A stretch of 48,582 bases of DNA from Robbsia andropogonis (GTDB taxonomy: Bacteria; Pseudomonadota; Gammaproteobacteria; Burkholderiales; Burkholderiaceae): the NCBI RefSeq assembly GCF_000970345.1, contig NZ_LAQU01000031.1, positions 1 to 48,582 of the forward strand, in the 5' to 3' direction. Position 1 is the first letter of the stretch. The number at the start of each line of letters is the position of its first letter. Made by a program: the position numbers and the translations under genes. This document shows positions 1-48,582 of the stretch, one piece after another. Under the pieces are notes generated by a model, which did not search any database, was not told where the DNA came from, and saw nothing but the letters and a program-made list of their open reading frames with translations.

Positions 1-331
1 GGGCCCGAATTTGCAGGAAAGGTGCTCGATGCTTGGGCCTACGAGGCTGGTGTTACCTTGTCGTTCATTCGACCTGGCAAGCCAGTGGAGAACGCCTACA
101 TCGAGAGCTTCAACGGCAAATTCCGAGATGAATGTTTAAACGAGCACTGGTTCACGTCGATGCGCCACGCGAAGGCAATGATTGAAGCGTGGCGCGTCGA
201 ATACAACGTCGAGCGACCACATAGTTCGCACGGTTATCCGACGCCTGAGCAGTTCGCCACCGCACACAGCCAGAAAGCGTTTTTAACGACGGACTCTACA
301 GCCGTTTCCGATAAATGTCGGGGGCAGGTCA
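1..331 (+). mobile_element. Right end of an IS3-family (IS407-like) insertion sequence, 5' part outside window
   Basis: The reading frame open from base 1 encodes the C-terminal third of an IS3-type OrfB transposase, and the sequence at 320-331 read on the minus strand is TGACCTGCCCCC, the kind of terminal repeat seen in IS407-group elements. Integrase-like coding sequence resumes immediately after 331, so the element boundary is inferred there. The left end is outside the window, so completeness and target duplication cannot be judged. Confidence 0.7.
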
Positions 332-507
332 CTTTCACGCAACACAGGATCATCCAAAGCGGGCGACGCCCCGCATCCTGCGACCATGTCGTATTACTTC
401 AAGGATTTTATCAAGGCGGCGGACTACGTCTGCGAGGATGGCAAAACTGTCCCGACGTTTCACGAGATCCGGTCGCTATCATCGCGCATCTATACCGACA
501 TTCATGA
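1..507 (+). CDS. IS3-family transposase OrfB, C-terminal part (5' end outside window)
   Basis: This is the DDE-type integrase core of an IS3-family transposase. The visible part holds the signature around RPGKPVENAYIESFNGKFRDE, with the catalytic glutamate in the IESFNG segment, followed by the usual YNxERPHSSxGYxTPEQF tail. The 5' half, with the two catalytic aspartates, lies outside the window. No stop codon occurs before the IS end near 331, so the frame reads into the flanking integrase remnant and stops at 505-507. About the last 55 residues are therefore out-of-frame read-through, not transposase. Family assignment is firm; activity cannot be judged from a fragment. Confidence 0.8.
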   Translation, partial: GPEFAGKVLDAWAYEAGVTLSFIRPGKPVENAYIESFNGKFRDECLNEHWFTSMRHAKAMIEAWRVEYNVERPHSSHGYPTPEQFATAHSQKAFLTTDSTAVSDKCRGQVTFTQHRIIQSGRRPASCDHVVLLQGFYQGGGLRLRGWQNCPDVSRDPVAIIAHLYRHS

Positions 508-515
508 GAAGGATT
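332..515 (+). pseudogene. Phage-type tyrosine integrase remnant, segment 1 (interrupted by IS66 element)
   Basis: In the frame that reads ATG TCG TAT TAC at about 387, the sequence encodes ...YYFKDFIKAADYV... followed by PTFHEIRSLSSRIY, the box II motif (H-x-x-R) of lambda-type tyrosine recombinases. The N-terminal part is missing because the IS3 end abuts it at 331. The frame is broken at 515 by the IS66 insertion and continues at 4143 after the duplicated GAAGGATT. Joining the two pieces restores HEKDFTQALLGHK in frame. It is a dead gene in its present form. The enzyme would have cut and rejoined att sites for a genomic island. Confidence 0.85.
508..515. repeat. Target-site duplication of the IS66 element, left copy
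   Basis: GAAGGATT at 508-515 is repeated exactly at 4135-4142, directly outside the two terminal inverted repeats. Eight-base duplications are characteristic of IS66-family transposition. Confidence 0.93.
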
Positions 516-608
516 GTAAGCGATCAATAAATAACGCCCCTCGGTTATCGAAGAGGTAAGATCCTTCTGATATCCTTTTCTCCAAAGCCAGTGACCGGGA
601 GTAGTGGT

Positions 609-1616
609 ATGCGTTGGATATTGACCATTTTGCTCGCAATCGTTTCTACGTGTTCGGTGCTAGCTGCCCCAGCCGCCTTTAACGCTGGCGTAACCCGTCT
701 TTCGGTGGCCGACGGAGCTGCTTCTCTCGACACGGTTGTCTTTTACCCTACGCATGAGCATGAGGCTCCATGGCAAGCCGGTCCGTTCACTGTGGAGGCG
801 ACACGCGATGCGCCTGTCGAGCATGGCCACTTTCCTGTTGTATTGATTTCACACGGAAGAGGTGGCAGCCCTTTCAGTCACCGTGAATTAGCTAGCTCTC
901 TAGCTCGCGCCGGATTTATCGTTGTCTTGCCGACGCACGTTGGGGATGCTTCCGGCCATCCCAGGGCTCTTTCCCAAGCGCAGATTCTGATTGATCGCCC
1001 ACGGCAGGCAGAGGCCGCACTCAACGCTGTCCTCATCGACCCCCGATTTTCGGCGAGTGCCGATGTCGGCCGAATTGGCATGATTGGCTACTCGGCGGGT
1101 GGCTATACTGCGCTGATTTTAGCGGGAGCAAAACCGGACTTCGCGTACGCCAGTGCATATTGCGCGAATCACGATGATCCGGGATCGTGCCCACATCCAG
1201 CAGCTCGCAATAGTGCAAACGGCACACACGGTATTCCTGCGGTATCGGCTGAATTGGTAGCCTGGCAACCATCAAGTGATCGCCGTCTGAAGGCCTTGGT
1301 GCTGATGGATCCACTGGCCATGATGTTTGAACCGTCGGGCTTATCGGCTGTACGCATACCGTCTATGCTGTATCGACCGCAAGACGACAGCTATCTTGGT
1401 TCCGCAAGGAATTCCCTCGCCGTCGCGTCGAGCTTGCCTGTACCGCCTACAATCCACGTGGTACCAGGCAACCACTTCGTTTTCATTGATCCTTGTCCGG
1501 CTGCAGTCGCGGCCAGTGTGCCGCTAATCTGTCAGGACGCTCCCGGGATCGATCGTCCGAATATCCATCGCCAGATAGAACATGAGGTCGTGGATTTCCT
1601 GCATGCAAATCTATAA
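609..1616 (+). CDS. Secreted alpha/beta hydrolase (dienelactone hydrolase / PAF-acetylhydrolase-like), IS66 passenger
   Basis: This is a predicted exported serine esterase or lipase-like hydrolase of about 335 residues. A signal peptide (MRWILTILLAIVSTCSVLAAP) precedes the mature domain. The oxyanion-hole region ISHGRGGSPFSH lies near residue 85, the nucleophile elbow GYSAGGY near residue 160, and a C-terminal GNHFVFID supplies the likely catalytic histidine. The ATG at 609 is preferred over the in-frame GTG at 591 because it begins the signal peptide and has GGGAG upstream at 598-602. The gene lies inside the IS66 terminal repeats, converges on tnpC with only 12 bp between the stops, and is not a transposition gene, so it is a passenger. 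The substrate cannot be told from sequence. Confidence 0.85.
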   Translation: MRWILTILLAIVSTCSVLAAPAAFNAGVTRLSVADGAASLDTVVFYPTHEHEAPWQAGPFTVEATRDAPVEHGHFPVVLISHGRGGSPFSHRELASSLARAGFIVVLPTHVGDASGHPRALSQAQILIDRPRQAEAALNAVLIDPRFSASADVGRIGMIGYSAGGYTALILAGAKPDFAYASAYCANHDDPGSCPHPAARNSANGTHGIPAVSAELVAWQPSSDRRLKALVLMDPLAMMFEPSGLSAVRIPSMLYRPQDDSYLGSARNSLAVASSLPVPPTIHVVPGNHFVFIDPCPAAVAASVPLICQDAPGIDRPNIHRQIEHEVVDFLHANL

Positions 1617-1628
1617 CGCAGGCAAAGC

Positions 1629-3164
1629 TTACATGTTCCAGGGAAGCAGCGCGTCGTAGTCGTCGACGGTCGTGGACAACGGCAGCTTTTTGAACAGCCA
1701 GGTGAGGTAACGGTAGGGATCTATATCGTTAGCTTTGCAGGTCTCAACCAAGGTGTAGAGGTTCGCGCTGGCGTTTGCACCGTCGACCGTATCGCTGAAC
1801 AGCCAGGAACGCCTTCCCACACAGAACGGGCGAATCGCATTCTCGCAGGCATTGTTGCTTATCGGCCAGTCGCCATTTTCTACGTAGCGCATTAGCTTTG
1901 GCCACTGCGCGCGCAGGTACGTCAGTGCACGGCCCAACAGACTTTTCGGTGCAACACCAGGCAAGTGCTCAACCATCAGCGCGTGGATGATCTCCAGCAC
2001 GCGTGCACTGTATCGTCGTCTCAATCGCTGTCGTCTCGTCGTAGGCCATTTCTCGCTATGCGCCTCGGCGGCGAACAACTTGCCAATGAGCTTTATGAAG
2101 TGCGTAGCGAGCAAATCAGGTGTCCGCGCAGCCTTGGGCACGCTCTCTTCGGCTTTCACGAAGTAACGTCTGGCGTGCACCCAACACCCAAGGTGCACGA
2201 GTTGGTGGCGCCGGGCGATATCGTTGTAGGGCTCGTATCCATCGGTCATCAGTACCGCACCCTCGCGGATTCCGGTGAACAGTTGATCGGCCAGCTTCGT
2301 GCCGCGCCCGGGGGTGTAGGTAAAGCAGCGGATCGGTACGACCGAATCTGTCATCTGCGCCCAGAGATAGCTCGTCGTTTGTGGTCGACGTCCTTTTTCT
2401 TTCAACACCTGCAGCGTCGTCTCGTCGCAATAAATCAGCTCGGCATCAAGCAGTGCGTCGCGCAGCAGGTTGATCACGGGTTGCGTGGCCAGTCCGACGC
2501 GCACCATGCTCGCCGCGATCGTATTCGACGACAGGTCGCCACCGAAGCGCCGTAGCAGACCCGCTTGGCGGTAGAGGGGCATGCCGAACTGATACTTGCC
2601 GGTGGCGATCCACGCAAGCGCCGATTCGCTCAGTAGCCCGCGAGGGATGATGCGTGCCGGCGCCGGTGTTACCTTGATGCCCAGATCACAGCACGTGCAC
2701 GCATATTTGACCCGCTGGTGCTGAATCACCCGAAGCTGCTCAGGAATCACGTCAAGCTGCTCGCTGATCTCCACACCGAACTCGACGAGCGCATGTCCAT
2801 CGTTTGCACAGAAACGCTGCGCTTCGGGCAGTTCGTGCCGTACAACGTCGCGCGGCAGGCTCGGATCAAGTGGCTTACGATGACCGCGCTTTTTGCGCGT
2901 GTGGCCAGAGACTGTCGATTCAGGCGCATCTTCTAGAGCGGGCGTGCTGTTTGTAGCCAGTACTTCGGCTTCGTTGAACAAACCCGGTTGATCTGAATCA
3001 CGTGCCTCGCTCTTCGCGGCAAATAACTCCCGGCGGTAGGCCCGCAGCCGCTCCTCTGCAAGATCGCGTTCGGCCGTCACCAGCCGCAGCGCACCGCGCA
3101 GCGCCTCCCGCTCGGCGAGCAGCGCTTTGAGTTCCTCGGCGTTGATCGTGATGTTGGTCGGCAT
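1629..3164 (-). CDS. tnpC: IS66-family transposase TnpC
   Basis: This is the 511-residue DDE transposase of an IS66 element. An N-terminal coiled-coil stretch rich in Leu, Glu and Arg (about residues 8-50) precedes a Cys-rich zinc-binding patch (KYACTCCDLG, about residue 155). The catalytic core follows, with YCDETTLQVL giving the first Asp, MTDGYEPYN the second, and NNACENAIRPFCVGRRSW the Glu. A short C-terminal YRYLTWLFKKLP/LPWNM tail is typical of the family. Length and motifs are intact, so it appears functional. It is the last gene of the tnpABC operon on the minus strand. Confidence 0.95.
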   Translation of the reverse strand: MPTNITINAEELKALLAEREALRGALRLVTAERDLAEERLRAYRRELFAAKSEARDSDQPGLFNEAEVLATNSTPALEDAPESTVSGHTRKKRGHRKPLDPSLPRDVVRHELPEAQRFCANDGHALVEFGVEISEQLDVIPEQLRVIQHQRVKYACTCCDLGIKVTPAPARIIPRGLLSESALAWIATGKYQFGMPLYRQAGLLRRFGGDLSSNTIAASMVRVGLATQPVINLLRDALLDAELIYCDETTLQVLKEKGRRPQTTSYLWAQMTDSVVPIRCFTYTPGRGTKLADQLFTGIREGAVLMTDGYEPYNDIARRHQLVHLGCWVHARRYFVKAEESVPKAARTPDLLATHFIKLIGKLFAAEAHSEKWPTTRRQRLRRRYSARVLEIIHALMVEHLPGVAPKSLLGRALTYLRAQWPKLMRYVENGDWPISNNACENAIRPFCVGRRSWLFSDTVDGANASANLYTLVETCKANDIDPYRYLTWLFKKLPLSTTVDDYDALLPWNM

Positions 3165-3195
3165 GCTAGGTTAGACCAGCATGTCGCGCGCACGT

Positions 3196-3549
3196 TCAGC
3201 TCACGCGCAGATATTCCTGCAACGGATGCCGGCGCACTGTCGTGATGTCATCGCCATCAAGCAGCGCATGCAACACCCCGGGCGTCATCATCACAACCTC
3301 GGCCTTTTTGTCGGGCCAGATGAAACGGCTTGCCTCAAGGCGTTTGGTCATAAGCCAGAACCCGCTACCATCCCAGCAAAGGATCTTGACCCTGTCGCGG
3401 CGGCGGTTCCCGAAGATGTAAAGCGAGCAGTCCATCGGGTTCAGGTGCATCGCCTGTTCGACGATAATCGACAGACTGTTCATGCCGTAGCGGAAATCGA
3501 CTGGATCTCGATGCAAATACACTTTTAGTCTGTCGTCGAACCGGAACAC
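3196..3549 (-). CDS. tnpB: IS66-family accessory protein TnpB
   Basis: This 117-residue protein is the IS66 Orf2/TnpB protein, recognised by VYLHRDPVDFRYGMNSLSIIV near the start and the central SLYIFGNRRRDRVKILCWDGSGFWL. It is required with TnpA for IS66 transposition in studied elements, although its biochemical role is unclear. It starts at a GTG (3549) that overlaps the end of tnpA by 25 bp, implying translational coupling, and is followed by tnpC after about 30 bp. Confidence 0.93.
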   Translation of the reverse strand: MFRFDDRLKVYLHRDPVDFRYGMNSLSIIVEQAMHLNPMDCSLYIFGNRRRDRVKILCWDGSGFWLMTKRLEASRFIWPDKKAEVVMMTPGVLHALLDGDDITTVRRHPLQEYLRVS

Positions 3550-4052
3550 GGCAAGCTCCCCAGCATTTGCACGATCGTTGCAAGCGCTTCTATGCTCGCT
3601 TTGCCCACCTCAAGCTGTACGCCGTTTGCCAGTCGAACGTGTAAGCCGATTGGAACCGGGGGCATTGCTCTGCTGGCCATCGATTGCGCACGCAACGATT
3701 CCAACGACGAGATGACGCGGGCGAAGGCCGGGGAGGATGCAGTTTGCCGCTGTTGCTGCAACGGTTCGGGAACCACATCATTGGGATCGCGCGTTTGAGC
3801 TTTTGGTTCGACGGCCTCGCGTGGCGTCTGCGCATCGATGGGCCACGCACTGCGTTCACGCTCCATCAGGTATTTGTTAATCCACTTGCGCAGCAAGTTC
3901 GCATTCACGGCATGTTCTTGTGCAATGCGTGCCACCGATACACCGGGTCGAAGGGCCGCTTTGATCAGTTCGAGCTTCGAACTTTCGTCGTAGCGCCTGC
4001 GACCATCGCGGCGGCGGTGCAGCACGCGCAACTCTGAGTCATTGTGAGTCAT
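3525..4052 (-). CDS. tnpA: IS66-family DNA-binding protein TnpA
   Basis: This is the small helix-turn-helix protein encoded first in the IS66 operon, about 175 residues. The HTH segment is YDESSKLELIKAALRPGVSV followed by ARIAQEHAVNANLLRKWINKY (about residues 20-62), as in IS3 OrfA/IS66 TnpA proteins; the C-terminal half is a variable linker. The ATG at 4052 (MTHNDSELR) is preferred over an upstream GTG at 4091 because the intervening sequence is a perfect hairpin. That hairpin sits directly upstream and may block initiation on mRNAs that read in from outside. Confidence 0.88.
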   Translation of the reverse strand: MTHNDSELRVLHRRRDGRRRYDESSKLELIKAALRPGVSVARIAQEHAVNANLLRKWINKYLMERERSAWPIDAQTPREAVEPKAQTRDPNDVVPEPLQQQRQTASSPAFARVISSLESLRAQSMASRAMPPVPIGLHVRLANGVQLEVGKASIEALATIVQMLGSLPCSGSTTD

Positions 4053-4054
4053 GG

Positions 4055-4083
4055 AAGGTGTCCACCTAGTAGGTGGACACCTT
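4055..4083. promoter_or_regulatory. Perfect hairpin directly upstream of tnpA
   Basis: AAGGTGTCCACCT at 4055-4067 is followed after AGT by its exact reverse complement at 4071-4083, then by a T run on the plus strand (4082-4086). The stem begins two bases upstream of the tnpA ATG on the minus strand and includes any ribosome site. It could sequester initiation on read-through transcripts, or terminate plus-strand transcription inside the element. Both readings are inference. Confidence 0.7.
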
Positions 4084-4134
4084 TTTCTCACACCCCAGCA
4101 TTCCTCGATAGGGTGTCGTTCACTGATCGCTTAC

Positions 4135-4142
4135 GAAGGATT
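4135..4142. repeat. Target-site duplication of the IS66 element, right copy
   Basis: GAAGGATT is identical to 508-515 and directly abuts the right terminal repeat of the IS66 element. Confidence 0.93.
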
Positions 4143-4249
4143 TCACCCAGGCACTGCTTGGGCATAAGACATCAGACATGGCCGATATATACCGCGACTC
4201 GCGAGGCGCAGAGTGGGCCGAAGTGAAGATCAAAGCATCGTCGTTTTGA
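4143..4249 (+). pseudogene. Phage-type tyrosine integrase remnant, segment 2 (C-terminus)
   Basis: In frame with segment 1 across the removed IS66 element, this encodes FTQALLGHKTSDMADIYRDS and then ends KASSF with TGA at 4247-4249. It contains the box II LLGHK histidine and the nucleophilic tyrosine (ADIYRDSRG). The stop is 31 bp from the direct repeat at 4281-4366, the usual arrangement of an island integrase next to its att site. Confidence 0.85.
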
Positions 4250-4280
4250 ACGAATTTCGAACGAGGCTCTTCGCTACCTC

Positions 4281-4366
4281 ATCAGCAACCAATTTATTCC
4301 TTTAAAATCAATCCTGCTTCACGTAGCGCGGCTGTTCTTGATGAGACGGCGAGTTTCTTGTAGATA
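4281..4366. repeat. Attachment-site direct repeat, copy 1 (att between two tandem islands)
   Basis: This 86-bp sequence matches 5801-5886 with one mismatch (T at 4312, C at 5832). Copy 2 is the 3' end of the response regulator gene, coding the C-terminus IYKKLAVSSRTAALREAGLILKE and stop on the minus strand. Copy 1 holds only that gene end, so it is a duplicated att core left by site-specific integration. The 285 bases from here to 4651 contain nothing else recognisable. Confidence 0.85.
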
Positions 4367-4651
4367 ATCTTAATTGAAAATACGAATTTTCTATTGCAAT
4401 CATTGAGTTAATGTAATTTTCCGGTGTGCGAGAACCCCGTTAAAGTAACAAACTCACCCTTGAGTAAACAAAGGGTTACAAGCGGGTTTTGAACGAACCT
4501 GACGCGAGATCTGTAGGATAAAACGCAGACCTGGGGGCAAATGTGCAATCCTGTCGGTCAGTCGACGAATTCGAGTGGTACGAGGACACTCGGGAATTGA
4601 GCGATGCCCCGGCATGACGTGCCTGCGCTGATCGAGACGCAGAAGTAAGCT

Positions 4652-5005
4652 TCAGCGCGACATTGCGTGATCCGATTCACTCGACGCTTCAAACTCGATG
4701 AGGATACTTGCTCCGACCGAGGGCGAGAACTGCACGATGTGCCGCATCTCACTCGGACGAGGCGAGTCGGTCTGATCCAATAAAAGAACGGCGTCTGCAA
4801 ACTGAGCACTGTCCGGATCAAGAATTTTCGCCTCATAAACAATATTTTGAGTGTTGAAGCCGTCCACTCGAACTCGCGTTACGCCCATAAATGATAGCCG
4901 CTTCCGAGTCGTGCCAACTTCGCTAACAAGGTCTACGTCTACCTTTCCAGGTATCGGGGCAGCGATCGAATGGATAACCCAGTCGTGAAATGATTTTATG
5001 GCCAT
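4652..5005 (-). CDS. Putative immunity protein for the PAAR-linked effector
   Basis: This 117-residue protein has no recognised family. It has no signal peptide or membrane segment and is mixed in composition, fitting a small cytoplasmic protein. It starts (ATG 5005) two bases after the stop of the upstream PAAR gene on the same strand, so the two are translationally linked. A small gene directly downstream of a PAAR effector is usually its immunity gene. That position is the only evidence for the role; a second effector subunit or adaptor is possible. Confidence 0.5.
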   Translation of the reverse strand: MAIKSFHDWVIHSIAAPIPGKVDVDLVSEVGTTRKRLSFMGVTRVRVDGFNTQNIVYEAKILDPDSAQFADAVLLLDQTDSPRPSEMRHIVQFSPSVGASILIEFEASSESDHAMSR

Positions 5006-5007
5006 GA

Positions 5008-5544
5008 TCAATACGGAATGATAGAAAGCGGCACGCCAGGAGAGCGTACACCGTTATCCCAATTGTGACCGTGTGGCGTCCCGGCGCCGTGGTCTGCATG
5101 AAAGTCAATATCGTACGCAGCGTTACCCGCTGAGTCATATCGGCGCATCTGGCCACTCGGTAATTCAAGCCATCCGTCGGGCGGCCCGCCGGTTCTCGGC
5201 AAACTCTGACTTGCTGCTAATTGAATGCCGTTGCTCGGATCTAGCGCAAACGAATCTTCGACGCTGATGGCGTTTTGTGATGTCGATAGCATGTAAGGGC
5301 GATGAAGACATTTACAGGCTATCGAATCGTACTCAAGCGCGACTTCTTTTCCCAAGTATTTGGAGCGGCGGGGGCCGCCTGATTTCACAATTGGTGCATA
5401 ACTGCGACACGAATTGCAATAAGCCAGGCTGCCTATTAAAGCTGCCTGTGCTTTGAATATCGTTTTTGTAGCTGCTACATTAGTCGATAGCACATAACCA
5501 CCAGATGACGGCTGGTCACTAGCGGTCACAACGCGTCGCTGCAC
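5008..5544 (-). CDS. PAAR-domain protein with C-terminal extension (likely type VI secretion effector)
   Basis: This 178-residue protein begins MQRRVVTASDQPSSGGYVLS, like the short N-terminus of PAAR_2-type spike-tip proteins, and has paired cysteines (CNSCRSYAP; CKCLHRP) of the type that bind zinc at the PAAR tip. After about residue 100 comes an unassigned extension rich in Gly, Asp and His, ending GHNWDNGVRSPGVPLSIIPY. The preceding DIDFHADHGAGTPH contains several potential metal ligands and resembles the C-terminal tails of some polymorphic toxins. It starts with GTG at 5544. No other type VI secretion gene is in the window, so it would be an orphan effector riding on a secretion system encoded elsewhere. 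Confidence 0.65.
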   Translation of the reverse strand: MQRRVVTASDQPSSGGYVLSTNVAATKTIFKAQAALIGSLAYCNSCRSYAPIVKSGGPRRSKYLGKEVALEYDSIACKCLHRPYMLSTSQNAISVEDSFALDPSNGIQLAASQSLPRTGGPPDGWLELPSGQMRRYDSAGNAAYDIDFHADHGAGTPHGHNWDNGVRSPGVPLSIIPY

Positions 5545-5644
5545 TTATTTTCTCGCAATAATAATACGAGTCTGTAATATAACCCATTTCCATTTAACAA
5601 GTCGCACGCGATAAAGTGATAGGCTTCTCGTTAGCCATCGGCCC

Positions 5645-5780
5645 GAAGCCGACAAGCCTTTACGGCAAGGATTACACATAGGCATTACTCGATGATAAGA
5701 CATCCCGAATGGCCGATATGTACCGAAATTCGCGTGGCGCGTAGTGCGCTGAAGTGAAGGTCAAGACGTCGTAGTTTTGG
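5645..5780 (+). pseudogene. Decayed 3' end of a second tyrosine integrase
   Basis: The sequence aligns without gaps to the integrase tail at 4137-4249. It translates as LYGKDYT, stop, ALLDDKTSRMADMYRNSRGA, stop, and so on. Two in-frame stops, a lost stop (TGG for TGA at 5778-5780) and the loss of LLGH (now LLDD) show it is dead. It sits 20 bp from att copy 2, the same geometry as the first integrase at copy 1, so it belonged to the island lying between the two repeats. Confidence 0.8.
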
Positions 5781-5800
5781 ATAGCCGAATTACTTGCCCA

Positions 5801-5886
5801 ATCAGCAACCAATTTATTCCTTTAAAATCAACCCTGCTTCACGTAGCGCGGCTGTTCTTGATGAGACGGCGAGTTTCTTGTAGATA
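5801..5886. repeat. Attachment-site direct repeat, copy 2 (3' end of the response regulator gene)
   Basis: This 86-bp repeat partner of 4281-4366 lies mostly inside the response regulator coding sequence (stop at 5814-5816). Integration at a gene 3' end with restoration of the end is standard for island integrases, though a LuxR-type gene is an uncommon target compared with tRNA genes. Confidence 0.85.
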
Positions 5887-6716
5887 TTTTTTATATGGCA
5901 CTCTACCGTCAGTTTTGACAGCGCCAATCGTTCAGCAATTTCGCGGTTTGACAGCCCTTCCCCTACGGCCCCGAGAATCTGCCGCTCTCGCTTGCTTAAT
6001 ACCGACGCGCGCTCGGTAGAGGCAACAACCGCTGCCGCTACGACGGCATAGTTAACAGAAGGCGCCACAGGCTCCTCGGATGACGCTATCGTCAAGACTT
6101 CCGCTTGCACGGCATCCGGCCCTGCAAGCGTCTGCGCCACCAGCGCTGCTGCCCCGTCAGCACTATGCATCTCGGGCCGTCGACCGCCCGCATTGACTTC
6201 GTTTAACGGCGCACTTGATATTGGCAAGGCGACCGCGCCAGCTTGCCGCTCCGATGTCTGACCAAAAAGATGCAAGATATATCGCGCGACAAAAGGATCG
6301 ATTGGTGCCCCCCCACGCAATGCACTTCGAATACTGACAAGAATCTCAACATCGTCGCGCTCTTTCAATAGATAGCCCGTGGCGCCAGCCTGCAGAGCCC
6401 CGACGATGATCGTCTCCGTACTCCAAGACGATATGACCAGGATTGGAAGCGAAGGATCGCCAGCATGCATCTCGGCGATCAGATCGATACCACAACCGTC
6501 CGGCAGACCAACATCCACCAAGGCCATGGCCACCGGCTCTTCTTGCAATAACGCTCTTGCCTCGCCGATGGTACTCGCGAACAGCAACGCGTCGTCGCGA
6601 TAGCCCAGTTGTCGGAGAATGTGCTTCTGACGTTCCCGCATGACTGCCTCATCTTCCACCACCAACAAGGGAGACGGCAGTACGGAATCAACTCGTGAAA
6701 CGAGCAAGTCGGACAT
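5814..6716 (-). CDS. LuxR-family (NarL-type) response regulator, orphan
   Basis: This is a 300-residue two-component regulator. The receiver domain begins PLLVVEDEAVMRER, has the phospho-acceptor Asp in MALVDVGLPDGCG and the conserved Lys in YLLKERDD. A linker of about 80 residues rich in Ala and Val follows. The C-terminal LuxR HTH is SKRERQILGAVGEGLSNREI through LTVECHIKNIYKKL. The ATG at 6716 (MSDLLVSRV) is preferred over upstream in-frame starts because the extra 38 residues match no domain. No kinase is adjacent. Its last 20-odd codons form the att core used by the neighbouring islands, which restore the end of the gene, so it remains intact. Confidence 0.88.
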   Translation of the reverse strand: MSDLLVSRVDSVLPSPLLVVEDEAVMRERQKHILRQLGYRDDALLFASTIGEARALLQEEPVAMALVDVGLPDGCGIDLIAEMHAGDPSLPILVISSWSTETIIVGALQAGATGYLLKERDDVEILVSIRSALRGGAPIDPFVARYILHLFGQTSERQAGAVALPISSAPLNEVNAGGRRPEMHSADGAAALVAQTLAGPDAVQAEVLTIASSEEPVAPSVNYAVVAAAVVASTERASVLSKRERQILGAVGEGLSNREIAERLALSKLTVECHIKNIYKKLAVSSRTAALREAGLILKE

Positions 6717-7109
6717 GGTCGATCCGTAAAGAACGCTTGGATGGCGCGAAAAGAACGGCAGTCCGATACAACCGGCGCCAACGTAAGAACCTTCACCGCA
6801 CTTCGGGGTAAGTGCGGGCCAGACTATCACTTACCTACGACATGAAACGCGCGTTTCAGCATTGGACGCCATATCGCGTCTTTTGAATATCCCTAAAAAC
6901 AAGTAATTTTCACCTTCTTCTAGCACGCCGTACTGCCCTTATTGCCTCAAAAAACGCGCAAGGTGCCCCGAGCACTGGTAAACGTCACGCTTGGCATCGT
7001 CCCCATACCTGCAAAATCATTACATTAGATAGACAACATCCTTCCAAAAAACAATTGCGACACTATGTCGCACGTCGGAATCACAGGCGAAGCGAGCCAA
7101 ATCAAAATC

Positions 7110-7128
7110 GACAATAGGAATCATTCTT
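7110..7128. promoter_or_regulatory. Possible Fur box upstream of the iron-type ABC importer
   Basis: GACAATAGGAATCATTCTT matches the 19-bp Fur consensus at 13 positions, including the core AATCATT, and lies about 90 bp upstream of the importer operon. It is the only recognisable signal in the 500-base gap 6717-7219, which is otherwise AT-rich and featureless. Confidence 0.45.
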
Positions 7129-7219
7129 ATTATGGTTTAACATTGTTACTGCTACAACAAGCAACATTGATAACGGGGCCGAGCACATTCGGCCCCGTCC
7201 TGCTTTTAAAGGAACCGAA

Positions 7220-8362
7220 GTGAAGAGATTCGCCGTTGCAGTGATGGTTGCCACATCGTTGGCGTTCGGCTTGACCTGCGTGTCCGCATACGCAACGCAG
7301 TACCCGGTCACCGTCACCGATACGGCGGGACGAATGGTCACCATTGACCAGGAACCCCAACGCGTGGTCGTTCAGGATGGTCGGGATATTCTCACCATGG
7401 CCCTGCTGGATCGTCAGGACCCGTTTAAACGACTGGTAACCTGGAACAACTTGATCAAACGCGGCGACCCAGGGTTATGGCAAACCATGTCGACGCACTG
7501 GCCGGACGCAAAAAAGATTCCTGATATGCAGTTCTCGGATCAAGGCAACGTCAATCTCGAAACAATCATTTCGAAACAGCCCCAGTTGATCATTGCTCAG
7601 TTGCGGGCAAAGTCTGCGTTTGAGCAAAGTGGCGTCATCACACGCATGGACCAATTGCATATCCCGATCGTCTTCATCGATTCGGAGCAAGACCCCGTGG
7701 CGCACACCGCAGAAAGCGTTGCAATACTGGGCAAGGTGCTGAATCGCGAAAAAGAAGCAGAACAGTACGTCAATTTTTATAATCAGCGTCTACAAAAACT
7801 GCGAACAACCATCGCAGCGATTAACGCGCCGCGACCACGCGTGTTCGTAGAAGCAAAGGCGGGGTTCACGGGGGGCACCGACTGCTGCTTCACCCATGCG
7901 ACCGTCGGCTATGGCCAGTTATTGAAAGCAGTGGATGCCGTCAACGTGGGTGCGGAACTACTGCATACGCCGTCCGGCAACGTAACGATGGAAAGCGTGA
8001 TTGGCGCCAAGCCGGATATCTACATCATGACGGGTGCCAATGTCACCGGCAACAACAATATCGCACTGCCCTTCGGCTATGGCACCACGCTGCAGCAAGT
8101 AAATGCGGCATTCGCCAAGCTCGAAGCACGCCCGGGCTTCATGCAAACAAAGGCTGCACAGAATGGACAGATCTACGGAATCTATCATCTGTTCTACAAC
8201 CATGCTTATAACATCGTGGGCATGGAGTATCTGGCGAAGATACTGTACCCCACGCAATTTGCCAGGTTAGACCCCGCCGCGGATTGGCAGACCATCATCT
8301 CGCAATTCACGACGATTCCGGCCAAGCCCCTGCTACTGGAAGCCAAAGCCCCAGCAAAGTAA
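7220..8362 (+). CDS. ABC transporter periplasmic binding protein, siderophore/haem/cobalamin type
   Basis: This 380-residue protein has an N-terminal signal peptide (MKRFAVAVMVATSLAFGLTCVSAYA) and the two-lobed FecB/BtuF-type fold, shown by TVTDTAGRMVTIDQEPQRVV at the start and PDIYIMTGAN in the second lobe. The start is GTG at 7220 with AAAGGAA upstream. It would deliver a ferric siderophore, haem or corrinoid to the permease encoded 3 bp downstream. No TonB-dependent receptor is nearby, so the ligand is uncertain; the possible Fur box favours iron. Confidence 0.85.
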   Translation: MKRFAVAVMVATSLAFGLTCVSAYATQYPVTVTDTAGRMVTIDQEPQRVVVQDGRDILTMALLDRQDPFKRLVTWNNLIKRGDPGLWQTMSTHWPDAKKIPDMQFSDQGNVNLETIISKQPQLIIAQLRAKSAFEQSGVITRMDQLHIPIVFIDSEQDPVAHTAESVAILGKVLNREKEAEQYVNFYNQRLQKLRTTIAAINAPRPRVFVEAKAGFTGGTDCCFTHATVGYGQLLKAVDAVNVGAELLHTPSGNVTMESVIGAKPDIYIMTGANVTGNNNIALPFGYGTTLQQVNAAFAKLEARPGFMQTKAAQNGQIYGIYHLFYNHAYNIVGMEYLAKILYPTQFARLDPAADWQTIISQFTTIPAKPLLLEAKAPAK

Positions 8363-8365
8363 TAC

Positions 8366-9568
8366 ATGGCTGATATCCCGTCCCTTGATCAGAATATCGC
8401 GAATATGACCGCTCCCCAGAGCGTAACGCCGCTTGCGGCACGCGGCGAACACGTGACCAGTCGATCAGCACCCAGACCAGGAAGCAATACGATTCCCGAG
8501 GACGACATGGCCTCCGGCGTCCTTGCCGCGCGTTACCGTCGTGGCATTGCGAAACGCTTGCTACTCTTGACGGTTGTAACAGGGCTAGGCGTGGTCGCGA
8601 TACTTGCTGACCTCGCAATCGGATCCGGCACCTTGACGTTGCAACAGGTATTGACAGCACTGCTCCACCCATCCGAAGTCGATATTGGGACCCGGGTTAT
8701 CCTGCATGATATCCGCATGCCCATTACCTTCACCGCGGCACTGTCAGGCATCGGACTCGCACTGGCCGGCACGTTGATGCAAACGTCGCTGCAGAATCCC
8801 CTGGCCGAGCCTTTCACGATTGGCATTTCGTCAGCAGCAGGCTGCGGCGCCGCCATCGCCATCGTATTCCAGGCCTCCCTCGCAGGCTTCATGCCCTGGC
8901 TCCCGCCGGACTTATTCGTGTCGATGAACGCGTTCGTGTTCGCATTGCTGACGGTCCTGTTCATCAGCATCTTTGCGCGCAGTAACGGCCTGGGCGTGGA
9001 GACGGTGACATTGCTGGGAATCGCGATCCATTTCGTCTTCGCCTCCGCGTTGGGAATGATGCAATACTTCGCCGACGCGGATCAGTTGCAAACGTTGGTG
9101 TTCTGGTTGATGGGCTCACTACTGAAGTCCAGTTGGCTCAAGGTCGGACTGAATTTCGCGGTGATCGTAGTCTTGATGCCCCTGGTATTCTTGAACAGCC
9201 GGACCATTACAACGCTTCGCAGCTTCGGAGATCAGGCTGCCACGCTAGGCGTCAACGTCGCACGTACGCGTTTCCTGATGTTGTTTGCCGCCGCATTGCT
9301 TGCAAGCGGCATCACCGCTACCATCGGTGTGGTCGGGTTTATCGGGCTGGTTGCCCCGCATATATCGCGACTGCTCGCGGGTGAAGACCAGCGTTTTTCG
9401 CTACCCATGACGGCGGCATGTGGCATGTTGGTCATGACACTCGCATCGGTCGCCAGCAAACTTATTCTACCAGGCGGAATCCTGCCGATCGGCATGGTGA
9501 CCTCGCTACTGGGCGTACCGTTCTTCCTGGCACAGATCCTGTGGCTTAAAAAGCGAGGAATGCGATGA
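8366..9568 (+). CDS. FecCD-type ABC transporter permease
   Basis: This 400-residue inner-membrane permease belongs to the BtuC/FecCD family. The diagnostic segments are RMPITFTAALSGIGLALAG and the following TLMQTSLQNPLAEPFTIGIS, and near the end GFIGLVAPHISRLLAGEDQR, where GxxxPHxxR is the ATPase-coupling helix. About ten membrane segments begin near residue 65, after an unusually long polar N-terminal stretch, so the true start may be internal (ATG 8405 or 8507). The end overlaps the ATPase gene by four bases (ATGA). Confidence 0.9.
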   Translation: MADIPSLDQNIANMTAPQSVTPLAARGEHVTSRSAPRPGSNTIPEDDMASGVLAARYRRGIAKRLLLLTVVTGLGVVAILADLAIGSGTLTLQQVLTALLHPSEVDIGTRVILHDIRMPITFTAALSGIGLALAGTLMQTSLQNPLAEPFTIGISSAAGCGAAIAIVFQASLAGFMPWLPPDLFVSMNAFVFALLTVLFISIFARSNGLGVETVTLLGIAIHFVFASALGMMQYFADADQLQTLVFWLMGSLLKSSWLKVGLNFAVIVVLMPLVFLNSRTITTLRSFGDQAATLGVNVARTRFLMLFAAALLASGITATIGVVGFIGLVAPHISRLLAGEDQRFSLPMTAACGMLVMTLASVASKLILPGGILPIGMVTSLLGVPFFLAQILWLKKRGMR

Positions 9569-10401
9569 ATCGTCCTGGCGTCGAGGCTATCGATGACCTG
9601 GTGCAATCTGGTCTGCGCATCCGTAACATCCATGTCGCCATCGGGCGCAAGCGCATCGTCCACGATGTCAGCTTCGATGCCGGTGCCGGTGAATGCCTCG
9701 CGGTGCTCGGTCGAAATGGCGCGGGGAAGACAACCCTGATCCGTGCCCTGGCGGGCCTGCTACGTGCAGAAGGCAAGATTGTTCTGGATGGGCAAGACTT
9801 GGACACCATGCCGCCCTACGCCCGTAGCGCACTGATTGGTTATGTTGCACAATCCGTTGCGCACGGCGATGTGCAAATGTCAGTGTTCGAATTGCTGCTC
9901 CTGGTCCAGAACGGGCAAACGGCGGGCATGATCGGTCATCATTCCCTGGCCACGCCCGCATCTCACCTCGCACGCGCGGAGCGGGTGTTGCACGAATTGA
10001 AATTAGAAGCACTGGCAGAGGCGAAGCCGGGTAATCTTTCAGGTGGCCAGCGACAGATGGTCGCCTTGGCGTTGGCGCTGGTCCGCGAGCCACGCTTGCT
10101 ATTACTCGACGAGCCGACATCGGCATTGGATTTAAATAACCAATTGCATCTGCTCGAGTACGTGCGGGACTACACTCGCACGCATCGGATCGTCACGTTG
10201 ATGATTTTGCACGACTTGAATCAGGTCAGCCGCTATGCCGATCGCGTGCTTTTGCTTGATCAGGGCGCGACGGTCGCTTTAGGTGCAACCGAGCAAACCC
10301 TGACAGCAGAGCGGCTGCGTGAGACCTACCGCGTTGAATGCCAGATCGTGGCGTTACCAGACAACCAACGCGCGATTTACCCGTTGCATCGCGCGCTCTA
10401 A
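9565..10401 (+). CDS. ABC transporter ATPase, FecE/FepC type
   Basis: This 278-residue nucleotide-binding subunit has Walker A GRNGAGKTTL (near residue 50), the signature LSGGQRQMV, Walker B LLLLDEPTSALD and the switch histidine in MILHDLN. It completes the three-gene importer, coupled by a four-base overlap with the permease. The operon ends here, converging on kynA with 46 bp between stops. Confidence 0.92.
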   Translation: MNRPGVEAIDDLVQSGLRIRNIHVAIGRKRIVHDVSFDAGAGECLAVLGRNGAGKTTLIRALAGLLRAEGKIVLDGQDLDTMPPYARSALIGYVAQSVAHGDVQMSVFELLLLVQNGQTAGMIGHHSLATPASHLARAERVLHELKLEALAEAKPGNLSGGQRQMVALALALVREPRLLLLDEPTSALDLNNQLHLLEYVRDYTRTHRIVTLMILHDLNQVSRYADRVLLLDQGATVALGATEQTLTAERLRETYRVECQIVALPDNQRAIYPLHRAL

Positions 10402-10447
10402 GCGTATGCAGCCCTCCATTGGTGCACGGCTGCCGGACGACATGACA

Positions 10448-11407
10448 TCATAGCTGGGTACGAACGCTCCACAATTCAGGGAATAGTACGGTATCCAGCA
10501 TCTTGCGCAAGTATTGCGCACCGTTGGTACCACCCGTTCCCTGCTTTGCGCCAATCACCCGCTCCACCGTGGTGACATGGCGGAAGCGCCACTGGCGAAA
10601 CGCGTCCTCAAGGTCCACCAACTCTTCGCCCATCTGGTAAAGCTCCCAATGCGCGTCAGGCTCGCGATAAATCTGCAGCCACGCCGCCTCCACGGAGCTA
10701 TCCGCGACGGTCGCCTGCGTCCAGTCCCGCTCCAATCGCGATGCGCTAATCCGAAAACCTCGACGCGCCAGCAGACGCACCACCTCGTCATAAAACGAAG
10801 GAGTATGGAGAACGGCACGTGTGGCTTCGTAACGCGCGGCATGATGCGAATGTGGCTGCAACATTCGGGCATTCTTGTTACCCAACAGGAATTCGATCTG
10901 TCGATATTGAAACGACTGAAAGCCGGAAGACGCTTCCAAATAAGGGCGCATTGCCGAGTATTCGGATGGGGTCAACGTCGAAAGAACATTCCACGCCGTC
11001 ACCAGTTGCTCGAATATCCGTGACACACGGGCCAGCATTTTGAACGATTCCTGCAATGCGTCTCGCTTCACCGCGTCCAGTGCCGCGTGCAACTCGACCA
11101 GCATCAGACGCATCCACAGCTCCGACGTCTGATGCTGAATGATGAACAGCATCTCATTATGGTCCGGGGAGCGTGGATGTTGCGCTTCTAATATCTGGTC
11201 CAAAGCCAGGTAATCGCCGTAACTCATCGACGCGGAAAAATCGAGCTGCGCGTCGTGCCAGCCCTCGGCAGGTGCCGTTTTTCCGGTATGCGATTGCGTT
11301 GCCTGGGCCGCGGCCTCCATCAGCGGCGCTGCACCGTCGGTGGCTGCTACCGCACCGGCACCATAACCGAATGGGCATACCGCGCTTTTGGGTGTCGGTT
11401 GATTCAT
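10448..11407 (-). CDS. kynA: Tryptophan 2,3-dioxygenase
   Basis: This haem enzyme opens the indole ring of L-tryptophan to N-formylkynurenine, the first step of the kynurenine pathway. The 319-residue protein shows [19 protein letters not shown] and the hallmark [19 protein letters not shown], then [15 protein letters not shown] and the C-terminal [21 protein letters not shown] signature. The N-terminal 45 residues are an Ala/Gly-rich extension. It is the last gene of the kynBUA operon, 51 bp after kynU. Confidence 0.96.
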
Positions 11408-11458
11408 GATGTCTCAATTTTCATCGGGTATGGTTTGTATGGCTGTTCCGTCGATCGG

Positions 11459-12733
11459 TCAGGTCACTTGATCGCGGGTCGCCTTTGCAAACTGTCGCCA
11501 CGCACCGCTATCCAGGATGTCCCCCAATATCTGCGCCGCATCCCATACATCGACAAAACGCGTGTAAAGTGGCGTGAAACCGAAACGAAGAACCGACGGT
11601 TCGCGATAGTCACCAATCACGCCGCGCGCGATCAATGCTTGCATCACCTCATAACCATGCGGAGAGGCAAAACTGACATGCGAACCGCGTCGTGCATGGT
11701 CGCGCGGCGTCACCAATGTCAAGTCATGGCTGCCGCATCGTGCTTCCACACAAGCAATGAACGCATCAGTCAAGGCCAGCGACTTGCGGCGCAGTGCCGC
11801 CATATCGGTTTTCGAAAATGTGTCCAGACCGCATTCAACAAGCGCCATTGACACAATGGGTTGGGTACCGCACAGGAAGCGGGCAATGCCGGGATCGGGG
11901 CGATACGCTGACTCCATTGCAAAAGGTGCCTGATGCCCCCACCATCCGGACAGCGGTTGCGAAAAAGCGTCTTGATGACGCTTGGGAACCCATACGAATC
12001 CAGGAGAACCCGGTCCGCCGTTCAAATATTTATATGTGCACCCTACCGCGTAGTCCGCGTTCGCACCATTCAGGTCGACCTCGACAGCGCCCGCCGAATG
12101 TGCGAGATCCCAGACGGCGAGCGCACCGCGCGCCTGCGTCAAGGCTGTGAGCGTGGCCATATCATGCAGATAGCCGGTCCGATAATTGACCTGCGTCAGC
12201 ATTACGATTGCGGTGGACGCATCGATGACATCGGGCAGTTCCGACGGATCATCGATCAGCTTCAGAGTATGTCGCCCTCCCAATTGGGCGATGACGCCTT
12301 CGGCTATGTACAGATCCGAGGGGAAATTGGAGCGCTCCGAGATGATCACGGTACGCGCGGCGTCGCATTGCTGCTGCATACCCAACGCCGCCGACAAGAC
12401 CTTGAACAGATTGATTGAAATCGTGTCGGTGATGACGGTCTCGTCCTGCGCCGCACCAAGCAAGGGAGCAAGCTTGTTCCCAAGACGCTTTGGCAAGTCG
12501 AACCAACCGGCAGTATTCCAACTGCGAATCAATTGTTCCGACCACTCACCCTCTATGACCTGCTGGGCTCGCCGGACGGCAGCCGCCGGCGATGCACCAA
12601 GTGAATTACCATCCAGGTAGATAACATTCCCCGGCAACGAGAAAGCATCGCGCAACGTAGCAAGAGGGTCGTTCTTGTCATATTGCAGGGCGTCGTCACG
12701 CGATGCAAAAGACGAAAAGTGCGTTAGTGTCAT
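11459..12733 (-). CDS. kynU: Kynureninase
   Basis: This pyridoxal-phosphate enzyme cleaves kynurenine to anthranilate and alanine. The 424-residue protein has [13 protein letters not shown], the Asp pair region [15 protein letters not shown], and the cofactor lysine in [17 protein letters not shown]. The C-terminal [19 protein letters not shown] is typical. The ATG at 12733 (MTLTHFSSF) is preferred over upstream in-frame starts because it gives the family's length and leaves 31 bp to the kynB stop. Confidence 0.96.
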
Positions 12734-12764
12734 GGTGCTATCCAATTTCTCAAAATAGTTCGGC

Positions 12765-13433
12765 TTACGCATCGGACACGGGGCCGCGCAGGACCGCCCG
12801 TACTGGGCTCGCATCTGCCGTCGTGAGCTTCAACGGCAACGCGATCAATTCGTAGTAGTCGGGCTGTATGTCATCGAGTAAGAGCCCTTCAAGAATGGCC
12901 ATCCGATGTGCCGCGACACGACGGTGTGCATCCATCGTTTTCGACGTTTGCGGATCGAGCGACGGGGTGTCCACCCCGATCAATGTGACGCCCTGCTCGG
13001 CCAGCCAGTCAATCGCCTCTGGCGCAATCGCCTTGAAATTCGTATCCCAGGTAGCTTGTGGCGCAACACGGTATGTCCGCACCAATACCCGTGGCGGCAT
13101 CCTCCGGCCGCGCAAGGTGACAGCCGCCGCGGCGACGATGGTGGACACACCGACCACAGGCACGGCATCGACCAGGGCGCAGCAGTCCAGCACCACGCAC
13201 GTCCCAATATAGGTCTCCAATGGCACAACACCAATCGGCGCACCGTTCGCCTCATAATGCAATGGACCGTCAGCATGCGTGGCCGTGTGCGGCGACAATG
13301 TCAACCGCGCGACATTGACGGGCGAACCAGACTCCATATGCCATACCGGCTCGACCGACACGGTCGTATCGCCAGGCCATACCGGCGTTGCGTCATGAAT
13401 GGGAGCACTGATATCGAATAAGGAGAGAGGCAT
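12765..13433 (-). CDS. kynB: Kynurenine formamidase (arylformamidase)
   Basis: This 222-residue metal-dependent cyclase-family hydrolase converts N-formylkynurenine to kynurenine. It begins [19 protein letters not shown] and carries the metal-binding motif [12 protein letters not shown], then [20 protein letters not shown]. It heads the kynB-kynU-kynA operon, which converts tryptophan to anthranilate, and is transcribed away from the Lrp-type regulator. Confidence 0.96.
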
Positions 13434-13474
13434 CGCTCGGAAACTCCCATCGGAAACGAGCAGCGGTGAAAAAT

Positions 13475-13487
13475 GTCATGTTATGAC
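13475..13487. promoter_or_regulatory. Inverted repeat between kynB and its divergent regulator
   Basis: GTCAT-GTT-ATGAC is a perfect short dyad in the 143-bp divergent intergenic region. It is a candidate operator for the Lrp-type regulator; the assignment rests on position only. Confidence 0.35.
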
Positions 13488-13576
13488 GATCCAGCCGGAG
13501 AATTTCTCCTAAAAATATACATTCCTCCTCTATAAATCGCATAAAATTCCATTTCTAATCTTATTTCTCGAATAAT

Positions 13577-14077
13577 ATGCAAAGTCTATTGCTCGATGCC
13601 GTCGACATTCATATTCTCGACGTCCTACAGCGGCATGGGCGCATCAGCAACCTCGATCTCGCGGACCGGGTGTCACTTTCCGCGTCGGCCTGTCTTCGAC
13701 GCACGAAGCTCCTGGAGGAACGCGGCATCATCGGCTCGTATCAGGCGCATCTATCGACGGAAGCGCTTGGCTTGACCCTGGAAGCATTCGTACATGTATC
13801 GATGCGCAACGATGTGCCTAATTGGCACGAAACATTCACAGCCGCAATTGAAGGTTGGCCAGAAATCGTCAGCGCCTATGTAATCACTGGCGACAGTCAT
13901 TATTTGCTGCGTGTGGTAGCCCCGGATCTGAAGCATTTTTCCGCATTCATCTTGAATAAGCTGTACAAAGCACCTGGCGTGATGGATATCCGATCGAACA
14001 TCGTGTTGCAGGCCGTCAAAGACACACCTGGTGCGCCGGTCGGCTTGATTCGCCTAGCCAATACAGCAGTAGGCTAA
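13577..14077 (+). CDS. kynR: Lrp/AsnC-family regulator of kynurenine genes (KynR-like)
   Basis: This 166-residue protein has an N-terminal winged HTH (LDAVDIHILDVLQRHGRISN, then LADRVSLSASACLRRTKLLE) and a C-terminal RAM/AsnC ligand domain (SAYVITGDSHYLLRVVAPDL). KynR-type Lrp proteins activate kynBUA in response to kynurenine in related bacteria, and the divergent arrangement here matches. The symbol is assigned by synteny and family, not by a motif unique to KynR. Confidence 0.8.
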   Translation: MQSLLLDAVDIHILDVLQRHGRISNLDLADRVSLSASACLRRTKLLEERGIIGSYQAHLSTEALGLTLEAFVHVSMRNDVPNWHETFTAAIEGWPEIVSAYVITGDSHYLLRVVAPDLKHFSAFILNKLYKAPGVMDIRSNIVLQAVKDTPGAPVGLIRLANTAVG

Positions 14078-14222
14078 TCTTCAGAACGTATGGCGCAATA
14101 ATTGTTACGGCAATCGACTGGTCATTTGTATATAAAGATCCGAAGCAACCTGCCGATAACCTATTCAAGAACGACGTGGCGCGCTGCTGCGTTGGTAAGG
14201 GAGCCGGGATCGGGGAACCGTA

Positions 14223-14651
14223 ATGCAAGTCGCGAGTAGCCAAGCCGAAAGCAAACAGTTGACCACCACGGCGGCTTCGCGCGCGAAAAACGACGCGCCG
14301 AAAGCTGCCGAGGCGTCAAAGAACGATAGTGCAGCAGCCCCCGCGAGCAGCACGAAAGTCACGCTATCGGAATCCGCTCGCCAGTTGCAAGCGGAAGACA
14401 GCAAGAAGGCGGATAAAACAGATACCAGTCGGCCCGAAGTGGCACCAACGTCGGCAATGGCCAAGTCGGCCGATGCCGAGAAGACCGCCGAAAAACCATC
14501 ACCCATCAAGTCTCTTACTTACGGCGCTTTAGGATTGCCTAGCCCTGAAGAGCAGGCAAAGAATACGAATAAAGCCTATAGCGCGGGCAAATGGATCGCC
14601 GCACTTGGTACCATCGGCGGCATCATTGCAATGATTGCGCGCTTCGTTTAA
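14223..14651 (+). CDS. Hypothetical Ala/Lys-rich protein with C-terminal membrane segment
   Basis: This 142-residue protein is not assigned to a family. The first 100 residues are rich in Ala, Lys, Ser, Thr and Asp and probably disordered, and include TKVTLSESARQLQAEDS, which resembles the sequence style of FlgM-like anti-sigma factors. The end, YSAGKWIAALGTIGGIIAMI, is a single hydrophobic helix. The ATG at 14223 has a GGGGA upstream. The layout suggests a tail-anchored protein with a long flexible soluble part. Confidence 0.6.
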   Translation: MQVASSQAESKQLTTTAASRAKNDAPKAAEASKNDSAAAPASSTKVTLSESARQLQAEDSKKADKTDTSRPEVAPTSAMAKSADAEKTAEKPSPIKSLTYGALGLPSPEEQAKNTNKAYSAGKWIAALGTIGGIIAMIARFV

Positions 14652-14694
14652 GTCCCACGTTTCTTTACCGGCATGTTTGCGTGTCCGGATCGAC

Positions 14695-14810
14695 AGGTGC
14701 ATGTCTATGGTACTCAGAATAGCCACCGTCCTACATTGCGCACAATTAGCCGCCTGGTTTAACGTGTCTACCGCGATTTTGGAAGCCGCTGGAACCATAG
14801 GCATGCACCT
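14695..14810. repeat. Inverted pair of origin-type iterons far from the origin
   Basis: AGGTGCATGTCTATGGT at 14695-14711 (minus-strand copy) and ACCATAGGCATGCACCT at 14794-14810 (plus-strand copy) match the 17-bp iteron of the replication origin (consensus ACCATAGAYRTKYACCT). They lie in a gene-free stretch 16 kb from the main array, 77 bp before a parS-like palindrome. Confidence 0.75.
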
Positions 14811-14887
14811 ATCGCATTTCACGGACGTGCCTGGTCACGTGATGGCGTATCGTTGATCATCTGATGTTACTTCTATCCGCCTTCATT

Positions 14888-14905
14888 ACTTTCTATGTAG
14901 AAAGT
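14888..14905. repeat. Outlying parS-like palindrome
   Basis: ACTTTCTATGTAGAAAGT differs by one central base from the 18-bp palindrome ACTTTCTACGTAGAAAGT repeated upstream of parA. It lies 12 kb from the main cluster, in the same intergenic stretch as the iteron pair. Confidence 0.7.
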
Positions 14906-15036
14906 GGTGCACCCTAGGAGCGCTGGGGCTATAGACAATCAATAGGATGTCTCCGCGCGGCCGAGACCGCCCTTGACGTCATGGCAGGCGTGACAAATAA
15001 AGCATCTCCCCCGTCATCGGTTGTTGTCAAAGCCTG

Positions 15037-15311
15037 GGCTACGTCTCGCGGACCTGGTCAATGAACGCTGGATTCCGCCGCGCTCGCAGTCACCGGCATG
15101 ACTGCTGTTCGACGGACTGTTCATACGCAAGCGGCTGCGCGCACCACAGCCGGTTGTGGAAACGGCAGATCTCGCTGTGATCCGCAGGCTGTTGCTTAAC
15201 ACTGATATGGTTGCGGTGCTCTCTGCCGGACAGTTGCATTTTGAACGGGAGTCGGGCCAGCTCGATGTCCTGAATATCGAAGACATGCTTGCACAACAAA
15301 CGCATCGATAG
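15037..15311 (+). pseudogene. LysR-type regulator, C-terminal fragment
   Basis: In one frame the sequence reads LADLVNERWIPPRSQSPA, stop, LLFDGLFIRKRLRAPQPVVE, TADLAVIRRLLLNTDMVAVL, SAGQLHFERESGQLDVLNIE and so on to TAG at 15309-15311. This is the effector-binding domain of a LysR-type regulator, with one in-frame TGA and no N-terminal HTH. It is a gene relic. The rest of the stretch to 15653, including an AT-rich patch at 15360-15420, has no recognisable gene. Confidence 0.75.
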
Positions 15312-15653
15312 ATAGCCTTACGCAACGGGCCGCCCGTGAACCCTCGCCAGCGGCAACTGTAGTATAAAAATACACTCAGATTGCATATAATTAGTATTAC
15401 TAAAATTTTATGTTATCGCTTTTGACAGGAATTGCAATTTTCAGATTGCAAGAGGTGGCACTATTAAACATCACATGTATGATTCTTGTGCGAGAGCGTG
15501 AAGCCAGATGCCTGAAGGCATTGTTGCACGCATCAGGCGCCCTAGGCGATTGCTCGTGCCGATAACGCTGCAAGCCTGTGGCATGATGATATCGATACAG
15601 TGAACATCATGGTCACGACATGACACCGTAGCGGCGGCACGGGAGGCAACTAT

Positions 15654-16631
15654 CTAGAACCAAAAACGTACACCTGCATCGATGCCGACCTCGTCGAGCG
15701 TGGTACCCCTGCCACGTAACATCGCGGCCGTCGCCCCAAAGGGGCGCTCCCAGGTCAAACCAATATACGGTGCGAACTTCCGCGTCACCTCATAACGTAA
15801 CCGAAGTGACGCGGTCATATCGGAAATGCCAGCCCCAACACTACGGGCCGCGTCACGTCTACCATAGGCGTTCACCTCAAGTTCCGGTGTCAATACGAGC
15901 CGCTGCGTGAAGCGCCAGTCATAATCAGCGCGCGCCCACAACGCCGTGCGACTCGACGGATCGACATATGCCATCGCTGACAAATTGACGTACCACGGCA
16001 TTACCCCCTGGACGCCCACCATACCCCAATAGCGAGTCGGGCCGGATCCAAGATCGGTGCGCATTCCGAGCAATGTGTTCCAATACCGGTCAACGGCGTG
16101 ACGCCACGCCCCTTCGATGCGCACATCGCTCCAGTTGCCACGGATACGCTGTCCCTCGCTGCGGAAGAAAAACCGGTCGCGGTCCCCACCGATCCAGCCA
16201 GACATGTCCCAACGCATACCTGAAACACCGCGAACGCTTTGATAGCCGAATTGATCAAAAAGAATCTGATGATAAATCGCATCGTCATGCATATCCATGC
16301 CCGACATTGCCATACTCAGATTCGGGGCAGTCATCCGCACCGGGTCGATCTTGTCGGGCAGAATCACATTCGCCGGTGCAATCGCTGCTGCGGGCTGAGA
16401 CGTCAAGGTATCACTTGACGACGTTGTCGGCGCGTCATGCCCGCCATGTGGATCGCTATTCATCTCCGGCATGTCGTGCATAGATCCCGACACGCCAGTA
16501 TCGGGTGCCGCAGTGACATGCGTGTAGACCGCTATTGCACCCACGCACACGAAAACCCGAGACAGGTTCATCGCCAATTGTTTTGTTGCTGGCCGTTTGC
16601 GCAACAGCGTTTGCGGGCGCGTTGCCATCAT
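15654..16631 (-). CDS. copB: Copper resistance protein B (outer membrane)
   Basis: This CopB-family protein is predicted to be an outer-membrane barrel that works with CopA in periplasmic copper handling. The 325-residue product has an N-terminal signal region, His/Met-rich segments (SMHDMPEMNSDPHGGHD; SMAMSGMDMHDD), then the conserved barrel domain from QILFDQFGYQ to a C-terminal phenylalanine (DAGVRFWF). The start MMATRPQ at 16631 overlaps the copA stop (ATGA context), so longer in-frame starts inside copA are not used. It is the third gene of the operon. Confidence 0.92.
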   Translation of the reverse strand: MMATRPQTLLRKRPATKQLAMNLSRVFVCVGAIAVYTHVTAAPDTGVSGSMHDMPEMNSDPHGGHDAPTTSSSDTLTSQPAAAIAPANVILPDKIDPVRMTAPNLSMAMSGMDMHDDAIYHQILFDQFGYQSVRGVSGMRWDMSGWIGGDRDRFFFRSEGQRIRGNWSDVRIEGAWRHAVDRYWNTLLGMRTDLGSGPTRYWGMVGVQGVMPWYVNLSAMAYVDPSSRTALWARADYDWRFTQRLVLTPELEVNAYGRRDAARSVGAGISDMTASLRLRYEVTRKFAPYIGLTWERPFGATAAMLRGRGTTLDEVGIDAGVRFWF

Positions 16632-18562
16632 GCAACCACCACCTTGCGAAACATCCCGGCCTCCATGTGATACAGCAGATGACAATGAAAGGCCCACTGT
16701 CCTGGTGCATCGGCAGTAACAAGCGCCGAAAGCTGTTTTGCCGGTTGGACGTTGATCGTATGCTTGCGCACTAGGAACGTTCCGTCTTCGCTCTCCACCT
16801 CGAAGAACATCCCGTGAAGATGAATTGGATGATTCATCATCGTGTCGTTGATCAACGTGATCCGGAGCCGCTCACCGTAATAAAATCGATACGGAGGAGC
16901 CTCTGAATATTTGAGCCCATCGAAACCCCATATGAAGCGCGACATATTTCCGGTGAGGTGAATGACCATCTCCCGGGACGGCGGACGCGGATCGAGCGGA
17001 CCACCAATGGTGTGAAGGTCCGCATAGGTCAAAACCCGCCACTCCGATGCCCCCTGGGTCTCTCCTGTTCTCAGACGAGGACCAGGATCATCAAGGCGCT
17101 TCGAAGGCATTGCAATTCGCATATCGACCTCCACGCCCGTTGACAACGGCGCATCGGTGTCGGACCTGGCGGACGTGATGTCAGGCGATGGCGCATGAAG
17201 TACCGCGGTCTTGGCCGAAGACAACGGGTGCATGTCCATGGTTCCCATGGCCATGCCTGGCATCGTCGTATCGTGACGCTTCCCGCCATGGCCCATGTCC
17301 ATGCCATGCATCGGCATCGCACCCATCATGTCTTCGTCGGCAAGCCAGGTCTTAGCCCGCATCATAGGCACGCTACCCACCATATCCATGCTTGGCGCCA
17401 AGGTTCCGCGAGCATAACCACTACGATCTATCGACTCGCTGAAAATCGTATAGGCCCGATCGTCCGGCATCGTGAACAAGACTTCGTAGGTCTCTGCGGC
17501 CGCAAATCGGAATTCATCCACGTCGACGGGATCGACTTGCTGCCCATCGGCTGCAATCACCGTCATCTTGATGCCAGGAATACGCACGTCGAATATCGAC
17601 GATGCGCTTGCGTTGATGAAACGCAAGCGTATGCGCTCGCCCGCCCTGGCAATTCCGGTCCAATTCGCCGCTGGCGACTTCCCATTAGTGAGATAGGTGT
17701 ATGTGGCACCGGACACATCGGCAAAGTCCGTAGGGTTCATGCGCATGGTATTCCACATGCGGCGTTTCAGAATCGCGGCGTGTAGGCCTTCGGTATGCAC
17801 GTCCCGGAAAAATCCAGGAACCGTCGGCATCTGACGATTGTAATAATCGCTATCGGCTTTCAGATTGGATAAGATCGTCGACGGTTTTTCATCAGTCCAG
17901 TCACTCAACATCACCACATAGTCTCGGTCCGGCCTGACCGTATCGCCATCCTGCGGAACGATGACGATCGGCCCATACAGCCCCAACTGCTCCTGGAAGC
18001 CGCTATGACTGTGATACCAGTATGTCCCCGCCTGGCGTACCTTGAATCGATACGTGAACGTTTCGCCCGGTGCAATGCCCGGAAAACTGATACCGGGTAC
18101 GCCATCCATCCCGAAGGGCAACACGATACCGTGCCAGTGGATCGACGTTACCTCGTCAAGCGCGTTGCGAACCCGTAACGTGACCGTATCGCCCTGCCGC
18201 CATTGCAGCAACGGTGCCGGCATGCTGCCATTCACGGTGAACGCACGCCGTGATTTGCCGGTGAGGTTCACGGCGCGCGTTCCAATTTCGAGATCGAACG
18301 TATTGCCAGTAAGCGGCTCGGCACGCGCTGGCTGCTCGGCTGCAACCGGCAGGTCAGCAGAGTTGCCGGATACGTTCTCGTCACGTACTGTCGCGTATGC
18401 TGAAACGACCCAACTTCCCGCGAACGTCGCCGCTGTTGCTGCGATGCCTTGAACAAAGCGGCGCCTGCTCAGAGGGGTGGCGTCGTCGCGCGAAGGTATC
18501 GCGTCATGACATGTGTTGACGCCAACTTCGGCGCCTATACCACCTCGTGGCGGTAAGTTCAT
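16628..18562 (-). CDS. copA: Copper resistance multicopper oxidase CopA
   Basis: This 644-residue periplasmic multicopper oxidase oxidises Cu(I) to the less toxic Cu(II). A Tat signal (SRRRFVQGIAATAATFAGSW) lies near residue 35. The copper ligand motifs are SIHWHGIVLPFG, YWYHSHSGFQEQ, HPIHLHGMFFEVE and HCHLLYHMEAGMF. A Met-rich insert (MMGAMPMHGMDMGHGG and onward) is typical of CopA and PcoA. The ATG at 18562 overlaps the ATPase stop (ATGA) and has GGGGAGCG upstream, so the longer start at 18586 is rejected. Confidence 0.95.
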   Translation of the reverse strand: MNLPPRGGIGAEVGVNTCHDAIPSRDDATPLSRRRFVQGIAATAATFAGSWVVSAYATVRDENVSGNSADLPVAAEQPARAEPLTGNTFDLEIGTRAVNLTGKSRRAFTVNGSMPAPLLQWRQGDTVTLRVRNALDEVTSIHWHGIVLPFGMDGVPGISFPGIAPGETFTYRFKVRQAGTYWYHSHSGFQEQLGLYGPIVIVPQDGDTVRPDRDYVVMLSDWTDEKPSTILSNLKADSDYYNRQMPTVPGFFRDVHTEGLHAAILKRRMWNTMRMNPTDFADVSGATYTYLTNGKSPAANWTGIARAGERIRLRFINASASSIFDVRIPGIKMTVIAADGQQVDPVDVDEFRFAAAETYEVLFTMPDDRAYTIFSESIDRSGYARGTLAPSMDMVGSVPMMRAKTWLADEDMMGAMPMHGMDMGHGGKRHDTTMPGMAMGTMDMHPLSSAKTAVLHAPSPDITSARSDTDAPLSTGVEVDMRIAMPSKRLDDPGPRLRTGETQGASEWRVLTYADLHTIGGPLDPRPPSREMVIHLTGNMSRFIWGFDGLKYSEAPPYRFYYGERLRITLINDTMMNHPIHLHGMFFEVESEDGTFLVRKHTINVQPAKQLSALVTADAPGQWAFHCHLLYHMEAGMFRKVVVA

Positions 18563-21162
18563 ACACTTCGCTCCCCATGCGACCATTGATGAGATATATC
18601 CGCATTAAACGATAGTGCAGAGCGGATAAAGCGTAAGCGTAGTCCATTGCTCAACACGAAGACCGAAGACAATGCCATCGCCGCGGCGGCAAGCATCGGC
18701 GACAATAAAAGTCCAAGGAGTGGATAGGCAAGTCCGGCGGCAAGTGGGATCAACACGACATTGTAGCCAAACGCCCACACCAAATTCTGGTGAATATTGC
18801 GCATCGTTGCATGGCTGATAGTCACAGCGTCCACCACCCCATGCAATGCACTGCGAGCCAGCACGACATTGGCGCTCTGTATCGCCACGTCACTGCCGGA
18901 ACCAATCGCAATGCCGACATCGGCATGCGCCAAGGCCGGCGCATCATTCATGCCGTCCCCCACGAAAGCAAGCAAACCGTATTGCGCGCGCAATGCATCG
19001 AGGGCCGCTACTTTGCCATCGGGCGTTACATCGGCACGCACGTCGTCGATACCCAATATCGATGCCACGGCTGCAGCGGTCGCGGCCGCATCTCCGGTGA
19101 TCATCGCCACACGTAATTGACGTGCACGTAACGCTGCGATGACGGTAGCCGTTTCTGGACGGATCGGATCGGCCACGGCAAGCGCGCCCACGACCCGCCC
19201 CGATAATGCTACGTACAGGACCGTCTTCATCGCCGCGTGCCACGGCGCGACAACCCTTTGAAGCACGTCGTCATCAGGCATCGCGGGTGCTGCTCTGTCG
19301 GCAACGCACTGATGCGCCATCCAAGTCGCATTGCCTATTGCTATAAGGTGACCGTCTATGGTTCCAGCGACCCCTTGCCCTGTGCTGGAAACAAAGTTCG
19401 ATACGGTATGCGGTGACAAGGCCGAAGCGTTTTCGGCCAAACCAATATGCCGCGTGGCGGCAGCGACGACCGCATGGGCGAGTGGATGCGCCGATAAACG
19501 TTCCAGTGCCGCCATACCCGACCATAGCGCCACTTCATCGACCGAGACAAACCAGTGCGTATCCGTGACCGCGGGCTTGCCTACTGTCAGCGTGCCGGTC
19601 TTATCGAACGCGACAACCTTGCATGCCTGCAACGTCTGCAACGCATCGCCTTGGCGAAACAACACCCCAAGGCGCGCTGCCCGGCCGGCGGCAACCATGA
19701 TCGACGTCGGTGTCGCCAAGCCCATTGCACAAGGGCAGGCGACGATCAGTACCGCCACCGCGGTGGAAAGGGCAAATGCCACGTCGCGACCCAATGCCAT
19801 CCACGCGGCAAACGTCAACACGGCAGCAACCAATACAGCCGGCACGAACCACGCTGTAACAAGATCGACTTTCTGCTGGATCGGCAGCTTCGCACCTTGA
19901 GCGCGTTGCACCAGGGCGATGATCCGCGACAGCGTCGCATCGGCACCGACGCGTGTAACACGGGCCCGCAAGATACCATCGCCGTTCACCGTTCCGCCGG
20001 TGAGGTCGGTTGCCACACCGTGTCGTTTCTCAACCGGCATCGACTCGCCGGTCAGCATACTTTCGTCGACATACGATGCACCGTCGATCAATACCGCATC
20101 CGCAGGCACCCGTTCGCCAGGGCGGATCAAAATGGCATCGCCCACTTTCAACATGGCCAGAGGCACATCGCTTATGCGACGATCATCACCATTGTCCAGA
20201 CCGTCGAGACGATGCGCGGTATCGGGACGCAGCGCCAGCAGGGCGCGAATCGCATCACCGGTCCGCCCCTTTGCACGCGCTTCCAGATACCGACCCAATA
20301 AAATCAACACGACGATCACCGCCGCTGCTTCAAAATACAGATGCCGTGCCTGTTCCGGTACCCAGTCAGGGCGTAGCGCGGCAATCATCGAAAAGCTCCA
20401 TGCGGCACCCGCGCCCAATGCCACCAGCGTATTCATATCGGGCGCCGCGCGCCGCGCGGCCTGGGTACCTTTAATGAAGAATTGCCGGCCCGGTCCAAAA
20501 AGCACCAATGTGGTTAAGACCGCTTCAATCGTCGTAATCGTGCCGGTGCCAACGCTGCTCACCAACAGGGGAATAGCCGACAGCCCAAGATGGCCCGCCA
20601 TTTCGAAAAGGAACACCGGTAACGTCAATGCGATCGCCAGAATCAAATTCCGGCGCTGCTGCATCACATCGCGGGCTTTACGTGCCGCCTTGGCATCGGA
20701 GGTGCCAAGCTCCGATCCTTCACGGGAAACAACCTCAGCGCCACCATTCAGCGTATGTGTTTCCGAACCGGGGAGGTCGGTAACAGGTAGCGTTGCTGGA
20801 GAAGCGGCAATGCGGCGTACTGCTTGCGTTGACCGCGAGTCCATCTGAGGCGCCGCCTCCGCAGGCTGCCTCCATTCATCCGCCATTTGAAGTTGGGTGG
20901 GATAGCCTGCGGCGGTACCCGCTTCGGCGATACGGGTGGGCTGTACTTGCGACGGATCGTACCGAACGAATGCAGTTTCACTCGCCAAATTGACCGCTAC
21001 ATCCGCCACACCGGGAATGGCTTGAAGTGCCTTTTCCAGGCGCCGCACGCACGATGCGCAGGACATGTCGGCGACGTCAAATGTGCCCTCTTCGAATGAC
21101 GCGGATAAGCTGGGAGCACTTGCAGAAGGCGCATTCGGCGATATGTTTTCTGAGTTAGCCAT
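18559..21162 (-). CDS. Copper-translocating P1B-type ATPase
   Basis: This inner-membrane pump exports Cu(I) from the cytoplasm using ATP. The 867-residue protein has one heavy-metal-associated domain (DMSCASCVRRL), about eight membrane helices, the actuator motif LTGESMPVEK, the membrane metal motif VACPCAMGLATP, the phosphorylation site FDKTGTLTVGK and the hinge VGDGMNDAPALA. The ATG at 21162 (MANSEN) has GGAG seven bases upstream and is preferred over the GTG at 21174. It is first in the operon, before copA and copB, behind a CueR-type operator. Confidence 0.95.
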   Translation of the reverse strand: MANSENISPNAPSASAPSLSASFEEGTFDVADMSCASCVRRLEKALQAIPGVADVAVNLASETAFVRYDPSQVQPTRIAEAGTAAGYPTQLQMADEWRQPAEAAPQMDSRSTQAVRRIAASPATLPVTDLPGSETHTLNGGAEVVSREGSELGTSDAKAARKARDVMQQRRNLILAIALTLPVFLFEMAGHLGLSAIPLLVSSVGTGTITTIEAVLTTLVLFGPGRQFFIKGTQAARRAAPDMNTLVALGAGAAWSFSMIAALRPDWVPEQARHLYFEAAAVIVVLILLGRYLEARAKGRTGDAIRALLALRPDTAHRLDGLDNGDDRRISDVPLAMLKVGDAILIRPGERVPADAVLIDGASYVDESMLTGESMPVEKRHGVATDLTGGTVNGDGILRARVTRVGADATLSRIIALVQRAQGAKLPIQQKVDLVTAWFVPAVLVAAVLTFAAWMALGRDVAFALSTAVAVLIVACPCAMGLATPTSIMVAAGRAARLGVLFRQGDALQTLQACKVVAFDKTGTLTVGKPAVTDTHWFVSVDEVALWSGMAALERLSAHPLAHAVVAAATRHIGLAENASALSPHTVSNFVSSTGQGVAGTIDGHLIAIGNATWMAHQCVADRAAPAMPDDDVLQRVVAPWHAAMKTVLYVALSGRVVGALAVADPIRPETATVIAALRARQLRVAMITGDAAATAAAVASILGIDDVRADVTPDGKVAALDALRAQYGLLAFVGDGMNDAPALAHADVGIAIGSGSDVAIQSANVVLARSALHGVVDAVTISHATMRNIHQNLVWAFGYNVVLIPLAAGLAYPLLGLLLSPMLAAAAMALSSVFVLSNGLRLRFIRSALSFNADISHQWSHGERSV

Positions 21163-21201
21163 ATTGTGCTCCACGTTACGTTTCCACGACGATCACCTTA
21201 A

Positions 21202-21222
21202 ACCTTCCAATTAGGTCAAGGT
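21202..21222. promoter_or_regulatory. CueR-type (MerR family) copper operator/promoter
   Basis: ACCTTCCAATTAGGTCAAGGT is a 21-bp dyad whose outer arms, ACCTT and AAGGT, are perfect and match the ACCTTCC-N7-GGAAGGT pattern of CueR sites. It lies 40 bp upstream of the ATPase start; read on the minus strand, TTGACC overlaps as a -35. No cueR gene is in the window. The remainder of the gap 21223-21584 shows nothing convincing. Confidence 0.75.
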
Positions 21223-21584
21223 CAAGCGATGATTTTCAATGTCATGACATAAATAGCTATAGCAATCAAATTGGCGACGTCCCTTGGCTTGTCAGAAATG
21301 GCAAGTTTGGTAGCAAAACGAAGAGCATCGCTGTTGCAGCCATGCAAAATGATTGCAATTCGCATTCCTTCAAATTCATCCTTACGCGAGTTCTGGTAGA
21401 CCGTCCCTTCACTTTGATGCACCATCGCCGCGATAGATGATGACTTGTTTTAAGTGGACCCTACGTAACGTCGCGCCAGCGTTGCGGCTGGTCTGAACAA
21501 GCGTGCATTTCGCGTCTGTTTTACACGCTCGTACCTTACGTTCGTTTGTCTGAAACCGCTCATTGAGCAAAGCCTGGTCTTCCC

Positions 21585-23336
21585 ATGCACGTTCGCCCCG
21601 TTCGTACCAACTCTTTTATCTGGACTGGTTCATTGCTGGTCTGCCTCCTTGTCGCATTCGCCATCGTCTGGTTCGCGCCATTGGACTTGCGCCATCTCAT
21701 TCCAAACGACGAAGGTCGCTATGCGGAAATGGCCCGGGAGATGTTCACGACCGGCGACTGGATCACACCCCGATATAACGGCTACAAATACTTCGAAAAA
21801 CCACCGTTGCAGACCTGGGCAAACGCATTGACGTTTGCATGGTTTGGCATTGGTGACTGGCAGGCTCGGCTTTACACCGCACTGACGGGGTTCGGTGGCG
21901 TGCTATTGCTTGGCTATACGGCAACGCGGCTTTATGGTGCCGCGACGGGTTTTTATGCCGCCGTCATCCTCGCCGGCGCACCGTACTGGGCAGCGCTGGG
22001 CCATTACGACACGCTGGACATGGGCCTGTCTTTCTGGATGGAATGGGTGCTATGCGCACTGCTACTCGCGCAGCGCACATCTGCGACCACAAGGCAACGG
22101 CACGGCTGGATGCTGGTATGTTGGGCGGGGATGGCTGCAGCGGTGTTGTCCAAGGGGCTGGTCGGCTTGATCCTTCCCGGCTCGGTTCTGATCGTGTATT
22201 CGATCGTCAGCGCTAACCTGCGCGTATGGCAGCGCCTGCACATTCTTGCAGGGCTGACGTTGTTCATGGTCATTGTGCTGCCGTGGTTTTTCCTGGTTCA
22301 GAAAGCCAATCCTGAGTTCTTTCATTTCTTCTTTATCGTTCAACAATTTGAACGCTACCTTACGCCACAACAGAATCGGCCCGGCCCGTTCTTGTATTTC
22401 GTGCCCGTCATCCTGCTTGGATTTTTACCTTGGCTCACACTTGCATTTCCGACAGCCGGAACAGTAAAGGCATGGCGCCATCCAATTGACACCTTGCGCC
22501 GCGCCGTGTCCGTATGGCGCGCCGATGGCCGTCAGGGCGCGATCAATGGCACTGCCTTTACCGTGGTCTGGGGCGCTTTTATCTTCTTGTTTTTTAGCGT
22601 TTCGCATTCGAAGTTGATCCCCTACGTGCTGCCGGTTGCACCAGCCATCGCACTCCTGCTTGCCCACGGCGCGGTCTTGATTCCCTCTACGCGCTGGCAA
22701 CGACATCTCCAAGGTTATTTGATCTTTTTGGTCATAGCCGCAGTTGCATCATTTGTCATTCGGTTCGTGCGAACACCGCGTGACTCGCACCAAGCGTTTC
22801 AAACCTTCCAGTGGTGGGTGTTCGCCGGTTTCGTTTTCTGTGCGGTGATGACGTGGTTCGCCATGTATCTGGCGCGCAACCCGCGAAGAATGCCAGCATC
22901 CTTCGCGGCGGTAGGATGCGGCTGGTTAGGCCTTTGTCTGATCGCCGGCACCGGGCACGACGCCTTGGGAAAACCCATGTCGGGAGCGCCGCTAGCCCCG
23001 GCGATCAAGGCCGCGATGGCGCGCGCGCCCGCCGATACACCCTTTTATGCGGTGGAAAAACTTGACCATACATTACCGTTTTATATAGGTCACACCACGA
23101 TCATGGTTCAAGGAGCAGATGAACTGGCGTTTGGCGTATATGCAGAGCCAGAAAAATGGATTCCGAACATCAAGGACTGGGAAGCACGGTGGCGCGCCGA
23201 GCGGTATGCATTCGCGTTAATGAATCCGGCACAGTATCGGAAACTGGTGATGGAAGGGTTGCCCATGACAGTCATTGCGGCCGACGCCTGGCGCGTGGTG
23301 GTCGAGAAACCGCAAACTGCACCCTCGTCACCTTAA
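21585..23336 (+). CDS. ArnT/PMT-family glycosyltransferase
   Basis: This 583-residue inner-membrane GT-C glycosyltransferase belongs to the ArnT/dolichyl-phosphate-mannose family. The catalytic first periplasmic loop is present as LIPNDEGRYAEMAREMFTTG followed by YFEKPPLQTW, and about twelve hydrophobic helices cover residues 15-430, with a soluble C-terminal domain. ArnT enzymes move 4-amino-4-deoxy-L-arabinose from undecaprenyl phosphate to lipid A, giving resistance to cationic peptides. No other arn gene is adjacent, so the donor sugar is not certain and no symbol is given. Confidence 0.85.
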   Translation: MHVRPVRTNSFIWTGSLLVCLLVAFAIVWFAPLDLRHLIPNDEGRYAEMAREMFTTGDWITPRYNGYKYFEKPPLQTWANALTFAWFGIGDWQARLYTALTGFGGVLLLGYTATRLYGAATGFYAAVILAGAPYWAALGHYDTLDMGLSFWMEWVLCALLLAQRTSATTRQRHGWMLVCWAGMAAAVLSKGLVGLILPGSVLIVYSIVSANLRVWQRLHILAGLTLFMVIVLPWFFLVQKANPEFFHFFFIVQQFERYLTPQQNRPGPFLYFVPVILLGFLPWLTLAFPTAGTVKAWRHPIDTLRRAVSVWRADGRQGAINGTAFTVVWGAFIFLFFSVSHSKLIPYVLPVAPAIALLLAHGAVLIPSTRWQRHLQGYLIFLVIAAVASFVIRFVRTPRDSHQAFQTFQWWVFAGFVFCAVMTWFAMYLARNPRRMPASFAAVGCGWLGLCLIAGTGHDALGKPMSGAPLAPAIKAAMARAPADTPFYAVEKLDHTLPFYIGHTTIMVQGADELAFGVYAEPEKWIPNIKDWEARWRAERYAFALMNPAQYRKLVMEGLPMTVIAADAWRVVVEKPQTAPSSP

Positions 23337-23655
23337 GCAAGGGCAGCGTTGGTCAGGGACAGGAAAGACGGCGCCGTAATCGTGCACTCCGCGAAGTCGC
23401 GGGAACGCCTCAAGCGAGAGCATCGCGTCAAAAGCCCATGGTGATCTTTCGACCAATCGATTGGCACGTCACTTGCTTGTAATTCTGCGCCACTCGGCGC
23501 GATGCTTAGTGGACCATCTGCTCATTTCTTGCGCCGACGGCCACTGGCCGGGATCGCAAGACGCATACGCCCCTGATTTGACCAACCCAGGTCGCCACAA
23601 AAATTTCACAAAAAAATCATGGAACTAAGCTATTCGCACTAGGAGAATTAACAGA

Positions 23656-23684
23656 GATATCCACAAAATCTGTGGATATCTTTT
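23656..23684. terminator. Rho-independent terminator-like hairpin (or paired DnaA-box-like sites)
   Basis: GATATCCACA at 23656-23665 and TGTGGATATC at 23671-23680 form a perfect 10-bp stem with a 5-base loop, followed by TTTT. It lies in the 458-base gap between the glycosyltransferase and the converging recombinase gene. Each arm also contains ATATCCACA, one base from the DnaA box. Nothing else is recognisable in this gap. Confidence 0.6.
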
Positions 23685-23794
23685 CGCCAGCGGCGCCATT
23701 GCGAAGCCAATGACCGTCCTCGAATAAATGTTCGGGGCACGACCTTAAATAACATGCTGCTCACACCGGGGGCGCATGGAAAACCGTCACGGCG

Positions 23795-25951
23795 TCACGA
23801 TGTCCCAGTGGTAGCGACCATGGCGCCGTGAGCGTGCATCGTCGCCGCAAAACGCGCGAGTACGCGGACAAGCGTACCAGCGGGAACCGCGGCGGACTGC
23901 GGGTCGAATCCTGCGGCAGTATGCCGGAGGAAAAGCCACGCATCGGGGCTGACCGGCCCTGATTGTGCTTCGCGAAGCGCAAGATAGTCTGATAAAGCGC
24001 ACTGGAGTGTCTCGATGGATAATGACGTTGCTTGAACCCCCGGCGACAGTTGCACCCGACATGCATCGGCTTTTGGGTAGCGGCAGCGTTGCCGCCCCCG
24101 ACGCGCCGTCACCAATGTCGTGGCACGCACGACCGGCATGTCCTGCTGAATAAGCGCATCGATATCCCGAACACGCAACGTTGCCACTTCCGACATTCGT
24201 AGTCCTGTCACTGCGACGACATGCGCAAGCAATCGCATACGGGCCACATGTATTGCAAGAGGCGGTCGTCGACTGGATGATGTGCTCGCCATCGATGCAC
24301 CTATGTCACACCACGCTTTTGCAGACTGCGGTATCGCGGAAACAGCATCAGTGCGCGTATGTTCGATCTCTGACTGCGCGACTGGCTTGATCGAAGGCAA
24401 CAGCGAATCGAATAGCCCGTGGCGAACCGAACCCGCGAGCGCCAGATGCCCGAACAACACCTTCAACGTACGACGGGCAATTCTGACCGATGCGTCGCTG
24501 GCGGGGCCTTCGAATGGACGCCAGGTCGGCAGACCGCGCTCCACCTTAGGGCCACACCATTCAGAATCAGGTGCACGCATAAATGCAAAATATGCTTCCA
24601 CATCGATCACGCGCAATTGCCCCAGCGTGGTTTGTCGTATCAACGCGGTCCATAGCAACAGGCGTTCCGCCTGCAGGCGGAAGCATCGATAGGTGCTGGC
24701 GGACTGCTTATACCGGTCAAGGACGCGAATAAGCATATCGCGGTCGGCAGCCACTAAGGCATCCGATGGGGTGAAGTACTCGATGGCGGCCAATCGATCA
24801 CTTGTGACACGGCGCGCGGCGTCTACATTTGGACTCCATTGCCGACGCGGTGTTGCCGCATGTCGGGCAATGCGAGCGCCAAGGTCGACGGCGTTCATGG
24901 ACAGCCAATCCTGAAGTCGTTGTGCCGCGCGCAGGCCGATCCGGGGCACATCCCGATACCAGCGAAAACCTCGACGATTGATCATCGACAATAGATCGCC
25001 TACAGTCTTCACATCGACCGCTTCCAAGCGGCGCGCCAAGACAGGATCGATCCAATCGCCGATGAAATGATGCAATCGAGGTGGTTCGACCAAAGTGGCT
25101 TCTAGTCGATCCAACACCTCTCTACGTCTGGCGCGAAGGCGCTGATTACGCGCCTCTCGTCGCACGGCCCGGTCCGCGATTACACTCGCCTTTTTCAAGG
25201 CCATATCGGGCACGGTCGCCAATAATGCGGACGGGGTTTGCATACCCGTCGTGTCGTCGACCAAACGGGCGGTAGACACAGCGAAAGTTGACGCGCCGCG
25301 ACCTGCCTTGAGTCGCGCTTCCTCGTACAAAGCGATCAATTCAACTTCTGAATACACGCCGTCCGGATCATGGGTCTCGCGAAAATCATCAAGTGACGCG
25401 AACACATGCGTCGGAGCGTCTCCTGGCATGACGCTTACCGACGCCGGCACCATCGATGTCTGTCGAACCGTGCCTTGCAACGGTATGGTGGGCTTTGATA
25501 AAGGAGTCGCGCGATCTCCCGTACGAATTGCCCCACCAGGTTGCAAGCGTGTGTCGTCTTGCCACGTATGAATGACGGTCGCATCAAACGGCGTATCGGC
25601 AAGCTTCGCGGTTGGCAAGCGCAACAAGCGGGCGCCGGCACTGTCACCGCGCTTTCGCGCGGCATTTGACAATTCCTCGACGAGCCAACGCAGCGTGCTC
25701 TTCACTCGCCTGCGATCACCAAGCGTGCCGAGATACTGCTCGGCTAACGCACCGATATCGAGCCCTTCATATACCCCACGAATGAACGCCATGTGGTGTA
25801 AGCCGATTCGCCGTCGATGTAGACGATCAGCCGACGCGCCTATTGCCTGCGGCGTCTTTATTTCCGGAACGGCCCCGATATCAAGATGTGCCGCCACTTT
25901 GACAGGATTTTCTGGCATATCAGGGGAATGACTGAATACATTCGAATGCAA
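23795..25951 (-). CDS. Large tyrosine-recombinase-family protein lacking the catalytic C-terminus
   Basis: This 718-residue protein resembles the large plasmid/second-chromosome integrases of Burkholderia. The N-terminal half (HHMAFIRGVYEGLDI; VELIALYEE; a helix-hairpin-helix-like VKTVGDLLSMINRRGFRWYR) matches the DUF3701-type region, followed by a core-binding domain and a catalytic domain that starts VTGLRMSEVATLRVRDID, with the first catalytic Arg. The expected H-x-x-R, LGH and Tyr motifs are absent: the frame ends shortly after WLFLRHTAAGF, and no continuation is seen in other frames to 23650. It is probably inactive as a recombinase. Confidence 0.7.
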   Translation of the reverse strand: MHSNVFSHSPDMPENPVKVAAHLDIGAVPEIKTPQAIGASADRLHRRRIGLHHMAFIRGVYEGLDIGALAEQYLGTLGDRRRVKSTLRWLVEELSNAARKRGDSAGARLLRLPTAKLADTPFDATVIHTWQDDTRLQPGGAIRTGDRATPLSKPTIPLQGTVRQTSMVPASVSVMPGDAPTHVFASLDDFRETHDPDGVYSEVELIALYEEARLKAGRGASTFAVSTARLVDDTTGMQTPSALLATVPDMALKKASVIADRAVRREARNQRLRARRREVLDRLEATLVEPPRLHHFIGDWIDPVLARRLEAVDVKTVGDLLSMINRRGFRWYRDVPRIGLRAAQRLQDWLSMNAVDLGARIARHAATPRRQWSPNVDAARRVTSDRLAAIEYFTPSDALVAADRDMLIRVLDRYKQSASTYRCFRLQAERLLLWTALIRQTTLGQLRVIDVEAYFAFMRAPDSEWCGPKVERGLPTWRPFEGPASDASVRIARRTLKVLFGHLALAGSVRHGLFDSLLPSIKPVAQSEIEHTRTDAVSAIPQSAKAWCDIGASMASTSSSRRPPLAIHVARMRLLAHVVAVTGLRMSEVATLRVRDIDALIQQDMPVVRATTLVTARRGRQRCRYPKADACRVQLSPGVQATSLSIETLQCALSDYLALREAQSGPVSPDAWLFLRHTAAGFDPQSAAVPAGTLVRVLARFAATMHAHGAMVATTGTS

Positions 25952-26307
25952 TTGGCCGATTACGGGGTATCTACGGCAGGCTTGTGATTCATTATAGCGT
26001 GTTATCAGGCTATCATCTTTTTTTCAACAAACTCGGACGATCCATTACGTTTTGCGGAAATATACGCAAATACAAGCACTTAAGCACGGTCGACTGACAT
26101 GCTCTCCGAATCGAAGTCGGCGGTGAACGAGGTCTACCCTGCTCTGTCCATGGTACGGTTTGCCATCGAACTGACACACCAAAGCGCTGGAGAAGAATGA
26201 GACTGCGTTACGACACTGCGACCTTGTATAGACGTGACTTTTTTGTGTCCGCTGAATTCACACCTTGCAATCATTGCTTTTAGTTGACCCGATGAGCATT
26301 AGTGCGA

Positions 26308-26721
26308 TCAGTTTCCCCTAACCCAAATGTCAATTGTGTTGAGTAAATAACAACTTTCCCATTTACTTTTGGATGCACTGCACGCTTGGATGTCTGCCAG
26401 ACATATGACGGATATCATTATCCGGGGCGCATTTCGTTTTTTTGTGGCCTCCATGTCGGCGTTGCCCCAGCCGGATGTACGATAGGGACGCGCAACAAAG
26501 TCAGTCGCCATTTGATTGTGTAGATAGATTTCATCACTAGTAATTAAAAATATATTATTATTTTTATACAACCGGATTCCATCGATGAGGCGAGTCATCG
26601 TGCTGGCTGCCCGTGATCGATTCGCTAAATATGGTGTCCGGAGGCAACCGACTGGTGAAGTAAGATTCATGTGAACGCTGTTATCTACTATCAACACGGG
26701 AGTGCCATCAACTGTAGCCAT
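26308..26721 (-). CDS. Hypothetical protein, possibly a recombinase N-terminal relic
   Basis: This 137-codon frame has no firm match. The stretch GTPVLIVDNSVHMNLTSPVG and YLANRSRAASTMTRLIDGIR weakly resembles the N-terminal core-binding region of plasmid tyrosine recombinases; the C-terminal half is unlike them. The region is AT-rich and lies among the parS-like sites. It may be a degenerate fragment or not a gene. Confidence 0.3.
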   Translation of the reverse strand: MATVDGTPVLIVDNSVHMNLTSPVGCLRTPYLANRSRAASTMTRLIDGIRLYKNNNIFLITSDEIYLHNQMATDFVARPYRTSGWGNADMEATKKRNAPRIMISVICLADIQACSASKSKWESCYLLNTIDIWVRGN

Positions 26722-26724
26722 CGG

Positions 26725-27910
26725 ACTTTCTACGTAGAAAGTCCACCATCTGGGTGCGGAATGGCATCGCGTACAAATTGGCCTGAATCAAAGGCCGACC
26801 TTGTTGCGACAGCTGATAGTTTTGCTGCTCTTGTGTATTGCAAAGGCTTATGCATTCCTGGCATAGGTGACTTTCTACGTAGAAACTGCCCATCACTGCA
26901 TCATACGAATCGATACTGCCGAATTTCCAGGTCCGTATTTCATGGTTCGGCCGAAAACCTTGCGGATGCTCCGTGAGAACTAACCAAACGTAACCCTAGG
27001 AACCTAGTCACAGTGACGACCGGCAACAAGACACCGTTACGTGCCTTCACGACTATGCCGCCTGCTCACATTGCAGTCGATCGAAATTACGGATTCAGGC
27101 AAATCTGGCATTGTGTTGCCCAATATCGACCGATCAGCATCGCCCTTTTTCATCGACAACGCCCTTACTTACGTAGCGACAGCCTCGCCGTGCGATTATG
27201 AATAGTCTTTCTAAAAAGGCGCAATACCAGCAAGTCATTTAAAACGTGCCGTGCAGGGTCAGATCCGATGGCTATCACTTCTGCGAGCAGGTTTCTACGT
27301 AGAAAGTCCTTGCTGCGCACGTTGCTTTAGCTCACGCAATAGCATTATGTGTAGAAGATCAACGACAGATCATCGACTACACGCACTCACGGGCTACAGT
27401 CGAATACCAAGAGAAGGAGTATGCGTAGCCCAATGCTCTTAAGTCAAAGTCAATGCGGAATCTGAAGATATATCCGGATCTGACGCAGCGTAAAGGTAGA
27501 AAAGTTTGGCGCCGGACTCCTCGCATTCACATGGCTCTTTCTACGTAGAAAGTCGTACCAAGTCGAACAAAAGCCTGATGCTGTTCGCGTGTTTCAGCGA
27601 TCTGGGCACCCCTGACAATGAAAGCTGTCGCGTTTCATGCCGTGATTAGCCACATCGATTAAACCGTGTGGAGGGATGTTGGAATCAATATTCTTCCTTG
27701 TACATGCTCACCGTACTGAGCGTCGTCAGTTAAACATCGATCAGTCGGTGCGTATGACAGGAATGCGCAGATGGCTCCATAAGATTTTTTGCAGAACGCT
27801 CAAGATTAGCTCTCTCGAGATATCGTTCATTAATACTATCTTTCTTTGTTTTATTGATTGAATAAGCCTTTCTTGGTTACAATGCTGAAACGACTTTCTA
27901 CGTAGAAAGT
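26725..27910. repeat. Cluster of five parS-like palindromes (centromere region)
   Basis: The 18-bp palindrome ACTTTCTACGTAGAAAGT occurs at 26725-26742 (perfect), 26870-26887 (one mismatch), 27290-27307 (two mismatches at one end, core intact), 27536-27553 (one mismatch) and 27893-27910 (perfect, 31 bp before the parA start). Spacing is irregular (145, 420, 246 and 357 bp). Position directly upstream of parAB and the dyad form indicate ParB binding sites; the last could also mediate autoregulation. Apart from the doubtful frame at 26308-26721, the 2-kb stretch 25952-27940 holds no gene I can support. Confidence 0.85.
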
Positions 27911-27940
27911 TTCGGCGTATTCGCGGGAGGCAGGTACAAG

Positions 27941-28591
27941 ATGGCAGCGAAAATCATTACAGTGTTCAATCAAAAGGGTGGGGCGGGCAAAACCCTTGTC
28001 AGTTGCCATCTTGCAGAAACCCTCGCTTTGCGTGGGAATAAATCCCTGCTGGTGGATCTCGATCCGCAAGGGACCGCCACCATATGGGCATCCATGTCTA
28101 GCGAGGATCGTCCCGTCAAAACTACGGCGATCAATCTGAGCATGATGGCTTCCGCAGCGCACAGAGAAATTCGAAAATTTGTCGCTGATTACGATTACAT
28201 CGTCATAGACTGCCCGCCTGCAATCCAGTCGGTTGCACCGTCTGTGGCCCTGCTTGTTTCCGACCTTGCCTTGATTCCGGTCGGTGGTTCTGGAGGGAAT
28301 TTGTGGGCTATCGAAGAAGCAAAGAAACTTGCAGCAACGGCAATGGCGAACAATGAATCTTTGAAGGTTCGCACACTTCCTAACATGTACCAGAACATCT
28401 CGATCGTCAAACAGGTCTTCCAGCACTTATCCGAAGACCCCAGTGTTCCCATGCTGAAAAGCCGGCTTGGACTGAGGGCGGCATTCAAAGAGGCAGAGAC
28501 TACTGGGCAATCGGTACATACCATTTCTGGCGGGAAAGACGCAGTGCGCGAAGTCAATTCGCTTGTCGACGAAGTTCTGGCACTTATCTAA
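27941..28591 (+). CDS. parA: Partition ATPase ParA
   Basis: This 216-residue protein is a short ParA/MinD-type ATPase lacking an N-terminal HTH. It has the deviant Walker A motif FNQKGGAGKTLVSCHLA, Walker A' LLVDLDPQGTATIWA and Walker B YIVIDCPPA. GGGAGG sits upstream of the ATG. With parB and the palindrome cluster it forms the segregation system of this replicon. It lacks the DNA-binding N-terminus that lets larger ParA proteins repress their promoter, so repression may be by ParB at the palindrome 31 bp upstream. Confidence 0.93.
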   Translation: MAAKIITVFNQKGGAGKTLVSCHLAETLALRGNKSLLVDLDPQGTATIWASMSSEDRPVKTTAINLSMMASAAHREIRKFVADYDYIVIDCPPAIQSVAPSVALLVSDLALIPVGGSGGNLWAIEEAKKLAATAMANNESLKVRTLPNMYQNISIVKQVFQHLSEDPSVPMLKSRLGLRAAFKEAETTGQSVHTISGGKDAVREVNSLVDEVLALI

Positions 28592-28661
28592 GGAAAATTG
28601 GAATGGCTGGAAAAAGAACTTTTCTGGATCGCTTGTAAAAGGGATCAACCGTGATGGTGCC

Positions 28662-29720
28662 ATGCGCGCGTCGCTTGACGACCGCTTCTCGCGTGCCGAG
28701 GAATTGATCAGCGAAAAACCGAATGGCTTGCTATCGAGCAGTCCATCGAATCCCAATGATGCTGTGAATAGCGAAGGGCGTATCCATAACGACGCCGCAC
28801 CACTGACGCTCATATCTTCCGCGGCAACAGCGTCACCTACGCCGGCACATCCCACTGCACTAGCGGACAGCCTCGACAACCTGGCAGCAAAGGGTGTCCG
28901 ACAGCGGTTTGCCGCTTTGCCGATTGAAGCTATTCAAAGTAACCCTTTGAACAGTCGAAGCTATTACAATCCGGAGGCAATTGAAGCGAGGGCAGTCTCG
29001 ATTCAGAAAGAGGGGCAGTTGGTTCCTGTCCTTGTGACACCGGATGCGCATCGCCCTGGCAAATATCTGCTAATTGATGGCCACTATCGACGCCTGGCAA
29101 TGCAGTCGATCGGGCGCAAACAGATGGACTGCTGCATTCTTGAAGATTTACAGCCAGTGGATTTCTACCGCTTGTCCAAAGCGTTGAACCACGAACGTGA
29201 AGGTGAAACCGTTCTAGACGTTGCATTAGGCTTGCAGAAATTGAAAGACAACCAGATCGCAATGACGGACGAAGATCTGGTATCAATTGCCGGCGAGAAC
29301 GCCACGAAAATCAGTAAACTGCTGTCGTTGCTAGAGTTGCCGTCTCCCGTCAAGGAAACTATCCAAGAGCATCCTCACCATTTTGGAATCAACACGGCCT
29401 ACGAACTGACCCTATATCAAAAGGCAACAGATGGGCGAATGACCGAGCAACTGGCTCGTCGTATTGTCGACGAATCATTGACGTTTCGAAAAGTGGAGTC
29501 GATCCGAAAAAATGCGGAGCTTGGCAAGCGTCCAAAGAAACAACTGTCGCGACAATACAAGATTGTCGCGAGCGACGGGAGAGAGCTCGGTACGTTGAAA
29601 GAATGGGATTCGGGACGCGTCGTCCTCGACGTCAAGTTTAACGACCAGAAACAGCGGGACGCACTTCTGACCGATATCAAGTCGCAGTTTGGTCTCGACG
29701 GCGCCTCACTCATCGCCTGA
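28662..29720 (+). CDS. parB: Centromere-binding protein ParB (start uncertain)
   Basis: This protein carries a ParB/Sulfiredoxin-like domain (LPIEAIQSNPLNSRSYYNPE; VSIQKEGQLVPVLVT; LLIDGHYRRLAMQSIGRKQM), a central HTH region (DEDLVSIAGENATKISKLLS) and a C-terminal dimer-type domain. The box usually written GERRxRA is DGHYRRLA here. The first in-frame ATG is 28662, but it has a poor ribosome site. A well-placed ATG at 28603 (AGGA eight bases upstream) is in another frame and stops after 11 codons, and the open frame extends upstream of 28662 without a stop. A lost base, or a shift of frame, is possible. It follows parA by about 70 bp. Confidence 0.85.
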   Translation: MRASLDDRFSRAEELISEKPNGLLSSSPSNPNDAVNSEGRIHNDAAPLTLISSAATASPTPAHPTALADSLDNLAAKGVRQRFAALPIEAIQSNPLNSRSYYNPEAIEARAVSIQKEGQLVPVLVTPDAHRPGKYLLIDGHYRRLAMQSIGRKQMDCCILEDLQPVDFYRLSKALNHEREGETVLDVALGLQKLKDNQIAMTDEDLVSIAGENATKISKLLSLLELPSPVKETIQEHPHHFGINTAYELTLYQKATDGRMTEQLARRIVDESLTFRKVESIRKNAELGKRPKKQLSRQYKIVASDGRELGTLKEWDSGRVVLDVKFNDQKQRDALLTDIKSQFGLDGASLIA

Positions 29721-29790
29721 TTCCTCTGACCGAACTCAGTCGCAGCAGTTGGACATTATCCTAGGCCCAGTACCATAACCTGCTACCTTT

Positions 29791-31173
29791 TCACTCGTCG
29801 ATATCGTCCGGCGTGGGCGAGTCTGACCGCGACGCGGCGGCCGCCGCGCCACTCAGCAGAAACTGCAACAAGTCCCCGTCGCTTGGTTCACCCCACGTAA
29901 CGTGAGCGAGCCAGTTAAAAAAACTTTTTTCGGCAACCACAGACGGCTTGCGCGACTTCGAGATCTTTAACTGTTTCAAAGAAACGCTGTCGTTATAGTC
30001 TGCCAGCAATTGTGTCTGATCTTCTACGGCAAGTTCGTTGAAATACGATTTCGCAAGCGGCAGTCGATGGGCAATAAAGCGTTCTTTCAGTTCCTTAGGG
30101 GAAAGCCCAGCGGCACCGGCCATATTGCCAGTCGCGTCCGCGCCGCGAGATTTACCATTGACGTTCACCTCAGTGGCTTTTGGTGCTCTTCCTGCGGTAA
30201 CACTTCCCCATCCTTGAGACAGTGCACGACGGAAATAGGCGCCAACATTATCGACAGGCGGCGCGTTCCGCTTGCCCATTCGTTCTTTTAGATAAGCGAT
30301 CGCCTGCTGCACTCGGTCGACGCCATATTCGTTAACAAGCTTGCGTGCTTCCGATGGAAGAACGCCAAGTTTGGTCACTGCTTGGAGCACTGCCGGGTCC
30401 ACATCCTCTTCGGACTTCGCTTCGGGTTTTCTGGTGATCGTGAACTGCACTTCCGCTACCGATCGACCATTTTTGTATTCGATCAACTCCACGGTATGGT
30501 CAGTAACTTCGTTGACCTCCTTCATGGCCGGAATCAGGATTCGACTCTTGAAGATTTTATATTCGCGATAGGAGCTCTTGTTCGAATCCTGCCCCAGAAA
30601 AAGCTCGCGAAACGTCTTCACCGGAATCTTGCCTGTACGGCCAATTCCCTCATAGCGCACAACGTTTTCCCATAGCGTCAGCGAATGACCGCGTTTGAAT
30701 TGCCGGGTGATCCGCATGTCGATCATTGCGTACATCACTGGATTCAACAGCAATTCACGAATCTGGTCGGAGAAGTTGTAGCGTAGTCGCGATCCATCAA
30801 TTTCCGCTCCGGATAACAGGCCCGATGCTTTCCAGATGCTGCGACTGTCGGGCATCAAATGATCCCAATTGACGACCGTACCGACGAGCGAGTTAATCGT
30901 CGCCTTGACGTAATTGCGGTTGTTGCTGTTCAGCCCAACGTCGTCGATAAGATTGCGCAGTGAGTACTCAAACGTCAACCGCTGATCTTCCGCATTTTGT
31001 GCGATTGCATTTTTGATCAACGCGTTGAACATCTTTGCTTGTTGCAACGTGATGGCGCCCGACTTCGGTGCGATATGAACCGCCTGGACCGCTTTCTTGA
31101 ACGGTTCCGGTGGCTCCGCCGCCTGAAACAATGCGATCTGCGTTTCTTTGCTCGCTCGACTGCCGCTTGCCAT
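29791..31173 (-). CDS. Replication initiator, Rep_3 family
   Basis: This 460-residue protein is an iteron-binding initiator of the Rep_3/RepB class. The winged-helix core is visible in ITLQQAKMFNALIKNAIAQN, YVKATINSLVGTVVNWD, LTLWENVVRYEGIGRTGKIP and YREYKIFKSRILIPAMKEVN, and a long C-terminal extension follows (to residue 460), as in initiators of second chromosomes and megaplasmids of this family. The ATG at 31173 (MASGSRASKE) has GAGG nine bases upstream and is preferred over 31200. The first iteron lies about 107 bp upstream, so the protein probably represses its own promoter. Confidence 0.88.
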   Translation of the reverse strand: MASGSRASKETQIALFQAAEPPEPFKKAVQAVHIAPKSGAITLQQAKMFNALIKNAIAQNAEDQRLTFEYSLRNLIDDVGLNSNNRNYVKATINSLVGTVVNWDHLMPDSRSIWKASGLLSGAEIDGSRLRYNFSDQIRELLLNPVMYAMIDMRITRQFKRGHSLTLWENVVRYEGIGRTGKIPVKTFRELFLGQDSNKSSYREYKIFKSRILIPAMKEVNEVTDHTVELIEYKNGRSVAEVQFTITRKPEAKSEEDVDPAVLQAVTKLGVLPSEARKLVNEYGVDRVQQAIAYLKERMGKRNAPPVDNVGAYFRRALSQGWGSVTAGRAPKATEVNVNGKSRGADATGNMAGAAGLSPKELKERFIAHRLPLAKSYFNELAVEDQTQLLADYNDSVSLKQLKISKSRKPSVVAEKSFFNWLAHVTWGEPSDGDLLQFLLSGAAAAASRSDSPTPDDIDE

Positions 31174-32084
31174 GAACTCAACCTCGATATGCGCCGCCAC
31201 GCATCTTTTGGCGCGGCCAAGGTGACATTATCGCCGATATCGTGCACCAATTGGAATGAATCAGCGGCGCGATTCTCGAACCATAGCCGTTCACCTCAAA
31301 CGGGAAAACCAGCTGGCGAATTCTTGTAGGTAATTGATATTGTTCTACTATTTTAAAAATGAGATATCACGCGCTGCGAGGCATTCTAACAAGACACGAA
31401 CCATAGATATGTACCTCAAGCACACGCAAGTGGATTCACGTTATTGTTCGGCGGGCGCTCTTCCACTGCGGTTTCCGCCAAGCGCTTGTTTGATTGACCA
31501 TAAACCTTCACCTAAGTGCTACGGGTATCCCGTTCGACCGCCGTACCACTTGGCAAAACGAAAAGCAGAACGGGATAAGGAGCAAACAAGCGCACCGATC
31601 CAACTGCGACTTTGTGAACCATAGATATTCACCTTTCCATTGGAACGCTGCTCTCTGGAAGCACAGCGGCGTTATCCAAGTAACGCTGTCCTGCAAAGCA
31701 TCTAAGCGAATCTGTGGTTTTTTCCAGTGGAAGCGACCAAAGTAGTACCCGTAAAGTGATGCGATTTGACGAGTGTCGCTTAAGAATCCATTCGCACAGT
31801 CCCTCTAAGCCTGTCGCAAAACGTGATTTCTACTATTTTTTGAGAGGAAATGATCTTAGCCTCGCGGTCCTTTGGCTATAGCGGTAGTGTCGGCCGCTTT
31901 ACCATAACAATGCACCTTTTGTTCGTACCATAGACATGTACCTTTAGATGGCGAATGCCCATGAAATCGAAGATGTCACGTCTTAGCCCTTTAATTTGAA
32001 GGGGAGTAGTCGCCTGTGAGGGACCATAAACGTTCACCTTTACGTTATCCCATAGCTGTTCACCTGTGAGACCCCTTTCAAACC

Positions 32085-32160
32085 TAGAAATAACATCAAA
32101 TTTATTTCTTATTACTATGTTTTTATACAATATTTTTCGTCTTACGGCACAGAAATACAT
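32085..32160. other. AT-rich segment inside the iteron array (candidate unwinding element)
   Basis: Between the iterons ending 32065 and beginning 32178, the sequence is strongly AT-rich (for example TTTATTTCTTATTACTATG). It is well placed to be the DNA-unwinding element. A DnaA-box-like TGTGGATAT lies at 32465-32473. Confidence 0.5.
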
Positions 32161-32351
32161 CTCCGCAGAGGAAACACACCATAGCTATGCACCTTCGCTA
32201 CACGGGCTACTTTTGCCGGGGTCATGAAACCAACGTGAACTTTCCCTGCTAAGTAGCTGTTTTTAATTCATTTTTGGAATGCAAGCACATGAGGGTGAAG
32301 GGTTATGGTTCTGTACAAATGCACACGTTGGGTTGTGTTTACCTAAGACAC

Positions 32352-32368
32352 TTTACTAGTTTAGTAAA
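32352..32368. promoter_or_regulatory. Palindrome in the origin region
   Basis: TTTACTA-GTT-TAGTAAA is a perfect dyad with 7-bp arms, unrelated to the iterons. A further small dyad, CGGATC-GTGAA-GATCCG, lies at 32549-32565. Their partners are unknown. Confidence 0.4.
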
Positions 32369-32812
32369 CCTTTAGCGCCAATAAGGCATTGAATTTAAAA
32401 CGGTAATCGTGCTAAAGGTGAACGTCGTTGGTATGGCAGGTTACCTTCGATGGGTGAAAAGAGCTGTGGATATGGTAAATAGGTGCACGGCACTGGTCCG
32501 GAGGGGGGTGTGTATATGGTTAATACGTATATCTCTATGGTAGGCACTCGGATCGTGAAGATCCGTTAGGTGAATAGGGAAGTGACAGGGTTGCTGGAAT
32601 CATCGCGTGCAAAAAGTGGCTGCTCGCACAGTTTTGAACCATAGACATGTACCTATCAATAACCGACGGGAAGACGGTTCACGGCCGCTCGTACTAAGAG
32701 GTAGAATAACGCGCTTGCTTTACTGTAAGTGAACGAGTCCCAGGCGGCATGGGATATGATCGCGATGCGGGTAAGTTGGTTGAGCGGCGGCAATGAACAA
32801 GGATGGATGGGA

Positions 32813-33418
32813 ATGACAGACACAATCAAACCGACGCGCGAGGAAGCCGAGAAGGCGGTGCGGACATTGATTCGCTGGGCCGGTGATGATCCGGATCGCG
32901 AGGGCTTGTTGGATACGCCGTCACGCGTCGTTCGTTCCTACGACGAATTTTTTGCCGGCTACGCTATTGATCCTGCCACTCTGCTTTCCACGACCTTTTC
33001 CGAAGTTGATGGGTATGACGAAATGGTCGTGCTGAAGGACATCCGCTTTGAGAGCTATTGCGAACACCATATGGTGCCTATCATCGGCAAGGCACATGTC
33101 GCCTACCTGCCAAATCAGCGCGTTGTGGGCTTATCGAAGCTAGCGCGCTTGGTGGATGCTTATGCCAAACGTTTGCAGATCCAGGAAAAGATGACGGTGC
33201 AGATTGCCGATACCTTGAATGCGACGTTGGAACCAAAAGGGGTCGCTGTCATTTTGGAAGCTGCGCACCAATGCATGTCAACGCGTGGTGTACACAAAGC
33301 GGGATCGACGATGGTTACCAGTCGAATGCTCGGCGCTTTTCGCGAGGATGCTTCCACACGCCGCGAGTTTCTCTCCATCGTGGGGAAAAACGCATCAATA
33401 CTGGCTCCATACGCTTGA
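32813..33418 (+). CDS. folE: GTP cyclohydrolase I
   Basis: This 201-residue enzyme converts GTP to 7,8-dihydroneopterin triphosphate, the first step of folate and tetrahydropterin synthesis. It shows [20 protein letters not shown], the zinc-binding Cys-His motif [20 protein letters not shown] and the second zinc Cys in [12 protein letters not shown]. The ATG at 32813 (MTDTIKP) fits the family's length and has GGATGG upstream; the longer frame from 32729 is not used. It directly borders the origin region. Confidence 0.95.
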
Positions 33419-33458
33419 TCGTTTTCGGAGTCGGCATCTATTGATGCCGGTATAAAGG

Positions 33459-34007
33459 ATGGCAGAGTCCTATACCATCGGCATCATCTCCGATACCCAC
33501 GGCCTGCTTCGTCGTGAGGCGGAATTTGCGCTGGGCGGCGTCGACCACATTCTTCATGCCGGCGATATCGGGAATGCGGAAATTCTGCAACGGTTGTCGC
33601 GCATCGCGCCCGTCACTGCGATTCGCGGTAATAACGATATTGGTCTTGACTGGGCGGACGCTATCCCCGATGTGCTGGAATGCACATTTGGTCGTCACAC
33701 TGTCTATCTGATCCACAGTGATAAAGATTTGCCATTTGATCCCGCAGACGCCGGAGTGCACGTGGTTGTATCAGGGCATTCACACAAGCCCCTTATTCGA
33801 GAGCAAGCAGGAGTTCTGTTCTTAAATCCTGGTAGCGCCGGCCCACGCCGCTTCAACTTGCCCATCAGCATCGCGCGACTGTCGCTTTCCAACCGCGGCG
33901 CTCAAGCCGACATCGTCCTGCTCGACATCCCCCGAACCGGCACTTCCATTACATCGACTGCAACGCGCCGTACGTCGGGCTCGTCTCGGCGTACGACGTC
34001 CTCCTGA
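33459..34007 (+). CDS. YfcE/MJ0936-type metallophosphoesterase
   Basis: This 182-residue two-metal phosphodiesterase has all five family motifs: IGIISDTHGLL, HAGDIGN, RGNNDIG, VVSGHSHKP and LNPGSAGPRR. Related enzymes cleave phosphodiesters in vitro; the natural substrate is unknown. The last 30 residues are a Ser/Thr/Arg-rich tail not expected in the family, perhaps from a shifted end. It lies 40 bp after folE and may be co-transcribed with it. Confidence 0.88.
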   Translation: MAESYTIGIISDTHGLLRREAEFALGGVDHILHAGDIGNAEILQRLSRIAPVTAIRGNNDIGLDWADAIPDVLECTFGRHTVYLIHSDKDLPFDPADAGVHVVVSGHSHKPLIREQAGVLFLNPGSAGPRRFNLPISIARLSLSNRGAQADIVLLDIPRTGTSITSTATRRTSGSSRRTTSS

Positions 34008-34109
34008 GCAAGATACAAGACTGCCCAGGTATTCGTGTTACGAATAGCAGGGTCCGGTTGCGCACGTTTTGCCTACGTGCGTTGATCCTGTGCAGAGTTA
34101 TTTCGGTAC

Positions 34110-34174
34110 AGGTGAACGTCAATGGTACGACTTCATTAAATATCCCTCAGTCTGCCAACCATAGATGTTCACCT
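34110..34174. repeat. Inverted pair of iterons in the gap before the porin gene
   Basis: AGGTGAACGTCAATGGT at 34110-34126 (minus copy) and ACCATAGATGTTCACCT at 34158-34174 (plus copy) match the origin iteron. The gap 34008-34697 is otherwise AT-rich and probably holds the porin promoter, with no further gene. Confidence 0.75.
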
Positions 34175-34697
34175 TCGATGCACTAGTGACTTTTGCAATA
34201 ACCGGTCTCGCTAAAAATGGTGCATGGGACACTGACTTTGACAATGTCGCCCAAACGGCTTTAACGCATAGATCGTCTGAAAATGGGTGCGGTACTGGCG
34301 TGGTATCGGCACGCTTTTGTTGTCATTGGGCATCGCGACCCGTAAAACTTGATAGGTGTAAACCCTTTGTTAAATTGTTTGGTCAATTACACAAATTTAT
34401 ATGTTAACCGCAAAAACACGCCCCAAAAACGGTAAAAATCGACTAGTCGTTCTCGGCATCCAGGAAGATCACAAGCTAAATTGTTAAATATCTTTTCTGG
34501 AATATCAGTTGTTTTTTTTCAAGTCATTGTTCTTAAATACTTTTTCGTTATTTCTCGTTTGCGAAATGATGTATTTCATTTTTGTACCCAATCGTGTATC
34601 CAATCGGCGACACGGTTTTTTTTAGTTTCCGTAATTGCAGTGGCAAGCTATCTTCTCATCCGGATTCAACACTATGCCGTTTGGAGAGATACGGAAA

Positions 34698-35855
34698 ATG
34701 AAAAACAAGCTCCTGATGTCGACTCTGTCGCTCGCAGTGCTCGGTGCAGCTGGCGCCGCACACGCACAGAGCAGCGTGACGTTGTATGGCGTGATCGACG
34801 AGTCGCTCACGTACGTGCACCACGCGTCGGGAAGTAACAATCTCTGGGCGCTGGGTAATTCCAGCGGCGGTAACCTGTCGGGTAGCCGTTGGGGTTTGAA
34901 GGGTACTGAAGACCTGGGTGGTGGCCTGAAGGCACTGTTCACGTTGGAAAACGGCTTCAACCCACAGAATGGCACGCTGGGTCAAGGTGGCGCAGAGTTT
35001 GGCCGTCAGGCATTCGTCGGTCTGCAAAGCGATACGACTGGCACCATCACGCTCGGTCGCCAATATGATCCGGTGATTGACCTGGTGCAAGGCATCACGG
35101 CCGACAATTACTTCGGTTCGGCTTTCGCAACCGCAGGTGACGTCGACAACTACGACAACAGCTTCCGTGTGAACAATGCGATCAAGTACACGTCGGCTGT
35201 GTACTCGGGTCTGCAGTTCTCGGGTATGTACGCGTTCGGTAACGTTGCCGGTAGCCAAAGCTCGAAGCAGTCGTACTCGGGTGCCGTGTCGTACGCGAAC
35301 GGCCCGTTCTCGATCGCCGCTGGTTACATCAAGTCGTTCAACACGGCGTCGACGGCCCGTTCGGGCTGGTCGAGTTCGTCGGACGGTCCGTTTGACAGCT
35401 CGATCAACACGGGCTATTCGGCAGCGCATTCGATCGGTATCGCACGTATTGCTGGTCAGTATGTGTTTGGCCCGTTCACGGCCGGCCTGGGTTACAGCAA
35501 CGCGAAGTACTCGAACGACGCATCGTCGGGCTTCACGACCTCAGAGAAGTACAACACCGGGCAAGGTTTCCTGAACTATCAGGCAACGCCGGCCATGTTG
35601 GTGGGCGTGGGCTACAGCTACACGAAGTCAAGCGGCGATACGTCGGCGACGTACCATCAAGTCTCGCTGGGCGCGGACTACAACCTGTCCAAGCGTACCG
35701 ACGTGTACATGACGGCTGCTTACCAGCACGCCAGCGGCGAGACGCGTTTGAACGCAACGACCGTGACGTCGGCTGTTGCGTCGATCGGTTCGTACGGCTA
35801 CAACGGTACCAGCTCGCAAACGCTGGTCAACGTCGGCCTGCGTCACAAGTTCTAA
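34698..35855 (+). CDS. Gram-negative trimeric porin
   Basis: This 385-residue outer-membrane general porin has a signal peptide ending AGAAHAQ, then SSVTLYGVIDESLTYVHH, the family segment GSRWGLKGTEDLGGGLKALF and LENGFNPQNGTLGQGG, and ends GLRHKF with the C-terminal Phe needed for barrel assembly. Codon use is strongly biased to a few codons, as in highly expressed genes. The ATG at 34698 has GGAGAGATACGGA upstream; the in-frame ATG at 34635 is too long. Confidence 0.94.
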   Translation: MKNKLLMSTLSLAVLGAAGAAHAQSSVTLYGVIDESLTYVHHASGSNNLWALGNSSGGNLSGSRWGLKGTEDLGGGLKALFTLENGFNPQNGTLGQGGAEFGRQAFVGLQSDTTGTITLGRQYDPVIDLVQGITADNYFGSAFATAGDVDNYDNSFRVNNAIKYTSAVYSGLQFSGMYAFGNVAGSQSSKQSYSGAVSYANGPFSIAAGYIKSFNTASTARSGWSSSSDGPFDSSINTGYSAAHSIGIARIAGQYVFGPFTAGLGYSNAKYSNDASSGFTTSEKYNTGQGFLNYQATPAMLVGVGYSYTKSSGDTSATYHQVSLGADYNLSKRTDVYMTAAYQHASGETRLNATTVTSAVASIGSYGYNGTSSQTLVNVGLRHKF

Positions 35856-35871
35856 GTTTGTAATCCGACAA

Positions 35872-35987
35872 ACCGCGGCGTCGACGATGCCGCGGTACTG
35901 TAGGCATCGCGTACCAAGATGTGTCCTTGTGCGCTGTTGCCACAGCTCTGAAGCGCTCGTGTTCAGTTCGAACCGGGCGCTTTTTTA
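35872..35987 (+). terminator. Transcription terminator after the porin gene
   Basis: Two dyads follow the porin stop. ACCGCGGC at 35872-35879 pairs with GCCGCGGT at 35889-35896. AAGCGC at 35951-35956 pairs with GCGCTT at 35977-35982 and runs into TTTTTT, which is the likelier terminator. Confidence 0.6.
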
Positions 35988-36093
35988 TCGACGTTTCAAA
36001 GATTTCGATGTTTCATGGGAGGGCCCGCGGCAGCGATAAGAACGCACAAACACAGCATGAGGCGGATAGTATTATTCGCCAGGTCTGCCGGAT

Positions 36094-36110
36094 ACCATAG
36101 CAGTTCACCT
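36094..36110 (+). repeat. Isolated iteron
   Basis: ACCATAGCAGTTCACCT matches the origin iteron and lies between the porin gene and the converging tetR-type gene. Confidence 0.7.
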
Positions 36111-36136
36111 ATCGCGCCACGTTACGCGAAAAGAGG

Positions 36137-36934
36137 TCAGCCAACGCGCAATGCGCTGGCAAGGGCCGGTTCCCACAGGAAACGCGTTGTATGTTCCAGC
36201 ATGTTTTCCGGGCGCGTTGGCAGATGTGCCTGTAAAGCACGCAGCGTTGATGTCTGCACTGCTTGTGCGAGAACGTCGTTTGCCAGTGCTTCGACGTCGG
36301 CACTGTCTGTGGTGACCGCCTCCACAACCGCACCGAAGTGAATGATCAAGTCCTTGATCGTCATGCCGGGGCGTAACAGCAATTCGGATAGCATCGACAC
36401 CATGTTCTGATTGCCGATCGTGCCCGGCAGCGCATTGAAAAACACTCGTGAACGCCACAACGCCTCATCCCGTGGTACGGTGGGAACGCTGCGAATAAAC
36501 GTCTCGTCGAACCGTCGGCAAATGCCGCGATATTGATCGCACAGAAACGCACGAATCGGAGTAGACGGGTCCGAGCTGATTCTCAGGAAAAATGCTATGC
36601 GATTTGCCGTTTGATCTTTGCGCGTGAACTCTCTCGCCAACGGCAAAATGATTGCCGCGATGACGTGAGTCGGACGGATGTGTTCACCGTTGACTTCTTC
36701 CAGCGTGTCCAGGAGCGCACCACGCTCGGCGTAGAGCGGATCCAGTACCCGCGCCAGCATCGCCTGACAGAGCGCCTCCTTTGTTCCAAAATGGTAATTG
36801 ATGGAGGCGAGATTAACCCCTGCGCGCTCTGTGATTGCACGTAACGTCAAGCCTTCCGAGCCTTCTTCAGCGTAGACTTCCTCCGCAGCATCGAGGATTT
36901 TATGTTTTGTGGACGACTGGTCCCGAACAGACAT
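36137..36934 (-). CDS. TetR-family transcriptional regulator
   Basis: This 265-residue regulator has the N-terminal TetR HTH (KHKILDAAEEVYAEEGSEGL, then RAITERAGVNLASINYHFGTKEALCQAML) and a long helical ligand domain. The ATG at 36934 has GGAGG eight bases upstream, better than the GTG at 36943. Its target is unknown; it stands alone, with a 470-bp gap on its 5' side that holds no gene I can support (36935-37408). Confidence 0.88.
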   Translation of the reverse strand: MSVRDQSSTKHKILDAAEEVYAEEGSEGLTLRAITERAGVNLASINYHFGTKEALCQAMLARVLDPLYAERGALLDTLEEVNGEHIRPTHVIAAIILPLAREFTRKDQTANRIAFFLRISSDPSTPIRAFLCDQYRGICRRFDETFIRSVPTVPRDEALWRSRVFFNALPGTIGNQNMVSMLSELLLRPGMTIKDLIIHFGAVVEAVTTDSADVEALANDVLAQAVQTSTLRALQAHLPTRPENMLEHTTRFLWEPALASALRVG

Positions 36935-37408
36935 GCCTGCCACCTCCGGAAGCGCACCATTATAAAAAATGTTTAAGCAATTATTATTCCAACAATATCA
37001 GAAATGCGCAAACAACTTAATCAGGCGTACGTTTGTACACATTGGAAAAAGCCGTTTAATTATCAGTTAATCGCGGTGATCTTGATGGATCACCGCATGG
37101 TCTCTCACTGCGGGAATGGCGCATATCGAAAGAGGCGCGGTATCCATAAACAGGAGGATTTTTTTGAACGACGGCAGCGTGGCGTTCAATGCTCATGCCC
37201 TCGATATCTCAAGCGTGTGTCGCGTTGAAGCTGGTCCGGCCGATTCGCGCGCGAGTCCGCCAATAGTGGGCTTTTGTCAGGAGAGGTGAGCACAAACAAC
37301 GGTACAATTCCGAAGGTCTGTACCGTTTGCTCGGTTGCCGCTTTTTACGCCATTTTGGCGCCCGTGGCCGACGCACATCGCCGCTCTGACTCAACCACTG
37401 CCTCCGTG

Positions 37409-37804
37409 ATGCCTGTCAACTCGTCTACATCCGACTCTCCCAATAACGCGTCCGCCGTATCGTCGGCAACCATTTTTCACAATAGTCGCTGCAGCACGTC
37501 GCGCAAGACGCTGGCGTTGTTGCAGGAGCGAGGTATCGCACCGGTTATTGTCGATTACCTGAAAACTCCGCCGACACGCGCGGCCTTGAAGTCGATGATC
37601 GAAAAAGCCGGATTGTCCGTCCGTGGAGCGATACGCGACAAGGAAGTCCTCTTTGGGGAGTTGGGGCTCGCGGACGCCAGTGACGGGGCGTTGCTGGATG
37701 CAATGGTGGCACATCCTATTTTGATCAACCGGCCGTTCGTCGTGACGTCGAAGGGTGTTCGTTTGTGTCGTCCGGTGGAATCCGTACTTGAGATCCTCCC
37801 TTGA
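37409..37804 (+). CDS. arsC: ArsC-family arsenate reductase (glutaredoxin-dependent type)
   Basis: This 131-residue thioredoxin-fold protein begins its domain at TIFHNSRCSTSRKTLALLQE, where the Cys is the arsenate-reducing residue, and continues VIVDYLKTPPTRAALKSMIE, HPILINRPFVVTSKGVRLCR and the ending VESVLEILP. Glutaredoxin-dependent ArsC reduces arsenate to arsenite. No ars transporter or ArsR is adjacent, so related Spx/YffB-type functions are possible. The ATG at 37409 is chosen because earlier residues match nothing in the family. Confidence 0.85.
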   Translation: MPVNSSTSDSPNNASAVSSATIFHNSRCSTSRKTLALLQERGIAPVIVDYLKTPPTRAALKSMIEKAGLSVRGAIRDKEVLFGELGLADASDGALLDAMVAHPILINRPFVVTSKGVRLCRPVESVLEILP

Positions 37805-37921
37805 TGCACGGGCATCGACGCGCAGCGAAGGTGTTGCATGCCGCAACGCCACTGCTGTATACGTCGCCATTTTCAGGCTTTTCAAGCCCTTGTTTCTACG
37901 TCTTTTCTAGATAATCCTCTC

Positions 37922-38704
37922 ATGTCCGATACCCAACATGCTGTAGCGACGCTGAGCCGCTTGCTCGCGGATGCGCGTCAGTCTCACCAACAGATTCCCG
38001 CTGATACGGTGCTGCCTACCTTGGACGATGATGCGGCATGCTATGCGGTTCAACAGGCCGTCTTTGCACTGACCGGTGAGAAGATTGCCGGCTGGAAAAT
38101 TGGCGCCAAATCACCGGACGCGGCACCGGGCGGTGCGCCGCTGGCGTCGCACGGCGTGCACGGACCCGGTGTGGCCCTCGCGTTCGACGATTTTCCGCCG
38201 GTGGGGCTTGAGTTGGAGATTGGCTTTCGGCTTGGCAAGACCTTCGCCGCGCGCAAGGCGCCGTATTCGGACGACGAAGTACGCGCGGCTATCGCGGAAA
38301 TGGGTGCGACTATCGAATTGGTGGCCACCCGTTTCGCGGGTTGGCCCGACGTGGACAAGCGGGCTACCAGCGCTGACTTCAGCACGCACGGCGCACTGAT
38401 CGTAGGCAACTTCGTGCCTTATCGCGACGATTTCCCCTTTGTATCACCGCAGGCGCACTTCCGAATCGGGAGCACCGATATCGTGGCCGCGCAAGTGCAA
38501 GGCAAGATCAGCAATTCCGCTGGCGATCCGCGGCGCCTCCTGTCGTGGGCGGTGAATTACTGCACGGCACAACTCGGCCTGGATCTGACGCCAGACATGG
38601 TATTGACCACGGGGACGTTTACCGGAATGTACCTTGCGCAACAGAAAGGTGAAGTCCGTGGCGAGATTGTCGGACTGCCCCCGGTCGGTTTCGAGTTGGT
38701 GTGA
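37922..38704 (+). CDS. 2-keto-4-pentenoate hydratase-family (MhpD/DmpE-like) protein
   Basis: This 260-residue protein of the fumarylacetoacetate-hydrolase fold shows AVQQAVFALTGEKIAGWKIG, the metal-binding LELEIGFRLGK (E-x-E) and the C-terminal TGTFTGMYLAQQKGEVRGEI. Such enzymes hydrate 2-oxopent-4-enoates in catechol meta-cleavage pathways, or decarboxylate oxalocrotonate. No other meta-cleavage genes are adjacent, but a DOPA-dioxygenase-family gene follows. The ATG at 37922 is preferred over 37838. Confidence 0.85.
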   Translation: MSDTQHAVATLSRLLADARQSHQQIPADTVLPTLDDDAACYAVQQAVFALTGEKIAGWKIGAKSPDAAPGGAPLASHGVHGPGVALAFDDFPPVGLELEIGFRLGKTFAARKAPYSDDEVRAAIAEMGATIELVATRFAGWPDVDKRATSADFSTHGALIVGNFVPYRDDFPFVSPQAHFRIGSTDIVAAQVQGKISNSAGDPRRLLSWAVNYCTAQLGLDLTPDMVLTTGTFTGMYLAQQKGEVRGEIVGLPPVGFELV

Positions 38705-38729
38705 TAGCTACGCGTGGGCGACGATGCGA

Positions 38730-38746
38730 CAGGTGAACGCCCATGG
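38730..38746 (-). repeat. Isolated iteron
   Basis: AGGTGAACGCCCATGGT is a minus-strand iteron-like sequence (ACCATGGGCGTTCACCT), with two mismatches in the middle, in the short gap between converging genes. Confidence 0.55.
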
Positions 38747-38775
38747 TGCCCACTTGTTTATACACGGGCCAGTGT

Positions 38776-39153
38776 TCAACCGTCGAGTGCCGCAAGGTGC
38801 AGCGTATGAGAGCGGCCAATCCACATTGGACTGTCGCGATGATCGCGTAGGGCATCGCCGGTGTTAGGATGCACGAATACATCCAATTCGCCATGGTGCA
38901 GTGTCAACCAACTCACGATGGCGGCCATGTGGTCTGGGGCAAATGCCAACTGATAGCTCCACTTCGGGTGTGGGCCGACCGTCTTTTCATGGAACCGTCC
39001 CATCTCCAGTTGGTTACCAAGGTGCTTCAGGATTTTTTCTCGTAAATGCCAGGCCGTATCCCGGCTGGTTTCATCGAAATAGACATGTGCATGCCAGCTC
39101 TTGATGACTTGGATGGCGGAATCGGAGAGGGCGCTTGATGAGAGGTCGTTCAT
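38776..39153 (-). CDS. DOPA 4,5-dioxygenase-family protein
   Basis: This 125-residue protein belongs to the small DOPA dioxygenase family. SWHAHVYFDE near the start and the LHHGELDVFVHPNTGDALRD segment carry the conserved histidines, and DHRDSPMWIGRSHTLHLAAL closes the domain. In fungi the family cleaves DOPA in betalain synthesis; bacterial members are largely uncharacterised. The ATG at 39153 is chosen as the longer frame (39228) adds unrelated residues. It diverges from the phosphatase gene with less than 50 bp between them. Confidence 0.88.
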   Translation of the reverse strand: MNDLSSSALSDSAIQVIKSWHAHVYFDETSRDTAWHLREKILKHLGNQLEMGRFHEKTVGPHPKWSYQLAFAPDHMAAIVSWLTLHHGELDVFVHPNTGDALRDHRDSPMWIGRSHTLHLAALDG

Positions 39154-39198
39154 AGTGGGTGAAGAAGCGTGATGCGCCACAATGCAAGAGGCAACGCC

Positions 39199-39990
39199 AT
39201 GAGATCCGCCAATAAGCGTAGACGACAATCCTGGCGGCCACGACGCGTTGCTACGGTTTTTCCCATTATCCCAGGAAGCCTTGGAACGGTATTAAGTACG
39301 AAAGCGGTCGGGAGCGGGGTAAGTCGTATTGCCCAGCTCCGTGTGCGTCTGCGGCTGGCGGCGCAATGCCTCGCATTGTTGCCGCTGCTTGCTGCGTCAT
39401 GTGCGGCCAAAGCGTCCGATGTCACGGCGGCCTCCGGCTTGCCCGCGCCCGACGTGGTCGAAACCATCGTAATGGTGCGCCATGGTGAGAAACCGATGCA
39501 AGGGTTGGGGCAATTGAACTGCCAAGGGCTGAACCGTTCACTGGCGTTACCAAAAGTATTACAAAGACTGTATGGTAAGCCCGATGTGATCATCGCGCCG
39601 AACCCGGCCATATTGAAATCGGACCTGGGTCGTTCGTATGCCTACGTGCGGCCGCTGGCGACCATCGAGCCGACGGCCATCGTCAACGGCATGCCGGTGG
39701 AGGTAACACTTGGCTATGACGACCGGGACGGGCTTGTGGACCGATTGCTGGCGTCAGACCTGCAAGGTAAGACGGTCTATGTCGCCTGGGAGCATCGCAT
39801 CGCCGAACAGGTCGCCAAGACGTTGATGAAGCGGTTAGGGACTTCCGAGGACGTTGTGCCACGCTGGGGCGGGGGAGACTATGACAGCATCTACGTGGTA
39901 CGTGTGACCGGTGTGACGGGGCAGACCCGGACCGCGCGGTTCGCGCATGACCATCAGCACCTAGACGGCGTGTCGACGCGTTGTCCGTGA
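39199..39990 (+). CDS. Histidine phosphatase-family protein, probably exported
   Basis: This protein of about 263 residues carries the RHG signature VMVRHGEKP, the catalytic motif of histidine (acid) phosphatases, and a likely second histidine in VYVAWEHRIAEQVA. A basic stretch followed by LRLAAQCLALLPLLAASCAA looks like a signal or lipoprotein-type sequence preceded by an unusually long N-terminus, so the true start may be further inside. An earlier ATG is at 39169. Substrate unknown. Confidence 0.8.
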   Translation: MRSANKRRRQSWRPRRVATVFPIIPGSLGTVLSTKAVGSGVSRIAQLRVRLRLAAQCLALLPLLAASCAAKASDVTAASGLPAPDVVETIVMVRHGEKPMQGLGQLNCQGLNRSLALPKVLQRLYGKPDVIIAPNPAILKSDLGRSYAYVRPLATIEPTAIVNGMPVEVTLGYDDRDGLVDRLLASDLQGKTVYVAWEHRIAEQVAKTLMKRLGTSEDVVPRWGGGDYDSIYVVRVTGVTGQTRTARFAHDHQHLDGVSTRCP

Positions 39991-40078
39991 CGCTCCTCGG
40001 ACGAGAGGTCGCGGTATTTATCTTCGGGTGAATGGGTCTGCCAGCGCGTGTCACGGGTCATTGACGTATAGTCGGGAT

Positions 40079-41566
40079 ATGAACAAACGTCTCGCCAGTC
40101 TGGCCGCCATCCCGTCGTTCATGCCGTTGGCCGGTGCGGTCCTGCTGCTCGGCATTGCGATGTCATTCACCGCGCCTTATCTGTCGCTTTTCAGCATTGA
40201 GCGCGCAGGAATGACCCCGCTCCAGTTGGGCATCTTCATGACCGTCAATGCCGCTAGCGGCGTGGTCGCCAGTACCATTGCCAGCAGATGGTCCGATCGG
40301 CGGGGAGGACATCGTGCATTGCTGATAGGGGCATTACTCGCCGCGGCATTGGGCTATGTGTTCCTTTGCTTTATGACCAACTATATCGGCTTGCTGGTGA
40401 TTGGCGTTGCATTCCTCGGCACGGGTGGATCCGCGATTGCGCTGGTGTTTTCATTCAGCCGTGTCGGCCTGCCTTTTCGTAGTGACGCAGAACGGGCGTT
40501 TACAACCGCATCGTTGCGGACAGTCTTATCGATGGCATGGGTATTCGGGCCGTCCGTTGGCGCGTTGATTCTTGCCGCTACCAATTTCTACGGCCTTTTC
40601 CTTTTTGCAGCCGCGAGTTTTGCCGGATGTGCGGCTATTGTCTATCGCATGCGACCGGTCTCCGTATCGATATCAAAGGGTGCATCCCAGGGATTTCAGG
40701 CCACGCGGGCCGCGATGCCCGCAGCTGCTGATCGACCTGATCATGCCGCGATGATCCGCCCTGGTGCGGCGGCGATCGATATGCCCAGTCGTAGCGGGGC
40801 GACTGGCGAGAACCCCATGGATGCAACCTCTGTTTTCGCTGCGGGGAAGGTGGACGATATCGGAGGAACCTTGGAAGCGCCTGCCACGGCGGTAGCAGGC
40901 CGCGTGGACAAGGCAGCATTGTGGCGCGCGATCGTGGCGCTGACGCTGTTAGGGCTTGTAGCGAACGCGACGATCATCGTGCTGCCGCTGTACATCGTTC
41001 AGGGCATGCACGGCACGCGCATCGACGTTTCCGTGATGCTTGGCCTGGGCGCGCTGTTGGAAATACCGATGATGTTGGCCTTGGGAGCCCGTAGTGATCG
41101 CTTGAACAAGTTGAAGTGGCTGGCGGCCTGTGCGGCGGTGCATACGGTGTACTTCATTGCCGTCGCACTGGCCTGGCGCATCGGCATCTTGATTCCCATG
41201 CAGGCATTGAGCGCGTTCGTCGTGGCGGTGACGTCCTGCCTGGGCATGGTGTATATCCAGGATCTGATGCCCGCGACCCCGGCAGCGGCAACCGCCTTGT
41301 TCTTCAACGCTGCGCGGGTCGGTTCGATCATGTCAGGGATTCTGTCGGGTGTAATGGTCGGCACATTCGGCTATCAGGGCACCTTCCTCGGATGTGGGGT
41401 ACTGGCGTTCATTGCGCTGTGGCTGTTCCTCAATCCGTCCTGGTTCAAGGACGTCTTGCGTGCCTGGCGTCGAGACGGCTGGCAGGGTATTGCTGGCCAA
41501 TGCGAAGCATGGTGGGGACGCATCAGGCATGCACTTCGCGGTTTAGCGCACCGCCGGCGGCGTTAA
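40079..41566 (+). CDS. MFS transporter, sugar-efflux (SetA/SetB)-like
   Basis: This 495-residue inner-membrane protein has two six-helix halves. The first contains TAPYLSLFSIERAGMTPLQL and the loop motif ASRWSDRRGGHRALLIG; the second runs from about residue 290 to 460. The two are joined by a long polar loop of roughly 80 residues (near SKGASQGFQATRAAM), longer than usual. SetA-type proteins export sugars or sugar analogues; the substrate here is unknown. The ATG at 40079 (MNKRLASL) is preferred over 40028. Its end overlaps the converging argP gene by 24 bp. Confidence 0.85.
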   Translation: MNKRLASLAAIPSFMPLAGAVLLLGIAMSFTAPYLSLFSIERAGMTPLQLGIFMTVNAASGVVASTIASRWSDRRGGHRALLIGALLAAALGYVFLCFMTNYIGLLVIGVAFLGTGGSAIALVFSFSRVGLPFRSDAERAFTTASLRTVLSMAWVFGPSVGALILAATNFYGLFLFAAASFAGCAAIVYRMRPVSVSISKGASQGFQATRAAMPAAADRPDHAAMIRPGAAAIDMPSRSGATGENPMDATSVFAAGKVDDIGGTLEAPATAVAGRVDKAALWRAIVALTLLGLVANATIIVLPLYIVQGMHGTRIDVSVMLGLGALLEIPMMLALGARSDRLNKLKWLAACAAVHTVYFIAVALAWRIGILIPMQALSAFVVAVTSCLGMVYIQDLMPATPAAATALFFNAARVGSIMSGILSGVMVGTFGYQGTFLGCGVLAFIALWLFLNPSWFKDVLRAWRRDGWQGIAGQCEAWWGRIRHALRGLAHRRRR

Positions 41567-42706
41567 AGCGGTGCCTGACGCGGACCGTGACGGGGCCCTG
41601 GTATGCAACTCGTCCGGCGCCCATGGTTCGAGTACTGTCCCGGCGATGCGTTCGACGGCACTGCTGAGACGTTGTAACACCGGCGAACGCAACGCCCATC
41701 GCTGCCAATACAATGGCACATCAACACCATCATCGCGCCCTGAGCGCGTGATTTGGCGCAAGATACCGTCCGCGATCAGGGGCGCCGCCATTTGTATCGG
41801 CAACATGCCCCAGCCCAGGCCGAGTCGGAGTGCCTCGATGAAACTGCTCGTGGTAGGGATGCGATAGCAGGGCGCAGCGCGGCTTCCAGGAGTGCTGTGT
41901 TTCAGGCGACTTGCCGCGGCGCCAGCGGCATCACGGGTCTGGTCGGCAGATTTTCTCAGCATATCCGCGGCTACGGACATCGCGTCCCCGGGGGCGGCGG
42001 GTACCCAGGAGGTAAGGAAGCGCGCGTGCAGCGCATCCTTCTTGTTGAACTGGATAAACGGCGCGCATGACAGGGCGGCCCAGGAATCGATATCCGGCCC
42101 GGGTGTTTCCAACACAGTCAGCCAGCGCCGGTGAAATTCGGGTGCCGCAACCGCGATGTAGCGCATGACGCCGAGCGGCGTCGCAGTGCAGCCTTGGACT
42201 GGTTGCGGCTCGGCCGTGACCGCACCGATGACGCTGCCGTCACGCAGTAGCGCCGTTGTATGGTCCTGATCGTCCACCTGGATATGCAACACGATCGCCG
42301 GACCGTCGTCCTGCGCACTCGCCACCGCATTGGGGACTGCCATGAACCACGTATCCAGTGAGTCGGCATTAACGACCACGGGAATACGCACTGGCGGGGC
42401 GGCACCGCCGGTAGCGTGCGGATCACCGTCCAGCCCCGACAGACCTTGCAAACAAGCCAGTGCCTGCAAGGTCTCCGCTTCGAGCATGTCAATCTGCTCG
42501 GCGTGCCGCGCCAGTTCCGCACCAGCTTCTGTCGCCACGCAGGGCGTGCCGCGTTTGATCAGGACCTGGCCCAGGCGTTCTTCCAATTGCCTTACACGCT
42601 GAGAAATGGCCGGTGCCGTTACATGCAAAATGCGGGCGGCGCCATCAAAGCTGCCCTCGCGTAGAACGGTGACAAAGGCACAAAGTTGAGCGCGGTCGAT
42701 CTGCAT
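41543..42706 (-). CDS. argP: LysR-family regulator ArgP/IciA
   Basis: This 387-residue LysR regulator has an N-terminal HTH (QIDRAQLCAFVTVLREGSFD, then AARILHVTAPAISQRVRQLE) in the ArgP/IciA style, and effector-domain segments including LGWGMLPIQMAAPLI. An Ala/Ser-rich insert near residue 240 is longer than usual. ArgP activates the amino-acid exporter gene argO in response to arginine and lysine, and an ArgO/LysE gene is divergent here, 182 bp away, which supports the assignment. Confidence 0.9.
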   Translation of the reverse strand: MQIDRAQLCAFVTVLREGSFDGAARILHVTAPAISQRVRQLEERLGQVLIKRGTPCVATEAGAELARHAEQIDMLEAETLQALACLQGLSGLDGDPHATGGAAPPVRIPVVVNADSLDTWFMAVPNAVASAQDDGPAIVLHIQVDDQDHTTALLRDGSVIGAVTAEPQPVQGCTATPLGVMRYIAVAAPEFHRRWLTVLETPGPDIDSWAALSCAPFIQFNKKDALHARFLTSWVPAAPGDAMSVAADMLRKSADQTRDAAGAAASRLKHSTPGSRAAPCYRIPTTSSFIEALRLGLGWGMLPIQMAAPLIADGILRQITRSGRDDGVDVPLYWQRWALRSPVLQRLSSAVERIAGTVLEPWAPDELHTRAPSRSASGTALTPPAVR

Positions 42707-42888
42707 GGAAGGTTGGTTGGGCGGTGATGCGGTAAGACCGGTGGCTACTTAAGAAACGCTAAGGTGGCATAACAGACTTTGCGTTGTCCCGGCGCCGGCG
42801 TGCCGCTATGCTTGCCAATTATAGAAGCGTTCCCCTGGGTGCCTTGTGTGCCGCTTGTATTTTCTTCCCGATGCCTGCGCTGTTTTCG

Positions 42889-43656
42889 ATGAATCTTCCG
42901 CTTTTCGAAGCCACCCGGCACATACTGCCTTCGCTTGCTTCTGGCTTTGGCCTGACAGCAGGCCTGATCGTGGCGATTGGTGCGCAAAACGCCTTTGTCT
43001 TGAAGCAAGGCGTCCAAGGCCGACACATCGGTCCGGTCGTGTTGCTGTGCTGTGTGTATGACATAGCCCTGATCGTGTGCGGACTTGCCGGCATGGGTAC
43101 GGTGATTCTGGCGCATCCCGCTTTGGTCGACACCGTACGCTATCTCGGCGCGGCGATGTTGGCTGTCTATGGTTTGCGCAGTTGGCTTGCCGCGTGGCGT
43201 GGCACATCGGCTCTATCAATGCAGGCGGTTCCGGAATCCCTGCCACAGGCCGCGCCCCCCTACTGGTCCGCGCCGGTCTGTGCTGCCACCGGTGCCGCAG
43301 GGGCGGTATCCGCACGCCAGGCGGTCATCCGGCGCGCCGGCCGGCATGAATCGCCATCCGGCTCGCTGCGCGCGGTCTTGCTGAGTGTAACGTTGCTGAC
43401 GTTGCTGAACCCGCATGTCTATCTGGACACGGTCGTCTTGTTGGGAGGGGTGGGCGGAACGTTGCCCTGGCCCGAGCGAGGTTGGTTCGGCGCTGGTGCG
43501 ATGGTCGCCTCCTGCGTGTGGTTTGTGCTGCTTGGATATGGCGCGCGGCGGTTGAGCGGGTGGTTCGCACGCCCTGTCGCGTGGCGTGCGCTCGATGCGA
43601 TGATCGGTTGTGTGATGTTCATTATCGCGGCGTCGCTGCTGATGGCGCACTTCTGA
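42889..43656 (+). CDS. argO: LysE/ArgO-family amino acid exporter
   Basis: This inner-membrane exporter of arginine or lysine shows the family signature GLIVAIGAQNAFVLKQGVQG near the N-terminus and LLTLLNPHVYLDTVVLLGGV in the second half, with about six membrane helices. A polar segment of some 45 residues between the halves (AVPESLPQAAPPYWSAP and onward) is longer than in typical members. The start is uncertain: ATG 42889 fits the family, with ATG 42808 an alternative. It is divergent from argP, its likely activator. Confidence 0.88.
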   Translation: MNLPLFEATRHILPSLASGFGLTAGLIVAIGAQNAFVLKQGVQGRHIGPVVLLCCVYDIALIVCGLAGMGTVILAHPALVDTVRYLGAAMLAVYGLRSWLAAWRGTSALSMQAVPESLPQAAPPYWSAPVCAATGAAGAVSARQAVIRRAGRHESPSGSLRAVLLSVTLLTLLNPHVYLDTVVLLGGVGGTLPWPERGWFGAGAMVASCVWFVLLGYGARRLSGWFARPVAWRALDAMIGCVMFIIAASLLMAHF

Positions 43657-43746
43657 CGCCGGAAGACACGCGACGCCGTGTGTCAATTGCGCATGCCGCG
43701 GACTGCTGGAAAATGCCGCACGATGCGCCGGTTACCCGCTACTGAT

Positions 43747-44700
43747 TTACTTTTCGCTGTTGGCGTTGGCATCGGTGGCCGGCTGTCCGCTGTAGAATCG
43801 ATGATGCATATCGGCCAGGCCAAGTGTATCAAGTACTTCACGCAATCGATTGGCGGGACGGGTACGCGGCAGGTCCTTGTATTGCGCGATGATCAATTCG
43901 TTCTTCATGGAATGTTCCCACCCCACGAGTTCCGTGACGCTGACCTGATAGCCGTGCGACTCTAATTGCAGGCAACGCAATACATTAGTGATCTGGCTAC
44001 CGAATTCCCGTGTATGCAGGGGGTGGCGCCAGATTTCCGTCAGTGGGTTCGACGCCAACGCGGCGCCCTTGTGCTTGCGCAGTACCGATGCCACCTCGGC
44101 CTGGCAACAGGGCACCACGACGATCGATTGGGCACCCTTGCGCAGCGCAAAATCAATGGCGTCGTCCGTAGCGGTGTCGCAGGCGTGCAGTGCCGTGACG
44201 ACGTCTACTTTCTCCGGCAAGGCACGACTTTTCGTGGCATCGGCAACGCTTAGATTGAGAAATGACATCCGATCGAAACCGAGCTCGCTCGCCAATTCGC
44301 GTGAGCGTGTGACCAGTTCTTCCCGGGTTTCGATACCATAGATATGCGAGGCGTCGTCGATGGCCTTGAAAAACAGGTCGTAAAGTATGAATCCAAGATA
44401 GGACTTCCCCGCGCCATGATCCACCAGCGTAACCGCACCGCGCTGCTGTTGAATGTCAACAAGCAACGGCTCGATGAATTGGAACAGGTGGTAGACCTGC
44501 TTCAGCTTGCGCCGACTGTCCTGGTTCATTTGACCGTCACGGGTCAGGATGTGCAACGCTTTCAACAAGCCGATCGACTGTCCCGGACGGATTTCATACT
44601 TATCCTGCCGGTCGTGTTTCTCTTGCTTGACCTGCAACTTGCCGGATTTATCGGCTGTGCCTGACAGGGACGCGCGGGAGGGGGCGGATTGCTTAGCCAT
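43747..44700 (-). CDS. Class I SAM-dependent methyltransferase
   Basis: This 317-residue protein has the SAM-binding motif I LVDHGAGKSYLGFILYDLFF, the acidic loop in IYGIETREELVTRSRELASE, and motif IV-like VVTALHACDTATDDAIDFAL with VVVPCCQAEV, as in METTL25-type and related methyltransferases. The N-terminal 50 residues are basic and probably disordered. The substrate (RNA, protein or small molecule) is unknown. The ATG at 44700 (MAKQSAP) is chosen over 44817. The gap beyond it, 44701-45436, holds no gene or repeat I can support. Confidence 0.85.
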   Translation of the reverse strand: MAKQSAPSRASLSGTADKSGKLQVKQEKHDRQDKYEIRPGQSIGLLKALHILTRDGQMNQDSRRKLKQVYHLFQFIEPLLVDIQQQRGAVTLVDHGAGKSYLGFILYDLFFKAIDDASHIYGIETREELVTRSRELASELGFDRMSFLNLSVADATKSRALPEKVDVVTALHACDTATDDAIDFALRKGAQSIVVVPCCQAEVASVLRKHKGAALASNPLTEIWRHPLHTREFGSQITNVLRCLQLESHGYQVSVTELVGWEHSMKNELIIAQYKDLPRTRPANRLREVLDTLGLADMHHRFYSGQPATDANANSEK

Positions 44701-45436
44701 CGGAATGCGGGAAAACATCAGGGAGAAGGACCAAGCACGCCAGCGCAAAGCAGGCATGCATGCTACGACAGGGAGGGTTTCAAGCCGTCGAAGCAGGAGA
44801 GTGTCACATTTTAACAAACTGCGGACCTACCCCCGATGGATCGGGATGCCGTGTTGCGATGTTGTCTGGTTTCCAAACAAACGGCTGAACCGACGAGCAC
44901 GTCGTGCAGCGGCATGGCGGGCATCGTTTGTCGGGATCTCATTGTGTGCGATGCCTGAGCCGGACGGACACACGGACCTGTCACGACCCATCGCATCACA
45001 CCTGAATGAATTGTTCATAGCATGATCGAATGACAACGTGGGTACGCACCGTCTGGTGAAGTTGTCTGTTGTTTTTTTGGTTTGACCAGCATGCATATTC
45101 ACCGCATGCTCCGATCAGAAATATCCGGGACGTGTCGTATGTTCGCATTCCCCATCGCGAATAGACAGGTCGGGAGTCGTTGCGCCATTTCATAATTATA
45201 TTTTCGAGATAAGTCATCTGTTATGACTGATTCGTTAATAGCGTTATGGGGCACGGGTGCGGATAAGCAGTGTCGAAAGGTGAAAAGCGGGGCGAATCGC
45301 CTTCTGCTCAAGTGATGAGTGGGTCGACTGATTCAGTAAAGTTCCCTGCTGCTTCCGCGTGACGGTATCGCGTGGTGACGTGGCGAATGGCTGCCGCTCG
45401 TTTGGCATGCTTTGATTGGAGTGCATCTTGAAAAAC

Positions 45437-46108
45437 ATGGAAATGCGTACGGTAAAAAACGCGGCTGCCACCGCAGTGTTGTTGGCGCTAGGATCGATGG
45501 GGCTGCCCGCGCAAGCACAGGAAGTGTATGTGCAGGGCGGTACACAAGGTGGTGGATTGGGTGCGTCGTGGGGCATCACGAGGTATTTTGGTGTTCACGC
45601 GGACGTTAATGGTTATAACCTCTCCCATTCGTTTAACGCGGGTGGTAATAAGTTCGATGGCAAACTGCAAGTAAGGCACCTGGGCGTGTTTGCCGACGTA
45701 TTCCCATTTCCGTCTTATGGTTTTCGCGTGACGGCCGGTACGTTGATCAATCGTGATCGGATGAATGCGACCGCGGTGCCGACAAATGGCAACTACTACG
45801 TTAGAGGCGTTGCCATTCCAGCTGCGCTTGCCCAAGGCCAGCAATTGAGCGTCAATGCCCGTTTCCCGACTTTCATGCCTTATGTGGGTCTGGGCTGGGG
45901 GCATCAGCCTGTGCACAAGGGATTCGGTTTTGTCGCGGATATCGGTGTCGCGTACGGCCGCCCGCGTGTCGGTTTCCAAGAACCGTCTGTCCTTACCACG
46001 TACATAGCGCGTTCCGCGATCGATCAGGAAGAAGCCGATATCCGTAGCAAAATAGAACGCTATAAGTGGTATCCGATTGTGCAGATCGGCGTCAGCTATC
46101 ATTTTTAA
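45437..46108 (+). CDS. Outer-membrane beta-barrel protein
   Basis: This protein of about 223 residues has a signal peptide ending LPAQAQ, then EVYVQGGTQGGGLGASWGIT and alternating aromatic/Gly strands, and ends GVSYHF with the C-terminal Phe of outer-membrane barrels. It resembles small eight-stranded barrels of the OmpW/OprG size class but the family is not certain. The ATG at 45437 is used; a TTG at 45428 with GGAG six bases upstream is also possible. Confidence 0.8.
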   Translation: MEMRTVKNAAATAVLLALGSMGLPAQAQEVYVQGGTQGGGLGASWGITRYFGVHADVNGYNLSHSFNAGGNKFDGKLQVRHLGVFADVFPFPSYGFRVTAGTLINRDRMNATAVPTNGNYYVRGVAIPAALAQGQQLSVNARFPTFMPYVGLGWGHQPVHKGFGFVADIGVAYGRPRVGFQEPSVLTTYIARSAIDQEEADIRSKIERYKWYPIVQIGVSYHF

Positions 46109-46518
46109 AAACGATACATTCGCCTGCGAATCGGCGAAATACGGCATCGATCCTTACTCTCATGCGTTGCTGCAACAAGACGCGCGGCCTTTCTGGCGGA
46201 GTAGTGATCGGTGCCGCTTGCCATTTGGGATCATGTAGCCTGGAACGAATTGTGCGTTGACCGTGCTGTCTGCTTGACGTGTCGTGAGTGCGGCACATGG
46301 CAGTGGTGACCAGCCCATGAAGAACGTTGGTGCATCAAGGCGTTCGGAAGCAAACGGTGTGTTTCCGATGCGATGGCAACCTCAACCGTCATCCGAGTAA
46401 CGTAACGCATTACGTAACATTCGGGAACGTCATGTCCCATGGGGCAGATGGCCCCAGGTGACAAGGCCCTGTTTGCGTGCCGCGTTTGCTCGTGTGTCAG
46501 CCCGGAGTGCAAGCTGCG

Positions 46519-46932
46519 ATGATTTTGTCCGAATACTGCAAGGCGACCTTGTTCTGTCTCGTTTTCGACGGTCCCGGGCCGCGTACCGTTGTCTATATCC
46601 AGGCTGGCACCAAGGTTGCCGCCATTCGTAAGGCAATGGACGTCATGATTTGTCTTCACGACGTCGGCATCAGTGAGGTTGCGATGACGCATGTCGCGTC
46701 GTATCACGATTTGCTCGCCGAAGGTCGTGCCGAGGTCGAGAGTTTCCGCATTTTCGAGGCGCGCTGGTTCAGCGACGGTACGGAAGAATGGGTATGTTCG
46801 CCGCTGATCCTGAGTAACGATTCGACGTTGCTGGGCGCATGGGCCGCGTTGCAGTATGAAATTGCCGCAGGATATGTCGAGCAACTGCCACCGCGCTCAC
46901 TGCTGGATTCAGGCAAGCCGCCAGTGTCCTAA
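46519..46932 (+). CDS. Hypothetical protein
   Basis: This protein of about 137 residues has no family I recognise. It has no signal peptide or membrane segment; the composition is ordinary for a soluble protein, with a conserved-looking MILSEYCKATLFCLVFDGPG start and SLLDSGKPPVS end. The ATG at 46519 has GGAG upstream at 46504. It is unlinked to its neighbours in strand logic or spacing, except that a CheY-like gene follows 137 bp later. The gap 46109-46518 has no recognisable element apart from a small dyad at 46400-46415. Confidence 0.6.
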   Translation: MILSEYCKATLFCLVFDGPGPRTVVYIQAGTKVAAIRKAMDVMICLHDVGISEVAMTHVASYHDLLAEGRAEVESFRIFEARWFSDGTEEWVCSPLILSNDSTLLGAWAALQYEIAAGYVEQLPPRSLLDSGKPPVS

Positions 46933-47069
46933 GCGCGAGCGCACCGGGCGAGCTCTCGCGGCTTTGTCGAAGCGAGAAAGCATCGCGTGTAGAATCGGGT
47001 CGTGCAGCGTCATCCGGACGCGCACGGTAATCGCGCCCGCACCGTGGATGCGCGTCTCTCGAGACTGCC

Positions 47070-47543
47070 ATGCTGAAGCCTATCCTTCTGGTTGAAGACA
47101 ATCCGCATGACCTCGAGTTGACGCTTATCGCACTCGAGCGCAGCAACCTTGCGAATGAGGTCGTCATCGCTCGAGACGGGCAAGAGGCGTTGGATTACTT
47201 GAGCGGAGAAGGTGGTTGGGCCGGCCGCGAGCCGGGCAACCCGGCGGTTATCCTTCTCGATATGAAGCTGCCCCGGGTAGACGGATTGGAAGTCCTTGCG
47301 GAAGTGCGGCGTCGTGGTGACTTGGCGTCTATTCCTGTCGTGATGTTGACGTCATCTAAGGAAGAGCACGACTTGTTGCGCAGTTATGCCTTGGGCAGCA
47401 ACGCCTACGTCGTAAAACCGGTGGATTTCCAGGATTTCATTTCGGCTGTGTCCGATCTCGGGATTTTTTGGGCAGTGCTCAATGAGCCGCCACCCGGGTC
47501 GTTACGGGTGACGCGCTCCGCGCCGCGTGATAGCGAGGCTTAG
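47070..47543 (+). CDS. CheY-like (Rcp1-type) response regulator
   Basis: This 157-residue single-domain receiver protein has the acidic pair in ILLVEDNPHDLELTL, the phospho-acceptor Asp in VILLDMKLPRVDG, Thr in VVMLTSSKEEHD and the conserved Lys in AYVVKPVDFQDF. The loop EGGWAGREPGNP is typical of Rcp1-like regulators that pair with phytochrome-type or hybrid kinases. It converges on a sensor kinase gene with 25 bp between stops, so they may be partners. Confidence 0.9.
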   Translation: MLKPILLVEDNPHDLELTLIALERSNLANEVVIARDGQEALDYLSGEGGWAGREPGNPAVILLDMKLPRVDGLEVLAEVRRRGDLASIPVVMLTSSKEEHDLLRSYALGSNAYVVKPVDFQDFISAVSDLGIFWAVLNEPPPGSLRVTRSAPRDSEA

Positions 47544-47568
47544 TACCCAGTGATCCAAGATCGTGCGC

Positions 47569-48582
47569 TCAAGCGCGATAAATCGGCAGACGTACTGTGA
47601 AAGTGGCACCATGGCCAACGCCGTCGCTTGCAGCGGTTACGGTGCCATCGTGGCATTCGACCAGATTGCGCACCAGCCACAGCCCGAGTCCCAGCCCTCC
47701 AATACGTCCCGCATTCGTGCTGCCTAGCTGCTGGAACCGTTCGAAAATGCCATCCAGTGCGTCCGGGTCGATGCCCACCCCATGATCACGCACGCGCAGG
47801 CACGCCATGCCATCTTCCACTCGCACGGACACCTCCACGGGACCTTCGCGACTAAATTTCATGGCATTGGAAAGCAAATTCCAGACAATCTGCCGCAGGC
47901 GGCTTTCATCGCCAAGCACCACGCATGATTGCAACGCCGGAGTGACAAGATCGAGGCCCCGTGCTTGTACGTCCGGTCGCATTTCTTCCGCGACCAATCC
48001 GGTTAATGCCCCAAGGTCGAGCGGGATGCGTCGCACGGACATCTTGCCGCTAACGATGGCGCCGGTGTCCAGTAAATCGCCCACCATCAGCGATAGCTGA
48101 CGCGCGTTGCGTGCAATAACGTCAATGCCCTGGCGAATTTTTTCGGGATCATGCACCCGTTCCAGCAGTTGCGTCCACGACAGAATCGCGTTGAGCGGAG
48201 AGCGGAGTTCATGACTGACTGAGGACACGAATCCGTCCATGGTGTCGACGCGGTCATCGCTGCGCTGGCGCGCACTGCGCTCCTCGCTGAGTTGCGATTC
48301 CTGCGCCAGTTCCAGTTCCTTGCGCTGGGTAATATCCAGCATCAGCCCGAGCACAGCCTCCAGCACACCGTCTTCGGTGTATCGCCCAGATCCGCGAACA
48401 AGAATCCAGTGCAGGGAGCCATCGGGTCGACGCGTCCGGCAATCGATTTCGAAGAAAGTACGTGCGGACAGTGCGTGATAGATCGCATCGCGCATCCGTT
48501 GCCGATCGCGCGGATCGATAACCGATTCGAACAATATTTTCTCGGTTAACTCGGCATCCCGCGTCAATCCGAGATTGATTTT
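47569..48582 (-). CDS. Sensor histidine kinase, C-terminal part (5' end outside window)
   Basis: The visible 337 residues are a PAS/PAC domain ([34 protein letters not shown]), a short coiled linker, the HisKA dimer with the phospho-accepting His in [20 protein letters not shown], and an HATPase domain with [10 protein letters not shown] (N box), [16 protein letters not shown] (G1/F) and GLGLGLWLV (G2). The frame remains open to the right edge of the window, so the sensor end is outside it. It is a membrane-proximal or cytoplasmic kinase, possibly partnered with the adjacent CheY-like protein. Confidence 0.93.

Follow-up and report, generated by a model that had tools for sequence, protein, structure and literature searches.

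We analysed a 48,582-nucleotide window of Robbsia andropogonis DNA (contig NZ_LAQU01000031.1) that carries, at positions 516–4134, an IS66-family element of 3,619 bp; its tnpA, tnpB and tnpC genes are open, and it holds a hydrolase gene in addition. The 11-bp sequence GTAAGCGATCA at 516–526 recurs as its exact reverse complement at 4124–4134, the 24-nt ends are 79% complementary, and an exact 8-bp duplication, GAAGGATT, abuts both ends at 508–515 and 4135–4142. Terminal inverted repeats of IS66 elements begin GTAA, and their target duplications are 8 bp long. The element ends likewise begin GTAA, and the 8-bp duplication is exact in the window and single at the empty site described below. The element and the interrupted gene around it comprise the following features:

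332..515, + strand: left part of a phage-type (tyrosine) integrase gene (81.5% nucleotide identity to positions 1683–1500 of locus L156)
508..515, unstranded: left target-site duplication GAAGGATT (sequence; one copy in the uninterrupted relative)
516..539, + strand: left terminal inverted repeat, IRL (also upstream of the hydrolase in nine related genomes)
540..608, + strand: leader from IRL to the hydrolase (sequence comparison with four copies)
609..1616, + strand: predicted passenger alpha/beta hydrolase, PAF-acetylhydrolase/cutinase-like, 335 aa (fold prediction, sequence)
1629..3164, − strand: tnpC, IS66 DDE transposase, 511 aa (PF03050, E 1.6e-89; NF033517 above cut-off)
3196..3549, − strand: tnpB, 117 aa (PF05717, E 2.7e-35; NCBIfam above cut-off)
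3525..4049, − strand: tnpA, 174 aa (PF01527, helix-turn-helix (HTH), E 2.3e-12; under NCBIfam cut-offs)
4055..4083, unstranded: perfect 14-bp inverted repeat between tnpA and the right end (sequence)
4111..4134, − strand: right terminal inverted repeat, IRR (sequence)
4135..4142, unstranded: right target-site duplication GAAGGATT (sequence)
4135..4249, + strand: right part (3′ end) of the same integrase gene (84% amino acid identity to the L156 frame, contiguous with the left part)

All three transposition genes typical of IS66 score above Pfam cut-off, and TnpA reaches 69.8 bits against one NCBIfam cut-off of 74, just under, and 53.7 bits against another of 150, well under. The ends at 516 and 4134 are the sole pair in the whole window, at a spacing of 2–6 kb, whose 11-bp inverted repeat and 8-bp duplication are both exact, and 20 mononucleotide shuffles of the window produced no such pair. 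Together with the Pfam assignments, these data confirm a preliminary description of the locus as an IS66 element with inverted ends and an exact flanking duplication, and they bear out its placement of a hydrolase gene between tnpC and the left end: the hydrolase at 609–1616 converges on tnpC, with the two stop codons 12 bp apart. The element is present once in its own draft genome, and PADLOC returned no match.

Insertion into an integrase gene

In a second genome of the same genus (G002, locus L156) the integrase gene is uninterrupted, with an open frame of 392 codons and a single GAAGGATT. Searched separately, the translated flanks at 365–514 (82%) and 4136–4246 (84%) match adjacent parts of this one frame, and at the nucleotide level the two flanks overlap on L156 by exactly 8 bp. 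Pfam assigns to the L156 frame the arm-binding and catalytic domains of a phage-type integrase (PF00589/PF09003/PF22022); the two short window pieces alone gave no Pfam match, and the interrupted gene is thus identified through this relative. A search of 249 family genomes with the left piece gave three matches at E ≤ 1e-8, namely its own genome, L156 and the more distant L157, in which the integrase is likewise uninterrupted. The uninterrupted frame and the 8-bp overlap of the flanks show that the whole of 516–4134, hydrolase included, is an insertion. Judged from this comparison, the hydrolase came in with the element as one 3.6-kb unit, into the integrase gene. The hydrolase is accordingly a non-transposition gene between the ends, missing from the empty site with the rest of the element.

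A 239-bp stretch whose start lies within the right duplication recurs at 5667–5894 in the window (79%), where the octamer reads CAAGGATT at the position that would match the duplication. L156 also matches this second copy and may be the ortholog of either; the argument from contiguity of the flanks is valid either way.

A different account would have tnpABC as an older insertion next to a hydrolase gene that belongs to the host, with the outer repeat at 516 a chance match, and some close hydrolase homologues do occur without recognisable IS66 sequence (L172, L170, L171, L174 and L070). We consider this account highly improbable, since the empty site in G002 lacks the entire 516–4134 interval, a left end lies upstream of the hydrolase and tnpC behind it at eight other sites, and the shuffled windows argue against a chance end pair. 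The preliminary description had named a hydrolase of host background beside an older insertion as the outcome that would overturn its proposal; the empty site and the eight other sites contradict that outcome, and its reading of a hydrolase inside a mobile unit is supported by the empty site and by linkage to the left end and the tnpC 3′ end in nine other genomes.

The passenger hydrolase

The predicted fold of the hydrolase is closest to PAF-acetylhydrolase/Lp-PLA2, and the model places a likely Ser-Asp-His triad, S162–D234–H289, in an alpha/beta-hydrolase fold. D259/260 was our first choice of catalytic acid and was dropped; D234 stands in the likely triad. Plasma PAF-acetylhydrolase/Lp-PLA2 (3d59, 5ye7), feruloyl esterase (5yal) and PETase/cutinase share about 20% identity with the window protein. 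The N-terminus reads signal-peptide-like and cysteines are conserved, from which we infer a putatively exported serine esterase or phospholipase of the PAF-acetylhydrolase/cutinase type. The label "extracellular esterase" in the preliminary description is thus probably apt, on the basis of predicted fold, N-terminus and conserved cysteines.

The distance from IRL to the hydrolase ATG is 93 bp in the window and 95–97 bp in nine related genomes. Over its first 62 nt (516–577) the left end is 82–84% identical in four other hydrolase-bearing copies, and the next 31 nt of leader are 52–58% identical in the same four. The hydrolase gene appears to have been captured along with a short leader of its own; no sigma-70-like promoter for the hydrolase was scored. 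Among left-end-bearing copies the hydrolase dN/dS is 0.10–0.28 in 45 pairs, and the very close pair G257/G180 (dN 0.012, dS 0.011) has few changes and no selection signal.

Hydrolase copies in other genomes

We searched a family sample of 398 genomes, with mostly five candidates scored in each, so that counts are lower bounds. At least 104 of these genomes hold a hydrolase homologue at E ≤ 1e-30 and, besides the element's own genome, at least 16 places in 15 family genomes match at E ≤ 2.3e-120; searches by genus brought in four more genomes (G448, G468, G480 and G483). An order-wide sample of 399 genomes, overlapping the family sample, returned the own genome only at E ≤ 1e-90. By protein, the hydrolase matched 134 plasmid records, and the surroundings of five were inspected; a P. 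caribensis plasmid carries a copy close to that of G383. Named members include Paraburkholderia nodosa, Burkholderia seminalis and Burkholderia sp. OK233. In viral contigs there were two pattern matches and no relative. More distant hydrolases (L049–L053, L060–L063 and L071–L097) showed no adjoining window IS66 genes at the thresholds used, some of their contigs being short (L081, L090, L091, L092 and L094 among them), and were for that reason kept out of the history of the element.

Fifteen other hydrolases at ≥74% identity entered the hydrolase tree. In nine of them (G051, G111, G180, G200 contig 46, G257, G383, G448, G468 and G483) the ATG is preceded by a left end and the stop codon is immediately followed by the 3′ end of tnpC; these represent eight sites with different left flanks, as G180 and G257 share one. 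In G143 tnpC is missing and the left end is degenerate. The remaining five (G337, G200 contig 38, G480, G342 and strain UYCP14C) show neither tnpC nor a left end that can be recognised, although the leaders of G480 and G342 do match nt 19–62 and 40–62 of the window left region. In all nine linked copies tnpC is truncated, with at most about half kept and alignable remnants of 37 to 767 bp, and downstream searches over about 9–10 kb in seven, 6 kb in G180 and 0.9 kb, to the contig end, in G200 contig 46 turned up no right end. G337 falls within a left-end-bearing set (99/96 support), which is what loss of its left end would predict; the tree is otherwise poorly resolved and does not unite the left-end-bearing copies in one clade (6 changes; 132/500 shuffles as low).

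The preliminary description had proposed a search for further full 3.6-kb copies with their own 8-bp duplications. No second complete unit was found in the 398 family genomes (again mostly five candidates per genome), the genera of G111 (144 genomes) and G257 (65 genomes), the order sample (399 genomes) or genome contigs (34 loci), and no single place in 194 plasmid records covered 80% of the element. Evidence for movement of the passenger to several sites consists of one proven insertion and eight other sites with truncated copies, each a left end, a hydrolase and a tnpC remnant.

The slot between tnpC and the left end

We compared 50 IS66 loci: the window, nine plasmid loci (of 194 records) and 40 genome loci, which are part of the places listed and mostly from the top of the list. 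Plasmid and genome loci overlap in part and are not all independent (L099 and L119 come from records with an equal length of 386,625). Both ends with an exact 8-bp duplication were resolved at 34 of the 50, 33 of them distinct. The distance from tnpC to the left end is 46–96 bp in 31 of the 33 other resolved copies; in the remaining two it is 478 and 488 bp, with an extra ORF in the interval. Sixteen loci without a resolved exact duplication were left uncounted; 12 of these have a left-end-like sequence 46–91 bp from tnpC, and none was found at L121, L137, L149 and L152. The ends of many related copies begin GTAAGCG, and others begin GTATGCG or GTACGCG.

Passenger-free Burkholderiaceae copies such as L115, L101 and L144 share the tnpABC order, GTAAGCG ends and 8-bp duplications of the window element, but have the short tnpC-to-left-end spacing where the window has 1,116 bp with its passenger. 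The two copies with an extra ORF have it in the same slot as the window hydrolase and between exact 8-bp duplications: L154 carries a GNAT acetyltransferase (Pfam E 1.5e-17) and L100 a 103-aa ORF with no Pfam match. Both ORFs are unrelated to the hydrolase and lie on the tnpC strand, whereas the window hydrolase is convergent.

Proposed mode of movement

These observations are best explained by an autonomous IS66 element with a passenger (tIS66), a reading to which we assign a probability of about 0.9. TnpA, TnpB and TnpC would act on both GTAAGCGATCA ends, and everything between them would move, including the hydrolase gene in the spacer between the tnpC stop and the left end; the proteins that the element encodes probably catalyse its transposition. 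Once the element has inserted, its transposase part tends to disappear while left end and hydrolase stay, and this pattern of loss and retention suggests that the hydrolase is useful to the host. Counting against this reading, there is no second complete copy, and movement of the exact unit elsewhere with a duplication was not seen; five of the 15 hydrolases lack tnpC and any recognisable left end, and one has a degenerate left end without tnpC; the poorly resolved hydrolase tree does not unite the left-end-bearing copies in one clade; and there is neither a selection signal in G257/G180 nor a scored promoter.

The element may alternatively be dead, having inserted once and moving no more, as its single copy in its own draft genome and the truncation of the nine others could indicate. 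We regard this as rather doubtful given that all three tnp genes are open and the target duplication is exact.

A further alternative is that left end and hydrolase form a portable cassette, swapped by recombination among IS66 backbones, so that the window tnpABC was not the carrier of the other copies. Between the window and L165, identity is 82% over the hydrolase and the leftmost 62 nt, against 70–75% over the tnpC 3′ part, and dS is 0.65 in the hydrolase versus 1.63 in that part of tnpC. A tree of the same tnpC part at the DNA level rejects placing five hydrolase-bearing copies in one clade (AU p 0.00056), and the protein most similar to window TnpC is that of passenger-free L115 (identity 0.867, versus 0.743 for L165). 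Against this, one clade is not rejected by a protein tree that includes three hydrolase-bearing copies (AU p 0.257), every other tnpC copy is a truncated remnant and three of them fill under half of the alignment columns, four-fold site differences from the window are alike to L115 (0.496) and L165 (0.500), and the 31 nt of leader that are 52–58% identical are more diverged than tnpC. Hydrolase and left end together suggest one lineage; the protein and DNA trees of tnpC disagree with each other, and we consider the cassette account unlikely.

We tentatively raise a broader and rather improbable possibility, that in this IS66 clade the interval from tnpC to the left end serves as a cargo slot, with left end and cargo a module exchangeable between backbones and the transposase discarded after insertion while the cargo is kept. 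If so, such elements would be one-gene delivery vehicles for Burkholderiaceae hosts. The empty site at the integrase gene demonstrates, beyond what repeats alone could, that a non-resistance enzyme can be the cargo of an IS-sized element. The empty site, the truncated copies at eight sites with open hydrolase and low dN/dS, and the two relatives with other slot ORFs together suggest that IS66 elements bring single genes into environmental bacteria, beyond resistance genes into clinical ones.

Relation to known passenger-carrying IS66 elements

Elements of this kind are already in print: one report describes tIS66 as IS66 with a passenger, for example ISPa75-fosZ, and counts passengers in seven of 25 Pseudomonas IS66 entries in ISfinder (PMC12888890, 2026). 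With these and the two of 33 relatives found here, the preliminary description overstates the rarity of passenger genes among IS66 relatives, and the window element is another, well-documented example of a tIS66, not a new kind of element. In the full-text literature, a scope that leaves out most subscription papers, no paper held "IS66 family" and "dienelactone hydrolase" together and no esterase cargo was found. ISPa75 is reported to resemble the window element in having tnpA, tnpB, a DDE transposase, one passenger downstream of the transposase and ends beginning GTAA, which are also stated for its relatives; it differs in backbone, host and passenger, a fosfomycin-modifying enzyme (PMC12888890). 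ISPa75-fosZ is recorded there in 159 strains with ten target duplications, compared with a single complete copy and truncated relatives for the window element, and a promoter is reported between its end and its passenger (PMC12888890).

Cargo and left ends in related IS66 copies

The position between tnpC and the left terminal repeat, occupied in the window by the hydrolase gene, holds other ORFs in two related IS66 copies. One copy (locus L154, genome and contig G337:C3) carries a GNAT acetyltransferase there, and another, on Burkholderia multivorans plasmid NZ_CP090736.1 (L100), carries an ORF of 103 aa that found no match in a Pfam search.

Two genomes with close hydrolase homologues, G257 (loci L041/L173) and G180 (B. 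seminalis; L042/L066), each contain two left ends in facing orientation, separated by ~1.6 kb. The intervening sequence comprises a full hydrolase gene associated with one end and an inverted partial hydrolase gene associated with the other, and comparison of the 8-bp flanks of these facing ends revealed no match. The arrangement could represent a transposase-free derivative of the element. A third genome, G200, harbors two close hydrolase copies on contigs 38 and 46 (L045/L170 and L047), with the IS66 left end present at one copy and absent at the other.

The integrase target site and surrounding features

The 3′ end of the interrupted integrase gene recurs as a direct repeat (positions 4136-4374 and 5667-5894, 79% identical) that starts at the target site of the IS66 element and encloses a ~1.3-kb stretch harboring a PAAR-domain gene. 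Features within and around the element are:

1-330, transposase C-terminal part with integrase core (rve_3), opening the contig to the left of the interrupted integrase gene
4055-4083, 14-bp inverted repeat without mismatches, in the stretch from tnpA to the right terminal repeat
5008-5544, PAAR-domain gene
15654-21174, CopB-like, multicopper oxidase and P-type ATPase ORFs, recognized by eye
27941-31200, ParA-like, ParB-like and Rep-like ORFs, recognized by eye

By reading, the transposase fragment is of IS3 type, and the 14-bp inverted repeat is possibly an operator or terminator. The ORFs at 15654-21174 look like a copper-resistance set. Because of its ParA-, ParB- and Rep-like ORFs, the contig is possibly part of a plasmid or of a second replicon.
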